Part shown: positions 1 through 64,000 of the stretch, piece by piece
How positions within the stretch are numbered: position 1 is the stretch's first letter
Layout of the letters: every line of letters begins with the position of its first letter
DNA from: Oceaniovalibus guishaninsula JLT2003
Lineage (GTDB): Bacteria > Pseudomonadota > Alphaproteobacteria > Rhodobacterales > Rhodobacteraceae
NCBI RefSeq assembly: GCF_000299575.1
Contig: NZ_AMGO01000011.1
Location: 62,001-126,000, forward strand
DNA length: 64,000 nt
Direction: 5' to 3'
The notes under the pieces: generated by a model
Databases searched by the model: none
Told to the model about the DNA's origin: nothing
Seen by the model: only the letters and a program-made list of their open reading frames with translations
Position numbers and translations under genes: made by a program

Positions 1-276
1 TCGCATCTGGTGGCCAACGGCGATCTGGCGCACATCGTCCTGTTCGGCACCTTCGCGGTCTTTGCGATTCTTGGCCAACGCATCATCGACCGCCGCGGAA
101 AACGCGCGATGGGAAACGAATGGGACGTCTTGCACAGACGGGCAAAGGCCGCATCGCTGTTCGCGCCGATTTCGTGGCCCGGCGCGATCCTTCGTATTTT
201 GATGGGGTTGATCGTATGGGCGGCCCTTGTCCTTCTCCATCCCGTCGTGATCGGCGTATCGCCCTTGCCGTGGTAA
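1..276 (+). CDS. NnrU family membrane protein, C-terminal part
   Basis: The reading frame is open from the first base, so this is the 3' end (91 codons) of a gene that begins outside the window. The visible part has two hydrophobic segments, an early one with the pattern AHIVLFGTFAVFAILGQ and a late one ending in HPVVIGVSPLPW. A closing HP..IGVSPLP motif is typical of the NnrU family, integral membrane proteins first linked to nitrite and nitric oxide reduction and related to the isoprenoid-modifying NnrU/15-cis-zeta-carotene isomerase fold. The exact role here cannot be judged from the fragment. No other denitrification gene is visible in the window. Confidence 0.8.
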   Translation, partial: SHLVANGDLAHIVLFGTFAVFAILGQRIIDRRGKRAMGNEWDVLHRRAKAASLFAPISWPGAILRILMGLIVWAALVLLHPVVIGVSPLPW

Positions 277-383
277 ACGCCGTTGCGTTCAGTTTCGCGA
301 CAGCGGATAGAGACCGAAGCAGGAAGGCGGGCAATGGCAGGGGACTGTCAAAACGGCAAAGCGGTTGACGCACGAGGTCGCGT

Positions 384-713
384 ATGATGCGAGCCGCTAT
401 ACTTGTCGCTGCGGTCATGACAGCCTGTCAGGCGGATGATCTCCAAACCGTCGAGGACGTACCAGGCCCTGACCGCATCGCGCGCGAGAAGGCCATGTGC
501 GAGGCGCGCGGCGGTCGATGGGGACCGGGCGGGAAGGGCGCATTGGTGTGCTATACGCTTACGAAGGACGCCAATCGCAGCTGTTCCCAGCAATCGGAAT
601 GCGAGGGCCTGTGTCTTGCGCGATCGCGGACCTGTACGCCCGTCACGCCCGTTTTCGGTTGCAACGAAATCCTGCTGGCAGGCGGAACGCAGGCGACCTT
701 GTGCCGAGACTGA
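384..713 (+). CDS. small cysteine-rich lipoprotein, function unknown
   Basis: The 109-aa product starts with a short hydrophobic signal ending in a lipobox (VMTAC), so it is probably an outer-membrane or periplasmic lipoprotein. The mature part has seven cysteines after the lipidated one, in the patterns MCEARGGRW, VCYT, SCSQ, CEGLCLARSRTC and GCNE, suggesting a small disulfide-stabilised domain. I recognise this as a recurring hypothetical family of Rhodobacterales but know no function. A GAGG ribosome-binding site lies 7 nt before ATG 384; ATG 387 is an alternative start. The 3' end overlaps the next lipoprotein gene by 13 bp, which suggests co-translation. Confidence 0.75.
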   Translation: MMRAAILVAAVMTACQADDLQTVEDVPGPDRIAREKAMCEARGGRWGPGGKGALVCYTLTKDANRSCSQQSECEGLCLARSRTCTPVTPVFGCNEILLAGGTQATLCRD

Positions 714-1231
714 TCCTTCTGACCCTGCTGTTGTTGGCGGCATGCGGTGGCGAGCGCGCGGCCCCCGTAACGACCGACCGCGATCCGTCAGCCCCTTTCG
801 CATCCATCGCCTCGTTCGATCCGGTCCGGTTCGGGGGCCGGTGGTATGAGGTCGCGGCATTCCCTTCAGTTGCCGCTATCGCTTGTCTATCGTCGTGGAC
901 GGAGTATACCCCGCGGCCGGACGGAACGCTCGGCCTTGGGCGGTTCTGTCGCAGCGCCGACGGATCCGTGACGCAGACCGCAGGGCGCGCGATTCCGGTC
1001 GGTCCCGGTCGGCTGTCGGTCACATTCGCCGGTGACGATGGGCAGCCAGCAACGTGGTGGGTGCTTTGGGTCGATGAAGGATACCGGACCGCCGTGATCG
1101 GGACGCAGTCTGGACGCGGCGCCTGGGTCTTGAACCGCGACCCGAATGCGCCAGCCGACCGTCTGGCGGCGGCGCGGGAAATTCTGGACTTTTACGGCTA
1201 CGATCCGTCGCGACTGCGGCAGGCCGAATGA
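701..1231 (+). CDS. lipocalin family lipoprotein
   Basis: The 176-aa product begins with a lipoprotein signal (LLLLAAC lipobox) and continues with the lipocalin signature FDPVRFGGRWYEVAAFP, the G-x-W motif of the first beta strand of the barrel. The family (bacterial Blc type) holds hydrophobic ligands at the outer membrane and is tied to membrane maintenance. I chose the GTG start at 701 because it places the signal peptide at the N-terminus; upstream in-frame codons would add about 68 residues overlapping the previous gene with no homology logic. The start lies inside the end of that gene, so translational coupling is likely. The ligand is unknown. Confidence 0.8.
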   Translation: MPRLILLTLLLLAACGGERAAPVTTDRDPSAPFASIASFDPVRFGGRWYEVAAFPSVAAIACLSSWTEYTPRPDGTLGLGRFCRSADGSVTQTAGRAIPVGPGRLSVTFAGDDGQPATWWVLWVDEGYRTAVIGTQSGRGAWVLNRDPNAPADRLAAAREILDFYGYDPSRLRQAE

Positions 1232-1241
1232 CGACGACACG

Positions 1242-2708
1242 TCATTCCGCCGCCTTCAGACAGAACCCCTGTGCCACGCGATCCGACGGGATGACGGGGT
1301 AATCTCCCGAAAAGCAGGCATCGCAATGTTGCGGCGATGCGTTGTTGCGGCCCTGCGCTTCGCCCGTCGCGCGGTAAAGCCCGTTTAGCGAGATAAACCG
1401 CAGCGAATCCACGCCCAGATGCGCGCACATCTCTTCCTCGGACATGGACGAGGCCAGCAGCTTGTCGCGATCCGGCGTATCGACCCCGTAGAAGCAGGGC
1501 CAGGCGGTCGGAGGGCTGGCGATGCGGAAGTGGACCTCGGCTGCGCCTGCATCCAGAACCATCTCGCGAATCTTGATGCTGGTGGTTCCCCGCACGACCG
1601 AATCGTCCACCAGCACGACGCGCTTGCCGCGGATGAGGGCGCGGTTGACGTTCAACTTCAGCCGGACGCCCATGTTGCGGATCTGCTCGGTCGGCTCGAT
1701 GAAGGTTCGACCCATATACTGGTTGCGGATGATCCCCATCGCATAGGGGATCCCCGATTCCTGACTGTAGCCGATGGCCGCGGGGGTGCCGCTGTCGGGG
1801 ACGGGGCAGACCAGATCGGCCTCCACCGGCGCCTCGCGGGCCAGTTCCACCCCGATGGCGCGCCGGGTCTCATAGACCGACCGGCCGCCCAGAATCGAAT
1901 CGGGGCGGCTGAAATAGACGTGCTCGAAAATGCAGAAACGGGGCTTTTGCGGTGCGAAGGGGCGGTGGCTGGCAACCTCGCCATTCTCGATCACCACCAT
2001 CTCGCCCGGTTCGATCTCGCGGACGAAAGCCGCGCCGATGATGTCGAGCGCGCAGGTCTCGGAACTCAACACCCATCCGCACCCGTCGAGCCGCCCCAGA
2101 ACCAGGGGCCGCACACCCAGGGGATCGCGGACGCCGATCAATTTGGTCCGCGTCATCGCCACGATGGAAAACGCGCCCTCGACCCGCCGCAGGGCGTCCT
2201 GCATCCGGTCCGGCACCTTGCGTTGCAGGGACCGCGCCATCAGGTGAATGATGCATTCGCTGTCGCTGGCGGATTGAAAGATCGACCCGGCTCCGATCAA
2301 CTCCCGCCGCAGCGCGTCCGCATTGGTGATGTTCCCGTTATGCGCGATGGCCGCGCCGCCCATGCTGAATTCGCCGAAGAAGGGCTGCACGTCGCGCAAT
2401 TGCGTCGTGCCCTTGGCACCCGTCGTTGAATAGCGCACATGCCCGATCGCCAGCGGTCCGGGCAACGTCTCCATCAGCGACGCTTTGGTGAAATTGTCAC
2501 GCACATAGCCCATGCGCCTGGCCGAATTGAACCCTGCGGTCGCGTCGTGGCTGACGATGCCGCCCGCTTCCTGCCCGCGATGCTGAAGCGCATGCAATCC
2601 CAGCGCGACGAAGTTCGCGGCATCCGCGACGCCGGAGACGCCGAACACGCCGCATTCCTCGTGCAGCTTGTCGTCGTCGAAAGGATGGGCGAAGGGCCTG
2701 GCGCGCAT
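1242..2708 (-). CDS. purF: amidophosphoribosyltransferase PurF
   Basis: This enzyme makes the first committed step of purine synthesis, transferring glutamine amide nitrogen to PRPP to give 5-phosphoribosylamine. The 488-aa protein has an N-terminal Ntn glutaminase domain; Cys19 in EECGVFG would become the N-terminal nucleophile after removal of an 18-residue propeptide. The phosphoribosyltransferase domain carries the PRPP loop VVLVDDSVVRGTTS. Cysteines in RFCIF, WPCFYG and a late CDAC pair match the four ligands of the 4Fe-4S cluster of the Bacillus-type enzyme, so this is the cluster-containing form. An AGGAG site precedes the ATG. It lies 10 bp from the convergent lipocalin gene. Confidence 0.97.
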   Translation of the reverse strand: MRARPFAHPFDDDKLHEECGVFGVSGVADAANFVALGLHALQHRGQEAGGIVSHDATAGFNSARRMGYVRDNFTKASLMETLPGPLAIGHVRYSTTGAKGTTQLRDVQPFFGEFSMGGAAIAHNGNITNADALRRELIGAGSIFQSASDSECIIHLMARSLQRKVPDRMQDALRRVEGAFSIVAMTRTKLIGVRDPLGVRPLVLGRLDGCGWVLSSETCALDIIGAAFVREIEPGEMVVIENGEVASHRPFAPQKPRFCIFEHVYFSRPDSILGGRSVYETRRAIGVELAREAPVEADLVCPVPDSGTPAAIGYSQESGIPYAMGIIRNQYMGRTFIEPTEQIRNMGVRLKLNVNRALIRGKRVVLVDDSVVRGTTSIKIREMVLDAGAAEVHFRIASPPTAWPCFYGVDTPDRDKLLASSMSEEEMCAHLGVDSLRFISLNGLYRATGEAQGRNNASPQHCDACFSGDYPVIPSDRVAQGFCLKAAE

Positions 2709-2860
2709 GGCATGCTCCTGGGGCGGTCGTCATCCTCTAGGGTCAAAAAGCCCCCGTGTCACGCGAATGCACCTTCACCGCGACGTGACCGGGCGTTGAT
2801 TGCCTTGTAAGGGGGCGGCTGGCACCTTGCAGGCCAGAACAATAAACGCGGAGACGAGGA

Positions 2861-3436
2861 ATGAGCAGCAAGATCGACCGGCGGGGATTGTTGATCGGGA
2901 CGGGCGCCGCCCTGTTTGCGCCAGCCATCGCGTTCGGCGCTCCCCAGACGCCTTCGAACCTGCCCGAAACGTCGCGGCACAACATGTCGGCCTTTGCGAT
3001 GCAGCGTTGGGAAGACCACTTCGACAATGTGGACCGGGTGACGCTGGTGGCCGATACCGGCGCGCGGGCGCTGCATTACTGGGCGGCCGGTGGCGGCGAT
3101 TACCGGCTTTATCCGACATCCGTTCCCATGAGCGAGGAACTGACCCGCCGCGGCTATAGCGAGATCGTGCGCAAGCGCGAAGGCCCCGACTGGCGCCCGA
3201 CCGCCAGCATGAAGGAACGCGATCCGTGGTTGCCCGACTACATGCCGCCGGGGCCGGGCAACCCCTTGGGAACGCACGCCATGTATCTCGATTGGCCGGC
3301 ATATCTGATCCACGGCACACACGACACGCGCAAGATCGGACGCCGGTCGTCGTCCGGCTGCATCGGCCTTTACAACGAGAAGATCGCCGAGCTTTTCGCC
3401 ATCACGCCAGTCGGCGCGCAGGTGCGCCTGATCTGA
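2861..3436 (+). CDS. L,D-transpeptidase (YkuD domain), exported
   Basis: The 191-aa protein has an RR-containing signal (DRRGLLIG followed by a hydrophobic run ending AFGA), compatible with Tat export. The C-terminal half carries the YkuD active-site pattern: HGT at about residue 151 followed by S-S-G-C-I at 164-168, with Cys167 the expected nucleophile. Such enzymes cross-link peptidoglycan 3-3 or attach proteins to it in the periplasm. The domain ends almost at the C-terminus, and there is no LysM or PG-binding domain. The gene is divergent from purF and convergent with cvpA, so it splits the purF/cvpA pair often found together. Confidence 0.9.
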   Translation: MSSKIDRRGLLIGTGAALFAPAIAFGAPQTPSNLPETSRHNMSAFAMQRWEDHFDNVDRVTLVADTGARALHYWAAGGGDYRLYPTSVPMSEELTRRGYSEIVRKREGPDWRPTASMKERDPWLPDYMPPGPGNPLGTHAMYLDWPAYLIHGTHDTRKIGRRSSSGCIGLYNEKIAELFAITPVGAQVRLI

Positions 3437-3445
3437 CCGAATAGC

Positions 3446-3474
3446 GTGCCTGCGCCTTCAGGCGGCGCAGGCAC
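3446..3474. terminator. perfect 11-bp hairpin at convergent gene ends
   Basis: GTGCCTGCGCC (3446-3456) pairs perfectly with GGCGCAGGCAC (3464-3474) around a 7-nt loop. It sits where the L,D-transpeptidase gene and cvpA converge and overlaps the last cvpA codons. Neither side has a real T run, so intrinsic termination would be weak. It may instead be a bidirectional 3'-end stabiliser. Confidence 0.4.
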
Positions 3475-4012
3475 CGACAAGCTGTTCGTAACGCAGAACG
3501 ATCCAGCCCGGCGCATCGTCGGGAATTGCGCCGTCGATCCGATCCTGGCTGCGCGAGAATATGGCGGCGGTGCGGCTGTCATCGACCATGGGGATGCGGC
3601 CCGTGACCATCGCCCGGTCGTAGACGATCAACGCCACCGCGACCAACAGCACACCGCGCGCGACCCCGAAGAGAAAACCCGCCCCCTGATCCACCGGCCC
3701 CAGGGCCGAATCGCGGATCGCGCCCGAAAGCAGCGGCGTGAAGATCGACACGACGACCAGGGCCACGGCAAAGACCAGCGCGAACGCGGCGATGATGCCC
3801 AATTCACAACTGTCGTTCAGAAACCCGCCCACGACCGGCAATTCGCCCACCAGCGGGCGGACAGTCGCGGCGAAGACGAACGCGACCATCGCCGCGACGA
3901 TCCACCCGACGATCGCCATGCCCTCGCGCACGAAGCCGCGCGAATAGGCCAGGATGGCCGATATGACGATCACCGCGATCACCAGACCGTCGATCAGCGT
4001 GAAAGAATTCAT
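3458..4012 (-). CDS. cvpA: CvpA family inner-membrane protein
   Basis: The 184-aa protein has four hydrophobic segments (about residues 9-25, 28-50, 70-95 and 103-122) and matches the CvpA family, small inner-membrane proteins named for colicin V production and later linked to envelope stress tolerance. In many proteobacteria cvpA precedes purF; here both are on the minus strand but separated by the oppositely oriented L,D-transpeptidase. It follows radA in the same direction with a 12-bp gap, so radA-cvpA are probably co-transcribed. The role is known only loosely even in the family. Confidence 0.88.
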   Translation of the reverse strand: MNSFTLIDGLVIAVIVISAILAYSRGFVREGMAIVGWIVAAMVAFVFAATVRPLVGELPVVGGFLNDSCELGIIAAFALVFAVALVVVSIFTPLLSGAIRDSALGPVDQGAGFLFGVARGVLLVAVALIVYDRAMVTGRIPMVDDSRTAAIFSRSQDRIDGAIPDDAPGWIVLRYEQLVGACAA

Positions 4013-4024
4013 CCTGCGTTCCTA

Positions 4025-5401
4025 TCAGCCGGCGCCGAACATGTCGCCGACAAGCGTGGCCAGATCGGGGAAGGGGCGCAGCACGATTGCAGCGCCGGCT
4101 TCGCCTGCCAGCTCGGCCCGGCCGGGCAACGGCGCGATTGCGGTGGTGAAACCAAGTTTCGCGGCTTCTTTCAACCGCAATTCCGTCTGGCTGGCGGGAC
4201 GCAGCCCACCCGACAGGCTGATCTCGCCGAACACGACCGACTGGGGCGGCAGCGCCACATCCTCGCGCGCCGAAAGCAGCGCGCATGCGACCGCCAGGTC
4301 CGCGGCGGGTTCGCGGACGCGCAGACCGCCCGCCACGTTCAGGTAGACGTCGAGCCCGGCGAACGGCACCGCGCAGCGGGCCTCGAGAACGGCAAGGATC
4401 ATCGCCAGCCGCCCGCCATCCCAGCCCACGGCCGACCGACGCGGCTGACTGTGCGGGGTAGGGGCGACCAACGCCTGCATCTCGCACAAGACCGGGCGCG
4501 ACCCCTCGATCCCGGCGAACACCGCGGATCCGGGCTGGGGCGACTGGCTGTCGGTCAGAAACAGCGCAGACGGATTGGCGACCTCGGCCAGCCCCGCGCC
4601 CGTCATCTCGAACACCCCGATCTCGTCCGCGGGACCGAAGCGGTTCTTCACGGCACGCAGAATGCGGAATTGATGGCCGCGCTCGCCCTCGAAATAGAGG
4701 ACCGTGTCGACCATATGCTCGACCACGCGGGGCCCGGCGATCTGGCCTTCCTTGGTGACATGCCCCACAAGAATGACCGACGTTCCCTGCCGCTTGGCAA
4801 AGGCCGTCAGCTCGTGGGCCGCCGCGCGCACCTGACTGACGCTGCCGGGGGCGCTGTCGACATTGTCGGCCCACATGGTCTGAATGGAATCGATGATCGC
4901 CAGATCGGGTTTCTCCGCTTCCAGCGTCGTCAGAATGTCGCGCAAGGCGGTTTCCGCCGCCAATCGCACCGGCGCGTCGCCGAGGCCCAACCGTTGTGCG
5001 CGCATACGGATTTGTGCCGCCGCTTCCTCGCCCGAGACATAGATGCAACGCAGCCCGTTCGCGGCAAAGGCGGCCGCGGCCTGCAACAGCAGCGTGGACT
5101 TGCCGATGCCCGGATCGCCGCCGACCAGAATGGCGCTGGCAGGCACCAGACCGCCGCCCAGCACACGGTCGAGTTCGTCCAGGCCGCTGCGGCTGCGCGG
5201 TGGGGGCGCTTCGGCGGCGGCCAGATCGGTCAGCACCATGCCCTTGCCGCGCCGTGCCCCAAGCGATTTCGACGCCGGCCCGACGCTGAGCGGCGTTTCC
5301 TCGACAATCGTATTCCAGGCGCCGCAATCGTCGCAGCGACCGGACCACTTGCCATGCGCGGCCCCGCAGACCGTGCAGACATAGTTCAGTGATTTCGCCA
5401 T
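4025..5401 (-). CDS. radA: DNA repair protein RadA
   Basis: RadA is a RecA-like, DnaB-type branch-migration helicase acting in recombination. The 458-aa product shows, in order, a C4 zinc finger (C9, C12, C23, C26), a Walker A motif GGDPGIGKST near residue 95, the RadA-specific KNRFG motif, and a C-terminal Lon-protease-like domain. Length fits the family (about 455 aa). I start at ATG 5401 (MAKSLNYVC), because the zinc finger follows at once; an in-frame extension to 5521 has no family support. It lies between alr and cvpA on the same strand. Confidence 0.97.
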   Translation of the reverse strand: MAKSLNYVCTVCGAAHGKWSGRCDDCGAWNTIVEETPLSVGPASKSLGARRGKGMVLTDLAAAEAPPPRSRSGLDELDRVLGGGLVPASAILVGGDPGIGKSTLLLQAAAAFAANGLRCIYVSGEEAAAQIRMRAQRLGLGDAPVRLAAETALRDILTTLEAEKPDLAIIDSIQTMWADNVDSAPGSVSQVRAAAHELTAFAKRQGTSVILVGHVTKEGQIAGPRVVEHMVDTVLYFEGERGHQFRILRAVKNRFGPADEIGVFEMTGAGLAEVANPSALFLTDSQSPQPGSAVFAGIEGSRPVLCEMQALVAPTPHSQPRRSAVGWDGGRLAMILAVLEARCAVPFAGLDVYLNVAGGLRVREPAADLAVACALLSAREDVALPPQSVVFGEISLSGGLRPASQTELRLKEAAKLGFTTAIAPLPGRAELAGEAGAAIVLRPFPDLATLVGDMFGAG

Positions 5402-5450
5402 GCGATCCTCTTGCCGCGATGCGGGGCGGCGGGCAAGCGCCGCAGCCGGG

Positions 5451-6497
5451 TCACGCGGCGTAATGCCGTTCGTAACGATGGCCCAGCGAGGTGAGGATTT
5501 CGTAGCCGATCGTCCCGGCAAGGTCGGCCAGCGCGTCGATGCCCTGATGTTCGCAAAGCATCTCCAGCGTGTCCGGCACTTCGTCCAGATCGGTCACGTC
5601 CACGGTCAGCAGATCCATCGAGACGCGGCCGATAATGGGGCAGGCCGTCGCGCCGGCATAAACCTTGGCGGAACCGCTTTGGCCTATCGCCCTTGGCAAG
5701 CCATCGGCATAACCCGACGCCAAGGTCGCGACGCGCGAGGGACGGTCGGCGTGCCAGGCGTTGCCATAGCCGACGCTTTCCCCAACCGCGACATCGCGCT
5801 GTTGCACCACGGGCAGGGACAACCGGACGGCCGGAACGGCGTCTGCATAAGGCAATCCGCCGTAAAGCCCGATACCGGGGCGGATCATGTCGAAATGCCA
5901 CGCCCGGCCCAGCAACGCCCCACCCGTCGCCGCAAGCGATCGGGGGGCATTCAGACCTTCGGTCATCTCGACGAAGGTCCGCAGTTGTGCGGCGTTCGCG
6001 GAATGGTCCGGTTCGTCAGCGCTGGCCAGATGGCTGATGGCCAGACGCGGGCCGTTCCCATCGACAAGGTCGCGCAGACCCCGCCAGTCGTCCGGTTCAA
6101 GCCCCAGACGGTTCATGCCGGTATCGAGTTGCACGCCGAATGCCGCCCGCGGCAGAAGGCGGAAATGCCGTTCGACCTGCTCGGGCGAGTTCAGCAGCGG
6201 GATCAGGTCGGCGTCCCGAATTGCGGCCGCATCGCCGTTCATGTGTCCCGCAAAGACGTAAATGTCCGGCCCCGGTCCAAGGGCCTTGCGCAGGGCTGCC
6301 CCTTCCTCGGCGACGGCGACGAAGAAATCGCGTGCCCCCGCCTGCGCCAGTGCAGGGGCGACCCGGCTTGCCCCCAGCCCGTAGGCGTCGGCCTTGACCA
6401 CGGCACCCGTGCGGCAGGACCCGCCGCCAAGCGCATCGAGCGCGCGCCAGTTCGCCGCTATGGCGGCAAGGTCTATGGTCAGCGATCCGGTGGCCAA
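5451..6497 (-). CDS. alr: alanine racemase
   Basis: This PLP enzyme converts L- to D-alanine for peptidoglycan. The 348-aa protein has the PLP lysine at about residue 35 in [10 protein letters not shown] and the second catalytic base, a tyrosine, in [11 protein letters not shown]. Length is normal for the family. It starts 3 bp after the dnaB stop codon, so dnaB-alr form one transcription unit, as is common in alphaproteobacteria. The next gene downstream, radA, lies 49 bp away on the same strand. Confidence 0.97.
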
Positions 6498-6500
6498 TCG

Positions 6501-8009
6501 TCAGAAGCTCACATCGCCGGCGCTGCCCTGCTGCCAGGGCTGCACCAGATTGCCGAACCGCGTGAACCGTCCTTCAAAGCTCAAATCGACGCTGCCGATG
6601 GGGCCGTGGCGCTGCTTGCCGATGACGACTTCCGCGCGCCCGTGCAGACGTTCCATCTCCTGCTGCCAGTTGGCGATCTTTTCAAGTTCGTGATCGCCCG
6701 GTTTCTCGCGTTCCTTGTAGTATTCTTCCCGGAACACGAACATCACGACATCCGCGTCCTGCTCGATCGACCCCGATTCGCGCAGGTCGCTGAGTTGCGG
6801 GCGCTTGTCCTCGCGGTTCTCGACCTGGCGGCTGAGCTGCGACAATGCGACCACGGGAATATCGAGCTCCTTGGCGATGGCCTTGAGTCCTTGGGTGATC
6901 TCGCTGATCTCGTTCACGCGATTCTCGTTCCGGCCGGTGCCGCGAACCAGTTGCAGATAATCGACGAACAGCACGTCCAGCCCGTGTTCGCGCTTCAGCC
7001 GCCGGGCGCGGGCGGCAAGCTGGCTGATCGGCAGGGCCGGGGTGTCGTCGATATAAAGCGGACAGGCTTCGAGCGACTTCGCGGCCTCGACGAAACGGCG
7101 AAACTCGGCCTCGTTCATGTCGCCGCGCCGGATTTGCTCGCTGGGAACCTCGGACGCTTCGGAAAGGATGCGCGCGGCAAGCTGCTCGGCGCTCATCTCG
7201 AGCGAATAGAAGCCGACGACGCCGCCATCCACCGCGCCCTCGGTCCCGTCCGGCCGGGTGCCCCGGCGATAGGCTTTGGCGATGTTGAACGCGATGTTGG
7301 TCGCCAGCGACGTCTTGCCCATCGACGGCCGCCCGGCAAGGATCAGCAGGTCGGACTTGTGCAGCCCGCCCAACTTCCTGTCGAGATCGACCAGACCCGT
7401 CGAGATACCCGCCAGCCCGCCCTCGCGCTGATAGGCCGCGTTGGCGACATTCACCGCATCGGTGACGGCGCGCAGGAACGACTGAAAGCCCTGGCTGCCC
7501 TTGCCGGCCTCGGCCAGCTTGTAGAGTTCCTGTTCGGCAGCGACGATCTGATCGCGCGGTTCCGACAGCACATCAACGCGCGCGGCCTTGGCGGCGATGT
7601 CGCGGCCCACGTCGATCAGCTTGCGCCGGATCGCCAGATCATAGACCGTCTGCGCATAGTCCCGCGCGGCATAGCTGCTGATCGCGGAACCGGCCAGCCG
7701 CACCAGATACGATGCGCCGCCCAGTTCCTGCAAACCCGGTTCGTCCTGCAGAAACGCCTTGAGCGTGACCGGAGAGGCCAACGCGTTCACCGCGATTCGG
7801 GCTGCCGCGACCTCGAAGATGCGGGCATGGACGGGATGATAGAAATGCGTCTCGTTCAGGATGGCCGCAACGCGGTCGTAGATGTCGTTGTTGGTCAGGA
7901 TCGCGCCCAGAAGCTGCGCTTCGGCCTCGATATTGTGGGGCAGGTCGGGAAGCGCGTCCTCGGTGGATGCGCCCGGTCCGCCCGGCATGAAACGTGCCAC
8001 CTCGCTCAT
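6501..8009 (-). CDS. dnaB: replicative DNA helicase DnaB
   Basis: DnaB is the hexameric 5'-3' helicase of the replication fork. The 502-aa protein has the N-terminal DnaB domain (PHNIEAEAQLLGAIL, about residues 24-38), a Walker A motif AGRPSMGKTS, the Walker B region LDVLFVDYLQL, and the C-terminal SDLRESGSIEQDADVV stretch. I use ATG 8009 (MSEVARFMPG) rather than the longer frame to 8261, whose extra 84 codons overlap pyrE and are unlike DnaB. No intein is present. alr follows after 3 bp. Confidence 0.97.
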   Translation of the reverse strand: MSEVARFMPGGPGASTEDALPDLPHNIEAEAQLLGAILTNNDIYDRVAAILNETHFYHPVHARIFEVAAARIAVNALASPVTLKAFLQDEPGLQELGGASYLVRLAGSAISSYAARDYAQTVYDLAIRRKLIDVGRDIAAKAARVDVLSEPRDQIVAAEQELYKLAEAGKGSQGFQSFLRAVTDAVNVANAAYQREGGLAGISTGLVDLDRKLGGLHKSDLLILAGRPSMGKTSLATNIAFNIAKAYRRGTRPDGTEGAVDGGVVGFYSLEMSAEQLAARILSEASEVPSEQIRRGDMNEAEFRRFVEAAKSLEACPLYIDDTPALPISQLAARARRLKREHGLDVLFVDYLQLVRGTGRNENRVNEISEITQGLKAIAKELDIPVVALSQLSRQVENREDKRPQLSDLRESGSIEQDADVVMFVFREEYYKEREKPGDHELEKIANWQQEMERLHGRAEVVIGKQRHGPIGSVDLSFEGRFTRFGNLVQPWQQGSAGDVSF

Positions 8010-8140
8010 CCGCCTGCCCCTCGTCTGCCCGCCTTGGGCATAGCGCCCCCTGGGCCGGGGGATCAATGCGCAATCGTGCCGGTCGTGTCGTCGGGACTGC
8101 CGAAACGTGGCGTGACCCATCGCCGCGCGGTCTGGCGGGT

Positions 8141-8824
8141 CTATCCGCTGGCGGCGCGCCAGCCTTCCGGATCGCGCAGGAAATCCTCCACGGCGGCCAG
8201 CGTTTCCGCGTCGAAACTTCCCCGCCGCCGCGCCTCCGCCAGAACGTCCCACCATGTGCACAGGTGATGCAGCGTGACCTCATGCGCCGAGAGCGTCGGA
8301 ATGGTCTGCGGAAAGATGCCGTAGTAGAAGATCACCGCCGTATGGGCGCAGGTCGCGCCGGTGTCGCGGATCGCGTCCACAAAAGAAAGCTTGCTGCCGC
8401 CGTCCGTCGCCAGATCCTCGACCAGCAGAACGCGCTCGCCCTCGCTCATGCGACCCTCGATGCGGGCATTGCGGCCATAGCCTTTCGGCTTCTTGCGCAC
8501 ATAAGTCATCGGCAGCGCCATTCGTTCGGCCACCAGCGCCGCGAAGGGAATCCCGGCCGTCTCGCCGCCGGCGATGTTGTCGAACGCTTCGAACCCCGCG
8601 TCGCGCATGACCGTCAGCGTCAGGAAATCCATCAGCACCGACCGGACGCGCGGATAGGAAATGAGCCGCCGGCAATCGACATAAGTGGGTGCCTTCTGGC
8701 CGCTGGCGAAGGTATAAGGGTCGGCGGCATTGAAGGCGACGGCCCCGACCTCGAGCAGCATGCCGGCGCTGAGGCGCGCAATCTCCTCGCGGGTGGGAAA
8801 GCTGGCCGGGATCATGGTGCGCAT
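8141..8824 (-). CDS. pyrE: orotate phosphoribosyltransferase
   Basis: The enzyme converts orotate and PRPP to orotidine 5'-phosphate in pyrimidine synthesis. The 227-aa protein has the PRPP-binding motif [14 protein letters not shown] and the [15 protein letters not shown] loop that closes over the substrate. It is slightly longer than the E. coli enzyme and carries an extra C-terminal helical stretch typical of the Rhodobacterales form. It overlaps pyrC by 13 bp in the same direction, so both consecutive-pathway genes are co-transcribed and translationally linked. Confidence 0.96.
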
Positions 8825-9861
8825 CCTTCTTCGGCGACGCGCCAGCCGATCGCGCGGCCGGGATCGAACACCGTCAACGGCCCGTCATCCGTTTCCACGT
8901 TGGCAAGCAGTGTCGGCGCCTTACGTTCCAGCGTCAGCGTCCCGGTATTGAGCGGTAGGCCGTAGAATCGCGCGCCATGCTCGGACGCGAAGCCTTCCAG
9001 CCGGTCGAGCGCGCCTTCCGCGTCGAACAGATCCGCCAGCAGCGGCATGGCGACGGGCGCGGTAAAGCAACCCGCGCAGCCGCAGGGCTGCAACTTCGCC
9101 GCGTCCACATGCGGGGCGCTGTCGGTGCCCAGAAAGAACGAGCTGTCGCCCGACAGCGCGGCTTCGACCAAGGCGCGGCGATGCGTTTCGCGCTTTAGGA
9201 CCGGCAGGCAATAGTAGTGCGGCCGTATCCCGCCCGCCAGCATATGGTTGCGGTTCAGCACCAGGTGATGAACCGTGATCGTCGCGCCCAGATCGTCGCC
9301 GCCGGATCGCACGTACTCGACCGCATCGCGCGTCGTGACATGCTCCATCACCACGCGAAGGCCGGGGATCTGCCGGCGGAGGGGATCGAGAACGCGGTCG
9401 ATGAACGCGGCCTCGCGGTCGAATATATCGACATCGCTATCGACGACCTCGCCGTGGACACAAAGCGGCAGGCCGATCTGCGCCATGTTTTCCAGTACGC
9501 GCATGACCTTGCCCATGTCGCGCACGCCGCTTGCGGAATTGGTGGTCGCGCCGGCGGGATACAGCTTGACCGCTATGATCAGGCCGATCTCGGCGGCGGC
9601 CCGCACGTCGCGGGGCTGGGTTTCTTCCGTCAGATAGAGGGTCATCAGAGGCCGGAAACCCGATCCGCGCGGATTGGCGGCGAGGATCCGGTCCCGGTAA
9701 TCGGCGGCGTCCGCTGCGGTGACGACCGGGGGCACAAGGTTCGGCATGACAAGCGCGCGGGCGAACTGGGTCGCGGTATGCGGCAGAACCGCGCGCATGA
9801 CAGCGCCGTCGCGCAGGTGCAGGTGCCAGTCGTCGGGGCGGCGAAGCGTCAGTCTGTCCAT
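8812..9861 (-). CDS. pyrC: dihydroorotase, class II
   Basis: This zinc amidohydrolase closes carbamoyl-aspartate to dihydroorotate. The 349-aa protein shows the metal-binding HLHLRDG near residue 13, the carbamylated lysine in [13 protein letters not shown], histidines in CVHGE and VMEHVTT, and the catalytic aspartate in LGTDSAPH. Length and motifs fit the E. coli-type class II enzyme, not the longer class I. It is the upstream gene of the pyrC-pyrE pair. Confidence 0.97.
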
Positions 9862-10032
9862 GATCCGCCTCTAGCAAGGCCGGCGAAGAACCGCCAGTGG
9901 CGGGGTCTGACAAGGACCGATCCGGCCGGGCAACAGAAAAGTGCGGGTCCGAGGGTGGACGTCGCGCATCCAGTCACTACCCTATTCTAAAGGAAAGCGG
10001 CGCTCGGCGCCCCGGCATTCTTCGAGGACGAC

Positions 10033-10143
10033 ATGAAAAAGCTCATCGACCTGCTGATCGAAGCGCTCGACGCGCTGGCACCCCGTCCGGCCCCACAGCC
10101 GCGTCCGATTCCCGTCCCGACAAGGTCCGCATCGCGCCGTTGA
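10033..10143 (+). CDS. possible 36-aa small protein upstream of coxD
   Basis: A 36-codon frame begins at ATG 10033 behind a GAGGA ribosome-binding site and encodes a short amphipathic N-terminus (MKKLIDLLIEALDAL) followed by a Pro/Arg-rich tail (APRPAPQPRPIPVPTR) ending in RR. Its TGA stop overlaps an in-frame TTG of the coxD frame (TTGA at 10140-10143). Good RBS, ATG and position suggest it is translated, perhaps as a leader or small partner of the downstream ATPase. It could also be the real N-terminus of coxD separated by a frameshift. I do not recognise its family. Confidence 0.45.
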   Translation: MKKLIDLLIEALDALAPRPAPQPRPIPVPTRSASRR

Positions 10144-10163
10144 CGGACCCGGCCGACCGGGCG

Positions 10164-11069
10164 GTGTCGAAAGTGCAGTCCATTGACGACGTGCAGGCGT
10201 TGCTGGCCGGGCAAGATTATATCTGCGGACGGTCGCTGGCCACCGTCACGTTTCTTGCGCTTCGGCTTGGCCGACCGTTGTTTCTGGAGGGCGAGGCGGG
10301 GACCGGCAAGACCGAGATCGCGCGGGCGCTGGCCAATGCGCTTGGGCGGCGGCTTATCCGTCTGCAATGTTACGAAGGGCTCGATTCGTCGAGCGCGGTC
10401 TACGAATGGAACTTCGCGGGGCAGATGATTGCCATCAGGGCGGCGGAAGTCAGCGGAATGACCGACCGCGACGCGCTGCGGTCCGAATTGTTCACCGAGG
10501 ATTATCTGATCGCGCGTCCGCTGCTGGAAGCGCTGCGCCCCCAGCCGGGCGGCGCGCCCGTTCTGCTGATCGACGAGATCGACCGCACCGACGCCCCCTT
10601 CGAGGCGTTCTTGCTGGAGGCGCTGTCCGATTTCGCCGTCACCATTCCCGAACTCGGCACGATCCGCGCGCCCGAGCCGCCGATTGTCGTCCTGACATCG
10701 AATCGCACCCGCGAAGTCCATGATGCACTGAAGCGCCGCTGCCTCTATCACTGGGTGGACTACCCTGACTTCGACCGCGAGATCGCCATCCTGCGTGCCC
10801 GCGCGCCCGAGGCATCCGAGAGCCTGAGCCGCGAAATCGTCGCCTTCGTCCAAGCGCTGCGCGCCGAGGATCTGTTCAAACGCCCCGGCGTGGCAGAAAC
10901 GATCGACTGGGCCCGATGCCTTCTGGCGCTGGACATGATGGAACTCAGCCCGCAGGTCATCGCCGACACGCTGGGTGCGATACTGAAATATCAAGACGAT
11001 ATCCAGCGCCTGCAAGGGGCCGAGGCCACGAAGCTGCTGGATCAGGTGCGCCGGAAGCTGACGGGATGA
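10164..11069 (+). CDS. coxD: MoxR/CoxD-type AAA+ ATPase
   Basis: The product (301 aa from this start) is an AAA+ ATPase with Walker A LEGEAGTGKT, Walker B VLLIDEIDRTD, and sensor LTSNRTREVHDALKRRC. The close fit is CoxD, the MoxR-type chaperone that, with CoxE, matures the metal site of CO-dehydrogenase-like molybdenum hydroxylases. The start is uncertain: GTG 10164 gives the 14-residue lead-in usual before the first helix, but TTG 10140 or GTG 10173 are possible and none has a clear ribosome-binding site. The gene ends in an ATGA overlap with coxE. Confidence 0.88.
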   Translation: MSKVQSIDDVQALLAGQDYICGRSLATVTFLALRLGRPLFLEGEAGTGKTEIARALANALGRRLIRLQCYEGLDSSSAVYEWNFAGQMIAIRAAEVSGMTDRDALRSELFTEDYLIARPLLEALRPQPGGAPVLLIDEIDRTDAPFEAFLLEALSDFAVTIPELGTIRAPEPPIVVLTSNRTREVHDALKRRCLYHWVDYPDFDREIAILRARAPEASESLSREIVAFVQALRAEDLFKRPGVAETIDWARCLLALDMMELSPQVIADTLGAILKYQDDIQRLQGAEATKLLDQVRRKLTG

Positions 11070-12328
11070 CAGATTGTCGCCCGCCTGCGGATCGCGCACT
11101 CGACTTGCCGGACGACCCCAAGCTGATGCAGAATATCGTCTGGTTCGCGCGTGCGCTTCGCAAGGCCGGCATTCCCATAGGTCCGGGCCGCGTTCTGACC
11201 GCCCTGCGCGCGGTCGCCGTGGCCGGTTTCAGCGACAGGCGGGACTTCTATCATGTCTTGGCCTCCTGCTTCATCGGCCGGGCCGAGCATCGCGCGATCT
11301 ACGATCAGATTTTCCGGCTTTACTGGCGCGATCCCCGTTATGTCGAACATATGATGGCGTTGCTCGTGCCATCCGTCCGCGGCACGCAGGATCAGCGGAG
11401 AGCACAGCCCGCCGAAAGACGCGCGGCCGAGGCGCTGCTCGACGGGGCGGCCGCCGACCCGCCGCTGCCCGTAGCGGACGACGAGGCGCTGATCGAGATC
11501 GACGCACGCGGCACGCAATCCGACACCGAGCGCCTGCGGCATCTGGATTTCGAACAGATGTCGGTGGCTGAAATGACCCGTGCCAAGGCTGTCATCGCCC
11601 GGATGGCGATGCCAGTCCGCCCCCTTCCGTCACGGCGCGGCGTGCCGGATCCGCGCGGCAACCGGCCGGACTGGCCTGCGACGATGCGGGCGGCGGCCCG
11701 CACGGCGGGCGAATTGCGGCAGCTTCGTCATCGGCGCGTCGGCACGCGGATGCCCTCGCTGGTCGCCATCTGCGACATATCGGGTTCCATGTCGGTCTAC
11801 AGCCGCTTTATCCTGCATTTCCTGCATGCGATGGCCAATCGTCCGCAACCCGGCTGGTCGCAGATCCACGCCTTCACGTTCGGGACACGCCTGACCAACA
11901 TCACTCGCCATCTGCGTCACCGTGACGTCGATGCCGCGCTTGCCGCAGCGGGGGCCGAGGCACAGGATTGGGAAGGCGGCACGCGCATCGGCGCCTGCCT
12001 CACCGCGTTCAACAGGGACTGGTCGCGCCGGATCATGGGGCAGGGGGCGGTCGTGCTGCTGATCACTGACGGGTTGGAGCGGGGCGATTCCGTGCTGCTG
12101 GGCCGGGCCACCGAACGCCTGCATCTGTCCGCCCGCCGGCTGATATGGGTCAACCCCCTGCTACGCTTCGATGCTTTCGCACCGCGTGCCGCCGGTATCG
12201 CGGCCATGCTGCCGCATATAGACAGCCTGCGCGCCGGTCACGACATCGCGTCCCTTGAAGGGCTTGCCGAAGCATTATGTAGCCCGCACGATAACGGCGA
12301 CAAAGCGCGTCTGCTCGCCCTTGTGTGA
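11066..12328 (+). CDS. coxE: VWA domain protein, CoxE type
   Basis: The 420-aa protein has a C-terminal von Willebrand A domain with an intact MIDAS motif, D-I-S-G-S at about residues 237-241, preceded by an arginine-rich linker (GELRQLRHRRVGTRMP). It matches the CoxE family, which works with CoxD in metal-cofactor maturation of molybdenum hydroxylases. It overlaps coxD by 4 bp (ATGA). No signal peptide is present, so it is cytoplasmic. The structural hydroxylase genes (coxM, coxS, coxL) are not in this window, so the client is unknown. Confidence 0.88.
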   Translation: MTDCRPPADRALDLPDDPKLMQNIVWFARALRKAGIPIGPGRVLTALRAVAVAGFSDRRDFYHVLASCFIGRAEHRAIYDQIFRLYWRDPRYVEHMMALLVPSVRGTQDQRRAQPAERRAAEALLDGAAADPPLPVADDEALIEIDARGTQSDTERLRHLDFEQMSVAEMTRAKAVIARMAMPVRPLPSRRGVPDPRGNRPDWPATMRAAARTAGELRQLRHRRVGTRMPSLVAICDISGSMSVYSRFILHFLHAMANRPQPGWSQIHAFTFGTRLTNITRHLRHRDVDAALAAAGAEAQDWEGGTRIGACLTAFNRDWSRRIMGQGAVVLLITDGLERGDSVLLGRATERLHLSARRLIWVNPLLRFDAFAPRAAGIAAMLPHIDSLRAGHDIASLEGLAEALCSPHDNGDKARLLALV

Positions 12329-12385
12329 AGGAACGAAAATGTCGTCCTTTCGTTTGGCAGACGCCCCTGCCTTGAAGGACGCCCC

Positions 12386-14224
12386 ATGCGACAGACGCTG
12401 AAAACGACGACCGCCCTGCTGGCCAGCCTTGCCCTGATCGTGCCCTTGCCGGTCGTCGCGCAGGATGCCACGAGCGAAGAAACGGTTGTCTGCCCCGAAG
12501 GCACCGAGGATTGCGCACCGACCGGCGGGGCCGATGCGGAGCCTTCAAATGGCGATGCGGACAGCGATGGGGTGGAGGAGCCGACACCCGAGGCAGCCGG
12601 TGAACCATCGACGGAAACGCCGATTGAGGCGCAAGCGGAGCCAGCCGAGCCTGCTGGCGATCCCGCCGACCCGACCGAAGGGTCGGAAAGCGAAGAAACA
12701 CCTGCCGACGAGGACGGCGCGGCAGAGGTTGAGACCGAACAGGAGGAAAGCAGCGAGGCGGTCGTCCCTCCGGCCGAGGATCAAGGCGGAGTGGCACCGG
12801 CTGGGTCCGACGAAGGTAGCTTGCCCGTAGAGGACGCGGCTGCCGAGGAAGCGTCCGATCAGGAGGCCGAGACACCGCCTCCCGCGCAGGATGCCAGCGA
12901 AGCGCAGGATGGGCCAGACGCCGACGCCAACGAACAGACGGATAACGTAGTCGCTGACGACGCTGCGACATCGGACGCGGAAACAGGCGAGACGTCTACC
13001 GATCAGGATCCTGCACCGACTCAACCCGATACGCCAGAGGCAGAGCCTGATGCCGCATCCGCGGCTCCTGCCGACGAAGCTGCCACCGCCTTGCCAATGG
13101 AGGACGCGACCGGAACGGAACCCGATGCCGATGACGAACAGACCGAAACAATCGCCGACAAGAATGGTGATGAGGAGCCAGTCGAAACCCCGCAGGCCGC
13201 CGCGGTAGCGGCCGACAGCGATTCGGCGGGGGATGTAGAGACCGAAGTCATCGCGGAAGACGATGTCAGAACCTCGGACCAAGACTTCGCCACCGCGATC
13301 AGCAACGACGAAGACGCCGACGACGATGACGATGGCCTGTCCAATCTGGAGAAGGCGCTCTTGCTGGGGGCTGGGGCCGTCGCGGTGGGCGCATTGCTCA
13401 GCAACAACCGCCAGGTCGTGGCCAGGTCCGATGACCGGATCGTGGTCAGTGATCCCACGGGCGGCTATCAGTTGCTCAAGGACGACAATGCGCTTCTGCG
13501 CCAACCCGGCAATGAAGTGCGGACCGAGACGTTCGACGACGGATCGACCCGCACGACCATCACGCGCGAGGACGGCAGCCGCATCGTGACGATCCGCGAC
13601 AACGAGTTGCGCGTCCTTCAGCGCAGCCGGATCGCGCCGGACGGCACCGAGACGCTGCTGATCGACGATACCGCCGAAACGCGGCCGGTCAATCGCGCCG
13701 CGTTGACTGCGACGGCAGCAGCCCCGTCCTCCGACTATCGCCCGGAAGACCTAGAAGGTCTGCGCAGTGCATTGGCGGAACAGGGCGTGTTCGACCGGTC
13801 CTATTCCTTGAGCCAGGTTCGCCGCATCGCCGAAGTGCGCCGTCAGGTTCCCGCCGTCGATCTGGACAACATCACGTTCCAGACCGCATCGGCCGCGATC
13901 ACGCCGGAACAGGCGGACGAGTTGGCATCCCTCGGCAGGTTCATCAGGGACAGTATCGAGGATGACCCCTCGCAAGTCTTTCTTGTCGAGGGCCATACCG
14001 ATGCGGTCGGCGATGCGGCCTATAACCTCGCCTTGTCGGACCGCCGGGCCGAATCGGTGGCGCTTGCCCTGACCGAGTATTTCAATGTTCCGCCCGAGAA
14101 CCTTGTAGTGCAGGGATATGGCGAACAGTTTCTGAGGATCGACACCCAGGAAGCCGAACGGGCCAACCGGCGTGCGACGATCCGGAACATCACACCCTTG
14201 TTGCGGACCGCCAGGAACGATTGA
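12386..14224 (+). CDS. OmpA-like protein with a long acidic linker
   Basis: The 612-aa product has a signal peptide (cleavage after PLPVVAQ), then about 290 residues dominated by Asp, Glu, Ala, Pro and Thr with almost no hydrophobic core. A short hydrophobic segment follows (ALLLGAGAVAVGALL, about 324-338), then a spacer of beta-like repeats, and an OmpA C-terminal peptidoglycan-binding domain at about 490-605. That domain has the usual EGHTDAVGDAAYNLALS and RRAESV motifs. Such domains anchor envelope proteins to the cell wall. A GAAGGA site precedes the ATG. Its place between coxE and xdhC, in the same direction, is notable because both neighbours are cytoplasmic maturation factors. Confidence 0.9.
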   Translation: MRQTLKTTTALLASLALIVPLPVVAQDATSEETVVCPEGTEDCAPTGGADAEPSNGDADSDGVEEPTPEAAGEPSTETPIEAQAEPAEPAGDPADPTEGSESEETPADEDGAAEVETEQEESSEAVVPPAEDQGGVAPAGSDEGSLPVEDAAAEEASDQEAETPPPAQDASEAQDGPDADANEQTDNVVADDAATSDAETGETSTDQDPAPTQPDTPEAEPDAASAAPADEAATALPMEDATGTEPDADDEQTETIADKNGDEEPVETPQAAAVAADSDSAGDVETEVIAEDDVRTSDQDFATAISNDEDADDDDDGLSNLEKALLLGAGAVAVGALLSNNRQVVARSDDRIVVSDPTGGYQLLKDDNALLRQPGNEVRTETFDDGSTRTTITREDGSRIVTIRDNELRVLQRSRIAPDGTETLLIDDTAETRPVNRAALTATAAAPSSDYRPEDLEGLRSALAEQGVFDRSYSLSQVRRIAEVRRQVPAVDLDNITFQTASAAITPEQADELASLGRFIRDSIEDDPSQVFLVEGHTDAVGDAAYNLALSDRRAESVALALTEYFNVPPENLVVQGYGEQFLRIDTQEAERANRRATIRNITPLLRTARND

Positions 14225-14235
14225 CGCGCAGCGCC

Positions 14236-15210
14236 ATGAACGCATCCGACCATGACGACATTCCCGCGATTGCATTGGCTTGGCATCGCGCGGGGCAGGG
14301 CGCCGCCCTTGCCACCGTGGTGGAAACATGGGGGTCGGCCCCCCGCCCGGTGGGCAGTCAGCTTGCGGTTTCGGCGGACGGAAAGATTGCCGGTTCAGTC
14401 TCGGGCGGATGCGTCGAAGGTGCGGTGATCGCGCAGGCGTTCGAGTCCATTGCCGAGGGCGGCAGCACGATACTGGAATTCGGCGTCGCCGACGAGACAG
14501 CCTTCGCCGTCGGCCTGGCCTGCGGCGGGACCATTCGGATCCTCGTGGAACCTGTCCGCGAGGGAGACTTTGCGCCCGAGCTTCTGAAGCAACTGGTCGC
14601 ATTCAGGGCGGATCGGCAGCCGGTGGCCTATATGATCGATCCATCGGACTGGTCGCGTCGGTTGATCGGCCCCGAGGCTTTTCCAGACCGCTTTCGCCTG
14701 GATCGGTCGGGCTTCGACGACGAAGGGCGGTTCATTTGCATCCACAACGTGCCCCTGCGGTTGAACGTGATCGGCGCGGTTCATGTTGCCCAACCCTTGC
14801 TCAAGATGGCAGATTTGCTGGGCTATGACTGCACGTTGATCGACCCCCGGTCGGCCTTCGCGACGGCAGAACGGTTTCCCGACCGCCGTCTGCTGGTCGA
14901 TTGGCCCGAAGATGCATTGAAGGATATCGCCATCGACGCTCGCAGCGCAGTCGTTACGCTTTCCCACGATCCCAAGATCGACGACCCGGCATTGGCTGCG
15001 GCCTTGCGGTCGGATGCGTTCTATATCGGCGCGCTCGGTTCGGCCAGGACACACACGCTAAGATTGAAACGCCTGCGCTCGGCCGGCTTCGACGATGCGG
15101 ATCTCTCGCGGATCAACGGCCCTGTCGGTCTGCCCATCGGCGCACGGTCGCCTGCGGAAATCGCGGTGTCGATCGTCGCGCAGATGACTGCAAGGTTGCG
15201 TCAGGGTTGA
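14236..15210 (+). CDS. XdhC/CoxI family molybdenum-enzyme maturation protein
   Basis: XdhC proteins bind and sulfurate the molybdenum cofactor before insertion into xanthine-dehydrogenase-type enzymes. The 324-aa protein shows the N-terminal XdhC_CoxI domain (ETWGSAPRPVGSQ, then GSVSGGCVEGAV) and the C-terminal Rossmann domain (HDPKIDDPAL, FYIGALGS). I prefer ATG 14236; a TTG at 14221 overlaps the previous stop. Its position after coxD-coxE supports a shared task in hydroxylase maturation. An infC terminator and infC itself follow on the opposite strand. Confidence 0.93.
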   Translation: MNASDHDDIPAIALAWHRAGQGAALATVVETWGSAPRPVGSQLAVSADGKIAGSVSGGCVEGAVIAQAFESIAEGGSTILEFGVADETAFAVGLACGGTIRILVEPVREGDFAPELLKQLVAFRADRQPVAYMIDPSDWSRRLIGPEAFPDRFRLDRSGFDDEGRFICIHNVPLRLNVIGAVHVAQPLLKMADLLGYDCTLIDPRSAFATAERFPDRRLLVDWPEDALKDIAIDARSAVVTLSHDPKIDDPALAAALRSDAFYIGALGSARTHTLRLKRLRSAGFDDADLSRINGPVGLPIGARSPAEIAVSIVAQMTARLRQG

Positions 15211-15231
15211 TTGCACAACCAGTCTGAATCG

Positions 15232-15256
15232 AAAAGGCCCGCCGGTAAGGCGGGCC
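15232..15256 (-). terminator. intrinsic terminator of infC
   Basis: On the minus strand GGCCCGCC and GGCGGGCC form a perfect 8-bp stem around a 5-nt loop, followed by TTTTC. It lies 18 bp beyond the infC stop. The opposite strand lacks a T run, so it serves infC rather than xdhC. Confidence 0.85.
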
Positions 15257-15273
15257 GCCAACAATCGTTAGGT

Positions 15274-15816
15274 TCAGCGGGTGGGTCCGATCAGCATGAC
15301 CATCTGCCGGCCTTCCATCTTCGGGAAATTCTCGACCTTGCCAAGTTCCTTGGTATCTTCGGCCACCCGTTCCAGCAAATCGCGGCCAAGGTTCTGGTGC
15401 GCCATCTCGCGGCCACGGAAGCGCAACGTGATCTTCACCTTGTCGCCCGCTTCCAGGAATTTGAAGACATTGCGCATCTTGACATCGTAATCGTGGGTGT
15501 CTGTGTTCGGGCGGAACTTGACTTCCTTGATGTCGATCGTCTTCTGCTTCTTGCGCGCTTCGGCCTCGCGCTTCTGGTTTTCGTACTTGAACTTGCCGAA
15601 ATCCATGATCTTGCAGACCGGCGGCGTCGCGTTAGGCGAGATCTCGACCAGGTCCAGACCGGCGGCTTCGGCCAGTTCCATGGCGCGATCGGGACTGACC
15701 ACGCCGACATTTTCGCCATCGGCGCCGATCAGGCGGATTTCATGGGCCCTGATGCGTCCATTGACGCGAGGGCCGGTGTCACGCACCGGGGGCGCGTTAT
15801 GAGGTCTGCGAGCGAT
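15274..15816 (-). CDS. infC: translation initiation factor IF-3, rare AUC start
   Basis: IF-3 binds the 30S subunit and enforces start-codon fidelity. The frame matches IF-3 over its full length: N-terminal domain [16 protein letters not shown], linker rich in Lys/Glu, C-terminal domain [17 protein letters not shown]. The conserved alphaproteobacterial N-terminus ARRPHNAPP-x-RDTGP can be read only upstream of the first standard start (GTG 15786). It follows directly on an ATC codon at 15816, which has AAAGGA exactly 8 nt before it. I therefore call ATC as start (180 aa), which fits IF-3's known autoregulation through a non-AUG start (AUU in E. coli). An in-frame ATT at 15834 is less likely because no ribosome-binding site precedes it. 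rpmI and rplT do not follow. Confidence 0.9.
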
Positions 15817-15850
15817 GGGGGTCGTCCTTTCAATAACTTTGCCTGCCGTT

Positions 15851-15879
15851 ATCTAGCCCTGCCGGCAGGCCCGTTCAAG
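15851..15879 (-). promoter_or_regulatory. infC promoter
   Basis: On the minus strand TTGAAC (15879-15874) and TAGATA (15856-15851) are spaced by 17 bp, giving a plausible sigma-70 promoter with a leader of about 28 nt before the AUC start. An 8-bp inverted repeat (15842-15849 with 15864-15871) brackets the -10 box. Confidence 0.5.
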
Positions 15880-15973
15880 CGGATCCGCGCCTGTATCGAC
15901 GGGCACGGGGAACCGGCACCCACGCCGACCGTTGCCCTGCCGAAGCAAGGAAATGAATTGGAAGGAGTCTGCA

Positions 15974-16564
15974 ATGGCTGGACGACTTGTATCCGTAATC
16001 GCCTTCGTGGCGGCGGGAAGCCTGGTCTCGGGATGCTGGGACGACGATGACGAGGTGACAGTAGCCGAAACCGATACCGGCGTTGCGGAAGTGACGACGG
16101 AGGCCCCGGTTGCCGCGGTCGAGGATTCGGCCGAGGTGGTGGTCGTCGAAGAACCCGCGGAAGTGGCGGCGGTTGAACCTGTCGAGGAAGAACCGCCTAT
16201 CACCGCAAACCCTGCCGCGATCGACGCCGACGAGAATGTCGACACCGACAGCGAAGCCACTTTGGTCCAGATCGAGCCGGTCGAAGATGCGGCCGATACG
16301 TCTGCCGACGAGAGCGAGGCGGATGTGCAGATTGTGGACATCGGCACCGACGATGCGACGGATACGAGCGAGGGCGGTCTGGTCGACTATCTGACGCCCG
16401 AAACCTTCGACTACGAGGAAGTCGTCGCGCAGGTGAATGCCTCGGACCTCGATGCCGGGCAGAAGGAAGAACTGATCGACCGTCTGCGCGAGGCTCGGGA
16501 AAATCCCGACGACCTCGCCATCCTGTTGACCGAAATGCGGACGGCGCTCGGGATCGATTCCTAA
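15974..16564 (+). CDS. acidic lipoprotein, function unknown
   Basis: The 196-aa product has a lipoprotein signal with lipobox SLVSGC followed by WDDDDE, then about 110 residues very rich in Glu, Asp, Val and Ala. A predicted helical C-terminus (VVAQVNASDLDAGQKEELID onward) ends in an EF-hand-like or helical-bundle stretch without a recognisable domain. GAAGGAG lies 6 nt before ATG 15974; an upstream ATG at 15953 is less well placed. Its composition resembles the linker of the OmpA-like protein nearby. Its TAA stop overlaps the fpr stop on the other strand (CTAA at 16561-16564). Confidence 0.75.
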   Translation: MAGRLVSVIAFVAAGSLVSGCWDDDDEVTVAETDTGVAEVTTEAPVAAVEDSAEVVVVEEPAEVAAVEPVEEEPPITANPAAIDADENVDTDSEATLVQIEPVEDAADTSADESEADVQIVDIGTDDATDTSEGGLVDYLTPETFDYEEVVAQVNASDLDAGQKEELIDRLREARENPDDLAILLTEMRTALGIDS

Positions 16565-17385
16565 CCGACGAACGCCTTTTCGACGACATACTCCGCGGGG
16601 TCGCTGTTGGCGCCCTCGCGGAGGCCGAAACCTTCGAGGATCTCCTTGAGGTCGGTGTTCAGACCGATGGACCCGCATACCATGGCGCGGTCGGTCTCGG
16701 GATCAATCTCAGGAACGCCCAGATCCTCGAATACTTTTCCCGAACGCAGCAGGTCGGTTATCCGTCCCATACGGGCGCTCTGTCCACGCGTCGTGGTCGG
16801 GTAATACCGCAGCTTGCCGCCGACCAACTCGCCGATCAGCGGGTCGCCCGGCAAACCGTCCACAAGCTGCCGTCCGTAGGCCAGATCCTCGGGATCGCGG
16901 CAGGTATGGGTCAGAATGACCTCGTCGTATTTTTCCCATGTCTCGGGTTCGCGCAGAAGCGATGCGAACGGCGCGATGCCCGTGCCGGTCGCGAAGAACC
17001 AAAGACGCTTGCCGGGGATCAGCGCGTCATGCACCAGCGTGCCAACGGGTTTGGGCCGCAGGATGATCTGGTCGCCCGGCCGGATGTGCTGAAGGCGGCT
17101 GGTCAGCGGTCCGTCCTGAACCTTGATCGAATAGAATTCCAGCTCGTCGTCCCATGCGGGGCTGGCGATGGAATAGGCACGCAGCAGCGGCCGCCCGTCC
17201 TCTTTCATTAGCCCCAGCATCACGAATTCTCCCGACCGGAAGCGCAGACTGTTGGGTCGCGTCACGCGGAACGAAAAGAGGCTGTCGGTCCAGTGGGTGA
17301 CTGACGTGACAGTCTGCGCGTCAGGCAATGTCGGTTGAATGGCGGGCTGAAGTTCTGGGGCGATCACGGGCGTCAACCTTGTCAT
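16561..17385 (-). CDS. fpr: ferredoxin/flavodoxin--NADP+ reductase
   Basis: The 274-aa flavoprotein shows the FAD-binding RAYSIASP motif, the NADP-binding ATGTGIAPFASLLRE stretch and the C-terminal VEKAFVG typical of the bacterial plant-type FNR subfamily (Fpr). It exchanges electrons between NADPH and ferredoxin or flavodoxin. It lies 63 bp downstream of DUF934 on the same strand, so it may be the last gene of the cysG-cysI-cysH unit. No sulfite reductase flavoprotein (cysJ) is present, so Fpr plus ferredoxin could supply the electrons to CysI. That link is inference. Confidence 0.95.
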   Translation of the reverse strand: MTRLTPVIAPELQPAIQPTLPDAQTVTSVTHWTDSLFSFRVTRPNSLRFRSGEFVMLGLMKEDGRPLLRAYSIASPAWDDELEFYSIKVQDGPLTSRLQHIRPGDQIILRPKPVGTLVHDALIPGKRLWFFATGTGIAPFASLLREPETWEKYDEVILTHTCRDPEDLAYGRQLVDGLPGDPLIGELVGGKLRYYPTTTRGQSARMGRITDLLRSGKVFEDLGVPEIDPETDRAMVCGSIGLNTDLKEILEGFGLREGANSDPAEYVVEKAFVG

Positions 17386-17448
17386 GGCATCCTTGCGGGC
17401 TTGCGCCCGTCCTCTTTCTAACGGTCGGGGACTGGAAACTGAAGGCGA

Positions 17449-17814
17449 TCAGCCGCGCAGCATGGCGCGATAATCGCATTGCCGCCAATCGGCGCAGGCA
17501 AGCCATTGGTCCTGCGGCTGTCGTGCAGCAAGCTGATCGGAGATTTCGACCTCGTCGAACCCGCAGCGACGCGCCATCGCGAACTGATCGGCGAGGACGT
17601 GACCCGCTGCGCGCAACCGCCCCGAAAATCCCCGTCTCCGCAGGTCCGAGGCCAACGTGAAACCGCGGCCATCCGAGAACGACGGAATGACGATCCGAAT
17701 CGCCGGGACGGACCCGAGATCGGGCAACGATGCCAGGTCGCTGTCCGTCGAAAGGTCGATCATCTCGCCGGCATCGTCCGGCCCGAAACCCTCGTCGGTC
17801 ACAATCACGCTCAT
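17449..17814 (-). CDS. DUF934 family protein of the sulfite-reduction cluster
   Basis: The 121-aa protein (start MSVIVTDEGFG) carries the DUF934 pattern: PSFSDGRGFTLASDLRRRGFSGRLRA and a C-terminal ALACADWRQCDYRAML-like end. DUF934 proteins occur almost only next to cysI/cysH and are thought to assist sulfite reduction, but the biochemistry is unknown to me. It overlaps cysH by 4 bp (ATGA), so its translation is coupled to cysH. Confidence 0.88.
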   Translation of the reverse strand: MSVIVTDEGFGPDDAGEMIDLSTDSDLASLPDLGSVPAIRIVIPSFSDGRGFTLASDLRRRGFSGRLRAAGHVLADQFAMARRCGFDEVEISDQLAARQPQDQWLACADWRQCDYRAMLRG

Positions 17815-18566
17815 GCCGGTTCTCCTTTGGTCGGCGGCTGACGAACGGCGCGTCCGCCCACGAAGTGGATACCGCATTCGACCTTGTTGATACCCCGCCA
17901 ACGCCCGGCCCGGTCGTCTTCGCCTTCGGCGACGCGCGTGGTGCAGGGCATGCACCCGATGGATTTGTAACCGCGACTGACAAGCGGATGGCGAGGCAGC
18001 CGGTTGTTGATCAGATAATCGCTCACATCCTCACGCGACCAGTGCGCCAACGGATTCACCTTGATACGCCCGTCGCTGTCGGCTTCGAAAAATTCGAGCG
18101 CCTTTCGTTCGGCGCCCTGAAACCGCTTGCGCCCGGTAATCCATGCATCGAAAGGGGCCAGCGCGCGGGCCAGCGGCTCGGCCTTGCGCAGCACGCAGCA
18201 TGCGTCGGGGTCGGTGCGATGCAACAGACCGTCGGCGTCACGCTCCAGCATCGCCGCGCGGTCGGGGCGGATGCGGCGAATGTCCGTCAGCCCAAGCTGG
18301 CGCGCCACGGTGGACTGATAGTCCAGCGTTTCGGGGAACAGCATCTCGGTGTCCAGAAACACGACCGGGACGCTGCGATCCGCGACGGCCAGCAGGTGCA
18401 GAAGAACGACGGATTCGGCCCCGAAGGACGAAATCAGCACGATCTGTCCGACCTGCGGGTCGGACAGGGCATGCTTGAGAACCGCGCTTGCCGAATGATG
18501 GGCATAGCGCGCATTGAGTTCCGCCGCGCGTTCGGCCGCAGTGGAGAGGGGGGCTTCAAGCGGCAT
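17811..18566 (-). CDS. cysH: phosphoadenylyl/adenylyl-sulfate reductase
   Basis: CysH reduces activated sulfate to sulfite with thioredoxin. The 251-aa protein has the P-loop-like SFGAESVVLLHL motif, the CC pair in ACCVLRKAEPL and CMPC further on, which together bind a 4Fe-4S cluster, and the catalytic Cys (about residue 231) in ECGIH. The cluster cysteines mean it is the APS-reductase type rather than the cluster-free PAPS form. I start at ATG 18566 (MPLEAPLS), which overlaps cysI by 11 bp. It is followed by DUF934 in an ATGA overlap. Confidence 0.96.
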   Translation of the reverse strand: MPLEAPLSTAAERAAELNARYAHHSASAVLKHALSDPQVGQIVLISSFGAESVVLLHLLAVADRSVPVVFLDTEMLFPETLDYQSTVARQLGLTDIRRIRPDRAAMLERDADGLLHRTDPDACCVLRKAEPLARALAPFDAWITGRKRFQGAERKALEFFEADSDGRIKVNPLAHWSREDVSDYLINNRLPRHPLVSRGYKSIGCMPCTTRVAEGEDDRAGRWRGINKVECGIHFVGGRAVRQPPTKGEPA

Positions 18567-20220
18567 CGGCGCGCTCCGTTTGATAAATCGCGGCCTTGAA
18601 CGGTGCCATTCCCAGACGACGGTAGACATCGAGGAATGTCTCGTCCCTCGTCCGGCGTAGTTCCAGATAGGCCAGGATCAGCCGTTCGACGGCCGGCACC
18701 ACCTCGTCATAGGCGAATCCCGGCCCCGTCCGGTCGCCAAGCGCCATTGTCTCGGTGCCGTCGCCGCCAAGCGTGATCTGGTAGGTCTCGACGCCAGCCC
18801 GATCGAGGCCGAGGATGCCGATATGGCCGACATGATGGTGGCCGCACGCGTTGATGCAGCCCGAGATCTTGATCTTCAGTGCGCCGACCTCATGCTCGAT
18901 CTTCAGCGCCTCCAGCCGCAATGCGATGGATTGGGCGACAGGAATGGAACGGGCCGTCGCCAGGGCGCAATAATCCATGCCGGGGCATGCGATGATGTCG
19001 GAGGCTAGCCCGATATTCGCCGTCGCCAGCCCGGCCGCCTTCAGTGCGGCATGGACGGCCGGCAGATCGCCCTTGTGGACATGGGGCAGAATCACGTTCT
19101 GCTCATGGCTGATCCGCAGCTCCGAATGGCCGTGGCGTTCGGCAAGATCGGCAAGAACCTCCATCTGTTCGGCGCTGGCATCGCCGGGCGTGGCACCGGG
19201 GGCCTTCAGACTGACCGAGACGATGGCATGTTCGGGATCGCGGTGGGGCGTCAGATTGGTGTCGGCCCAGCTGCGATAGACAGGGTCGGCGGCATAGGCG
19301 CGATCATGCGCGCCAACGGGTCCGTGCCGCAGGTCGGGCAGCGCGAACTGCGCTTCGATCGCGGCCAGAATCTGTTGATCGACCCCCGTAAATTCCGGGC
19401 GAATCGCCGCAAAACGGTCTTCCACCAAACGGGTTATCTCTTCGATACCGTGCTCGTGGACCGCAATCTTGATGCGGGCCTTGAACTTGTTGTCGCGCCG
19501 GCCAAGCAAGTTGTAGACGCCCAGAATCGCCTCGACGTAAGGCAGCAGGTCCTCGCGCGGCAGGAAATCACGGATCACCTTGCCGATCATCGGGGTGCGC
19601 CCCAGGCCGCCGCCGACGATGACCTCGAATCCCGGCTGGCCGTTCTGCACAATCATGCGCAATCCGATATCGTGCGCCCTCGTCACGGCGCGGTCCGTCG
19701 GGCTGCCGGTGATCGCGATCTTGAACTTGCGGGGAAGGAACTGAAATTCGGGGTGGTCCGTGGACCATTGCCGCAGCAATTCGGCCACCGGGCGGGGATC
19801 GGCGATTTCGTCCGCGGCGGCACCGGCGAAATGGTCGGCGGTGACGTTTCGGATGGTGTTGCCGCTGGTCTGAATGCAATGCATCCCGACATCGGCCAGC
19901 GCATCCAGAATATCGGGCACATCGGTCAGCTGAGGCCAGTTGAACTGAATGTTCTGACGCGTGGTGAAGTGCCCATAGCCCTTGTCCCATCGCCGCGCGA
20001 TCATCGCAAGCTGACGCATCTGGCGGGACGAGACCGTTCCATATGGAATGGCCACCCGCAGCATGTAGGCATGCAGTTGCAGGTAGAGACCGTTCATCAG
20101 ACGCAGCGGCTTGAACTCGTCCTCGGTCAGCGACCCGTCGATGCGACGCGCGACCTGACCGCGAAACTGGGCCACGCGCCTTCTGACGAAGGCTTCGTCG
20201 AAATCTGTGTAGGCATACAT
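18556..20220 (-). CDS. cysI: sulfite (nitrite) reductase hemoprotein
   Basis: The 554-aa protein is a siroheme/4Fe-4S reductase that converts sulfite to sulfide. It has two ferredoxin-like repeats (YGHFTTRQNIQFNWP early and LRISHEQNVILPHV later) and the cluster/siroheme cysteines in CPGMDYC and CINAC followed by GHHHVGHIG. Architecture fits the ferredoxin-type nitrite/sulfite reductase. Genes on both sides (cysG for siroheme, cysH for sulfite supply) support sulfite as substrate. The start is ATG 20220, 4 bp after DUF2849. Confidence 0.94.
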   Translation of the reverse strand: MYAYTDFDEAFVRRRVAQFRGQVARRIDGSLTEDEFKPLRLMNGLYLQLHAYMLRVAIPYGTVSSRQMRQLAMIARRWDKGYGHFTTRQNIQFNWPQLTDVPDILDALADVGMHCIQTSGNTIRNVTADHFAGAAADEIADPRPVAELLRQWSTDHPEFQFLPRKFKIAITGSPTDRAVTRAHDIGLRMIVQNGQPGFEVIVGGGLGRTPMIGKVIRDFLPREDLLPYVEAILGVYNLLGRRDNKFKARIKIAVHEHGIEEITRLVEDRFAAIRPEFTGVDQQILAAIEAQFALPDLRHGPVGAHDRAYAADPVYRSWADTNLTPHRDPEHAIVSVSLKAPGATPGDASAEQMEVLADLAERHGHSELRISHEQNVILPHVHKGDLPAVHAALKAAGLATANIGLASDIIACPGMDYCALATARSIPVAQSIALRLEALKIEHEVGALKIKISGCINACGHHHVGHIGILGLDRAGVETYQITLGGDGTETMALGDRTGPGFAYDEVVPAVERLILAYLELRRTRDETFLDVYRRLGMAPFKAAIYQTERADAA

Positions 20221-20224
20221 AAGA

Positions 20225-20524
20225 TTATCCTTCGGCCTGCTTGCCGTGAAAGCGGTTGGATGGGCCGCGCGTGCGGAACTCCTCGCGGAAGTGCACGGGT
20301 CTGGGGCCATCATGGCCGGGCGCCGCATCCGTCAGATAAGCGCCGACGACTTCGTGGGGCCGGCTTTGCGCATGCAGCAGACGCATCTGGGCATGTGCCT
20401 CATCCTCGATCAACTCGGCCTCGGCCATATCGGTCGACCAGGTATCGTCCTCGGTCAGCCAGACGGCGTCGCCTGCCAGAAGCCTGTTTGCGGTGACGAC
20501 CTTGGGGGTGTAACGGCGGGTCAT
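20225..20524 (-). CDS. DUF2849 family protein
   Basis: The 99-aa protein (TPKVVTANRLLAGDAVWLTEDDTW) matches DUF2849, a small family found between cysG and cysI in alphaproteobacteria. The context implies a role in sulfite reduction, possibly as an accessory subunit, but no activity is known to me. It overlaps cysG by 4 bp (ATGA) and ends 4 bp before cysI, so it is part of the same operon. Confidence 0.9.
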   Translation of the reverse strand: MTRRYTPKVVTANRLLAGDAVWLTEDDTWSTDMAEAELIEDEAHAQMRLLHAQSRPHEVVGAYLTDAAPGHDGPRPVHFREEFRTRGPSNRFHGKQAEG

Positions 20525-21912
20525 ATCGCGGCCTCCAGTGCGGGGATTGCTGCTGTTTCGTGCGAAGTCCGCGGTGCCAATCCCAGCAGGACCAAAGCCG
20601 GTCCATCGAGGGCCGCGTCGCGCAGCACCGGTTCCATCTGGGCCAGCGTCGTTGCGATGATGCGGGCATCGGGGCGCGACGCATTCTCGATTGCCGTGAC
20701 CGGGGTGGCGGGATCCGCCCCGTGCATCAGCAGCCGGCCCTGGATGTATCGGGCCGCGCGCTTGCCCATATAGATCGCCGCTACCTCGTCCTTGCGGGCA
20801 AGCGCCGCCCAGTCGTGATCGGCGAAGCCTCGGGTATCGTGCCCGGTCATCAACCGGACCGACCCGTTCCGTCCACGCCGCGTCAGGCTTTGGCCGATGG
20901 CGGCCACGGCCGCGCTGGCGGCGGTGATGCCAGGCACGATGGTATAGTCGATGCCGGCCGCGACGACGGCCTCGATTTCCTCGTCCAGCCGCCCGAACAC
21001 AGTCGGATCGCCCGATTTCAGTCGCACGACCTGCAACCCTTTGGCCGCAAAATCGACGATCATCGCGTCGATTGCCGATTGCGGCGTCGCCGGACCGAAG
21101 CCTTCCTTGCCGACATCGACGATGCGCGCCTCACGGCGGGCCAGCTCCAGGATCGCAGCCGGGACCAGCCGGTCGTGAACCACCACATCCGCCCAGTCCA
21201 GCGCGTGCCGCGCCTTCATGGTCAGCAGGTCCGGGTCGCCTGGTCCGGCACCGACGAAATGCACATGGCCCGTCGCGCCCCGCCGCGCGATATGCCGGTC
21301 GAGAAGACGGGACAGCGCCTTGTCCAGATCCGCAGCTGCCGCGATTGCGGCCGGTCCCGCGCGATCGTACCATTCCGCCCAGAAGTCCCGCCGCGCCCGG
21401 CCGTGGGGCAGTGCCGCCGCCCGGTCCCTGAACCGCTTGCCCGCCTCTGCCAGCGATCCCAGCGACGAGGGCAGTCGTTCTTCCATATCGCGCTTGATCG
21501 CGCGGGCGAGGACAGGCGCAGCGCCCTCGGTGCCAATCGCCACCGTGACGGGATCGCGGTCGACGATGGCGGGAGTGATGAACGCGCTGTCGGTCAGGTT
21601 GTCGACGATATTGACCAGCGCGCCATCGGCACGGGCAATTGCGGCCGTGCGGGCATCTTCCGCCGCATCCTCGTCGGCGGCATAGAACAACGTCGCGCAG
21701 ACCGCATCGCCGGGCGCCATCGCGCGGTCGATCAGCGTCAACCGCTTCGCTGCCGCCCAAGCCCTGATTTCGGGCGCCGGATCCGTTGCGAAGACAGTCA
21801 GCCGCGCCTCGGTCTTCAGCAGCAGACGCAGCTTCGCCAACGCCGCATCGCCACCACCCGAAAGCACCACGCGGCGGCCCGCAAGGTTCACGTAGATCGG
21901 AAAATGCTGCAT
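20521..21912 (-). CDS. cysG: siroheme synthase (multifunctional)
   Basis: The 463-aa protein joins an N-terminal precorrin-2 dehydrogenase/ferrochelatase domain (GRRVVLSGGGDAALAKL) to a C-terminal uroporphyrinogen-III methyltransferase domain starting about residue 213 (HFVGAGPGDPDLLTMKA, later VVRLKSGDPTVFGR and TIVPGITAASAA). It makes siroheme for CysI. It heads the operon cysG-DUF2849-cysI-cysH-DUF934 and is divergent from an Lrp/AsnC regulator. Confidence 0.97.
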   Translation of the reverse strand: MQHFPIYVNLAGRRVVLSGGGDAALAKLRLLLKTEARLTVFATDPAPEIRAWAAAKRLTLIDRAMAPGDAVCATLFYAADEDAAEDARTAAIARADGALVNIVDNLTDSAFITPAIVDRDPVTVAIGTEGAAPVLARAIKRDMEERLPSSLGSLAEAGKRFRDRAAALPHGRARRDFWAEWYDRAGPAAIAAAADLDKALSRLLDRHIARRGATGHVHFVGAGPGDPDLLTMKARHALDWADVVVHDRLVPAAILELARREARIVDVGKEGFGPATPQSAIDAMIVDFAAKGLQVVRLKSGDPTVFGRLDEEIEAVVAAGIDYTIVPGITAASAAVAAIGQSLTRRGRNGSVRLMTGHDTRGFADHDWAALARKDEVAAIYMGKRAARYIQGRLLMHGADPATPVTAIENASRPDARIIATTLAQMEPVLRDAALDGPALVLLGLAPRTSHETAAIPALEAAI

Positions 21913-21941
21913 TCTGCGCTCCCTCTGTGGGAGGGAACATA

Positions 21942-21952
21942 GAATTATATTC
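21942..21952 (-). promoter_or_regulatory. cysG promoter with inverted repeat
   Basis: GAATTATATTC is an inverted repeat (GAAT-N3-ATTC). On the minus strand it contains a perfect TATAAT (21949-21944) about 32 bp before the cysG ATG. No good -35 box is visible 16-18 bp upstream, which suggests activation, perhaps by the divergent Lrp/AsnC protein. Confidence 0.4.
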
Positions 21953-22045
21953 CGCTTTCGGGGAGGTGCTGGCAGAGATAAGGAACATCAGACCAGACAT
22001 CCCGCAAATGCAGGTTGTATGTTCGGGTTTCAAGGAGCAGAGCAG

Positions 22046-22507
22046 ATGACCGTCCGCCTCGACGACCTCGATCGAAAAATCCTGCGTGCGATCCAACGCG
22101 ACGCCAGCCAGTCGCTCGATGACATCGCCCGCGAAGTAGGGTCGTCCAAGACGCCGGTCTGGTCGCGGATCCGCAAGCTGCGCGGGGCGGGCATCGTCGG
22201 GCGGCAGACGGTCATCCTGGACGCCGAGGCACTGGGCTTCGAAGCCTGCTTTTTCGTGCTGATCCGCACATCCGAACACGACGCCGACTGGCAGTCGCGA
22301 TTTCTGGAAACGCTTCAGGCCCGCCCCGAAGTGCAGGAAGCGCACCGGCTTGCAGGGGATATCGACTATATCCTGAAGGTGCGCGTTGCCAATGCGCGGG
22401 CCTATGATGCATTCTATCAGTCGCTGATCCGGCAGGTCCGCATCCACAACGTCACCGCGCTGCTGTCGATGGAAGAGCTGAAAAGCACGACCGATCTGCC
22501 GCTGTGA
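22046..22507 (+). CDS. Lrp/AsnC family transcriptional regulator
   Basis: The 153-aa protein has an N-terminal winged-helix DNA-binding domain (LDDLDRKILRAIQRDASQSL, SSKTPVWSRIRKLRGAGIV) and a C-terminal RAM ligand-binding domain (AHRLAGDIDYILKVRV). I chose ATG 22046 because AAGGAG lies 8 nt upstream. It is divergent from cysG with 133 bp between the starts, the usual arrangement for a local regulator of sulfur assimilation. The effector, perhaps a sulfur amino acid, is not shown by the sequence. Confidence 0.93.
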   Translation: MTVRLDDLDRKILRAIQRDASQSLDDIAREVGSSKTPVWSRIRKLRGAGIVGRQTVILDAEALGFEACFFVLIRTSEHDADWQSRFLETLQARPEVQEAHRLAGDIDYILKVRVANARAYDAFYQSLIRQVRIHNVTALLSMEELKSTTDLPL

Positions 22508-22649
22508 CGGTCCCGCGCCCTTTGCGCCCCCGCAAACTGTGATCGGTTTGTCGCTTCAACTCGGCCGACCGATGCCTTAGATACTGACGGCGAACAACGA
22601 TAACGGTCGCCGGACGCCCGGCGGCCCGCCGCAACAGGGAGAGACCCGC

Positions 22650-22934
22650 ATGCTCAACAATATCGGCCTTCCCGGCCTTCTGCTGATCGCCGTCGTTGTG
22701 CTGGTCCTTTTCGGACGCGGCAAGATTTCATCGCTTATGGGCGAAGTCGGCAAGGGGATCACGGCCTTCAAGCGCGGCGTGAGCGACAGCAGCGCCGATG
22801 ACCGCGACGAGCAGCGCGCGGCCAGCGCGCGCGAGATTTCCGCGCCCGAGCACGGCGATGCGACCCCGCCGGGCCCCGCGACCGCGCATGTGAAGCCCGA
22901 CGCCCGCCTCGACCCCGAGACGCGCAAGGGCTGA
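22650..22934 (+). CDS. tatA: Sec-independent translocase subunit TatA
   Basis: TatA forms the size-adaptable channel of the twin-arginine export system. The 94-aa protein has one N-terminal membrane helix ([17 protein letters not shown]), the [21 protein letters not shown] amphipathic helix and a disordered polar tail. It is the first gene of tatABC, with tatB 22 bp downstream. The position of the Phe-Gly hinge fits TatA. Confidence 0.95.
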
Positions 22935-22956
22935 CAGCGCCCGGAGGGCCCGCCGC

Positions 22957-23466
22957 ATGTTCGATATCGGCATGAGCGAACTGCTGGTGATCGGTGTCGT
23001 GTCGCTGATTGTCGTCGGCCCGAAAGACCTGCCCGGCATGTTCCGCACGCTTGGGCGTTTTACCGGCAAGATGCGCGGCATGGCGCGCGAATTCCAGCGC
23101 GCGATGGACGATGCGGCGGACGAGGCCGGCGTCAAGGACATCCAGCGCGATCTCAAGGGCCTGACCAGTCCCAAGAAGCTGGGGCTCGACCGGCTGAACG
23201 AGGCGGCCGAGCGGTTCGAGAAGTGGGATCCGGGATTGTCGAAACCGGTCAAGCCCAAGCACGGGCCGGAAACGGCGGCGCTTGCGCAAAGCCAGTCGGA
23301 ACGGCGCAAGTCGGCGCAGGACTTCGTAGACAGTCTTGCCGATGAAGGCGCGCGCACCGGCGATGCCGCGTCCTATCTGGCTCAAACCGCCGAGCCGGCC
23401 AAACCCGCCGGCGAAAAGGCGCGCACGCCCCTGTCCGGGCCTGTCCCCTCGGAGACCGAGACGTGA
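22957..23466 (+). CDS. tatB: Sec-independent translocase subunit TatB
   Basis: TatB forms, with TatC, the receptor for twin-arginine signal peptides. The 169-aa protein starts MFDIGMSELLVIGVVSLIVVG, the usual TatB helix containing the early Glu, followed by PKDLPGMFRTLGRFTGKMR and a long coiled-coil/polar tail. It ends in a GTGA overlap with tatC. Confidence 0.95.
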   Translation: MFDIGMSELLVIGVVSLIVVGPKDLPGMFRTLGRFTGKMRGMAREFQRAMDDAADEAGVKDIQRDLKGLTSPKKLGLDRLNEAAERFEKWDPGLSKPVKPKHGPETAALAQSQSERRKSAQDFVDSLADEGARTGDAASYLAQTAEPAKPAGEKARTPLSGPVPSETET

Positions 23467-24392
23467 GCGCCCAGGACGAGATCGACGACAGCTCGGCCCC
23501 GCTTATCGAACATCTGGCCGAACTGCGCACGCGCCTGATCCGGTCGGTCCTCGCCTTCGTGGTGGCGATGATCGCCTGTTTCACCGTGGCCGAACCGATC
23601 CTGAACTTTCTCGCTCAGCCCATTGCCGATGTGCTGCGCACGCGCGGCGAAAATCCGCAGCTTATCTTTACCGCCCCGCAGGAAAAGTTTTTCGTCCTGA
23701 TCCGCATCTCGGTCATCGGCGGCTTCGCCCTGTCGTTCCCCGTCATCGCGCATCAGCTTTGGCGGTTCGTGGCCCCCGGCCTCTATAAAAGCGAACGGAA
23801 CGCCTTTCTTCCGTTCATCGTCTCGTCCCCGCTTCTATTCCTGCTGGGGGCGGCCTTCGCCCATTTCATCGTCACGCCGCTGGCGATGAACTTCTTCATC
23901 GGCTTTTCCGACGCGATCCCCGCGCTTGTCGACATCTTGTCGGGGCAGGGGCTGGACGAAATCGTCGTGCTGCCCGAGACGCAGGAATTGCGCACCGTCT
24001 TTCTGGGTTCCGTGCGCGAATCCCTCGATCTGTCGCTGAAATTCATCTTGGCATTCGGGCTGTGCTTCCAATTGCCGGTGCTGCTGACGCTGATGGGCAA
24101 GGCCGGGTTGGTCAGCGCGCGGGGTCTGCGGGATGTGCGCAAATACGCGATCGTCGGCATTCTGGTTCTTGCCGCGCTGGTGACGCCGCCCGATGTGGTG
24201 ACGCAGATCATCCTGTTCACTGTCGTCTACGCCCTTTACGAGGTGTCGATCTTCCTTGTCGCGCGGGTCGAGAGGAAGCGCACCGAAGAACTGCGCGCCG
24301 AAGGCATCCTTGGTGAGGATGAAGAGCTTTACGATTATTCCGATGACCTGCCCGGCGACGTTCCGCCCGAAGACGGCACCAAGCGTCCGTGA
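23463..24392 (+). CDS. tatC: Sec-independent translocase subunit TatC
   Basis: TatC is the six-helix integral membrane core of the Tat receptor. The 309-aa protein begins SAPLIEHLAELRTRLIRS, the TatC signature, followed by six hydrophobic segments and a charged C-terminal extension. The start is GTG 23463, overlapping tatB by 4 bp; the end overlaps the next gene in the same way. The window contains at least one likely Tat client, the L,D-transpeptidase at 2861. Confidence 0.96.
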   Translation: MSAQDEIDDSSAPLIEHLAELRTRLIRSVLAFVVAMIACFTVAEPILNFLAQPIADVLRTRGENPQLIFTAPQEKFFVLIRISVIGGFALSFPVIAHQLWRFVAPGLYKSERNAFLPFIVSSPLLFLLGAAFAHFIVTPLAMNFFIGFSDAIPALVDILSGQGLDEIVVLPETQELRTVFLGSVRESLDLSLKFILAFGLCFQLPVLLTLMGKAGLVSARGLRDVRKYAIVGILVLAALVTPPDVVTQIILFTVVYALYEVSIFLVARVERKRTEELRAEGILGEDEELYDYSDDLPGDVPPEDGTKRP

Positions 24393-25228
24393 CCCCGCTC
24401 GACCGGATTGCCTTGGCGCTGGAAAGGCTGGCGCCCCCGCCGGCTCCCGCGCCCGATTTCGATGCCGCCGATGCCTTCGTCTGGCACGTCGCACCCGACC
24501 GGCTGTGCCCCGTGGCTCGCGTCAACCGGGTCGAACTGCCGCTTCTCGTTGGGATCGACCGGGCACGCGACACGCTGCTGGCCAATACCCGGCAGTTTGC
24601 GCGCGGCCTTCCAGCGAACAACGCGCTGCTCTGGGGCGCGCGGGGCATGGGCAAGTCGTCGCTGGTCAAGGCCGTCCATGCCGACGTGCTCAGACATCAC
24701 CCGCTGAAACTGGTCGAACTTCAGCGCGAAGACCTGCCGAGTGTCGGGCGGCTCATGGCGCTGCTTCGGCAAACGTCCCACAGGGTCGTGCTGTTTTGCG
24801 ACGATCTGTCCTTCTCGCAGGATGACGAGCATTACAAGTCGCTCAAGGCTGTGTTGGATGGCGGGGTCGAAGGGCGTCCGGCGAACGTACTGCTTTATGC
24901 GACCTCGAACCGCCGCCACCTCATGCCGCGCGACATGATCGAGAACGAGCGCGGTTCGGCGATCGCCCCATCCGAGGCGGTGGAGGAAAAAGTCTCGCTG
25001 TCCGACCGCTTCGGTCTGTGGCTGGGCTTCCATCCCTGCGACCAGGCGACCTATCTCGCGATGATCCGCGGCTATTGCGATTCCTACGGGATCGAGATCG
25101 ACGAAACCGCGCTTCGCGCCGAAGCGATCGAGTGGCAGGCGACGCGCGGCGCACGGTCCGGTCGCGTGGCCTGGCAGTTCTTCACCGATCTGGCCGGACG
25201 GCGCGGCATCGCATTGGATGCCGCCTGA
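24389..25228 (+). CDS. DUF815 family AAA ATPase
   Basis: The 279-aa protein is a P-loop ATPase with Walker A LLWGARGMGKSSLVK (about residue 85), Walker B VVLFCDDLSF and an arginine-rich sensor region (YATSNRRHLMPRDM). It matches DUF815, a conserved proteobacterial ATPase of unknown role. GTG 24389 overlaps the tatC stop. The placement after tatABC recurs in Rhodobacterales, but the connection is not established. It converges with nlpD with 18 bp between stops. Confidence 0.9.
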   Translation: MTPLDRIALALERLAPPPAPAPDFDAADAFVWHVAPDRLCPVARVNRVELPLLVGIDRARDTLLANTRQFARGLPANNALLWGARGMGKSSLVKAVHADVLRHHPLKLVELQREDLPSVGRLMALLRQTSHRVVLFCDDLSFSQDDEHYKSLKAVLDGGVEGRPANVLLYATSNRRHLMPRDMIENERGSAIAPSEAVEEKVSLSDRFGLWLGFHPCDQATYLAMIRGYCDSYGIEIDETALRAEAIEWQATRGARSGRVAWQFFTDLAGRRGIALDAA

Positions 25229-25246
25229 ACCGCAATCCGCGCCGCT

Positions 25247-26410
25247 TCATTCGAGATAGCCGACCGGATCGACGCTTTCGAAGCCTTCCCGCACTTCGAA
25301 GTGCAGCGATGGCGTCGCCGTGTCGCGGATGCGGGCAATGGTCTGACCGCGCCTGACGCTGTCGCCCTTGTTGACCTCGATATCGTCCACACCGGCATAG
25401 ACCGTCAGGATATTGCCGGGATGGCGCAACACGAGAATGGGCACCTGATCGGTATCGCGGGTTATGGCCGCCACGGTTCCGCCGTCAGCGGCCTTCACAG
25501 CGCTGCCCGCCGGGGCGGAAATGTCGATACCGTCGTTCTTGCCCTTGGAATAGGGACGGATGATCGGCCCCGCCACCGGGAACACGAACTTGCCTTCGGA
25601 CTGGGCGGTCTGCTGCTTGCCCAAGTCTGGCGATGGCGGCGTGTCCTTGGGCGGCGCGCCGGCCACCTCGTCGCGTTCGGGCAGCGGTTTGGCGGCAGAT
25701 GGCGGCACAGGCGCGACGCTGCCGGCTCCGGGCGGCGTTTCGCGGACAGGGGCGGGGCTGGCGACCGGGATCAACAGATACTGCCCTTCGCGCACCGCCA
25801 TATCCGGGCCGAGTCCGTTCCATTCGGCAAGCGCCTGTGCCGGAACGTCATAAAGCCGGGCGATGGTGAACGCGGTCTCGCCGCGTCCGACCTTGTGGCG
25901 GACAGGTTCCGCCCCGGTCTGCGGGGCAGCCGCCGTGCGCTGCGGAACGGGCTGGGCCGCGGGCGTCTCGAGCGGCGTCGAAGTGATCGTCTGCGCGGAA
26001 CGGGTCGGTCCGGCCATCACGGTGCCGGTCGCGGACGAGGGTTCGGTCACACGCCGGGGCAGGGCCACCACCTCGCCCTGGCGCAGGGCGACAGTGGCGG
26101 GAAGGCCGTTATAGCGGGCGATTTCATCCGCAGGCAGTCCGACGCGACCGGCTATCGTCGCCACCGTGTCGCCCCTGTTGGCGACCGCGACCTGATAGTT
26201 CGGATAGGAGATGACCCCGCGGCGGTCGGGGGTCGGCCGGCTGTCCACGCGCCGCGCCACCGCATCGGACGTATCGAAGGCGTTGGCGATGTTGCCGCGC
26301 AGGTCCCAGTCGAAGCCCTGTCCCGGTTCATTGCAACCGGCGAGGATCAGAAGCGCGACCGCCCCTGCCGACAGGGGCGAACTGCGCCGAAGGGCGGTCT
26401 TGGATGCCAT
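25247..26410 (-). CDS. nlpD: NlpD-type LysM/LytM lipoprotein
   Basis: The 387-aa lipoprotein (lipobox LAGC) has two LysM repeats (about residues 60-105, ANRGDTVATIAGRVG, and 170-215, VGRGETAFTIARLYD), a Pro/Ala-rich linker, and a C-terminal M23/LytM domain from about 275. Two zinc ligands look absent: the HxGxD site reads NDGID, and the HLH site reads SLH. This matches NlpD, which activates cell-separation amidases rather than cutting peptidoglycan itself. It is the last gene of surE-pcm-nlpD, the order also seen in E. coli upstream of rpoS, although no rpoS follows. Confidence 0.92.
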   Translation of the reverse strand: MASKTALRRSSPLSAGAVALLILAGCNEPGQGFDWDLRGNIANAFDTSDAVARRVDSRPTPDRRGVISYPNYQVAVANRGDTVATIAGRVGLPADEIARYNGLPATVALRQGEVVALPRRVTEPSSATGTVMAGPTRSAQTITSTPLETPAAQPVPQRTAAAPQTGAEPVRHKVGRGETAFTIARLYDVPAQALAEWNGLGPDMAVREGQYLLIPVASPAPVRETPPGAGSVAPVPPSAAKPLPERDEVAGAPPKDTPPSPDLGKQQTAQSEGKFVFPVAGPIIRPYSKGKNDGIDISAPAGSAVKAADGGTVAAITRDTDQVPILVLRHPGNILTVYAGVDDIEVNKGDSVRRGQTIARIRDTATPSLHFEVREGFESVDPVGYLE

Positions 26411-26473
26411 CTGCTCGTCCTTTGTGCTTTCCGGCGGCGGCCTTCTGTGGGCCGTTCGCCGCGTCCGTCGCCG

Positions 26474-27115
26474 TCAATCGCGCCCCATGCCTTCCAGCAA
26501 GGGAACGAACCGCACCGGCCGCAATTCCTCGTAGTCATACCCTTCGGCAGTGCGCGTCACCTTGATCAAGGTCTGCACCGCGTCGGACTGGCCGACCGGC
26601 AGCACCATGATACCGCCCACCCGCAATTCCGCCAAGAGCGGACCGGGCGGATCCTCGGAAGCGGCGGCGACGAGAATGCGGTCGAACGGCGCCTGATCCG
26701 GCAGGCCGCGGCTTCCGTCCGCCGCGAAGGCGGTGATGTTGGTCAGGCCCGTGGCCTCGAACACTTCTCGGGCCTCGCGGACGAGGCGGCGATGCCGGTC
26801 CACCGTATAGACCCGCCGCGCGAGATGCGACAGGATCGCCGCCTGATATCCCGACCCTGTCCCCACTTCGAGGACCTTGTGGCGCGGATGCACGTCGAGC
26901 GCCTGCGTCATCAGGGCGACGACTGACGGCTGGCTGATCGTCTGGCCGCAGGCGATGGGCAGCGGCATGTCCTCATAGGCGCGGTCGGCGAAGATACCGC
27001 GAACGAAATTGCCGCGATCGACCTTCTCCATCGCCGCCAGCACGCGCGCATCCAGCACGCCACGCGACCGTAGCGTATAAAGAAACTGCATCCGGGCTTC
27101 GGCGTCGAAGCTCAT
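26474..27115 (-). CDS. pcm: protein-L-isoaspartate O-methyltransferase
   Basis: Pcm methylates isoaspartyl residues in damaged proteins with S-adenosylmethionine, starting their repair. The 213-aa protein has the family's [14 protein letters not shown] motif, the SAM-binding [15 protein letters not shown] motif and the RILVAAAS stretch. I use ATG 27115 ([13 protein letters not shown]), which overlaps the surE stop by 4 bp (ATGA). The operon order surE-pcm-nlpD is classical. Confidence 0.96.
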
Positions 27116-27897
27116 TCGAACGCCTTTGACAGCGATGCCAGCGCGGCGCGGTCGGTCAGATCGGCGCGCATGGGCGTGACGGAAATGCGGTTGTCGAGGT
27201 TGACCGCGGCGTCGGTTCCCGGTGCCGTCGCGACCTGCTGATCGCCCCCCCGGATCCACAGAAACCGCCGCCCGGCAGGCGATACATGCGATTCGGTAGT
27301 GAACGCCGTGCCCGGTCTGAACCCTTGGGCCGCGGCGGACAATCCCCTGACGTCACCGGCAGGGCACGGCGGAAAGTTGACGTTCCAGAACAGGCGATAC
27401 CCGTCATCTTCGGTCCTCGGCATCGTGTCGAGAATCGCGCGGACCGTCCGCACGCCCCACCGGCCCGCCGCCTCGAACGGGTCGGGCGCGCGGCCATTGG
27501 CGGGGCCGAAGAATTGCGACAGGGCGATTGCGGGAATGCCTTGCAGCGCGGCCTCCATCGCGCCGCCGACAGTGCCGGAATAGAGGACATTCTCGGCCGC
27601 GTTGTTGCCCCGGTTGACGCCCGACAGCACAAGGTCGGGACGTGCAGGAAGGATGTCGTGAAGGGCGGCCAGGACGCAATCGGCCGGCGAGCCTTCGGCG
27701 GCCCAGCGGCGCGGCGCAAGCTCGGCGATCATCATCGGATGGGTATAGCTGATGCAATGACCCACGCCCGACTGCTCGAACGCGGGCGCGACCGTCCAGA
27801 CCTCGCCGTCCGGTCCGGCAATCTCGGCGGCGATCCGATCCAGCACTTCGAGACCGGGCGCGTTGATGCCGTCGTCATTGGTGATCAGAATGCGCAA
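27112..27897 (-). CDS. surE: 5'/3'-nucleotidase SurE
   Basis: SurE is a metal-dependent nucleotidase/exopolyphosphatase linked to stationary-phase survival. The 261-aa protein begins [16 protein letters not shown], the metal-binding N-terminus, and has [25 protein letters not shown]. The start is TTG 27897; no ATG or GTG precedes the essential NDD motif. An AGGGGG ribosome-binding site lies about 6 nt upstream. It heads surE-pcm-nlpD. Confidence 0.96.
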
Positions 27898-27957
27898 GGC
27901 CGGCCCCCTTTTGACGCCTCAATAGGCGACCGGCCCGAGCACGGCAAGCTTGGCCGG

Positions 27958-28602
27958 TCAGTCTGGGATTGCCAGAAGTCGCCGGGCTTCCGCCAGCGGA
28001 TCGGCCAGCGCCGTGCGATCCTCGCCCGGAAAGAACCGGGCACGCGTCGCCGTCGGCATGGGGCGGGGGGAAAGTACATCGACCCTCGGTCCGGTGTTCG
28101 CGGTCTCGGCGGCCCAGGACCGGACGAGTGCCATCTGGGCGGCCTTGCTCGCACCATAATGACCGAAGAACTTCTGGCCGGCGCGGGGATCGTCGAAAAA
28201 GACTGCTCGGCCCGTCTTTGCCGCCCGCAGCAGCGGCTCGACCATCGGAATCAACATCGCTGTCGCGGTTGCATTGACCGCGACCGACTTGTTCCAGTCC
28301 TTGATGTCGAGATGCCCCGCCGGAGCGAGCGGTCCGGCATGGATGGCCGTATGCAGCCAGAGATCGACATGCCCCCAGCGTTCGTGGATGTCGCGGCACA
28401 TATGCGCCATCGCGTCCCTGTCGGTCACGTCGAGAGGGGCCAGCGTGGCCGCGCCGTTTACATCCCGGATCCGATCGTCGAGATCTTCGAGACCGCCGGT
28501 CGTGCGGGCAACGGCGACGATGTGATGCGTCGGGGCGAGCGCGAGCGCAAGCGCGGCCCCCAGCCCTCGCGATGCACCGGTGACAAGGGCGATCTGCGAC
28601 AT
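27958..28602 (-). CDS. short-chain dehydrogenase/reductase
   Basis: The 214-aa protein shows the NAD(P)-binding TGASRGLG motif at the N-terminus and the catalytic Tyr-x3-Lys as YGASK, typical of classical SDRs. The usual catalytic serine region reads FFDDPRAG, so the Ser is not obvious; activity may be altered. The protein is shorter than most SDRs (about 250 aa). Substrate unknown. It lies 60 bp upstream of surE's start in the reverse direction, both on the minus strand. Confidence 0.85.
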   Translation of the reverse strand: MSQIALVTGASRGLGAALALALAPTHHIVAVARTTGGLEDLDDRIRDVNGAATLAPLDVTDRDAMAHMCRDIHERWGHVDLWLHTAIHAGPLAPAGHLDIKDWNKSVAVNATATAMLIPMVEPLLRAAKTGRAVFFDDPRAGQKFFGHYGASKAAQMALVRSWAAETANTGPRVDVLSPRPMPTATRARFFPGEDRTALADPLAEARRLLAIPD

Positions 28603-28653
28603 GCGCGCCGTTTGGGACGGAACCGCGGCGGCGTCAAGCCGAGAGGGCGGCCG

Positions 28654-29337
28654 TCAGCGAAGCGCGGCGTTGGCGATGGCGATATCTTCGTCGTCGTTTC
28701 GAAAGAACGGGATTCGGTCGGGCGGCGACAGATCGGGCAGGCGCGTCGCGATCTCGGCCAGCGCCACCGTCGTGATGAACGGCAGATCGAGCTTGCGTGC
28801 CTCGGCGATGGGCACCCAGTGTAGATGGCCCAGCTCCTCGCTCGCGGCATCGAAATCGTCGGGATCGGTTTGCAGGTTCGCCGCGTCGGTCACGAAGAAG
28901 CGGGCGTCGAAGCGCCGGGGCCGGCCAGGCGGGGTGATCGCGCGAAACACATATGTCAGCCGCGCGGCATCGGGTAGGAACCCGCGCGCGGCGAAGCCCG
29001 TCCAGTCCGGCGGCGGATCGGCCCAGTCGCCGGGTTGCCCGAGGATCTGTCCGGTCTCCTCCCACAACTCGCGGATGGCGGCGGCGGCCAGCGCATGGGG
29101 CGACGCTTCGCCGGGCAGAACCAGCCGCTCGGCGCAGACATTCGGCAAGGGCCGGGCAAGCGCGATGTCGTGATCGCCCGGATCGACCGCGCCGCCCGGA
29201 AAGACGTATTTCGATGGCATGAACACCGCCGAAAGCCCGCGCTGCCCCATCAGGACACGCGGCAACGGACCGGCGGGATCGCGGATGACGACGATGGTTG
29301 CGGCGTCGCGGATGCGGTCTGCCGCCAGATCGGTCAT
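28654..29337 (-). CDS. NUDIX hydrolase
   Basis: The 227-aa protein carries a NUDIX box ending AAAIRELWEETGQILG, the REx2EE core that binds metal for diphosphate hydrolysis. The long insert between the glycine and the REU part and the overall length resemble the RNHCoA-type NUDIX group (NUDT7/NUDT19-like), though the substrate cannot be read from sequence. ATG 29337 overlaps the DUF983 stop by 4 bp, so the two are co-translated. Confidence 0.9.
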   Translation of the reverse strand: MTDLAADRIRDAATIVVIRDPAGPLPRVLMGQRGLSAVFMPSKYVFPGGAVDPGDHDIALARPLPNVCAERLVLPGEASPHALAAAAIRELWEETGQILGQPGDWADPPPDWTGFAARGFLPDAARLTYVFRAITPPGRPRRFDARFFVTDAANLQTDPDDFDAASEELGHLHWVPIAEARKLDLPFITTVALAEIATRLPDLSPPDRIPFFRNDDEDIAIANAALR

Positions 29338-29756
29338 GCCCTGAAGCCGTGCATGCGGCGCGCCCACTGGAACGCCACCAGCATTCCCTTGATCCGCGGC
29401 AGCAAATATAGCGACAGGGCGACGCAGCCCAGCGTGAAGATCCCCGCCAGCACGATCGGTTCGGGCCGGAAGCGGACGAACACCAGATGCAGCAGCGGCG
29501 CCATCAGATGCCCCACAAGCAGGATGGTCAGATAGGCAGGTCCGTCATCCGCGCGCGCATGGCGGAAATTCTCGCCACAGACCGTGCATTCGTCGCGCAG
29601 CTTGAGGTATCCCAGCATCATCGGACCCGCCCCACAACTCGGACAGCGCCGGTGCAGCCCGCGCAGCAGGGCAGGTCGCAATTCCCGTTCCCGGCGTTCG
29701 GGGTCAGACCGTAAAAGCGGATCGGCGCCAGCAGGATCGGTGGGAATGTCGGGCAT
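29334..29756 (-). CDS. DUF983 family zinc-ribbon membrane protein
   Basis: The 140-aa protein has a zinc-ribbon-like pair of CxxC motifs (RCPSCGAG and CTVCGENF) followed by two hydrophobic helices (YLTILLVGHLMAPLLHLVF and PIVLAGIFTLGCVALSLYLLP). It matches DUF983, conserved in alphaproteobacteria and often near cytochrome oxidase or NUDIX genes. Function unknown. I use ATG 29756 (MPDIPTDP), as the longer frame upstream lacks homology. It overlaps the NUDIX gene by 4 bp. Confidence 0.88.
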   Translation of the reverse strand: MPDIPTDPAGADPLLRSDPERRERELRPALLRGLHRRCPSCGAGPMMLGYLKLRDECTVCGENFRHARADDGPAYLTILLVGHLMAPLLHLVFVRFRPEPIVLAGIFTLGCVALSLYLLPRIKGMLVAFQWARRMHGFRA

Positions 29757-29823
29757 CGAAGACTCCGGAGGCGGTTGCCGGAATGTAGGGCAAGACTGCA
29801 TGCAGGAACAGGCCCGGCACGGA

Positions 29824-31248
29824 TTACGCGGTGTCGCGTCGCAACGGCGCTTCATCGGCGGCAGTCCGGGACGGCTTCTGCGCATCGGCGATGGCGGCAA
29901 GAACCACCCTGTTGCGCCCGGCGCGCTTGGCCTCGTAAAGCGCGACATCCGCGGCATCCAGCGCGCGCTGCGGCGCAACCGGGCCGCCCATCGCGCAGGT
30001 CGCCCCGATGCTGACGCTGACGGGAAGGGTTCTGCCGTCGGGCAATATCGCGGGCCTGTCCGCGATGGCCAGACGCAGCCGCTCTGCCGCCAAGGCGGTT
30101 TCGGAAGGCGACGTGTCGGACAGGGCCACCAGAAACTCCTCGCCGCCGATGCGCGCGATCAGATCGACGTCGCGGATGTTGTCCGATAGCTGCCGCGCCA
30201 CGTCGCTCAGCACAGCATCGCCGGCCGCGTGCCCGTGTCTGTCGTTCACCGCCTTGAAGCGGTCGATATCCAGGATCAGGACGCCGTATCCCCGCCCTTC
30301 CAGACGGGGACGCGCGGCCAGTTCCGCCAGATGATGAAGCGCATAGCGACGGTTATAAAGACCCGTAAGCGAATCCCGCGCGGCCATCGCAAGGCCTGCA
30401 TCGACCGTAGCGCGCAATCTGTCCGCGTCGCGCTTCAGCCGGACCTGTCGGGCAATCCGCAGCGCCAGTTCCTGCGGGTCCGCATCCGTCTCGAACAGAT
30501 CGCTCGCCCCCAGATCGAGGGCGCGTCCCGCATAGGTCCGGTCGTCCTGGTCGTATCCGATTAGAATGGCGGACCGGCGGGTTTGCGGACGCGACCGCAA
30601 CTCGGACAGCAGCCACAGCATTTCGTCCGCCGGGGCGGTGTCGGCCAGCACGACGACATCGGGCGGCGCGCGATCGTCCCCAAGCGACAGCGCCCCGGAC
30701 GACGGGATGACGGCGATGTCGTGCTGCAAGCGATGGCGCAATGCGTCGGCGGTCGCGGCGGACTCCTCCGAACTGCCGATGAACGCGATCCGCGCAGGGG
30801 CGTCGAACGATCCGGCCGCTTCCGAAAAGCCCAGCCGCGAGGCCGTCATGTCCCTGCGCCGCAGTTCTCCGCGCGTTTCCGCCGCCCGCAGGACCGAGCG
30901 CAGGTTGGCGAGAAGCCACGCGCGGTCGGAGGGGCGGGAAATCAGGGTCGCCGCACCCGCTTCCAGCGCTGCCAGCCGTGCATCGGGCGTCTGCGTCGCC
31001 CCGATCAGGATGACCGGCAGATCCGCGTTCCCGGCGGTCTTGACGATACGGCGGCAAAGTTCCGTCCCGCTCATGTCGGGAAGGTCCTGCGCGGCGATCA
31101 CAAGGTCCGGCGCCGCGGCAGCGATGTCTTTCATCGCCGTCGCGCCATCCGCCACCGCATGCACGTCATAGCACGCGTTCCCCAGGGCGGACCGGAGGGC
31201 GATCCGGTTGATCGCAAGGTCATCGACGATAAGAATGCGCCTCGACAT
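29824..31248 (-). CDS. PleD-like diguanylate cyclase with inactive receiver
   Basis: The 474-aa protein has a receiver domain (RILIVDDLAINR onward, residues 3-120), a second degenerate receiver (about 145-280) and a C-terminal GGDEF domain with an intact GGEEF active site and an RxxD inhibitory site five residues before it (RDVD). It should make c-di-GMP. In the first receiver the phosphoacceptor position, Asp53 in Caulobacter PleD, is Ala53 here (the stretch reads PDLVIAAQDLPDMSG). The acidic pair D9/D10 is kept. Control by phosphorylation is therefore doubtful. I start at ATG 31248 (MSRRILIVDD). Confidence 0.92.
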   Translation of the reverse strand: MSRRILIVDDLAINRIALRSALGNACYDVHAVADGATAMKDIAAAAPDLVIAAQDLPDMSGTELCRRIVKTAGNADLPVILIGATQTPDARLAALEAGAATLISRPSDRAWLLANLRSVLRAAETRGELRRRDMTASRLGFSEAAGSFDAPARIAFIGSSEESAATADALRHRLQHDIAVIPSSGALSLGDDRAPPDVVVLADTAPADEMLWLLSELRSRPQTRRSAILIGYDQDDRTYAGRALDLGASDLFETDADPQELALRIARQVRLKRDADRLRATVDAGLAMAARDSLTGLYNRRYALHHLAELAARPRLEGRGYGVLILDIDRFKAVNDRHGHAAGDAVLSDVARQLSDNIRDVDLIARIGGEEFLVALSDTSPSETALAAERLRLAIADRPAILPDGRTLPVSVSIGATCAMGGPVAPQRALDAADVALYEAKRAGRNRVVLAAIADAQKPSRTAADEAPLRRDTA

Positions 31249-31357
31249 GCGGGATCCGTTGCAAAAGGGACGACCTTCGACCGTATCTTGCGGCCGATGC
31301 TTTACCAATCTGACATAAGCCTTAAGAAAACCTTTCGCAAAATCGGGGTTGGTAACG

Positions 31358-31636
31358 ATGCGGCGCGAATCTGCCGAAACGGTCGCGGTCGAGGCGCTGG
31401 CCTGGATCGCATCGGACGACGATGTCCTGTCCGAATTCATGGGTGCCACCGGTTCCGACCCTGCCGACATTCGGCAGCGCGCCGGCGACGCCGAGTTCTT
31501 GGGCGCCGTCCTCGATTTTCTGCTGATGCAGGATCGGTGGATCGAAGGGTTCTGCGACAGGAACGGATACGCCTATGACGTTCCGGGTCGCGCGCGCGCT
31601 GTTCTGCCGGGCGGCGATCTGCCCCACTGGACCTGA
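31358..31636 (+). CDS. DUF3572 family protein
   Basis: The 92-aa protein (SAETVAVEALAWIASDDDVLSEFM) matches DUF3572, a small helical family in alphaproteobacteria usually located beside pleD-like genes. Function unknown. I prefer ATG 31358 over TTG 31349 because family members start just before the ETVAVEAL helix. It is divergent from the PleD-like cyclase with 109 bp between starts. Confidence 0.85.
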   Translation: MRRESAETVAVEALAWIASDDDVLSEFMGATGSDPADIRQRAGDAEFLGAVLDFLLMQDRWIEGFCDRNGYAYDVPGRARAVLPGGDLPHWT

Positions 31637-31704
31637 GCCGCCGGTAACCGAACCTTAAAGTCCGACGACTAGCGTGGGGCCGTCTTGGTCGCGCGGTAAT
31701 TGGC

Positions 31705-32304
31705 ATGCACGGATTGGTGAACAGGTCGCTACAGGGTTTTTTGCAGGACACCTATGGCGACGAGGTCTGGCGCGACATCGCACGGCGGTCCGCACCCGAC
31801 CTGACCGGGTTCGAGCCGATGATGGAATACGAAGATGCGCTGACCCACGATGTGATCGCGGCGGCCTGCCGCGCCTTGTCAAAGACGCAGCCGGACCTGC
31901 TGGAAGATCTGGGAACGTATCTGGTGTCGCATCCGAACATGTCGCGTGTGCGTCGCCTCATGCGCTATGGCGGCGACGATTTCCGGGCGTTTCTCCATTC
32001 GCTCGACGACCTGCCCGAACGGGCGCGTCTGATCCTTCCCGACGCGCCATTTCCGGGGCTTCGGCTGACGGATATGGGGTCGGGTATCTACCGGCTGACA
32101 TGCCGCGGTGGCATGCCGGGGGTCGAGCATGTGGTGATGGGAATCATCCGCGCGATGGCCGACGATTACGGCGCGCTCGTGGTCCTCGATTGGGCGGAAA
32201 CCGCCGACGGCGGGCCCGATAGCGCCACGATAGACATTCACATGCCCGCCGACCGCTTTCACGAGGGGCGCGCCTTTGCGCTGACCGACGGGCTGGCGTC
32301 ATGA
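31705..32304 (+). CDS. H-NOX-like (heme NO-binding fold) protein, heme His absent
   Basis: The 199-aa protein aligns along its length with the H-NOX/HNOB family: MHGLVNRSLQGFLQDTYG at the start, DLLEDLGTYLVSHP in the middle and GIIRAMADDYGALVVLDW near the end. H-NOX proteins sense NO or O2 through heme held by a proximal histidine in the helix F-L-x4-V-H. Here that helix reads FLHSLDDLPERARL, putting Pro104 in the histidine position, and the Y-x-S-x-R heme-propionate motif is not clear either. Heme binding is thus doubtful. It overlaps the next gene (H-NOXA-GGDEF) by 4 bp, as in split sensor-cyclase pairs. Confidence 0.85.
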   Translation: MHGLVNRSLQGFLQDTYGDEVWRDIARRSAPDLTGFEPMMEYEDALTHDVIAAACRALSKTQPDLLEDLGTYLVSHPNMSRVRRLMRYGGDDFRAFLHSLDDLPERARLILPDAPFPGLRLTDMGSGIYRLTCRGGMPGVEHVVMGIIRAMADDYGALVVLDWAETADGGPDSATIDIHMPADRFHEGRAFALTDGLAS

Positions 32305-33356
32305 TGGCCGATATGGACCGGCGCGACGTCATCGACCGTGTCGCCATACCGCGGAAAGACGATGATTTGCTGTTGGGACGCCACGGGCTCGACCTGCTGA
32401 TGCCGATGCATGCCATGATCGATCCGGAGGGGCGGATCGTTCACATCGGCCCGAGCCTGTCGCGCTTGGCCGGCAATCGACCGCTTGTTAACCGAAAACT
32501 GACAGACTGCTTTTCATTCAACCGCCCCCAGACTGTCCGCGGACCGGCGGATCTGCACGGGATCGGCGGTCATCGCCTCGACCTTGCTTTCCGCGACGGG
32601 CGCGCGGTGCGGCTTCGGGGCGTGGCGGCGCCGCTGGCCGGGGCGGGGGGGCTGGTTCTGAACCTGTCCCTCGGCCTGCGCGAATTGGCCGATCTAGGCG
32701 GCGCGGGTCTGACCTGCACCGATTTCAGCGCGACGGACATGACCGTGGACATGCTCTATCTGATCGAGGGCAAGAATGCGGCGATGACCGAATCGCAGCG
32801 GCTGATCATGCGCCTGAACGGGGCGCGGCAGATGGCCGAGAAGCAGGCATTCACCGATACGCTGACCGGCCTGGGAAACCGCCGCGCCCTCGACCGGGCC
32901 TTGGCCGACCTTGTTGCCGCAGGCATTCCCTTCGCCCTTTGCAACGTGGATCTCGACTATTTCAAGCAGGTGAACGACCGCCACGGGCATGCCGCTGGCG
33001 ACGAGGTGCTGAAGGCGGTGGCCCATGTGCTGACCGACGTGACCCGCGACAGGGATCTGGTCGCGCGGACGGGCGGCGACGAATTCGTGATTCTCTTCCG
33101 CAACCTGGTGGATCCGGCAATCATCGACCGGATCGCGCGGCGCCTCATCGTCGGCGTGGAACAACCGATCACCGTCGGGGACGCGACCTGTCGCATCTCG
33201 GCGTCGATGGGGACGGCCCTGTCAACGGCATACGACGTGGCCGACCCCGTGCAGATGATGGCGGATGCCGACCTGGCGCTCTATGCATCCAAGAGGGCCG
33301 GGCGTTCGCGGCACGCGGTCTTCGATGCGTGCCTGCATGTCCCGCCATCCGAGTAG
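32301..33356 (+). CDS. H-NOXA (HNOBA)-GGDEF diguanylate cyclase
   Basis: The 351-aa protein has an N-terminal PAS-like H-NOX-associated domain (PMHAMIDPEGRIVHIGPSLSRL through GLTCTDFSATDMTVDMLYLIEG, about residues 33-155), a short coiled coil (about 155-185), and a GGDEF domain with intact GGDEF and an RxxD inhibitory site (RDRD, five residues upstream). This domain order, H-NOX / H-NOXA / coiled coil / cyclase, parallels soluble guanylate cyclase, but with c-di-GMP as output and the H-NOX part as a separate, overlapping gene (ATGA at 32301). Confidence 0.9.
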   Translation: MMADMDRRDVIDRVAIPRKDDDLLLGRHGLDLLMPMHAMIDPEGRIVHIGPSLSRLAGNRPLVNRKLTDCFSFNRPQTVRGPADLHGIGGHRLDLAFRDGRAVRLRGVAAPLAGAGGLVLNLSLGLRELADLGGAGLTCTDFSATDMTVDMLYLIEGKNAAMTESQRLIMRLNGARQMAEKQAFTDTLTGLGNRRALDRALADLVAAGIPFALCNVDLDYFKQVNDRHGHAAGDEVLKAVAHVLTDVTRDRDLVARTGGDEFVILFRNLVDPAIIDRIARRLIVGVEQPITVGDATCRISASMGTALSTAYDVADPVQMMADADLALYASKRAGRSRHAVFDACLHVPPSE

Positions 33357-33422
33357 ATTGCCGGCAAGGCGGCCGGAGGGTCAGATCACAGCCCGATGAC
33401 CGCGCTGGCTTCGGGCCGCGCA

Positions 33423-34226
33423 TCAGGAATCAATGCGCGCCGCCATAAGGGCGATTGCCTGCTGATAGACCGAGGCGGCGTTCCAGGCCTGGATGACGGC
33501 ATAGTTCGGCTGGCCCGGCTGATAGCCTTGGCCGGGCCGCCAGCCCTTGCCGCGCAGATAATTCGCCGTGGAAGCCAGGGCGTCCACCTCGCGGGTCAAG
33601 TCGACCCGGCCATCGCCGTCGCCGTCCACCCCATAGCGCAGCACGTTGTCCGGCAGAAACTGCGTATGCCCCAATTCGCCATGACGCGCGCCGACGGTCT
33701 GGGCCGAAATCCAGCCGCGATCCACCATGATCAGCGCGGCAAGGGCATGGGGCGTGAAGAAATCCGAACGTCGGCAATCATAGGCGAGGGTCGCGATGGA
33801 CGAGACGACGTTGCTGTCCCCCATGAAGCGGCCGAACCCCGTTTCCATGCCGTGAATGGCGATCAGCACACCGGCCGGAACGCCGTATCGCTGTTCCAGC
33901 GCGTCATAAAGCCCCGGATTCGCCGCCTTGCGCTGTCGCCCCTGCGCGACAATGGTGTCGGCGCCCCGAACCTGAAGAAACTTGTCCAGCGAATAGCGAA
34001 AGCTTTTCTGATTGCGATCGGCGTTGATCGTTCCCTGGGCATAGCGGGAATTGGCGAGGGCCTGCAAACCCCGCTGCCCGACGCCGACGGCGGCGGCCTC
34101 CTGCGCGAAGGCGGCCTTCCAGGCGTCATAGCCGGCGGCGGTATTGCCGCATTGCGCCGCCTGGGCGCCTGTTGTCGTCAGGGCAAGCAAGAGGGCCGCG
34201 CGCAGCAGCGTCAGCGATCGGGTCAT
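33423..34226 (-). CDS. lytic murein transglycosylase, MltB family
   Basis: The 267-aa exported protein (signal peptide ending GAQA) has the SLT_2 domain with the catalytic glutamate in IHGMETGFGRFMG and the LGHTQFLPDNVLRYGVDGDGDG stretch. It cleaves peptidoglycan glycan strands to 1,6-anhydro ends in the periplasm. It lacks the C-terminal PG-binding domain of longer MltB homologues. I start at ATG 34226 (MTRSLTLLRA). It is divergent from mnmH, with 163 bp between the starts. Confidence 0.93.
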   Translation of the reverse strand: MTRSLTLLRAALLLALTTTGAQAAQCGNTAAGYDAWKAAFAQEAAAVGVGQRGLQALANSRYAQGTINADRNQKSFRYSLDKFLQVRGADTIVAQGRQRKAANPGLYDALEQRYGVPAGVLIAIHGMETGFGRFMGDSNVVSSIATLAYDCRRSDFFTPHALAALIMVDRGWISAQTVGARHGELGHTQFLPDNVLRYGVDGDGDGRVDLTREVDALASTANYLRGKGWRPGQGYQPGQPNYAVIQAWNAASVYQQAIALMAARIDS

Positions 34227-34338
34227 GGAAAGCTCCGGGCATCGTACAGGTTCGATGCCGAATGTAGCGGGGATCGCCAATAAACCAAGCGGCTTGCGCG
34301 GACGCGCCAATTGCGCCGACACGCCTGTTACCCAAGCG

Positions 34339-34366
34339 CGGCATGCGTTAGGGGCATCGCATGCCG
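34339..34366 (+). promoter_or_regulatory. hairpin in the mnmH leader
   Basis: CGGCATGCG (34339-34347) pairs perfectly with CGCATGCCG (34358-34366) around a 10-nt loop TTAGGGGCAT that holds a Shine-Dalgarno-like AGGGG. ATTTT follows, so the hairpin could act as an attenuator. It lies 23 nt before the mnmH start. Confidence 0.5.
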
Positions 34367-34368
34367 AT

Positions 34369-34382
34369 TTTCGATATCGAAA
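34369..34382 (+). promoter_or_regulatory. palindrome directly before the mnmH start
   Basis: TTTCGATATCGAAA is a perfect 14-bp palindrome that ends 7 nt before ATG 34390, exactly where a ribosome-binding site would sit. No Shine-Dalgarno sequence is visible there. It may be a protein operator or a second small hairpin controlling translation. Confidence 0.45.
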
Positions 34383-34389
34383 CTGTTCG

Positions 34390-35442
34390 ATGACCTTCGC
34401 ACCTGACTCTCTCGATGCGTTTCGCAGGGCCGCGTTCGACGACATCATCGACGTGCGGTCGCCGTCGGAATATGCCGAGGATCACGTTCCGGGGGCGATC
34501 AGCCTGCCGGTCCTCGACGATGCGGAACGGGCCCGTATCGGCACGATCTACGTTCGGCAAAGTGCGTTTCTGGCGCGCAAGCTGGGGGCGGCCTTGGTCG
34601 CCCGCAATGCCGCAGCCCATATCGAGGGGCCGCTCGCCGATCGTGACGGGGGCTGGCGGCCTCTGGTCTATTGCTGGCGCGGCGGGCAACGGTCCCGGTC
34701 GTTCGCTTCCATCCTCGACCAGATCGGCTGGCGCGTTGCGGTCCTCGAGGGGGGCTATCGCACCTACCGGGCGCTGGTGCGCCAGGCGCTATACGAGGCA
34801 GAGTTTCCCGCGCCCGTCATCCTGCTGGACGGCTACACGGGAACGGCCAAGACCGAACTTCTGCACCTGGTCGCGCAAAGAGATGTGCAAATCCTCGACC
34901 TTGAAGGCATGGCGCGGCATCGCGGGTCGGTCTTCGGCGGTCGTCCTGCCGATCAGCCGTCGCAAAAGGCGTTCGAATCGCAACTTGCGGAACAAGTGGC
35001 GTTGCTCGATCCCGCCCGGCCTGTCCTGATCGAGGCGGAAAGCAGCAAGATCGGCGCCCGCGTGATCCCGCCGCGCTTGTGGCAAGCGATGCGCGCCGCG
35101 CCGCGATTGACGGTCGCGGCGCCCGCTGCCGCGCGGGCCGCCTATCTGGCCGGGGCCTATGCCGATATCGCGGCGGATGGTGCCGTGCTGGACCGTATCC
35201 TTGTATCGCTGACACCCCTTCAGGGCCGCGACCGGATCGCGGCCTGGCGCGATCTGGCCCAGACCGGCCGTGTCGTGCAGTTGGCCGAGGCGCTGATCGT
35301 CCACCATTACGATCCGCGCTATGCCGCCCAACGCGACCGTGCGGCGAAGGGACACACGACGACGCTCGAGACGCCCGGCCTCGATCCCGACGCCCTTGAC
35401 CGTCTGGCGGACAGGATCGCGACCGAGATGCGCCGGTTCTAG
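34390..35442 (+). CDS. mnmH: tRNA 2-selenouridine synthase
   Basis: MnmH (SelU) replaces sulfur of 2-thiouridine in tRNA wobble positions with selenium from selenophosphate. The 350-aa protein has an N-terminal rhodanese domain with the catalytic Cys95 in YCWRGGQRS and a P-loop domain with GYTGTAKTELL, as in the family (E. coli 364 aa). The start is ATG 34390; no ribosome-binding site is seen, but a hairpin and a palindrome occupy the leader. The gene ends in a CTAG shared with the convergent selD fusion, the source of selenophosphate, so the two form a functional pair. Confidence 0.95.
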   Translation: MTFAPDSLDAFRRAAFDDIIDVRSPSEYAEDHVPGAISLPVLDDAERARIGTIYVRQSAFLARKLGAALVARNAAAHIEGPLADRDGGWRPLVYCWRGGQRSRSFASILDQIGWRVAVLEGGYRTYRALVRQALYEAEFPAPVILLDGYTGTAKTELLHLVAQRDVQILDLEGMARHRGSVFGGRPADQPSQKAFESQLAEQVALLDPARPVLIEAESSKIGARVIPPRLWQAMRAAPRLTVAAPAAARAAYLAGAYADIAADGAVLDRILVSLTPLQGRDRIAAWRDLAQTGRVVQLAEALIVHHYDPRYAAQRDRAAKGHTTTLETPGLDPDALDRLADRIATEMRRF

Positions 35443-37628
35443 ACGATTTCGATCCCGGTATCGGGTTCTGTCAACGCGCCGATTATCGCGGCCCTGGCAT
35501 CGACTTTTTGCAACTCGGCCAGCAGGTCCGTTGCCCGATCCGACGCGACGGCCGCCAGCAGGCCACCGGCTGTCTGCGGATCGAAAAGAATCTCGGCCTC
35601 CGCCCGGTCCCGCAGGATCAACGGACCGGCCGATGCGCGGTTCGCACGGTGCAGGGTGGACCGTATGCCTTGGCGCAGCAATTCCGCCGCCCCGTCCAGC
35701 ATCGGCAGCCGGTCGAGAACGATCCGCGCCCCCGTGCCCGATGCTAGGCAAAGCGCTGACAGATGGCCCTCCAAGCCAAACCCCGTCACGTCGGTCATCG
35801 CATGGGCGTGCCGCAGAATTTTCGCCGTGACAATCTGGGGCGTCGCCATGGTTCTGAACGCCTGCTCGACCCACGTGCCGCGCGCCTGCGTCGCCATCTC
35901 GGCCGCAAGGATGACACCCGTTCCCAACGGCCGCGTCAGGATCAACGCGTCACCCACTTTGCCGCCATCCAGTCCGACCGCCTCGCCTTCAAGCAGCCCC
36001 GTCACCGTCAGACCATAGGCCGCTTCCGGCCCCGTGGCGGTGTGTCCACCGACAATCGCCGCGCCGGATCCGGTCAGGGTAGCGGCGGCTTCGGCCATGA
36101 TTTCGGCCAGAGTGCGTTCTTCCAGGCGGGGCGAAAGGCGCGGCAGGGTCAGGGTCAGCAAAACGGAATGCGGCACGGCGCCCATGGCAAGGCAGTCGTT
36201 GACCGCGTGAGTCGCCGCAATCCGCATCATCAGTGCGGGGTCGTCCGTCACCGGACGAAGCTGGTCAACGGTCAGCACCTGTAGCCGGTCGCCGACCCGG
36301 ATCACCGCGGCGTCGTCGCCGATGCCTTTGACGACAGACCCGCCGATGTCGGGCAATTGTGCCAGCGCCGCGGTCAACGCGCCGCGTCCGACCTTTGCCG
36401 CACAGCCGCCGCAAGGGGCCTGCCCGTCTGCCAGCGCCGTCAACCCGGCCGCACGCATCCGGGGCAGGGCCAGCGCGTCCATCCGCGGCAGGACGGAGAG
36501 CTTTCGCATGAACTTGCGGTCGATCCGGTCCTTCCAGCGCCACAGCAAAGTCCCCTGCAGTCGAAGACCCGCCTTGTCGGCGACCGCCGCCTTCCGGCCG
36601 GTCGATATCAGTTTGAGGTAGTCCCGCTGGGGCCGATAGCGGCGCATCCTTCCGTTTTCGGCCAAGGCAACCCGCAGGTTGTGATGCAGGATAGGCGCCT
36701 GCCGCACGGCGAATACGCCCGCCTTGGGACGCGGCGCATGGGTCATGTGCGCGCAATCGCCCGCGGCGAAGATCGCCGGGTCGTTCACGGATCGCAGGGT
36801 GGCATCGACCGCGACAAAGCCCTGGTGAAGCGTCAGCCCGGTTTCGCCCAGCCAATCATGCGGCCGTGCCCCCGCGGCCCCCGTCACGAAGGCGGCGGGA
36901 AAGCGACGGCCATCCGTCAGAATCACCGCGTCCTCCGTGATGCGTTCGACACTCGCCTTCTCGATCAGCGCGATGTTCTGTTTCGTCAGCTCGGCCCGCA
37001 GGGCGCGTTCGGCCCCGTGCCCGACGCCCGCCAGCGCGCGGCCCGCGTCGAGAACGGTCAGCGGTCCGTCCGGTCCCGCGCCGTGCCGCATCGCCATCGC
37101 CAATTCCGCCCCGGCGACGCCGCCGCCGATCACCGCGATGCCGCGACGGGCCAGCGACGGATCGTCCTTCAGAGCCGCCAGATGCTTATCCCACCGCGCC
37201 GCGAAGGGGCCGAGCGGCTTGGCGGGCACCCCATGTTCGGCAAAGCCCGGAAGGTCCGGCATGTCCGAATGGATGCCGATATCAAGCGATGCGACATCGT
37301 AGCCGACAATCCTGTCCCCGAGGATCGTGTCCTCGACCGCGATCTGGCGTTCGGCCCGGTCGATCCCCGTGGCCCGTCCGAACACGATCCGCGCACCGGC
37401 GAACCGGGCAAGCCGCACCAGGTCGATATCCAGAGTGTCGCGGTCGTAGTGGCCCGCGACATGGCCCGGCAGCATCCCGGTATAGGGCGTCGTCGCCGCG
37501 GGATTGACCAGCGTCACCCGCGCGCCCGGCAGGGGGGTCATTCCCCAACGGCGCAGCAGCAGGGCATGGGCGTGCCCACCGCCGACAAGGACGAGGTCAC
37601 GGGTCTGGGGCAGGTCGGGCTGGCGCAT
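35439..37628 (-). CDS. selD: SelD fused to an FAD/NAD(P) oxidoreductase
   Basis: The 729-aa protein joins an N-terminal pyridine-nucleotide disulfide oxidoreductase-like domain (LVLVGGGHAHALLL at 13-26, IAVIGGGVAGAELAMAM at 164-180, FAAGDCAHM at about 287) to a C-terminal selenide, water dikinase from about residue 400. SelD makes selenophosphate from selenide and ATP; Cys406/Cys409 and Lys412 in CGGCAAK match its catalytic pair. The fusion is a known arrangement, and the flavoprotein half may reduce a selenium precursor. With mnmH next to it and no selA/selB in the window, the visible use of selenium is tRNA modification. Confidence 0.94.
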   Translation of the reverse strand: MRQPDLPQTRDLVLVGGGHAHALLLRRWGMTPLPGARVTLVNPAATTPYTGMLPGHVAGHYDRDTLDIDLVRLARFAGARIVFGRATGIDRAERQIAVEDTILGDRIVGYDVASLDIGIHSDMPDLPGFAEHGVPAKPLGPFAARWDKHLAALKDDPSLARRGIAVIGGGVAGAELAMAMRHGAGPDGPLTVLDAGRALAGVGHGAERALRAELTKQNIALIEKASVERITEDAVILTDGRRFPAAFVTGAAGARPHDWLGETGLTLHQGFVAVDATLRSVNDPAIFAAGDCAHMTHAPRPKAGVFAVRQAPILHHNLRVALAENGRMRRYRPQRDYLKLISTGRKAAVADKAGLRLQGTLLWRWKDRIDRKFMRKLSVLPRMDALALPRMRAAGLTALADGQAPCGGCAAKVGRGALTAALAQLPDIGGSVVKGIGDDAAVIRVGDRLQVLTVDQLRPVTDDPALMMRIAATHAVNDCLAMGAVPHSVLLTLTLPRLSPRLEERTLAEIMAEAAATLTGSGAAIVGGHTATGPEAAYGLTVTGLLEGEAVGLDGGKVGDALILTRPLGTGVILAAEMATQARGTWVEQAFRTMATPQIVTAKILRHAHAMTDVTGFGLEGHLSALCLASGTGARIVLDRLPMLDGAAELLRQGIRSTLHRANRASAGPLILRDRAEAEILFDPQTAGGLLAAVASDRATDLLAELQKVDARAAIIGALTEPDTGIEIV

Positions 37629-37684
37629 GGCACGCTCCTAGCCCAGGGCGCGGGGACGGACCAGCCGCCCTGCCGAAGGCGCGG

Positions 37685-38758
37685 TCATTCGTATCCGGTC
37701 ATCTCCAGATATCCCGCGCCATCGTGAGACCCCTCGAATGTCACCGGTCCTTCCCAATAGGGAAACGCCAGCGGCATCCATGCCTGCTCGTTGAGAGCGG
37801 CCAGTCGAATGTCGAGACCCTTCTGCGCCAGCCTCAGCCGCCACGCGACGGGGACCCGACGCCCTGCGACGGTGACATGGCGTCGGGGATCGGCCTGAAA
37901 CGCCCCGTCGGGCATCGGATGCGGCGTTCCGTCGGCGTCGATCCAGGTCGCGGCCGTGAAGTCGGACGTCCCGCGCAGTCGGAATCCCATCAGTTTCTCG
38001 CCCGCGCCCAGATGCAGGGAAAACCAGTCCCACCCCGTCTGCCCCGCTTCCAGCGGTTGCGACGACCATTCCCGGTCGAGCCATGCGCGCCCGGTAACGG
38101 CGCGCGGCCCATCCGGGAAAAGCAGGTTGCCTTCCACCCGATAGAACGGCTGCGAATAATAGTGGCTCGCCTGACCCGCCGCCGATTTCACCGAATAGCC
38201 GCCGATGCCCTGCGCGACGAAAGGGCCGCTTGCCGCCAAGGTCAGGTCATAACCGAAATCGGGGCCCGTGGCCTGCATCCGTACCGATGACAGCGACGGA
38301 CCGGCCATCCGCCATTCGTCGATCCAGGCGGCAAACGGTTCCGCGACGACCCCGGCCTGTCCGATTCCACCCCGCGCCAGCCGCTCCGCCGCGAAGTGGC
38401 GGTCTGGCAGCGTCAACCCCGCGTGGCCCATCCAGGCCTGCGGCGTCTGCCAACCCGTGACCGGCCCTTCGGGCGCAAGGGCCGAGCGGAAAAGCGTCCA
38501 TTGCACGCCGCAGGGCGTGCCATCCGCCAAAGCCAGGTTCGCGGTCACATACCACCATTCGATGCGGAAGGACGGATGCGGGCCGTGATCGCGCGGAAAG
38601 CGGAACCTGTAATCGGGGTCCGGCTGTGCGAAATCGCCCGCCGACCGGCCAAGCCCGGCGAAACCCTGCGTCCAGGCGGGCGGCGCAGCCAAGGTGGCGG
38701 CCCCACCCAGCACCAAGGCCCGCCTGCGTTTGTCGAAGGACCAGCGATCATCGTTCAT
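37685..38758 (-). CDS. AttH/CrtC-like lipocalin-fold exported protein
   Basis: The 357-aa protein has a signal with paired basic residues (DKRRRALVLGGAATLAAPP) and the AttH-type pattern RFPRDHGPHPSFRIEWWYVTANL, later WLDREWSSQPLEAGQTGWDWFSLHL, shared with carotenoid hydratase CrtC and AttH. It overlaps the FtsX-like permease gene by 11 bp and so belongs to an ABC system, as attH does in attEFGH loci. In those, AttH is thought to bind a lipid-like ligand. No carotenoid gene is nearby, so a CrtC role is unlikely. Confidence 0.88.
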   Translation of the reverse strand: MNDDRWSFDKRRRALVLGGAATLAAPPAWTQGFAGLGRSAGDFAQPDPDYRFRFPRDHGPHPSFRIEWWYVTANLALADGTPCGVQWTLFRSALAPEGPVTGWQTPQAWMGHAGLTLPDRHFAAERLARGGIGQAGVVAEPFAAWIDEWRMAGPSLSSVRMQATGPDFGYDLTLAASGPFVAQGIGGYSVKSAAGQASHYYSQPFYRVEGNLLFPDGPRAVTGRAWLDREWSSQPLEAGQTGWDWFSLHLGAGEKLMGFRLRGTSDFTAATWIDADGTPHPMPDGAFQADPRRHVTVAGRRVPVAWRLRLAQKGLDIRLAALNEQAWMPLAFPYWEGPVTFEGSHDGAGYLEMTGYE

Positions 38759-41156
38759 TCGCGAAAACCCCCAGAAGGCGCGATGGCGGGATCCGTGACA
38801 GCTGCAACGCGGGCGGCAGACTCGCCAGCGCCGCCGCAAGCAGCGACAGACCCCCAAGCCAGATCCAGTCCGATGGGAAGACGTGCATTGGCAGCCGCCA
38901 GCCGAAGGCCTGCACGTTGATGACCGCCAGCAGTACGAAAGCCAGCAGCAGACCAACCGGCAGCGCGACGATCAGCGTCAGAAACGCCAGCAGCAGGGCG
39001 CGCAGAAGTTCCAGCAGCGCCAGCCTGCGCCGCGTCAGTCCCAGCGCCCAGACCGGTGCAAGCTGCGGCAGGCGCATGGTGGCCAGCGTCAACAGCGACG
39101 TGAGAATCGCAAGTCCGGCAACCGAAAGCGTCAGCACGTTCAGCGCCGCAGTCACGGTGAACGTCCGCTCGAACACGTCGAGCGAGAATTGCTTGAGGCT
39201 GGCCTGATCGACCATGTTGTCGGGCGGCAGGCCGAACTCGTCGATCAGCGCCTGTCTGAGGCCGGCCACCGCCCCTTCGGGAACGCGCAGGCCGAAGCGC
39301 AATTCGGGCGCCTGGGGGAACATGCGGTCGAACGAGGCCAGACCCACCAGCACCTGCGCCAGCGGGTTGCCGTAATCGCTGTAAACCCCGGCAACCGGCG
39401 CGTCCCAGTCGCCGGGCAGCGTCACGCGACTGCCGGGCCACAAGCCGTCGCGCCGGGCCAGTTGTTCGTTCACCAGAACGGCTTGCCCCGCGGCCACCCG
39501 GTCCCAGACATCCGGCCCCGCCGCGATCAACGGCCAGTTATCGCGATAGGTCGGATCGTCGGCCACGCCATAGATTTCGCCCGGTGCGTCGCCGATGCGG
39601 ATATCGACGCTCTTGATCGGCAGGATCGCGGTCGTGCGCGGCGCCAGAAAGGCTAGCAAATCCGCCGCCTGAGCCTCGGTTTTGGCGGTGACATAAAGTT
39701 CGGAGGCAAGCCGCTGATCCAGCCAGCCCGTAAAGGTCAGCCGGAAGGACGACACCATCGTGCCGACGCCGATATTCGCGGCCAGCGCCAGCAGCAGCGC
39801 CATCAGGGCGAGGCTGAGGCCGGGAAGCTGCTGGCGCGTATCCGCCCAGAACCATTCCCCCATCGGACCCCGGCTGAAACGCGCAAGCCCCGCCAGCGCC
39901 GCATGCAGCAGCGGCGGCAAAAGAAGTGCCGCGGCCACCAGCAACGCGCCCAGAAGGACGAAGCCGCCCACCAGCCCCGAGGGCGTCAGCGCCAGTGCGA
40001 TTGCAACCGCGACCAGCGCCATCGCGGCCGCGACCTGCCAGCGCAACGCCGCGACGCTGGCGCGGGCCCAGGCGCGCGGTTGCGCCGGGGCAAGCAACGG
40101 CAGTCGCGCGACCTGCCACAACGACCCCGCCGCCGACAGGGCGGTACCCGCGACCGCGATGCCGATGCCGGTTGCCCACCAGCTGGGGCGGAGGGTCAGT
40201 GTGCCCTGAACCTCGGCCCCGTAAAGCCCGCGCAACGTAGCGGCCACATCGGGCAGAAGCATCGTCGCCACCAGCCAGCCCAAAGCGACGCCGATGGCGC
40301 CCGCGATCAGCGCCAGCACCGTCAGCTCGGCCATCAGCAGGGCCAGCAGGATGCCCCGCGTCAGCCCCAGGGCGCGCAGGGTGCGAAAGACCGGGCGCCG
40401 CTGTTCGAATGCCAGGCCGACCGCGCCGCGCACGATGAACAGACCGACAGCGAAGCTGAGCAGCCCGAACGCCGTCAGGTTCAGGTGAAAGCTGTCGGTC
40501 AGCGCGGCGATGTCGGCGCCGCTCTCCGGCGCGCGCCGTTCCAGCTCGGGCGCGATCCGGTCCAGCGGGGGTGCGCCCAGGGCCGGTTTTCCGGTCAGCA
40601 CCAGCCGCGATATGCGGCCGTCCAGTCCCAGCAGACGTTGCGCCACGCCGATATCGGCATAGGCGATGCCGGGTGCGACGCTCTCGAGCGGTATCGCGGG
40701 CGGCAGGTCGGCACCATCCAGCCGCTCGGCCGTCTCTGGCGCGACCAGAAGACGGCCCTCGGACCCGATGAAATCCTGCCCGGTCGCGGCATCGCCCGTG
40801 CCCTGTGGAAGATCGTCCCGCGGCAGGGTGAAGGGATCGACGCCCACCAGCCGCAGCGCGCCGCCGGGCAGCGGAAGCCGCCCCTCGATCAGGGGCGAGA
40901 CCGGCCAGCCGGCACGGCGCAGCGCCAGATAGGTATCCTGCGCGATCGTATCGCCGTCACGTGGCAGAAGCGTCGCGCGCGGCGGCCCGGCCAGAACGCC
41001 CGCCGCGCGGTCATAGCTGGCGCGCGCCTCGGCATTGATGGCCTGCACCCCTGACCAGAGCGCGGTCGCCGTCGCCAGTCCCAGCATCAGCGTCAGCAAC
41101 TGGAACGGCCTTCGCATCCAATGCGACAGCAACGCTTGCAGGCCCGCGCCGATCAT
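38748..41156 (-). CDS. ABC transporter permease, FtsX/MacB type
   Basis: The 802-aa membrane protein begins with a helix near residue 18-36, has a large periplasmic domain, then three-helix FtsX blocks around residues 235-300 and 680-800, and a further helix set in the middle (about 360-470). This is the two-FtsX arrangement of LolE-like or AttF/G permeases that extract substrates from the inner membrane. It sits between the ATPase (ATGA overlap) and AttH-like genes (11-bp overlap). The substrate is unknown. Confidence 0.9.
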   Translation of the reverse strand: MIGAGLQALLSHWMRRPFQLLTLMLGLATATALWSGVQAINAEARASYDRAAGVLAGPPRATLLPRDGDTIAQDTYLALRRAGWPVSPLIEGRLPLPGGALRLVGVDPFTLPRDDLPQGTGDAATGQDFIGSEGRLLVAPETAERLDGADLPPAIPLESVAPGIAYADIGVAQRLLGLDGRISRLVLTGKPALGAPPLDRIAPELERRAPESGADIAALTDSFHLNLTAFGLLSFAVGLFIVRGAVGLAFEQRRPVFRTLRALGLTRGILLALLMAELTVLALIAGAIGVALGWLVATMLLPDVAATLRGLYGAEVQGTLTLRPSWWATGIGIAVAGTALSAAGSLWQVARLPLLAPAQPRAWARASVAALRWQVAAAMALVAVAIALALTPSGLVGGFVLLGALLVAAALLLPPLLHAALAGLARFSRGPMGEWFWADTRQQLPGLSLALMALLLALAANIGVGTMVSSFRLTFTGWLDQRLASELYVTAKTEAQAADLLAFLAPRTTAILPIKSVDIRIGDAPGEIYGVADDPTYRDNWPLIAAGPDVWDRVAAGQAVLVNEQLARRDGLWPGSRVTLPGDWDAPVAGVYSDYGNPLAQVLVGLASFDRMFPQAPELRFGLRVPEGAVAGLRQALIDEFGLPPDNMVDQASLKQFSLDVFERTFTVTAALNVLTLSVAGLAILTSLLTLATMRLPQLAPVWALGLTRRRLALLELLRALLLAFLTLIVALPVGLLLAFVLLAVINVQAFGWRLPMHVFPSDWIWLGGLSLLAAALASLPPALQLSRIPPSRLLGVFANER

Positions 41157-41812
41157 CGGGCGACCGCCTTGCCGTCTTCCAGAAGCAGCCTGCGATCCAT
41201 CCGCGAGGCCAGGCGCTGCGAATGGGTGACGGTCAGCAGGGCCGCGCCGGTTTCGGCCACCAGGTCCAGCATCAGCGCCAGAACGGCCGCACCGCTTTTT
41301 TCGTCCAGATTGCCCGTCGGCTCGTCCGCCAGCACAAGCCGCGGTCGCGCGGCCAGCGTGCGCCCGATGGCCACCCGCTGCTGCTGCCCGCCCGACAATT
41401 GTTCGGGATACTTCGCCAGATGCGGCGTCAACCCCAGACGGTCGGCCAGCGCCGCGTTCCAGTCCCTGTCCGACACGCCCGCCAGACGTGCCTGGAAAGA
41501 GATGTTCGCGGCCACGTTCAAGGACGGGATCAGGTTGAACTGCTGGAAAACGACGCCGACAAGGGTTCGCCGTATCCGCGCACGCTCGCCGTCGCCCAGC
41601 GGGGTCAGGTCCGTCCCTTCCAGCACGATCCGCCCCCCGTCCGCCGTATCGAGCCCGCCGACAAGATGCAGCAACGTCGATTTGCCCGAACCCGACTCCC
41701 CCGTCAGCGCCAATGTCTCTCCCGCCATCAGCGTCAACGACACGCCGCGCAGAACGGCCACCGGGCCGTCGGCGCCAGGATAGGATTTCGTGACATCGAC
41801 GACGTTCAGCAA
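41153..41812 (-). CDS. ABC transporter ATP-binding protein, LolD/MacB type
   Basis: The 219-aa ATPase has Walker A TGESGSGKSTLLH, the signature LSGGQQQRVAIGRTLAARP and Walker B LVLADEPTGNLD, the last typical of LolD/FtsE/MacB-type ATPases. I choose TTG 41812 (MLNVVDVTKSY) because GAGGGAG lies 6-7 nt upstream and the family starts there; the frame extends further with no homology. It is the first gene of ATPase-permease-AttH and overlaps the permease by 4 bp. Confidence 0.92.
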   Translation of the reverse strand: MLNVVDVTKSYPGADGPVAVLRGVSLTLMAGETLALTGESGSGKSTLLHLVGGLDTADGGRIVLEGTDLTPLGDGERARIRRTLVGVVFQQFNLIPSLNVAANISFQARLAGVSDRDWNAALADRLGLTPHLAKYPEQLSGGQQQRVAIGRTLAARPRLVLADEPTGNLDEKSGAAVLALMLDLVAETGAALLTVTHSQRLASRMDRRLLLEDGKAVAR

Positions 41813-41876
41813 CCGCCCCTCCCTCGATCCATCGGCCGATACGCGGCCACGAGGCCCGCCATATAGGGCGCCTGCC

Positions 41877-42521
41877 TCAAAGATCGTGCGGCCGTCCGTC
41901 CCATGTCTTGAACACACCGGTTGTCGCAACCGTCAGGGCATCGAACCGTGCCGCCAGTCCGGCAGCCGACTGGCGCGTCGTGATCGCCGCATCCGGACCG
42001 CCCATGTCGGTCCGCACCCAACCCGGATGATAGATGCCGACGGCCACGCCGTCGGCGGCCAGTTCGATCGCCAGATTGCGTCCCAGATTGATCGCCGCCG
42101 CCTTGGACGCGCGGTAGATCAGCCGCCCGCCGCCCGCATGGGTCGAACTGCCGAGCTGACTGGACAGGATGGCGATTTTGCCCTCGGCCTCGCGCAGCGA
42201 CGGCAATACCGCCTGAACGGCCAGGAACACGCCCATGACGTTTACGGCAAAGGTCTCGGCCCACATTGCCGCAGGATAGCCGTGATCCAGCGTTTCGTTC
42301 CGGCCGGGCAGGATACCCGCATTGCACACCAGAAGGTCCAGGGGCTGCCCGGCCAGCCGATCATGCAAGGCTTCGAACTGCTCGGGCTGCCTGACATCGA
42401 GCGGGATCTGACCAGGCAGCGGACGGCGCGCCGTGCCTATCACCGCGTCGCCGCGTGCTGCGAACAGATCGGCCAACTCGGCGCCGATTCCACGGCTCGC
42501 TCCCACGATCAGGACGCGCAT
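41877..42521 (-). CDS. SDR family oxidoreductase
   Basis: The 214-aa protein has the cofactor motif VGASRGIG, NAG in LLVCNAGI, catalytic Ser in AILSSQLGS and Tyr-x3-Lys in YRASK, all as in C-factor-like short SDRs. The C-terminus ends FKTWDGRPHDL. Substrate unknown. It lies 11 bp after DUF1178 in the same direction, so the two are probably co-transcribed. Confidence 0.9.
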   Translation of the reverse strand: MRVLIVGASRGIGAELADLFAARGDAVIGTARRPLPGQIPLDVRQPEQFEALHDRLAGQPLDLLVCNAGILPGRNETLDHGYPAAMWAETFAVNVMGVFLAVQAVLPSLREAEGKIAILSSQLGSSTHAGGGRLIYRASKAAAINLGRNLAIELAADGVAVGIYHPGWVRTDMGGPDAAITTRQSAAGLAARFDALTVATTGVFKTWDGRPHDL

Positions 42522-42532
42522 CGCCTGCCTCC

Positions 42533-42931
42533 TCAATTCGTCCGCGATTTGGGGATGAAGGGCAGGGGGGCCACCGGAACGCCGTCCTCGATCAATCCGC
42601 GCAGCGCGGTCGGCCGCGCTTCGCCATAGATGCTGCGATGCGGACGCTCACCTTCGTGAATGGCCCGCGCCTCGGTGGCGAAGTCCGCCCCGACATAGGT
42701 GGCTTCCCTTTCGATCCGGCGGCGCAGGGCGGCCAGGGGATGCTCGGGCGGGGCGGCGGCACTGGCGTCGCCCGCGACCCTCGGGGCCATCAGCGCCTTG
42801 ACGATCCCGGTATCGCCGCATTCCGGACAAGCAATCCGGCCACCCCGCAACAGCGCCTCGAAGGCGTCGCCGGACTGAAACCAGCTGTCGAAACTGTGAT
42901 CGGCGGCGCATTTCAAGGCGTATCGGATCAT
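42533..42931 (-). CDS. DUF1178 family protein
   Basis: The 132-aa protein begins MIRYALKCAADHSFDSWFQS and has a CPECG zinc-ribbon half-site, the DUF1178 pattern. It ends APLPFIPKSRTN. The family is widespread in alphaproteobacteria with no known function. ATG 42931 is the family start; ATG 42937 is two codons upstream. Confidence 0.9.
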   Translation of the reverse strand: MIRYALKCAADHSFDSWFQSGDAFEALLRGGRIACPECGDTGIVKALMAPRVAGDASAAAPPEHPLAALRRRIEREATYVGADFATEARAIHEGERPHRSIYGEARPTALRGLIEDGVPVAPLPFIPKSRTN

Positions 42932-42992
42932 CGGCATTTCCGTCCAGGAACGGTGCAGATAGGCATCCGCCGTCATCGCTGCAATCGTTGCT

Positions 42993-43520
42993 TCACCGGC
43001 TGGTGCACGGTGGAACGAAGTCCCGCAGGAGAACGGCAAGTTCGGGTAACGCGACAAGTTGCGATGCCTTGCGCGGCGAAACCCAGCGTCTTTCGCGCTC
43101 GGCCGCTTCGGGCCAGTCGTCGTGCACTCGGTCCACCCTCAACGGGAACAGGGCAACGATGCAAGGCAGGGCAGGGCCATCGTCCATCACCTTCGTATAG
43201 GGGAAGAAGCCGACGCACCGGTCATCCATGCGGCCTTCGACGCCCGCCTCCTCGAACGCTTCTGTCGCGGCAGCCTGGGCCGGGGTCGCCCCGCTGATCG
43301 GCCAACCTTTGGGCACCATCCAACGCCGCGTCGTGCGCGTCGTCACCAGGCAAAGACGCAGCCTGTCCTGTCGCATCCGCCAGCAGATCGCGCCGAATTG
43401 CGTCCTCACATCGCGTTTGCGGGTGGGGGCGATGCGCAAGGCGGCGCTCATGCCCCGTTCGCCGATCATCTCGTCCGGTCCTGCCCTGTCGGTGAACGTC
43501 ATGCGTCCAATTCTTTTCAT
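42993..43520 (-). CDS. NUDIX hydrolase, diphosphoinositol-phosphatase-like
   Basis: The protein (175 aa in the longest frame) shows MVPKGWPISGATPAQAAATEAFEEAGVEG, the variant NUDIX box of the DIPP-like group, in which EAxEEAGV replaces the usual REUxEExGU. The start is unclear: a perfect TATAAT on the minus strand (43524-43519) overlaps ATG 43520. The true start may therefore be ATG 43502, 43469 or 43451, the last giving MSAALRIAPTRKRDVRTQF, close to family length. It faces the HDAC-family gene divergently. Confidence 0.85.
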   Translation of the reverse strand: MKRIGRMTFTDRAGPDEMIGERGMSAALRIAPTRKRDVRTQFGAICWRMRQDRLRLCLVTTRTTRRWMVPKGWPISGATPAQAAATEAFEEAGVEGRMDDRCVGFFPYTKVMDDGPALPCIVALFPLRVDRVHDDWPEAAERERRWVSPRKASQLVALPELAVLLRDFVPPCTSR

Positions 43521-43657
43521 TATAACAACGATAGTGCGTTATTGCGTCGAAGCAACATAGTGCGCGCCACGAATTGACGGCCTGTCGGCAAGACATATCT
43601 CGACAGGATGAACAAAGTCTTCACGCTTTCCCACCGCCCGACAGGTCTTCGCCGCGC

Positions 43658-44776
43658 ATGACCGCGCGGTTCATAGGATCCGAAATCTATCGCGGGTCCA
43701 GCTATGGCGGGTCGCACCCTCTGCGCATCCCGCGCGTCTCGACCGTCATGGATCTGGCGCGCGCCCTGGGATGGCTGCCACCCGACCGTTATCTGACGTC
43801 GCCGCGCGCCAAGCCCACGGCCCTCGCCGCCTGGCACGACCCGGCCTATCTGACCGCGCTTCAACAGGCCGAACGCCAAGGCGGCGTCGATCCGGCAAGC
43901 ACCGCGCGATTCGGATTGGGAACGGCCGCCAATCCCGTCTATCCCGAGGTCTTTCGCAGGCCGGCGACAGCGGCGGGCGGATCGCTGCTGGCCGCGCATC
44001 TGCTGCGCGACGGCGGAATCGTCCACAATCCTGGCGGCGGCACCCATCACGGCATGCCGGACCGCGCCAACGGATTCTGCTATCTCAACGATCCGGCACT
44101 GGCGATCCTCGCCTTCCGGCGTCAGGGCCTGTCCCGTATCGCCTATGTCGATATTGACGCCCATCACTGCGACGGGGTCGAACACGGTTTTGCCGACGAT
44201 CCCGATATCCTGTTGGTTTCGGTGCACGAGGAACGGCGCTGGCCCTTCACCGGCGCGCTGGAAGATCGCGGCGCGGGCAACGTCTGGAACATGCCGGTGC
44301 CGCGCGGTCTGAACGATACCGAAATGGCGTCGATCGCGCAGGCCCTCATCCTGCCCCGCGTACAGGCTTTCAGGCCAGAGGCGCTGATCGTGCAATGCGG
44401 GGCGGATGCCCTTCTGGAAGATCCGCTGTCGCGTCTCGCCTTGTCGAACCGGGCACACCTCGATCTGCTTCGCGATCTGATGCCGCTGGCACCGCGCCTG
44501 CTGGTCCTGGGCGGCGGCGGCTACAACCCCTGGAGCGTCGGGCGCCTGTGGACGGCCGTCTGGGGCCTGCTGAGCGGTGCCGACCTGCCCAATCGTTTGC
44601 CCGCACGGGCGCAGGCCGTGCTCGGCGCGCTCGACTGGCAGAAGGCGGGGCGCAGACAGATGCCCCAGCCTTACCTCACCCGGACCCTCCTCGACGAACC
44701 CCGCCCCGGCCCCGTTCGTGACGAGGTGACGGCGCGCCTCGACATCCTCGCCGCGCGCGCGGCGGTGTGGGTCTAG
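43658..44776 (+). CDS. histone deacetylase family protein (AcuC/HDAC class)
   Basis: The 372-aa protein has HDAC-fold motifs in order: GGGTHHGMPDRANGFCYLND, the zinc ligands in DIDAHHCDGVEHGF, CGADALLEDPL and the LGGGGYNPWSVGRLW loop. Bacterial members deacetylate acetyl-lysine, as AcuC does for acetyl-CoA synthetase, or acetylated polyamines. The target is not shown. I start at ATG 43658 (MTARFIGSEIYRG). It ends in a CTAG shared with the convergent ilvN. Confidence 0.92.
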   Translation: MTARFIGSEIYRGSSYGGSHPLRIPRVSTVMDLARALGWLPPDRYLTSPRAKPTALAAWHDPAYLTALQQAERQGGVDPASTARFGLGTAANPVYPEVFRRPATAAGGSLLAAHLLRDGGIVHNPGGGTHHGMPDRANGFCYLNDPALAILAFRRQGLSRIAYVDIDAHHCDGVEHGFADDPDILLVSVHEERRWPFTGALEDRGAGNVWNMPVPRGLNDTEMASIAQALILPRVQAFRPEALIVQCGADALLEDPLSRLALSNRAHLDLLRDLMPLAPRLLVLGGGGYNPWSVGRLWTAVWGLLSGADLPNRLPARAQAVLGALDWQKAGRRQMPQPYLTRTLLDEPRPGPVRDEVTARLDILAARAAVWV

Positions 44777-45339
44777 GACGCCGTTCCGCGCGACAGGGCG
44801 GCCACGCCGGTCCGCGCGACCTCGACCAGCCCGAGGGGACGCATGAGTTCGGCGAAGGCCTCCACCTTCTCGGGCGTTCCGGTGATCTCGAACACGAAGC
44901 TCGTCAACGTGCTGTCGACCACGTTGGCGCGGAAAATGTCCGCAAGACGCATCGCCTCGACCCGCTTGTCGCCCGTTCCCGCCACCTTGAACAACGCGAG
45001 TTCCCGCTCGACCGTGGCCCCCTCGACGGTCAGGTCGTGCACGTCGTGCACCGGCACGATCCGGCCGAGCTGCGCCTTGATCTGCTCGATGACGGCAGGC
45101 GTTCCGGTGGTGACGATGGTAATGCGGCTGGTATGGCCGGCCTTGTCGATCTCGGCCACGGTCAGGCTTTCGATGTTGTAGCCGCGCCCCGAAAACAGCC
45201 CGATCACCCGCGCCAGCACGCCCGCCTCGTTGTCGACGAGGACCGCCAGAGTATGCGTCTCGACGATATCGGAATGGGGGTCGCGCAGGTCGTAGGCCGA
45301 ATGGCTGGACGATCCGCGCTTCAACTTCAATTGAGACAT
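44773..45339 (-). CDS. ilvN: acetolactate synthase small (regulatory) subunit
   Basis: The 188-aa protein has the ACT domain (HTLAVLVDNEAGVLARVIGLFSGRGYNIESL) that binds valine for feedback control, and the C-terminal ALS_ss domain (DSTLTSFVFEITGTPEKVEAF). It activates the catalytic subunit encoded just upstream. I use ATG 45339 (MSQLKLKRGSS). The 62-bp gap from the large-subunit gene carries a hairpin and a dispersed repeat. Confidence 0.96.
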   Translation of the reverse strand: MSQLKLKRGSSSHSAYDLRDPHSDIVETHTLAVLVDNEAGVLARVIGLFSGRGYNIESLTVAEIDKAGHTSRITIVTTGTPAVIEQIKAQLGRIVPVHDVHDLTVEGATVERELALFKVAGTGDKRVEAMRLADIFRANVVDSTLTSFVFEITGTPEKVEAFAELMRPLGLVEVARTGVAALSRGTAS

Positions 45340-45348
45340 CCGGCCCTC

Positions 45349-45368
45349 TTCATCTTTCCGCAAATACC
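45349..45368 (-). repeat. dispersed intergenic 20-mer, copy 1
   Basis: On the minus strand this reads GGTATTTGCGGAAAGATGAA, in the gap between ilvI and ilvN and just downstream of the hairpin CCGGGGC-GCC-GCCCCGG. It differs from copy 2 (62350-62369) in one base. It resembles a string I recall as common between genes in Rhodobacterales. Confidence 0.6.
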
Positions 45369-45401
45369 TCGGGGTCCGGGGCGGCGCCCCGGTCCGTCGG
45401 T

Positions 45402-47156
45402 TCAGACCAGAACCGCGCCCACCGCCGTGACGCCGCCCTGCAACCCGGCATTAGCCAGCAGCATCTCGTTATGCGGCTTGCCCGAGGGGATCATCGGGAA
45501 ACAGTTCTCGTGCTTCTCGACCAGACAATCGAACAGGACCGGCCCGTCATGCGCGATCATCTCGCGGATGGCGTCGTCCAGATCGGCCGGGTCCGAACAT
45601 TTGATGCCCTTCGCGCCGAACGCTTCGGCCAGCTTGACGAAATCGGGCAGTGCCTCGGACCAGCTATGCGAATACCGCTCGCCGTGCAGCAGTTCCTGCC
45701 ATTGGCGCACCATGCCCAGTCGTTCGTTGTTGAGGATGAACTGCTTGACCGGCAGGCGATACTGAATCGCCGTGCCCAGCTCCTGCATGTTCATCAGCCA
45801 CGACGCCTCGCCCGCGACGTTGATGACCAGCGCGCCCGGATGCGCCATCTGCACGCCGATGCTGGCCGGATGGCCGTACCCCATCGTCCCCAGACCGCCC
45901 GAGGTCATCCAGCGGTTCGGTTCCTCGAAATCCAGATACTGCGCCGCCCACATCTGATGCTGCCCGACCTCGGTGCAGATATAGCGGTCGTGCCCACGGG
46001 TCAGCGCTTCCAGCCGCTTCATCGCATGCTGGGGCTTGATCGCCTTGTCGGACTGCCGGAACGCCAGGCAATCGACCTTGCGCCACTCGCCGATCTGCCC
46101 CCACCACTTCTTCAGGGCCGCCTTGTCGGTGCGCGATCCCATGCCGCGCCACACCTCCAGCAGGTCTTCCAGCACCGACGCGACATCGCCCACGATGGGC
46201 ATGTCGACATGGATCACCTTGTTGATGCTGCTGGGGTCGATGTCGATATGCGCCTTGCGCGACCGGGGGCTGAAATCCTCGACCCGTCCGGTGATGCGGT
46301 CGTCGAACCGCGCGCCGATATTGATCATCAGGTCGCAGCCATGCATGGCCAGATTGGCCTCGTAAAGTCCGTGCATGCCCAGCATTCCCAGCCATGCCTC
46401 GCCCGAGGCGGGATAGGCGCCCAGACCCATCAGCGTCGAGGTGACGGGAAATCCCGTCTCAGCCGCCAGCTCGCGCAGAAGCTGGCTGGCGCGCGGCCCC
46501 GAATTGATGACCCCCCCGCCGGTATAGAGGATCGGGCGCTTGGCCGTCTGCATCGCTTCGGCCAGCAGTGCAATCGTCTCGGGGTCGCCCTCGATGCGCG
46601 GGTTGTAGCGATGCGTCGGCGCACGGTCCTTGGGCTGGTAGGATCCGCTGGCGAACTGCACGTCCTTGGGAATATCGACCAGGACCGGGCCGGGCCGGCC
46701 GCTGACGGCTACATGAAACGCCTCGTGGATGGTGGCGGCCAGGCGGTCCGTCTCCTTCACCAGCCAGTTGTGCTTGGTGCAGGGGCGGGTGATGCCGACC
46801 GTGTCGGCTTCCTGGAAGGCATCGTTGCCGATCATGAAGGTCGGGACCTGGCCGGTCAGCACGACGATGGGAATGCTGTCCATCAGCGCATCCGTCAGCC
46901 CGGTTACGGCATTGGTGGCGCCGGGCCCGGACGTCACCAGACAGACGCCCGGCTTTCCGGTCGATCTGGCATAGCCCTCGGCTGCATGCACGGCGGCCTG
47001 TTCGTGACGCACCAGGACATGACGGATATCGTTCTGCTGAAAGATCTCGTCATAGATCGGCAGGACCGCGCCGCCGGGATAGCCGAAGACCACGTCGACG
47101 CCCTGATCCTTCAGCGCCTGCACCACCATCTGCGCCCCGGTCATCTGTCTGGTCAT
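45402..47156 (-). CDS. ilvI: acetolactate synthase large subunit
   Basis: The enzyme condenses pyruvate with pyruvate or 2-ketobutyrate, the first step of valine/leucine and isoleucine synthesis. The 584-aa protein has the catalytic Glu in RHEQAAVHAAEGYAR, an FAD-binding middle domain (MLGMHG) and the ThDP domain (LPVKQFILNNERLGMVRQWQ). The ThDP/Mg motif usually written GDG or GDA reads GEAS here (VAGEASWLMN), so Glu replaces the metal-binding Asp. I start at ATG 47156 (MTRQMTGAQM). ilvN follows after 62 bp. Confidence 0.96.
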   Translation of the reverse strand: MTRQMTGAQMVVQALKDQGVDVVFGYPGGAVLPIYDEIFQQNDIRHVLVRHEQAAVHAAEGYARSTGKPGVCLVTSGPGATNAVTGLTDALMDSIPIVVLTGQVPTFMIGNDAFQEADTVGITRPCTKHNWLVKETDRLAATIHEAFHVAVSGRPGPVLVDIPKDVQFASGSYQPKDRAPTHRYNPRIEGDPETIALLAEAMQTAKRPILYTGGGVINSGPRASQLLRELAAETGFPVTSTLMGLGAYPASGEAWLGMLGMHGLYEANLAMHGCDLMINIGARFDDRITGRVEDFSPRSRKAHIDIDPSSINKVIHVDMPIVGDVASVLEDLLEVWRGMGSRTDKAALKKWWGQIGEWRKVDCLAFRQSDKAIKPQHAMKRLEALTRGHDRYICTEVGQHQMWAAQYLDFEEPNRWMTSGGLGTMGYGHPASIGVQMAHPGALVINVAGEASWLMNMQELGTAIQYRLPVKQFILNNERLGMVRQWQELLHGERYSHSWSEALPDFVKLAEAFGAKGIKCSDPADLDDAIREMIAHDGPVLFDCLVEKHENCFPMIPSGKPHNEMLLANAGLQGGVTAVGAVLV

Positions 47157-47396
47157 CGTCCCGTCCTCATACACGAATGTGTCGCGATGAAGGCTCGTCG
47201 AAGGGCCTCTCACGCACGTTCGACGGTTATTCCGTAGACCGGGCGGGGTCAACCGACGTCATAGTGTTTTATATCTCTGGCATAAGCAGCAAGGAAACAT
47301 TATTGCGTGATCGCATTGATGCGACCTTGCGGCGCGCCCTGCCGGAACGAGTGTGCGGCAGGCGACGTTCGCTGATTGGCCAGAACGGAGGAACGA

Positions 47397-48425
47397 ATGG
47401 CGCGCAAGACCCGAGCCCGCATAACGCCCGGAGCGGCAGCCATCAGGGACGGATCCCGGCCCGCCCAAAACCCCAAGAACGCCGGTCGCGGACGCGGCGC
47501 GACGAGTCCAACCCAGATTCCCGCGAAGGGCTGGAAGGACATCGCCCTGCGCGTGAAGGACGAAATCACTCGTGACCGCGTCGGCCTGGTCGCGGCCGGC
47601 GTGGCGTTCTACGGCCTGTTGGCCATCTTTCCGGGCATCGCCGCCGTCATGGCCATCGCCGGTTTGATCGTCGATCCGCAAGAGGTCGTGGCGCAGATGG
47701 ACCAGTTGACGCAGATCCTGCCTGCGCAGGCGGCCGAGATCATCATCGGGCAGGCGCGCGACGTGGCTGCCGGCGGCGGCGGCGGGCTGGGGCTGGCGGC
47801 CATCGTCGGCATCCTGATCGCCATCTATTCGTCGTCCAAGGGCCTCGGCTCGCTCATGCAGGGCATGAACATCGCCTATGACGAAGAAGAAGACCGCGGG
47901 TTCGTCATGTATCAGGTGACGAAACTGGCCCTGACGCTGGGCGTCATCGTCGGCCTGCTTCTGGCCATCGCCGTGGCGGTGGGGTTGCCGCTGATCCTGT
48001 CGTTCCTGCCGCTTCAGAACTTCACCCAGACTGTCGTTCTGGTACTGCGCTGGCCGCTGCTGATGCTGATCGCGGCAACCGGGCTTGCCATCTCCTATCG
48101 TTACGGCCCGTCGCGCGACGCGCCGAAATGGCGCTGGATCACGCCGGGAGCGGGCATCGCCTGCATCCTGTGGGTCGTGGGCACGGGCGCCTTCGCGATC
48201 TATGTCCGCAACTTCGCCAACTACAACGAAACCTTCGGTGCGTTGGGCGGTGTCATCGTGCTGCTGATGTGGCTGTGGCTGTCGGCCTATATCGTCCTTC
48301 TGGGGGCCGAGATCGACAGCGAGATGGAAGCGCAGACGCGGCACGACAGCACGGTCGGGAAAAGCCAGCCGATGGGCCAGCGCGGGGCGGTCAAGGCCGA
48401 CAACCTGGGGCCGGCGACCGACTGA
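47397..48425 (+). CDS. YihY/UPF0761 family membrane protein
   Basis: The 342-aa protein has a basic Pro-rich N-terminal tail and six or so hydrophobic segments, with the family motif GVAFYGLLAIFPGIAAVMAIAGL and a late GALGGVIVLLMWLWLSAYIVLLGAE. It belongs to the YihY (once called RNase BN) family, now considered inner-membrane proteins of unknown transport role. GGAGGA precedes ATG 47397. It converges with the leucyl/arginyltransferase gene, 4 bp between the stops. Confidence 0.93.
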   Translation: MARKTRARITPGAAAIRDGSRPAQNPKNAGRGRGATSPTQIPAKGWKDIALRVKDEITRDRVGLVAAGVAFYGLLAIFPGIAAVMAIAGLIVDPQEVVAQMDQLTQILPAQAAEIIIGQARDVAAGGGGGLGLAAIVGILIAIYSSSKGLGSLMQGMNIAYDEEEDRGFVMYQVTKLALTLGVIVGLLLAIAVAVGLPLILSFLPLQNFTQTVVLVLRWPLLMLIAATGLAISYRYGPSRDAPKWRWITPGAGIACILWVVGTGAFAIYVRNFANYNETFGALGGVIVLLMWLWLSAYIVLLGAEIDSEMEAQTRHDSTVGKSQPMGQRGAVKADNLGPATD

Positions 48426-48429
48426 CGGC

Positions 48430-49257
48430 TCAGCCGCGCGCCACCGAATCGGGCAGGTCGATCCGCGCGACCTGTTCGGCAATCGGCTCGGCCGTCCGGG
48501 GCCGGCCGATTTCGGTTTGCGCGGCCGGGTCCCTCAACGCCCGCCATGCCCCGCCGACATAGATTTCCAGCGCGTCGAACTGAGCCTTGTATCCCATCTT
48601 GGCGCTGCCCGGCACCCAATAGCCCAGATAGACGAAGGGCAGCCCCGCCTCGCGCGCGATCTCGATGTGATCGAGGATGGCATGGGTGCCCAGCGAATCC
48701 CCGCGCCGGTCGGGATCGTAGAACGAATAGACCATGCTCAGCCCGTCATCGAGAAGGTCTGTCAGGCACACGGCAGCCAGATCTGTCCCGCCATCCCCAT
48801 CCCGCGCGGTATACTCGACGACCCGGCTGCGGATCGGCGTTTCCTCGATCATCGCGGCGAATTCGAAGATGTCCATATCGGCCATGCCCCCGTCGGCATG
48901 GCGGCTGTCCAGATAGCGGCGGAACAGCGCGAACTGATCCTCGGTGGCCCACGGCGCGCTGAACCGGCGCGTCAGCGGCGCGTTGCGGCGCATCACGCGC
49001 TTCTGGGTCCGGGAGGGCCGAAAGTCGGCGACGCGGATGCGGGCGGAAAGGCAGGATGCGCATTCCGCGCAGGCCGGACGATAGAGCACGTTCTGGCTTC
49101 GCCGGAATCCCTGCTTGCTCAGCGCGTCGTTCAGCAATTCCGCCGTATCGCCCTGCAGGGCGGTGAACAGCTTGCGCTCGGTCCGGCCGGCCAGATAGGG
49201 GCAGGGCTGGGCGGCGGTCACATAGAATTGCGGCGCGATCGGCAGGCTGTGTCGCAT
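48430..49257 (-). CDS. bpt: aspartate/glutamate leucyltransferase (Bpt/Ate)
   Basis: The 275-aa protein transfers Leu (or Arg in older names) to N-terminal acidic residues, marking proteins for the ClpS/ClpAP N-end-rule pathway. It has the family's [14 protein letters not shown] start, the [23 protein letters not shown] stretch and [19 protein letters not shown] near the end. Length fits the bacterial group. ATG 49257 is used; upstream codons lack homology. It follows the RDD gene on the same strand after 79 bp. Confidence 0.95.
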
Positions 49258-49336
49258 GGCTCCCCACGGCGTTCCCGGCAAAAGCCTAGCAACGCCGCCT
49301 GCGCCCGCCAAGCCCCCGCGCGCGGGGCCAGATCTG

Positions 49337-49795
49337 TCAGTCATCGGCAGCGCGATTGATCATCGCGGTGCCCAGTGCAAGATCGACCAGACCCTGCCCG
49401 CGCGGCGTGATCAGCATCAACGCGACAGAGATCAGCTGCGCCGGGAAGAACGCCATCGCGGCGGTATAGAGGGCGGTGTGCAGAAAGGCGGTGATCGGAT
49501 CCAGCCGCTGTCCGCGCAGATCGCGCAACTCGATCGACAGGGCCCGCATGCCCCATGTCGCCGAGCCTCGCGCCAGTGTCACCCAGCGATAGGCTATCCC
49601 GATCACCAGGAAGAACACCGGAAAGTAGAAGATCGCGGTGAACAGCGTCAGCGGCATCAGCACCAGCGACAACAGGGCGATCAGCGTGAAATCCAGCACC
49701 CATGCCAGAAGACGCTTGGTCGGCACGCTGTCATAGAAGGCGGCGTGCAGGGTCGGGTCGGGAAGGCCGATGGCGGTCATGGTCTTGTCCTGCAT
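49337..49795 (-). CDS. RDD family membrane protein
   Basis: The 152-aa protein has the RDD start ([22 protein letters not shown]), two or three hydrophobic segments and [20 protein letters not shown], the second RDD element. RDD proteins are small membrane proteins of mostly unknown role. ATG 49795 and ATG 49780 are both possible starts. It lies between DUF2852 and bpt on the same strand. Confidence 0.87.
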
Positions 49796-49847
49796 GAATG
49801 GCGGCCCACCCTTCGGGGCAGGCCGGGTCGATATGGGAACGGAACGG

Positions 49848-50264
49848 TCAGGCGTCCACCGCTTCGTCGTCCTGACGCTGCGATTTGCGGGCACGGTCGC
49901 TCATGAACTGGTCGAACTCGGCCTTGTCCTTGGCGTCGCGCAGCCGTTCGAGGAAGGCCTGGAACGCGTCCTGTTCCTCCTCCAACCGCCGCAGGGTCTC
50001 GGCGCGGTAGGCATCGAAAGCCGAGTTGCCGGTCGAACGGGTCATGGCTAATCCGCTCCGGGCACGCATGCGGCATCCTTTCGACATCGAGAATTTCCTT
50101 CCCCAGAGCATGTAGGCCAGGATGGCCAGACCGACGGGCCAGAACAGGATGAAGCCCAGCACCATCGCGGCGATCCAGGCGCCCTTGCCTCGTTCGTCCA
50201 TCCAGCTTTCCGCGCGAACGAACCAGTTCGGCCGGGATTGCGGCAGATCGGCATAAGTGGTCAT
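49848..50264 (-). CDS. DUF2852 family membrane protein
   Basis: The 138-aa protein has one clear membrane segment (GAWIAAMVLGFILFWPVGLAILAYMLW) and a charged helical C-terminus (FDAYRAETLRRLEEEQDAFQAFLERLRDAK), the DUF2852 pattern of alphaproteobacteria. Function unknown. ATG 50264 lies 8 nt after an AAGGA site, and ATG 50270 is the alternative. It is divergent from glnE. Confidence 0.87.
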   Translation of the reverse strand: MTTYADLPQSRPNWFVRAESWMDERGKGAWIAAMVLGFILFWPVGLAILAYMLWGRKFSMSKGCRMRARSGLAMTRSTGNSAFDAYRAETLRRLEEEQDAFQAFLERLRDAKDKAEFDQFMSDRARKSQRQDDEAVDA

Positions 50265-50412
50265 CGTCATGGTCCTTCCCATGTTAAAGCGTTTCACATT
50301 TCCGAAATGGGTGCCGCCGGGTTTCCCGTCAAGCGGCATGTGAAAGTTATTTACATCAGGCGGGCGGTCGCGTGCGCTTGACCCTGCCAAGGGCCTAGTC
50401 TCACCCTGGTCC

Positions 50413-53181
50413 ATGACCTTCGCCGACCGCATCACCCGCCTGCCGCGTCCGCACGAACCCGACCGCGCAAAGGACGCCCTTGCATCCTGCCCGTCCATGC
50501 CGTCGCCGCTTGGCGACCTTCTAGTCGGCGCCGCGGGATCGTCGCCGCATCTGGCCGACCTGATCCGCCGCGAAGCGCAGTGGATAGCCGCAGCGCTTCA
50601 GGATGCGCCCGAGCGCGCGCTGCGATCCGCTCTGGACGATCTGCGCGCCGCCGACGACCGCGAACTGGCCGCCGCGCTGCGTCTGGCCAAGCGCCGGATC
50701 GGTCTGCTGACGGCCTTGGCCGACCTGGCAGGCGTCTGGCCGCTGAAGGATGTGACCGGCGCGCTGACCGGGTTGGCCGACCTTGCCGTCGCGCGCGCCG
50801 TCACGCGCGAGGTGGGGATCGAGATCGCACGCGGACGGTTGCCGGGGCAGGGACCGGACGACGTTGCCACGGCAGGGGGCCTGTTTGTGCTGGCCATGGG
50901 CAAGATGGGCGCGAATGAACTGAACTACTCGTCCGATATCGACCTCATCTGCCTTTTCGACGACGAGCGCTATGCGCCGGGCGACGTGGCGACGGTCCGC
51001 TCGGTCTTCGTCAAGGCGGTCCGGCGCGCGATGGCGCTGCTTAGCGATACGGGACCGGACGGGTATGTCTTTCGCACCGACCTGCGCCTGCGGCCCGATC
51101 CCGGCGTCACGCCCATCGTGATGAGCGCCTCCGGCGCGGAAAGCTATTACGAACAGCTGGGCCGCACATGGGAACGCGCCGCCCACATCAAGGCGCGGCC
51201 CTGCGCGGGCGACATTGCCGCCGGAATGGCCTATCTCGACCGCCTGCGGCCCTTCGTATGGCGGCGGCATCTGGATTTCGCCGCCATCCGCGACGCCCAC
51301 GACATGCGTTTGCGCATCCGCGACCATCGCGGGCTGCACGGCCCCCTGGTTCTTGAAGGGCACGACATGAAGCTGGGCCGGGGCGGCATCCGCGAGATCG
51401 AGTTTTTCACCCAGACGCGGCAGATCATCGCGGGCGGCCGCGATCCGTCGCTGCGTGTGTCGCAGACGGTCGCGGGGCTTGAACGGTTGCGGGATGCGGG
51501 CTGGATCGGCGCCGATACCTGCACGACGCTGATCGCGGATTACCGTGCCCATCGCGAGGTGGAGCACCGCCTTCAGATGATCGCCGATGCCCAGACCCAT
51601 GCGCTTCCGACCAATTCTGCCGGGTTCGAGCGTCTGGCCGCGCTGATGGGCACCGACACCCGGTTGCTGCGAGGCGAGGTCGGCGATCGCCTTGCACGGG
51701 TTGAGCGGCTTACCGAAAGCTTCTTCGCGCCTGACCGCCCTTCGGACGGGATGCCAGACCTCACCGACGAACAGCGCGCTGTCATCGCAAGGTGGCGCGC
51801 GCTGCCGCTGTTGCGGTCCGAACGGGCGCTCGACATCTTCGACCGCATCCTGCCCCGGATGATGACGGCGCTTCTGGCGACCCCGAGGCCCGACCAGGCC
51901 CTGATGGCCTTCGACGGCTTCCTTGCCGGTCTGCCCGCCGGCGTGCAGCTTTTCTCGCTGTTCGAGGCGAACCCGCACCTGACCGACCTCATCGCCGACA
52001 TTGCCGGCACGTCGCCGCAACTGGCGCAATATCTGGGCCGCAATTCCGCCGTTCTGGACGCGGTCATCGGCGGCAGCTTCTTCGACCCGTGGCGCGACGA
52101 CGATCACCTTGCCGCGCGGCTGGATCGGCGGATCGCCAAGGCCGCCGATTACGAGGCCCGGCTGGACGAAACGCGGCGCTGGCAGCGTGACTGGCACTTC
52201 CGCATCGGCGTCCACCACCTGCGCGGACTGATCGACGGCGCGCAGGCCTCCCATCAGTATGCCGCGCTGGCGCGGACGGTGCTGCAAGCGCTCTGGCCCA
52301 TGGTCGTGGCCGAGTTCGCCGCGCGCCACGGGCCGCCGCCGGGCCGGGGGGCCGCCGTGGTAGCCATGGGGTCGCTGGGGGCCGGGCGATTGACGGCGCG
52401 ATCCGACCTCGACCTCATCGTCGTCTACGATCCTGCCGACACCGAGGCGTCCGACGGGCGCAAGCCGCTGGCGGTGCGTCCCTATTACGCGCGTCTGACG
52501 CAGGCGCTGGTGACGGCGCTGTCGGCGCCCATGGCGGCGGGGCGGCTATACGAGGTCGATATGCGCCTGCGTCCCTCGGGCCAGCAGGGGCCGGTCGCCA
52601 CATCCCTGACATCGTTCGAGACCTATCAGCGCAACGATGCCTGGACATGGGAACATCTGGCCCTCACCCGCGCGCATCCCGTCGCGGGCGAGCCCCCGGT
52701 CATGGCAGAGATAGAGCGAATCCGAACCGCCATCCTGACCGCGCCGCACGACACGCTGAAGATCCGGCATGATTTGGCGGACATGCGCGCGCGCCTGCGA
52801 TCCGCCAAAGCCGCCGACGAGACTAAGTCCGGGCCGGGCCGATTGCAGGATATCGAACTTGCCGCAACGGCCCTGGGGCTGCTGACCGGCTGTCCCGCGC
52901 GCGCTGTAGCGGCCCAGCTTGCGGCGGGCCGACGGGACGGTCTGCTGACGCCATCCGAATACGGCGATTTGGTCGCGGCGCACGATCACCTGACCGCGAT
53001 CCGCATGGTCGAACGCCTGCTGGGTGCGGACAGTCTGGACCCCGAAAGCCTGGGGGCCGCCGGTCAGGCATTCCTGATGCGCGAGACGGCGACGGACGAT
53101 CCCGACACGCTTCGCGCCAGAACCGGCAGGCTTGTCCAGGCCGCCGCATCCGTTATCGACCGGCTTTTCCGCGACATCTAG
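50413..53181 (+). CDS. glnE: glutamine synthetase adenylyltransferase/deadenylase
   Basis: GlnE attaches and removes AMP on glutamine synthetase in response to PII signals. The 922-aa protein has two nucleotidyltransferase domains: the N-terminal deadenylase with MGKMGANELNYSSDIDL and the C-terminal adenylylase with GSLGAGRLTARSDLDLIV, each with the SDxD metal pair intact. Each is followed by a helical regulatory region. Length fits the family. It starts at ATG 50413 and ends in a CTAG shared with eda. Confidence 0.96.
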   Translation: MTFADRITRLPRPHEPDRAKDALASCPSMPSPLGDLLVGAAGSSPHLADLIRREAQWIAAALQDAPERALRSALDDLRAADDRELAAALRLAKRRIGLLTALADLAGVWPLKDVTGALTGLADLAVARAVTREVGIEIARGRLPGQGPDDVATAGGLFVLAMGKMGANELNYSSDIDLICLFDDERYAPGDVATVRSVFVKAVRRAMALLSDTGPDGYVFRTDLRLRPDPGVTPIVMSASGAESYYEQLGRTWERAAHIKARPCAGDIAAGMAYLDRLRPFVWRRHLDFAAIRDAHDMRLRIRDHRGLHGPLVLEGHDMKLGRGGIREIEFFTQTRQIIAGGRDPSLRVSQTVAGLERLRDAGWIGADTCTTLIADYRAHREVEHRLQMIADAQTHALPTNSAGFERLAALMGTDTRLLRGEVGDRLARVERLTESFFAPDRPSDGMPDLTDEQRAVIARWRALPLLRSERALDIFDRILPRMMTALLATPRPDQALMAFDGFLAGLPAGVQLFSLFEANPHLTDLIADIAGTSPQLAQYLGRNSAVLDAVIGGSFFDPWRDDDHLAARLDRRIAKAADYEARLDETRRWQRDWHFRIGVHHLRGLIDGAQASHQYAALARTVLQALWPMVVAEFAARHGPPPGRGAAVVAMGSLGAGRLTARSDLDLIVVYDPADTEASDGRKPLAVRPYYARLTQALVTALSAPMAAGRLYEVDMRLRPSGQQGPVATSLTSFETYQRNDAWTWEHLALTRAHPVAGEPPVMAEIERIRTAILTAPHDTLKIRHDLADMRARLRSAKAADETKSGPGRLQDIELAATALGLLTGCPARAVAAQLAAGRRDGLLTPSEYGDLVAAHDHLTAIRMVERLLGADSLDPESLGAAGQAFLMRETATDDPDTLRARTGRLVQAAASVIDRLFRDI

Positions 53182-53822
53182 ACTCCGGTCAATCCGGCCG
53201 CCTCGCGCGCCAGGGCGGTGATCCCGTCCCAGTCACCGGCGCGGATCCGATCCTCGGGCGCCACCCAGCTTCCGCCGACACACAGAACGTTGGACAGCGT
53301 CAGATAGTCGCGCGCATTGCCCAGTCCGATGCCGCCTGTCGGACAGAACCGGATGCGTGGAAGGGGCGCGCCGATCGCCCTCAACGCGGCAGCGCCGCCC
53401 GAGGCTTCGGCGGGAAAGAACTTCTGCACGGTATAGCCGCGTTCCAGAAGGGCCATCGCTTCGGTCGCGGTCGCGGCGCCCGGCAGCATCGGCAGCCCGG
53501 CTTCTTCGGCGGCGTCCAGCAGGGACGGCGTGGCACCGGGCGAGACGCCGAAACGTGCCCCGGCCTCGCAGGCCCTCGCCACATCGTCGGGACCGAGCAG
53601 CGTGCCTGCCCCGACGCAGCCGCCCGGTTCGCGCGCCATCTCGGCGATAACCTCGAGCGCTGCCGGGGTTCGCAGGGTGACTTCCAAAGCGGGCAGGCCG
53701 CCGGCGATCAACGCACGGGCCAGGGACCGGGCATCCGCCGGATCGTTGACGACCAGAACGGGAATGACAGGGGCCAGGCGGCAGATCTCCTCGGTCCGCC
53801 GGGACGCTTCATCGGGGGTCAT
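53178..53822 (-). CDS. eda: KDPG/KHG aldolase
   Basis: Eda cleaves 2-keto-3-deoxy-6-phosphogluconate to pyruvate and glyceraldehyde 3-phosphate in the Entner-Doudoroff pathway. The 214-aa protein has the base Glu47 in ALEVTLRTP, the Schiff-base Lys134 in TVQKFFPAE and CPTGGIG. The start is ATG 53822; the longer frame upstream is the edd shadow. It lies 32 bp after edd, in one operon with it. Confidence 0.96.
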   Translation of the reverse strand: MTPDEASRRTEEICRLAPVIPVLVVNDPADARSLARALIAGGLPALEVTLRTPAALEVIAEMAREPGGCVGAGTLLGPDDVARACEAGARFGVSPGATPSLLDAAEEAGLPMLPGAATATEAMALLERGYTVQKFFPAEASGGAAALRAIGAPLPRIRFCPTGGIGLGNARDYLTLSNVLCVGGSWVAPEDRIRAGDWDGITALAREAAGLTGV

Positions 53823-53854
53823 GGGACGTTCCTTTTCGCATACAGAACAGGGGC

Positions 53855-55660
53855 TTATACGACGACGCTCGCCCCCTCGCTGGCAGGACCGACCGTGCGG
53901 CGAAAGACCTCGAACAATTCCCGTCCAAGCCCGTGAGCGGTGCCCGACAGGTCGGCCGCTACCGGATCGCGGCTGTCCAGATCGACCCCCAGAACGTCGA
54001 TCGTGCCGCGCTCTCCATCCACGCGCACCTTGTCGCCGTCGCGCAGTCGTGCGATCGGGCCGCCATCCGCCGCCTCGGGCGACAGGTGGATCGCCGCGGG
54101 AACCTTGCCGCTTGCGCCCGACATGCGGCCATCCGTGACCAGCGCGACCCGCAGGCCGCGGTCCTGCAACACCGTCAGCACCGGCGTCAGCGAATGAAGT
54201 TCGGGCATGCCGTTCGCCTTGGGGCCCTGAAAGCGCACGACGACGACAGTATCTTCGGTGAACTCGCCGTGGCGGAAGGCATCCTTGACGGCCTCTTGCG
54301 AATGAAAGATGCGCGCCGGTGCCTCGATCACGCGCCGGTCCGGGGCAACTGCGCTGACCTTCATCGCGCAACGTCCCAGATTCCCCGACAGATCGGCCAG
54401 GCCGCCGGTCTTCTGGAACGGGTCCGATACCGGCCTGACGATCTTGTCGTTGAACGTCCGGCGATCCCCCGTCCGCCAGGCCACCGTTTCGCCGTCCAAC
54501 ACCGGTTCCTTCGTATAATCCTGCAAACTCTCGCCAGCGACGGTCAGCGTGTCGTCATGCAGCAACCCGGCATCCAGCAATTCGCCGATCAGATAGGCAA
54601 GGCCACCCGCCGCATGAAAGTGGTTCACGTCGGCCAGACCGTTCGGATAGACCTTGGCCAGAAGCGGCACGACAGCCGATATATCGGCGAAATCCTGCAA
54701 ATCCAGAATGATACCGGCCGCTTTTGCCATGGCGGGCAAATGGATGATCAGGTTGGTGGATCCCCCCGTCGCCATCAGTCCTACGATGCCGTTGACGAAG
54801 GCGCGTTCGTCCAGCACCCGGCAGGCCGGACGGTAATCGTTGCCAAGGGCCGTGATCTGCGCGGCACGTTCCACCCCGGCAATGGTCAGTGCGTCGCGCA
54901 AGGGCGTGTTCGGATTGACGAAACTGGCGCCCGGCAGATGCAGGCCCATGAACTCCATCAGCATCTGGTTGGTATTCGCGGTTCCGTAGAAGGTGCAGGT
55001 GCCCGGTCCGTGATAGGACGCCATTTCGGCCTCCATCAGCTTGTCGCGGCCGACCTCTCCGGCGGCGAATTGCTGCCGCACCCGCGACTTTTCGTCGTTG
55101 GGCAATCCGCTCGTCATCGGTCCGGCCGGCAGAAACACCGCCGGGATGTGCCCGAAGGTCGCGGCGGCGATGACGAGGCCCGGCACGATCTTGTCGCAGA
55201 CGCCAAGGTAAAGCGCCGCGTCGAAGACATCGTGCGACAATCCCACACCGGCCGCCAAGGCGATGACATCGCGCGAGAAAAGCGACAGCTCCATCCCCGG
55301 CTGTCCCTGGGTGACGCCATCGCACATCGCCGGAACGCCCCCGGCAACCTGTGCCGTTGCGCCCGTGCGGCGCGCGGCCTCGCGGATCAGGGCCGGAAAC
55401 CGTTCGAACGGCTGATGTGCGCTGAGCATATCGTTATAGGCGGTCACGATGCCAAGGTTGGGCTGCGACCCGGTGGCCAGCTTGTCCTGATCGGCGCCGG
55501 CGGCCGCATAGGCATGCGCCTGGTTGCCGCAAGTGAGGTGCGCCCGTTTCGGCCCTTCGCCGGCCGCGCGCTGCATCCGATCCAGATAGGCGTCGCGCGT
55601 CGGTCTGCTGCGCTCGACGATACGGGCCGTAACGGTGGCAATGGTCTGGTCGAGAGGCAT
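53855..55660 (-). CDS. edd: phosphogluconate dehydratase
   Basis: Edd dehydrates 6-phosphogluconate to KDPG with a 4Fe-4S cluster. The 601-aa protein has [18 protein letters not shown], the cluster cysteines in [15 protein letters not shown] and [11 protein letters not shown], and [17 protein letters not shown] near the end. Length fits Edd rather than the slightly shorter IlvD. The start is ATG 55660. A LacI-type palindrome lies 41 bp upstream, and eda follows. Confidence 0.96.
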
Positions 55661-55700
55661 GTCCGTCTCCGATCTGTGCAGCCGATGTCCTAGCACGGAG

Positions 55701-55716
55701 CAGCTAGCGCTACCAG
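55701..55716. promoter_or_regulatory. LacI-type operator upstream of edd
   Basis: CAGCTAGCGCTACCAG is an imperfect palindrome around the central TAGCGCTA, the shape of LacI-family operators. It lies 41 bp before the edd ATG and 44 bp before the divergent rlmI-like gene. In Rhodobacter the LacI-family regulator CceR controls Entner-Doudoroff genes, so this may be its site. Confidence 0.5.
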
Positions 55717-55759
55717 CGAGTGCCTTCCCATTGTCGGTCGGCCGGTCTAGGAAACGTGC

Positions 55760-56959
55760 ATGACCCAACCGCGTTCCGATCTGCCTGTCGTCCGCCTTCG
55801 CCCCAAGGCCAATGCCCGCGCGATAAGGCACGGGGCCCCTTGGGTTTTCGCGGACGAACTGGTGGTGGACCGCCGGACCGGGAAGTTGCCGGGCGGCACG
55901 ATCGCGCTTCTGGAGGATGCGGATCGCAACGCCATGGGCGTCGTGGCCGTCAACCCGGCGTCGAAGATCATTGCGCGGATGCTCGACCGCAATCCGCAGG
56001 CAACCATCGACACGAGCTGGTTCGCCGGGCGGATCGCCCGCGCGCTGGATCATCGCGAACGGCTGTACGAGCGGCCCTTCTATCGCCTGATCCATGCCGA
56101 GGCGGACGGGTTGCCCGGCGTCGTGGTGGACCGTTTCGGCGATGCGCTGGCTGTTCAGCCGAACGCAGCCTGGGCCGATAACATGCTGGAAACGCTTGTC
56201 GATGCCTTGCAGGCCGTGACGGGCGCAGGGGTCTTTGTCAAGAATGCGGGGGGGCGGACGCGGGCGCTGGAAGGGTTAGACGATCGGTCGGACGTGATCC
56301 GCGGCAGCGTGGGCGGGCCGGTGGCGGTGCCGATGAACGGCGCCGTCTATCTGGCGGATCTGACCGGCGGACAGAAGACCGGGCTGTTCTTCGACCAGCG
56401 CGAGAATCACGCCTTCGCCGCAAGGCTGGCGCGGGGGCAGAAGGTGCTGGATGTGTTCAGCCATGTCGGTGGATTTGCCCTTGCCATGCTTGCGGGCGGT
56501 GCGGAAAATGCTTTGGCCGTCGATGCTTCCGCACCGGCCTTGGCCTTGGCGTCCGAGGGCGCCGAACGCAGCGGGACCGGCACCCGGTTCGGGACGCGCC
56601 AGGGCGATGCGTTCGCGGTGATGGAAGGACTGGCGCGCGAGGGGGCGCGGTTTGGGGTCGTCGTGTGCGATCCGCCCGCCTTCGCACCGGCCAAGCCCGC
56701 GCGGGAAGCGGGGCTGCGCGCCTATGAGCGGGTGGCGCGCATGGCGGCGGGGCTGGTGGCGGATGGCGGCTATCTCTGCCTTTGTTCCTGCTCGCATGCC
56801 GTTGATATGACGGCCTTCCGTGACGCATCCGCGCGGGGGATCGGCCGTGCCGGGCGGGTGTCGCAACTGGTGCATTCGGGGTCGGCCGGGCCGGATCATC
56901 CGGTGCTGCCGCAACTGGCGGAAAGCGGATATCTCAAGTCGCTGTTCTTTCGGCTGTGA
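55760..56959 (+). CDS. class I SAM rRNA methyltransferase, RlmI family
   Basis: The 399-aa protein has an N-terminal PUA-like domain ([24 protein letters not shown]), then a Rossmann methyltransferase with the SAM motif [13 protein letters not shown] and the [10 protein letters not shown] motif IV, and a conserved CSCSH near the end. This fits RlmI/RlmK-type 23S rRNA cytosine-5 methyltransferases, though the target base is inferred. It starts at ATG 55760, divergent from edd, and ends in a GTGA overlap with the PIN gene. Confidence 0.93.
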
Positions 56960-57498
56960 GGGCCGTTCTGGATGCCTGCGTCCTGTTCCCGACGGTTTTG
57001 CGTGAAATATTGATAGGTTGCGCGGCGGAAGGAATGTATCGCCCCGCCTGGTCGGCCCGCATTCTGGAGGAATGGGCGCGGGCCACGGTCAGGCTGGGAC
57101 CGGGTGCCGAGCCTGTCGCGCGGGCCGAGATCGCGCTGTTGCAGGCCGCATGGCCGGGGGCTTCTTTCATGGCGGATCAGGACGTTATGGACCGTCTTTC
57201 ACTTCCCGATCCGAACGATGTGCATGTGCTGGCGACGGCCGTCGCGGCGTCGGCGGATGTCATCGTGACGTTCAACGCGCACGACTTTCCGCGGGCGACA
57301 CTGGCGGCCGAGGGGATCGAGCGTCTGTCCCCGGATCAGTTTCTGCTGGCATTTCAGCGTGTTGTGCCGAATGCTGTGCAAGAGGTCGTGGGGCGTGTGC
57401 ATGGCAAGGCCGAGCGGTTGTCGGGCGAGGCGCTTCCCTTGCGGGGTCTGCTGAAGCGGACGAAATTACCGAAGCTGGCCAAGGCGTTAGCTGCCTAG
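56956..57498 (+). CDS. PIN domain protein without visible antitoxin
   Basis: The 180-aa protein has the PIN-fold acidic residues: Asp6 in AVLDACVLFP, a Glu in ILEEWARA, and Asp residues in LPDPNDVHVLATAVAASADVIVT followed by NAHDFP, the PIN_3 pattern of VapC-like RNases. GTG 56956 overlaps the methyltransferase stop by 4 bp. No VapB-type antitoxin gene lies beside it. The last ~35 residues are basic. It may be a stand-alone RNase linked with RNA modification. It overlaps the M48 gene's end by 12 bp on the other strand. Confidence 0.85.
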   Translation: MRAVLDACVLFPTVLREILIGCAAEGMYRPAWSARILEEWARATVRLGPGAEPVARAEIALLQAAWPGASFMADQDVMDRLSLPDPNDVHVLATAVAASADVIVTFNAHDFPRATLAAEGIERLSPDQFLLAFQRVVPNAVQEVVGRVHGKAERLSGEALPLRGLLKRTKLPKLAKALAA

Positions 57499-58170
57499 CC
57501 ACTTTCTTTCATTGGCTTCGATGGCGGCGATGCGGTTGTCGGTGGCCGGGTGGCTCATCATCCAAGCGGGCACCGCGCCGCGTTGCCCTGTCAGGGTTTC
57601 CAGCTTACGGAACAAGGACTTCTGGTGCGACGTTCCGATACCGGATTTGAGCAGCAAAGCTGAGGCGTAGGTGTCGGCTTCGTATTCGTCGGACCGGCTG
57701 AGCCGCGCGGCGAGGAGCGAGGCGATGCCGTTGGCGATCAGGATGCCGATACCGGGAAGAAAACGGCTTAGAATCATGGCCATAGCGGTCCGAAGGGCAT
57801 TCTGGCCCGAGAAGTCGATCATCCGGCGCCGTGAATGGCCGAGCGCCACATGGCCGAGTTCATGGGCGATGACGGTCGCCAATTCTTCTGCCGTTACAAC
57901 GCCTTGGCGATACTTGTCGTAGAAGCCGCGGGTGATGAAGATGCGGCCATCGGGGGCGGCGAGGCCGTTCACCGGATCGATTTCGTAGATATGGACCTTG
58001 ATCGTGGCGAGATCCAGCGCCTCAGCCATGCGGTCGGTCAGCTTTTTCAGTTTGCCGTCAGCGAGTTGCGTGGATTTCCCGTCGAGTTCCTGCTTGGTGC
58101 GCCAGACCGAGAAGCGGTACATGGCGACGGCGTAAAGAATGGCCAGCAGGATCGGCGTGAACTTGAGCAT
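57487..58170 (-). CDS. M48 family metallopeptidase, membrane-anchored
   Basis: The 227-aa protein has one N-terminal membrane helix (FTPILLAILYAVAMYRF), the zinc motif HELGH (His103, Glu104, His107) and the third ligand Glu164 in EYEADTYA. M48 peptidases of this type act in membrane or outer-membrane protein quality control; with one helix it is nearer to the Oma1/BepA-like group than to four-helix HtpX. A 15-bp palindrome lies in its promoter region, so its expression is probably controlled. Confidence 0.9.
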   Translation of the reverse strand: MLKFTPILLAILYAVAMYRFSVWRTKQELDGKSTQLADGKLKKLTDRMAEALDLATIKVHIYEIDPVNGLAAPDGRIFITRGFYDKYRQGVVTAEELATVIAHELGHVALGHSRRRMIDFSGQNALRTAMAMILSRFLPGIGILIANGIASLLAARLSRSDEYEADTYASALLLKSGIGTSHQKSLFRKLETLTGQRGAVPAWMMSHPATDNRIAAIEANERKWLGS

Positions 58171-58224
58171 GCCAGAGATATGGGGTGCGCGAGGGGCCGC
58201 TCAAGCGGCGGCCCCTGCGTGAGA

Positions 58225-58262
58225 TGTACAATTTGTACAATTCAGGACGCGAAACGTACAAG
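58225..58262 (-). promoter_or_regulatory. promoter of the M48 gene with palindromic operator
   Basis: TGTACAATTTGTACA (58225-58239) is a perfect 15-bp palindrome with 7-bp arms. On the minus strand TTGTAC (58261-58256) can serve as a -35 box, 18 bp before TACAAA within the palindrome. The third TTGTAC half-site is thus also the -35. The regulator is unknown. Confidence 0.5.
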
Positions 58263-58285
58263 TCGGCGTCGGATCGGTGCCGATG

Positions 58286-58714
58286 TCAGGCGAGGCGCGC
58301 ATCCATCGTGATGGTCGGGCCGGCCAGCGCCTTGGAGACCGGGCATCCTTCCTTGGCGGCCTTGGCGGCGTCCATGAATTTCGATTCGTCCGCGCCCGGA
58401 ATGCTGGCCGTCACGTCGAGGTGGATTTTCGAGATCTCGAACCCGCCCTCGACCTGGTCGAGCTGGACGGTCGCCTTGGTGTCGATGCTGTCGGGGGTCA
58501 GATCGTGATCGCCCAGGATGTTCGACAGCGCCATCGAGAAGCAGGCGGCGTGGGCGGCGGCGATCAGTTCCTCGGGGTTGGTATGGTGCCCCTCGCCGAA
58601 GCGGGAGTTGAAGCCATAACGCTGCTTGTCGAGCGCGCCCGTCTCGGTCGAGATCGTGCCTTTGCCTTCCTTCAGCGAGCCTTCCCAGTGGGCGGATCCG
58701 GTCTTCTTGGGCAT
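58286..58714 (-). CDS. OsmC family peroxiredoxin-like protein
   Basis: The 142-aa protein has the two redox cysteines of OsmC, in HAACFSMAL (about residue 58) and EGCPVSKAL (about residue 124), and starts MPKKTGSAHWEGSLKEGKG. OsmC reduces organic hydroperoxides under osmotic or oxidative stress in the cytoplasm. The cysteine contexts favour OsmC over Ohr. It lies upstream of the M48 gene on the same strand, 115 bp away. Confidence 0.94.
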   Translation of the reverse strand: MPKKTGSAHWEGSLKEGKGTISTETGALDKQRYGFNSRFGEGHHTNPEELIAAAHAACFSMALSNILGDHDLTPDSIDTKATVQLDQVEGGFEISKIHLDVTASIPGADESKFMDAAKAAKEGCPVSKALAGPTITMDARLA

Positions 58715-58781
58715 GGGGTATCCTTTCGTGGTTCGGGGCGAGAACGTGCGAGGGAAGGAGGTGTTCCCTTCCCCCGGCAGG

Positions 58782-59966
58782 TCAGCCCAGAACCTTCATG
58801 CCCCGCGTCAGGCCGTCGAGGGTCATCGGCACCATGCGTCCTTCGCCGGTGATGGCGCGGATCATCGCGGTGCTTTGGGTATGGGGCCAATATCGTTCGG
58901 GGACGGGGTTGATCCAGAGATGCGCCGGCCAGTGATCGAAGGCGCGGCGCAGCCAGGTTTCGCCCGATTCGGCGTTCCAGTGTTCGTTGGCACCGCCGGG
59001 CATCGCCACTTCGTAAGGGGACATGGCGGCGTCGCCGACGAAGATGCACCGCCAGTCGGGACCGTAGGTGTTCAGCACGTCCCAGGTGGGGATCTGCGCG
59101 TCCCAGCGGCGGCGATTGTCGCGCCAGACGCCTTCGTAGAGGCAGTTGTGGAAGTAGTAGTATTCGAGGTGCCGAAACTCGGACCTGGCGGCCGAAAACA
59201 GGTCGGACACGGTGGTGACGTGATCGTCCATGCTGCCGCCCACGTCGAGAAAAAGCAGCACCCGCACGGCATTGCGGCGTTCGGGGCGGGTCTTCACGTC
59301 GATGAAGCCCTGATGCGCGCTGGAGCGGATCGTAGCGGGCAGGTCGAGTTCGTGCACCGCCCCTTCGCGCGCCCAGCGGCGCAGACGGCGCAGCGCGACC
59401 TTGATCGTGCGTGTGCCCAGTTCGCGGGTGTCGTCGAAATCGCGAAACTCGCGCTTGTCCCAGACCTTGACCCCGCGGCGGTGGCGGCTGGCATCCTGAC
59501 CGATCCGCACGCCTTCGGGGTTGTAGCCGTAGGCGCCGAAAGGCGAGGTGCCGGCGGTGCCGATCCATTTGCTGCCGCCCTGGTGGCGGCCCTGCTGGTC
59601 GCGCAGACGCTGGCGCAGCGTGTCCATCAGCTTGTCGAAGCCGCCGAGCGCCTGGATCTCGGCCCGTTCTTCAGGCGTGAGGTGCTTTTCGGCCATCTTG
59701 CGCAGCCAATCCTCGGGCAGGTCGAGCGCGTTCAGGATTTCGGCGGGGGGGATCGCCTCGACGCCGGCGAAGGCTTCGGCGAAGGCGCGGTCGAAGCGGT
59801 CGATGCGGGATTCGTCCTTCACCAGCGCCGTGCGGGCGAGGAAGTAGAACCCGTCCACGTCGTAGGTGACGAGGTTGGCGCGCATCAGCGACAGGAAATC
59901 CAGAAACTCGCGCAGGGAAACCTGGACGCGGTGGCGGCGCAGCGTGTCGAAGAAGGGCAGGAACAT
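58782..59966 (-). CDS. VWA domain protein with variant MIDAS
   Basis: The 394-aa protein has an N-terminal helical CoxE-like region and a C-terminal VWA domain. The MIDAS motif, normally D-x-S-x-S, reads D241-V-G-G-S, so the first serine is glycine. The second element SGETWLRRAF is present. Such proteins pair with MoxR ATPases as metal-insertion or assembly chaperones; the MoxR partner is probably the gene at 62379. It directly follows the 54-aa membrane protein gene (no gap). Confidence 0.88.
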   Translation of the reverse strand: MFLPFFDTLRRHRVQVSLREFLDFLSLMRANLVTYDVDGFYFLARTALVKDESRIDRFDRAFAEAFAGVEAIPPAEILNALDLPEDWLRKMAEKHLTPEERAEIQALGGFDKLMDTLRQRLRDQQGRHQGGSKWIGTAGTSPFGAYGYNPEGVRIGQDASRHRRGVKVWDKREFRDFDDTRELGTRTIKVALRRLRRWAREGAVHELDLPATIRSSAHQGFIDVKTRPERRNAVRVLLFLDVGGSMDDHVTTVSDLFSAARSEFRHLEYYYFHNCLYEGVWRDNRRRWDAQIPTWDVLNTYGPDWRCIFVGDAAMSPYEVAMPGGANEHWNAESGETWLRRAFDHWPAHLWINPVPERYWPHTQSTAMIRAITGEGRMVPMTLDGLTRGMKVLG

Positions 59967-60131
59967 TCACAGCATCCGTTCGAGGATCACCGTCAGGATA
60001 AGCCCGAGAAGCGCGCCGGCAATGGCGGCGGCGGCGGCCCATTGCGCCATGTCGAGGCGGTTGCCCTGACGCTTGCGGGCGGTAAGCGCGCCCCAGAGCG
60101 CGCCGATGACGATGCCGGCCAGAACGATCAT
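59967..60131 (-). CDS. small two-helix membrane protein (54 aa)
   Basis: The product has two hydrophobic helices (MIVLAGIVIGALWGALTA and AQWAAAAAIAGALLGLILTVIL) joined by a basic loop RKRQGNRLD. It matches a small conserved Rhodobacterales protein that databases sometimes mislabel as apolipoprotein acyltransferase. Function unknown. ATG 60131 overlaps the DUF2927 stop by 4 bp, and its stop abuts the VWA gene start, so all three are one translation-coupled unit. Confidence 0.8.
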   Translation of the reverse strand: MIVLAGIVIGALWGALTARKRQGNRLDMAQWAAAAAIAGALLGLILTVILERML

Positions 60132-61525
60132 GCGGCGGTCTCCTTGCGGTAACGGGGAGAGATCGAGGCGATTTCGGCGGCGCGCAGAAGCACCTCGTCG
60201 CCGGGGCCGAAGCCGTAGCTCGCCCATCCCAGCGCCTCGCGCCGCAGGGCCGCGGCGTCGGCGGGACGGTCGAGAAGGACCAGCGCCTCGGATTTGAGGA
60301 TCAGCAGGGTGGCCAGAAGGGCGGCGTTCTGCGCGGCGATGGCGGCGTCGGTGCTGGCATCGACGATGGCGACGGTGCCCTGCGGCTGCCCGGCGGCCAG
60401 CGCGAAGGCCGCAAGCTGCATGGCGACATGGGCTTCGTGGATGCGGGTTTCGGGCGACGCGGCATAAAGGGACGCCGCGCGCAGGAAACTGGCGAGCGCC
60501 AGATCGGGATTGCGGCCCAGCGACAGGCGGCCGAGCGCGAATTGCGCGAAGCCCGCGCGGTTGTCGGTCCAGCCCGCGTTCTCGGCGATGCGGACGGCGC
60601 GGCGGGCGGCGGCCTGGCGGCTGCGGTCGCTCCCATGCGGGCCGAGCGCACGTTCCATCGCGGCGATCCAGGCGCGCGGGGTGAGCGCGCGCGGATTGGC
60701 GGCCACGCGCCGGCCAGCGGGGTTGATGCGCGCCATGATGCCGGGCAGGGCGCGCGCCACCGCCGCGCGGTCCATCCCCGAGCGCAGTTCGGGCGCGTAG
60801 GTCGCGCGCAGGATCAGCATGTCGAAGCCGGTCAGCACGGTATGGAAATTGTCGTCGTTGAAGACGCTGTCGGTCAGGCGATAGAGGTCGTTGAGCGGGC
60901 CGAGGGACTGGGCGATCTCCTCGTGCAGGCAATCGCGGGTTTCCTGCGGGGACACGTCGCGGGGGATGAAGATGGCGACGCGGCGGCGTTCGGTCAGCGT
61001 CGTCCAGTCGGTCGCCGCGCCGCGCGGATCGCTGCGGAACTCGGCCCAGGACGCGACGCGCGGCACGACGAAGCAGGCGGCCTGCGGCACGGCGCGCTGC
61101 AATTCGGCGCGCGGGACGATTTCGACGTTGATGGCGGCGGGGCGGTCGGCGGGGACGCGCGCGATGGCGATGCGCGCCTCGGTCCGCAGCCGGGTCAGCA
61201 GACGGCCGAGATCGGGTTCCAGACCCGGCGGCGCGTCGCCCAGGACGCGCAGGGTGATCGGCCCCTCGAACCGGGTGAAGACCGGCAGCGCGCGCCCCGA
61301 TTCGAGCTGGAAGGACAGATCGAGGAAGTCGGCCGCGATGTCCGCGTTGGCGCGGGTGGGCGGCAGCGCGCGGGACGCGGCGAAGACCTTCATCGGCGGC
61401 AGCGCCATGGCGGGGACCGACAGCCGCGCTACGGGCTGGGCCGCGGGCGCGCATCCCGTCAGCGCAAGCGTCAGGCACAAGGCGAGGCGGCGCAGAAGTC
61501 CTGCGGGACGGTCGGAGAATCTCAT
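60128..61525 (-). CDS. DUF2927 family lipoprotein
   Basis: The 465-aa product has a lipoprotein signal with lipobox ALTGC, then the DUF2927 domain with a peptidase-like H-E-E-I-A-Q motif (CLHEEIAQSLGPLNDL) followed by NFHTVLTGFDMLILRATYAPEL, and a C-terminal TPR-like helical half. The motif resembles zinc-peptidase HExxx sites, but the third ligand is unclear. It is probably periplasmic and works with the MoxR/VWA genes in the same cluster. It overlaps the next gene by ATGA. Confidence 0.85.
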   Translation of the reverse strand: MRFSDRPAGLLRRLALCLTLALTGCAPAAQPVARLSVPAMALPPMKVFAASRALPPTRANADIAADFLDLSFQLESGRALPVFTRFEGPITLRVLGDAPPGLEPDLGRLLTRLRTEARIAIARVPADRPAAINVEIVPRAELQRAVPQAACFVVPRVASWAEFRSDPRGAATDWTTLTERRRVAIFIPRDVSPQETRDCLHEEIAQSLGPLNDLYRLTDSVFNDDNFHTVLTGFDMLILRATYAPELRSGMDRAAVARALPGIMARINPAGRRVAANPRALTPRAWIAAMERALGPHGSDRSRQAAARRAVRIAENAGWTDNRAGFAQFALGRLSLGRNPDLALASFLRAASLYAASPETRIHEAHVAMQLAAFALAAGQPQGTVAIVDASTDAAIAAQNAALLATLLILKSEALVLLDRPADAAALRREALGWASYGFGPGDEVLLRAAEIASISPRYRKETAA

Positions 61526-61623
61526 CGCAGGCTCCGGGCGGGGTTCGGCGGCATTTTGGCGATATGCGCGGGGGAATGATAGGGTGCCCGGCAGGGTTTC
61601 GGACGGGCGCGACGGGATCGGGA

Positions 61624-61652
61624 TTGAAGTTTGTACGCCATTGGCGTATATG
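61624..61652 (+). promoter_or_regulatory. promoter and operator of the toxin-antitoxin-like pair
   Basis: TTGAAG (61624-61629) and TATATG (61647-61652), 17 bp apart, form a likely promoter. The perfect palindrome TACGCCATTGGCGTA (61634-61648, 7-bp arms, one central base) fills the spacer, so a bound repressor would block RNA polymerase. Confidence 0.6.
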
Positions 61653-61674
61653 AGCGGGACGGGAAGGAAGCCGG

Positions 61675-62016
61675 ATGAAGATCCAGTGCGTCGCGTCGCC
61701 CACGGTCTATGCCGATGCGGCCCATCGCGGGATGAGCGAGGAGGATCTGGCCGATCTGATCGTGCGGCTGATCTGGGATCCGAGTGCCGGGCGGCGGGAC
61801 GGCGACGGGTTTCTGTGGCTGGAGTGGCGCGGCGTGCGGGCGAAATACGCGCTGAACGAAACGGGGGGCGACGTGACGATCCTGCTTTATCGCCTGCATC
61901 CGGTGGAGGCGCCGGTCGCCGACAGATCGCGCGCGGTGGCCTTCGTGAAGGAATTGTCGGTGGGCATTCTGCGCGACTGGATCAAGCGCAAGTTGCAGCA
62001 AGCGAGGGGCGAATGA
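61675..62016 (+). CDS. putative RelE/HigB-like toxin
   Basis: The 113-aa protein has no domain I recognise with certainty. Its middle (GDGFLWLEWRGVRAKYALNE, then DVTILLYRLHP) is similar in shape to the beta-strand core of RelE/HigB toxins, and its C-terminal helix (FVKELSVGILRDWIKRKLQQ) also fits. It is followed, with a 4-bp ATGA overlap, by an XRE-type HTH gene, the toxin-first order of higBA. GGAAGGAAG precedes ATG 61675. The toxin role is inference. Confidence 0.6.
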   Translation: MKIQCVASPTVYADAAHRGMSEEDLADLIVRLIWDPSAGRRDGDGFLWLEWRGVRAKYALNETGGDVTILLYRLHPVEAPVADRSRAVAFVKELSVGILRDWIKRKLQQARGE

Positions 62017-62330
62017 CGGACAAGAGCTATGCCGATATGACCGAGGCCGAAAGGGACGCGCAGGCCGAAACGGCGATTGCCGGGCATCTGGACGGCAGCG
62101 CGCCGCTGGAGGTTCTGGGCGAGCGCGAGATCGCGCTGGTCGATGTGCGGGCCTTGCGCGCGCGGCTGGGGCTGACGCAGGACCGTTTCGCGCGGCGGTT
62201 CGGATTTTCCACCGCCGCCGTGCGCAACTGGGAGCAGTCGCGCCGCTGGCCGGACCGGTCGGCGCGCATCCTGCTGCGGATGATCGAGCTGGAACCCGAG
62301 AAGGTCGCGCGGATCGCCCGCGAAGCGTGA
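62013..62330 (+). CDS. XRE-family HTH protein, putative antitoxin
   Basis: The 105-aa protein has a helix-turn-helix of the NadS type (LRARLGLTQDRFARRFGFST, AAVRNWEQSRRWPDRSARIL) in its C-terminal half and an acidic N-terminus that could bind the toxin. NadS-like regulators often pair with RelE/HigB toxins. It overlaps the preceding gene by 4 bp. The palindrome in the upstream promoter is its likely autoregulatory site. It converges with the MoxR gene. Confidence 0.8.
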   Translation: MTDKSYADMTEAERDAQAETAIAGHLDGSAPLEVLGEREIALVDVRALRARLGLTQDRFARRFGFSTAAVRNWEQSRRWPDRSARILLRMIELEPEKVARIAREA

Positions 62331-62349
62331 GTTGCGGGCGGCGGATTCG

Positions 62350-62369
62350 GGTATTTGGGGAAAGATGAA
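62350..62369 (+). repeat. dispersed intergenic 20-mer, copy 2
   Basis: GGTATTTGGGGAAAGATGAA matches copy 1 (45349-45368, minus) at 19 of 20 positions. Read on the minus strand its TTCATCTTTCC part forms the T-rich tail of the hairpin that ends the MoxR gene. Confidence 0.6.
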
Positions 62370-62390
62370 AGGGCGCGGTCAGCCGCGCCC
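62359..62390 (-). terminator. terminator of the moxR gene
   Basis: On the minus strand GGGCGCGG-CTGA-CCGCGCCC (62390-62371) is a perfect 8-bp hairpin followed by TTTCATCTTTCC. The stem overlaps the last codons of the MoxR gene (stop 62381-62379). The T-rich tail comes from the dispersed repeat. Confidence 0.65.
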
Positions 62391-63218
62391 GCGCGCCATG
62401 AAGGCCAGCCGTTCGAACAGATGCACGTCCTGTTCGGTCTTGAGCAGCGCGCCGTGCAGGCGGGGCAGGGCCGATGTGCCCTTCTGGCGCAGATCCTCGG
62501 CCGTCAGATCCTCGGCCAGAAGCAGCTTGAGCCAGTCGAGCACTTCGGAGGTCGAGGGCTTCTTCTTCAGGCCCGGCTGGTCGCGCAGTTCCAGAAATTG
62601 CGTCAGCGCGGTGGTCAGCAGCGCGTCCTTGATGCCCGGATGATGGACGGCGACGATCCTTTTCAGCGTCTCCATGTCCGGGAAGCGGATGTAGTGGAAG
62701 AAACAGCGGCGCAGGAAGGCGTCGGGCAGTTCCTTTTCGTTGTTGGACGTGATGATGACGATGGGGCGCTGGCGGGCGCGGATCGTCTGGCCGGTCTCGT
62801 AGACGTGAAACTCCATCCGGTCGAGTTCCTGCAACAGGTCGTTCGGAAACTCGATATCGGCCTTGTCGATCTCGTCGATGAGCAGGACGGTGCGCGTGTC
62901 GGCGACGAACGCCTCCCATAGCTTGCCGGGGCGGATGTAATTGGCGACGTCGTGCACGCGCGCATCGCCCAGTTGTGAATCGCGCAAGCGGCTGACGGCG
63001 TCGTATTCGTAAAGCCCCTGCTGCGCGCGGGTGGTCGATTTGACGTGCCATTCGATCATCGGCAGGTCGAGCGCTGCGGCCACCTGCCGGGCGAGTTCGG
63101 TCTTGCCGGTGCCCGGTTCGCCCTTGACCAGAAGCGGGCGTTCGAGGGCGATCGCGGCATTGACCGCGACGGTCAGATCCTGCGTCGCGACATAGCTGTC
63201 GGTCGATGTGAATTGCAT
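62379..63218 (-). CDS. MoxR family AAA+ ATPase
   Basis: The 279-aa protein has Walker A KGEPGTGKTELAR, Walker B VLLIDEIDKADIEFPNDLLQELD and the sensor ITSNNEKELPDAFLRRCFFHY, the common alphaproteobacterial MoxR type. These ATPases cooperate with VWA proteins in assembling or activating enzymes. Its likely partner VWA gene lies 2.4 kb downstream, beyond the toxin-antitoxin-like pair (opposite strand), DUF2927 and the 54-aa gene. A hairpin with a T-rich tail ends the gene. It is divergent from dksA. Confidence 0.93.
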   Translation of the reverse strand: MQFTSTDSYVATQDLTVAVNAAIALERPLLVKGEPGTGKTELARQVAAALDLPMIEWHVKSTTRAQQGLYEYDAVSRLRDSQLGDARVHDVANYIRPGKLWEAFVADTRTVLLIDEIDKADIEFPNDLLQELDRMEFHVYETGQTIRARQRPIVIITSNNEKELPDAFLRRCFFHYIRFPDMETLKRIVAVHHPGIKDALLTTALTQFLELRDQPGLKKKPSTSEVLDWLKLLLAEDLTAEDLRQKGTSALPRLHGALLKTEQDVHLFERLAFMARGRG

Positions 63219-63399
63219 TGGAAATCAGCCATCTGGGGGGCGGGGTCGCGGCCGACATTAGGGCTTGGCGGATCCGTCCGCAACCGCACATATCGCGCGT
63301 GACACCGCCCGGCCCATGCCGTAAGGGGCGCGCAGGGAAACGCCACAGGGACATGCCGGGCCGGGCCCTTCGCCCAGCCCGTCACGGGGAGAGAGCGAC

Positions 63400-63831
63400 A
63401 TGAGCAATATGAGGGTCACGGGCTTTTCGGCGGACGAATATCGCCCGCGCGACGACGAGCCTTTCATGAACCCGCGCCAGAAGGAATATTTCCGGCGCAA
63501 GCTGATCGACTGGCGGGCCGATCTGCTGGACGAGAGCAAGACCACGATCACCGGGTTGCAGGACGGCACGCGCAACATCCCCGACGTGGCCGACCGCGCC
63601 AGCGAGGAGACCGACCGCGCGCTGGAGCTTCGCACCCGCGACCGGCAGCGCAAGCTGGTCGCCAAGATCGACGCGGCGCTGCGGCGGATCGAGAACGGCG
63701 AATACGGCTATTGCGAGGTGACGGGAGAGCCGATTTCGCTGAAGCGGCTGGATGCGCGCCCCATCGCCACGCTGAGCCTGGAGGCGCAGGAGCGGCACGA
63801 GCGGCGCGAGAAGGTGCATCGCGACGACTGA
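63400..63831 (+). CDS. dksA: DksA-type RNA polymerase-binding factor without zinc finger
   Basis: DksA binds the RNA polymerase secondary channel and, with ppGpp, controls rRNA and amino-acid promoters. The 143-aa protein has the coiled-coil with tip residues Asp62, Asp65, Ala67 (PDVADRASEE), equal to D71, D74, A76 of E. coli, so it should be active. Of the four zinc cysteines only Cys105 (YGYCEVTGE) remains; the others are Thr, Ser and Ala. This is the zinc-independent form, similar to Pseudomonas DksA2. GGGGAGAG precedes ATG 63400. Confidence 0.94.
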   Translation: MSNMRVTGFSADEYRPRDDEPFMNPRQKEYFRRKLIDWRADLLDESKTTITGLQDGTRNIPDVADRASEETDRALELRTRDRQRKLVAKIDAALRRIENGEYGYCEVTGEPISLKRLDARPIATLSLEAQERHERREKVHRDD

Positions 63832-63851
63832 TCGCCGGCGGGAACGGGTGG

Positions 63852-63876
63852 GGCACCGGGGGACCGGTGCCTTTTT
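63852..63876 (+). terminator. intrinsic terminator of dksA
   Basis: GGCACCGG-GGGA-CCGGTGCC is a perfect 8-bp stem with a 4-nt loop, followed by TTTTTC. It lies 20 bp after the dksA stop and before the next gene. Confidence 0.92.
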
Positions 63877-63892
63877 CATTGGGGGTGCGGCG

Positions 63893-64000
63893 ATGCGGGT
63901 GGCGGTGCTGGGCGGCGGGATCGGCGGGCTGGCGGCGGCGCTGGCCTTTGCGCGGCGGGGCCATGACGTCGCGGTGTTCGAGCGCGCGCCGGACCTGACG
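63893..64000 (+). CDS. FAD-dependent monooxygenase, N-terminal fragment
   Basis: The frame opens at ATG 63893 and runs off the window after 36 codons. The fragment VAVLGGGIGGLAAALAFARR followed by AVFERA is the FAD-binding GxGxxG Rossmann start of the salicylate-hydroxylase-like (UbiH/VisC) monooxygenase family. The substrate cannot be judged. No ribosome-binding site is obvious. Confidence 0.8.
   Translation, partial: MRVAVLGGGIGGLAAALAFARRGHDVAVFERAPDLT

Follow-up and report, generated by a model that had tools for sequence, protein, structure and literature searches.

According to the accessible text of Kumar and Spiro (2017; PMC5588039), the P. denitrificans genes Pden_3719 and Pden_3720 overlap, and the His is missing from the H-NOX proteins of P. 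denitrificans and R. sphaeroides. The same text reports that the hnoX mutant of P. denitrificans is partly biofilm-deficient and that the dgcAB mutant overproduces biofilm, phenotypes from which its authors deduce an inhibition of DgcA by H-NOX for which NO is the stimulus. It also states that NO acts in P. denitrificans in the absence of H-NOX, so that this genetics does not isolate the input of the H-NOX protein. In the accessible part of Lee-Lopez and Yukl (2022; PMC8738867), the P. denitrificans H-NOX lies at the center of Group 5, a large GGDEF-linked cluster with His at the proximal site in <10% of members and mostly Pro; the authors ask how Group 5 senses anything. For D. shibae, papers citing the original work (PMC8846402, PMC7232146, PMC6473078) state in their accessible passages that H-NOX inhibits Dgc1 when NO-bound. 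R. capsulatus also has such genes, rcc02630/rcc02629. In the accessible portion of the open-access literature, we found neither heme content nor a ligand reported for a Pro-type H-NOX.

The window analyzed here, a stretch of 64,000 nucleotides from Oceaniovalibus guishaninsula JLT2003, carries a pair that belongs to this known group already touched by experiment (Table 1). Neither the pairing nor the lost His is new, both being already in Kumar and Spiro (2017) and Lee-Lopez and Yukl (2022). An earlier note on this DNA had described an H-NOX-like gene overlapping by 4 bp a gene for a PAS-like H-NOXA domain, a coiled coil and GGDEF, and had read the pair as the domain order of soluble guanylate cyclase (sGC) split over two proteins, with c-di-GMP in place of cGMP. 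The two open reading frames indeed share an ATGA. Pfam searches matched HNOB in the 199-residue protein (87.0 bits vs a cut-off of 25.5) and both HNOBA (30.9 bits vs 23.4; a partial match, with profile positions 11-56 of 216 aligned) and GGDEF (130.7 bits vs 23.8) in the cyclase; the absence of HNOBA from such searches was one of two outcomes that the earlier note would have taken as a refutation. NCBIfam gave no match for the H-NOX-like protein, and for the cyclase the GGDEF domain model alone was over its cut-off among the matches listed. The RxxD inhibitory-site motif, which lies five residues ahead of the GGDEF motif, is intact, as is the GGDEF motif itself, just as the note had stated. 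The AlphaFold model of the cyclase (mean pLDDT 89.8, pTM 0.68) has an alpha/beta N-terminal region, a predicted long helix where the note had placed a coiled coil, and a GGDEF domain. These results confirm that the H-NOX-like/cyclase pair is real, far beyond chance, and they support the sGC-like interpretation.

Table 1. Features of the H-NOX-like/cyclase locus, in window coordinates
Feature	Position	Strand	Remarks
PleD-like response regulator cyclase	29827-31248	-	directly upstream of the hnoX pair, with the DUF3572 gene
DUF3572 gene	31358-31636	+	
GTAA-N7-TTAA element	31644-31658	+	61 nt upstream of the hnoX start codon
H-NOX-like (HNOB) gene	31705-32304	+	199 aa, stop included; residue 104 His-to-Pro; C133-R-G-G-M137 in place of YxSxR
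ATGA stop/start overlap of HNOB and cyclase genes	32301-32304	+	4 bp
HNOBA-helix-GGDEF diguanylate cyclase gene	32301-33356	+	351 aa, stop included
HNOBA/PAS-like region of cyclase	32388-32672	+	about residues 30-124; limits approximate
Segment matching sGC beta PAS-to-coiled-coil linker and hinge	32709-32768	+	cyclase residues 137-156; D141 = Manduca beta D333, M151 = L343
Predicted long helix, PAS-like region to GGDEF	32739-32849	+	cyclase residues 147-183, from the model
GGDEF domain	32847-33311	+	cyclase residues 183-337
RxxD (RDRD) inhibitory-site motif	33045-33056	+	cyclase residues 249-252
GGDEF motif	33072-33086	+	cyclase residues 258-262

Among PDB sequences, the H-NOX-like protein comes closest to human sGC beta-1 (E 1.2e-15), followed by Nostoc Alr2278 (1.2e-14). 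Its AlphaFold model (mean pLDDT 90.4) adopts the H-NOX fold, and superimposes on the Nostoc H-NOX (2o09_A) with a TM-score of 0.79 and 2.7 Å over 181 columns, and on sGC beta with a Z-score of 21.4 and 2.2 Å over 179 residues. The Z-scores for activated (21.4) and for unliganded or inactive human sGC beta (19.6-20.0) are too close to assign the model to the NO-activated state. The pair shares with sGC the succession of HNOB, HNOBA, linker hinge and helix, much as the note had proposed, but differs in being two chains, in having GGDEF instead of a class III cyclase domain as output, and in lacking the heme His. As the class III domain is absent, sGC would serve as a likeness in working only. 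On balance we favor, with modest confidence, the reading that the pair is a two-protein enzyme working like a split sGC with c-di-GMP as its output, in which a heme-free H-NOX subunit restrains the hinge of the cyclase. This reading is drawn from the Pfam domains, the loss of heme residues from a gene that nevertheless has a low dN/dS, the strict pairing and the match to the sGC hinge.

The window pair shows no difference in kind from Group 5, sharing the Pro at the proximal site and the GGDEF partner. It resembles P. denitrificans HnoX/DgcA, as described in the accessible text of PMC5588039, in its overlapping genes and missing His; a P. denitrificans strain other than the one in that paper (L111) has Pro at the proximal site and the same signature residues of the lineage. 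The P. denitrificans HnoX is, however, 36% identical to the window H-NOX, and the N-terminal domain of DgcA is called unknown in that text. The D. shibae H-NOX/Dgc1 system (Bedrunka 2018) is similar in that H-NOX adjoins and acts on a diguanylate cyclase in the same bacterial order, but its H-NOX is reported as a heme NO sensor in the accessible parts of the citing papers, through which it is known here. In the same bacterial family, two further loci (L001, L003) likewise have adjacent HNOB and HNOBA genes, yet there the His and YxSxR are intact and the output is a histidine kinase, as called from motifs. The kinase-linked and the cyclase-linked pair occur side by side in one genome (G002). 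The heme-intact pairs beside kinases show that two-chain HNOB and HNOBA proteins with exchangeable outputs are a wider arrangement in Rhodobacteraceae. At another locus (L004), a His-bearing H-NOX is directly followed by a long protein that, judged from its motifs, combines GGDEF with an EAL-like part and has no RxxD at the usual place.

Residue shares were counted in 106 related proteins, the window included: 24 from the window genome and its relatives, 79 of the best 80 of 577 loci, and three of six plasmid matches. One locus (L092) was dropped as the second contig of a strain already present (L081); two rows duplicate others, and one (L047) is a fragment. As the 79 come from the best-matching end of the 577, the shares hold for this 106-protein sample. 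The H-NOX proteins from a same-genus genome (L013) and from Palleronia aestuarii (L036) are identical, a hint that the window belongs to Palleronia or to a genus placed with it.

In the window protein, Pro104 aligns with sGC His105, and residues 133-137 read CRGGM in place of YxSxR, the heme-propionate motif. By these two features it appears to be no canonical heme-binding H-NOX, in line with the heme-less sensor that the note had supposed, and the label of heme NO sensor was rejected, the proximal His and YxSxR both being missing. Residue 104 is Pro in 84 of the 106 proteins, Glu in 5, His in 4 and another residue in 13; the proximal His is thus absent in 102, which rules out a mutation of a single strain. 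YxSxR is present in none of the 106, compared to five of six canonical H-NOX proteins encoded in the same bacterial family. A quick tree requires five changes of the His label in all, at least two of them via well-supported branches; the four His rows are scattered over it, and the window protein and its P. denitrificans counterpart (L111) fall on the non-canonical side. This tree carries a long-branch warning at its root, and any order of His loss and regain read from it would be provisional.

A protein of this kind might still be a heme NO sensor, holding heme in the pocket with another proximal ligand or none, and inhibiting the cyclase when NO-bound. We regard this as unlikely. In its favor, all 106 proteins retain P117, which corresponds to sGC P118, four members have His at residue 104, the model of Kumar and Spiro, in its accessible form, keeps NO as the trigger for a His-less protein, and in D. 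shibae the H-NOX is reported to sense NO by its heme and to inhibit the neighboring Dgc1. The D. shibae report may, however, concern a His-type member, and the four His rows of our sample lack YxSxR like all the others.

The vacated pocket or its cysteine could instead sense another small molecule, redox state or reactive nitrogen species. Cys133, encoded at 32101-32103, stands at the place of the YxSxR Tyr and is found in 77 of the 106 proteins, where all six canonical rows have Tyr; moreover, the heme-free V. cholerae H-NOX is described, in the accessible part of the source, as answering oxidants through cysteines. Cys133 is nevertheless missing in 29 proteins, including those of P. denitrificans and P. 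ferrooxidans, and six of the 106 contain no Cys at all. According to the accessible text of PMC8738867, moreover, Group 5 lacks conserved Cys, which does not agree with the share of 77 seen here. Such a sensor seems distinctly improbable.

The split-sGC-like reading, by contrast with one in which the H-NOX-like gene is dispensable, draws on how strictly the two genes are kept together. Following in part the search across Rhodobacterales that the note had suggested, we found the pair to be common in Rhodobacteraceae. Of 60 relative genomes from inside and outside this family, 27 carry it, in each case with both genes. HNOB occurs at 33 places in 29 of these 60 genomes. Apart from six canonical places (L001-L005, L030), there are 27, one in each of 27 genomes, and all are adjoined by a match to the cyclase N-terminal profile; 24 were assigned by residue, and three (in G002, G015 and G020) by neighbor and score. 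Elsewhere, this profile matched only in G002 (1.1e-23) and G017 (2.2e-12), both times beside a canonical H-NOX gene. All 27 genomes fall within the 36 of the window's family, compared to none of the 24 outside it. Among 190 class-wide genomes, the H-NOX profile had five matches, three in the window's family (~1e-81) and two in others (1e-25 to 1e-28). In the 106 related loci, the cyclase is next door in 105, the remaining locus stopping at a contig end. The gene spacing is -4 in 55 of these 105 pairs, and 104 of the 105 neighbor cyclases carry GGDEF together with RxxD. The sole cyclase frame taken without either motif belongs to L045.

In eight locus pairs, the H-NOX gene has a dN/dS of 0.04-0.25 and the cyclase gene one of 0.07-0.27, rough values from simple NG86 counts with several dS >1. 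Both frames are open and dN/dS is low, which rules out a frameshift or pseudogene. The H-NOX-like protein is kept by selection despite its lost ligand residue. That it is a decaying relic beside a cyclase no longer regulated would fit the loss of the two best-known heme features, yet is very improbable given the dN/dS well below 1, the pairing across 27 genomes, the 23 invariant columns among 23 H-NOX-like sequences and the phenotype of the P. denitrificans hnoX deletion reported in the accessible text of PMC5588039.

As the structural matches of the cyclase model were filled by GGDEF chains, the PAS part was assessed by a sequence profile, built from 22 cyclase N-terminal parts and run against PDB sequences. 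It matched residues 206-369 of Manduca sGC beta with an E-value of 8.5e-9 over 150 profile positions, in addition to kinase H-NOXA domains (1.1e-6), sGC alpha (6.5e-5) and human sGC beta (4.4e-4). The sGC beta match spans PAS, linker and hinge helix, so the likeness goes further than the earlier note had suggested and takes in the hinge that joins PAS to the coiled coil; this extent is an addition of the present analysis to the published descriptions. In the hinge, the invariant D141 aligns with Manduca beta D333, D146 with D338, and M151 with L343. The Manduca sGC cryo-EM paper places the bend of the coiled coil at beta L343 and describes residues 333-345 as highly conserved.

A second addition is a pointer from the H-NOX side, where residues conserved only in the lineage seem to cluster where sGC H-NOX touches PAS and linker. 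Lineage-specific positions were those conserved in 93% or more of the 106 proteins and not in the six canonical rows, and contact regions were taken from sGC with human and Manduca numbering treated as equal. Fourteen of the 29 lineage-specific positions fall within the 54 of 199 contact-equivalent positions (Fisher one-sided p 0.007), a value to be read as a pointer, not proof, since the regions were picked after the motif had been seen, the numbering was equated and the contrast rows were six. For all 37 conserved positions, 15 lie within the contact-equivalent set (p 0.037). Arg83, Arg84, Arg87 and Arg106 of the H-NOX-like protein and D141, D146 and E156 of the cyclase would offer charge partners for such a contact.

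In the proposed mechanism, the H-NOX-like protein would be a dedicated regulatory subunit that has lost canonical heme binding, and would form a complex with the cyclase. Its alpha-E/alpha-F face would dock on the HNOBA (PAS) domain and on the hinge at the start of the cyclase helix. Holding or releasing this hinge would alter the way in which the helix pair of the dimeric cyclase presents the GGDEF domains, and the predicted c-di-GMP synthesis would be lowered or allowed by the hinge state, with product feedback via the RxxD site. The input would presumably be other than canonical heme-bound NO. By analogy with the published genetics of P. denitrificans, the effect of H-NOX on the cyclase would be inhibition.

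The gene pair also has a recurrent upstream element. A TTAA starts at -63 to -38 before hnoX in 101 of the 106 related loci, and TTnG-N7-TTAA occurs in the last 80 nt before hnoX in 55 of the 106, against a background of 63 places in 1.21 Mb (both strands, 83 loci), upstream sites included. In 36 of the 101 loci, TAnnnT follows 11 nt after the TTAA; the corresponding region of the window is 31644-31675. The element was not seen at the P. denitrificans locus, where the best window, like that of P. ferrooxidans, has four mismatches to it. As R. capsulatus rcc02629 is reported to be CtrA-regulated, the element is possibly a putative CtrA half-site. The full CtrA site TTAAC-N5-GTTAAC, allowing up to two mismatches, was found 53 times forward and 60 times reverse in the genome, compared to 80 and 80 for the reversed control; being no commoner than the control, it leaves the CtrA reading to the conserved TTAA part.

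As to genomic context, the PleD-like gene is present in 30 and the DUF3572 gene in 35 of 83 fetched loci (flanks up to 3.5 kb). In the assembly of the window genome (99.99% complete), GGDEF was matched twice and EAL once. Both GGDEF genes, the PleD-like one and the HNOBA cyclase, lie here with starts 1.05 kb apart, so that a single short segment would encode whatever c-di-GMP synthesis by GGDEF domains is seen in the assembly.

The question of which signal a heme-less H-NOX passes to its cyclase has been in print since 2022, in the accessible text of PMC8738867. Nature offers in this pair a clear-cut example of an sGC-type sensor without its heme ligand in which the partner and, it seems, the contact surfaces have been kept, and it separates the mechanical role of the H-NOX fold from the role of heme. 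For Rhodobacteraceae as a whole, we put forward more tentatively that a NO-receptor domain may have become an obligate subunit free of heme and clamping a diguanylate cyclase at its PAS/coiled-coil hinge, keeping the hinge mechanism of sGC while answering a signal other than heme-bound NO or acting as a brake set by its protein level.
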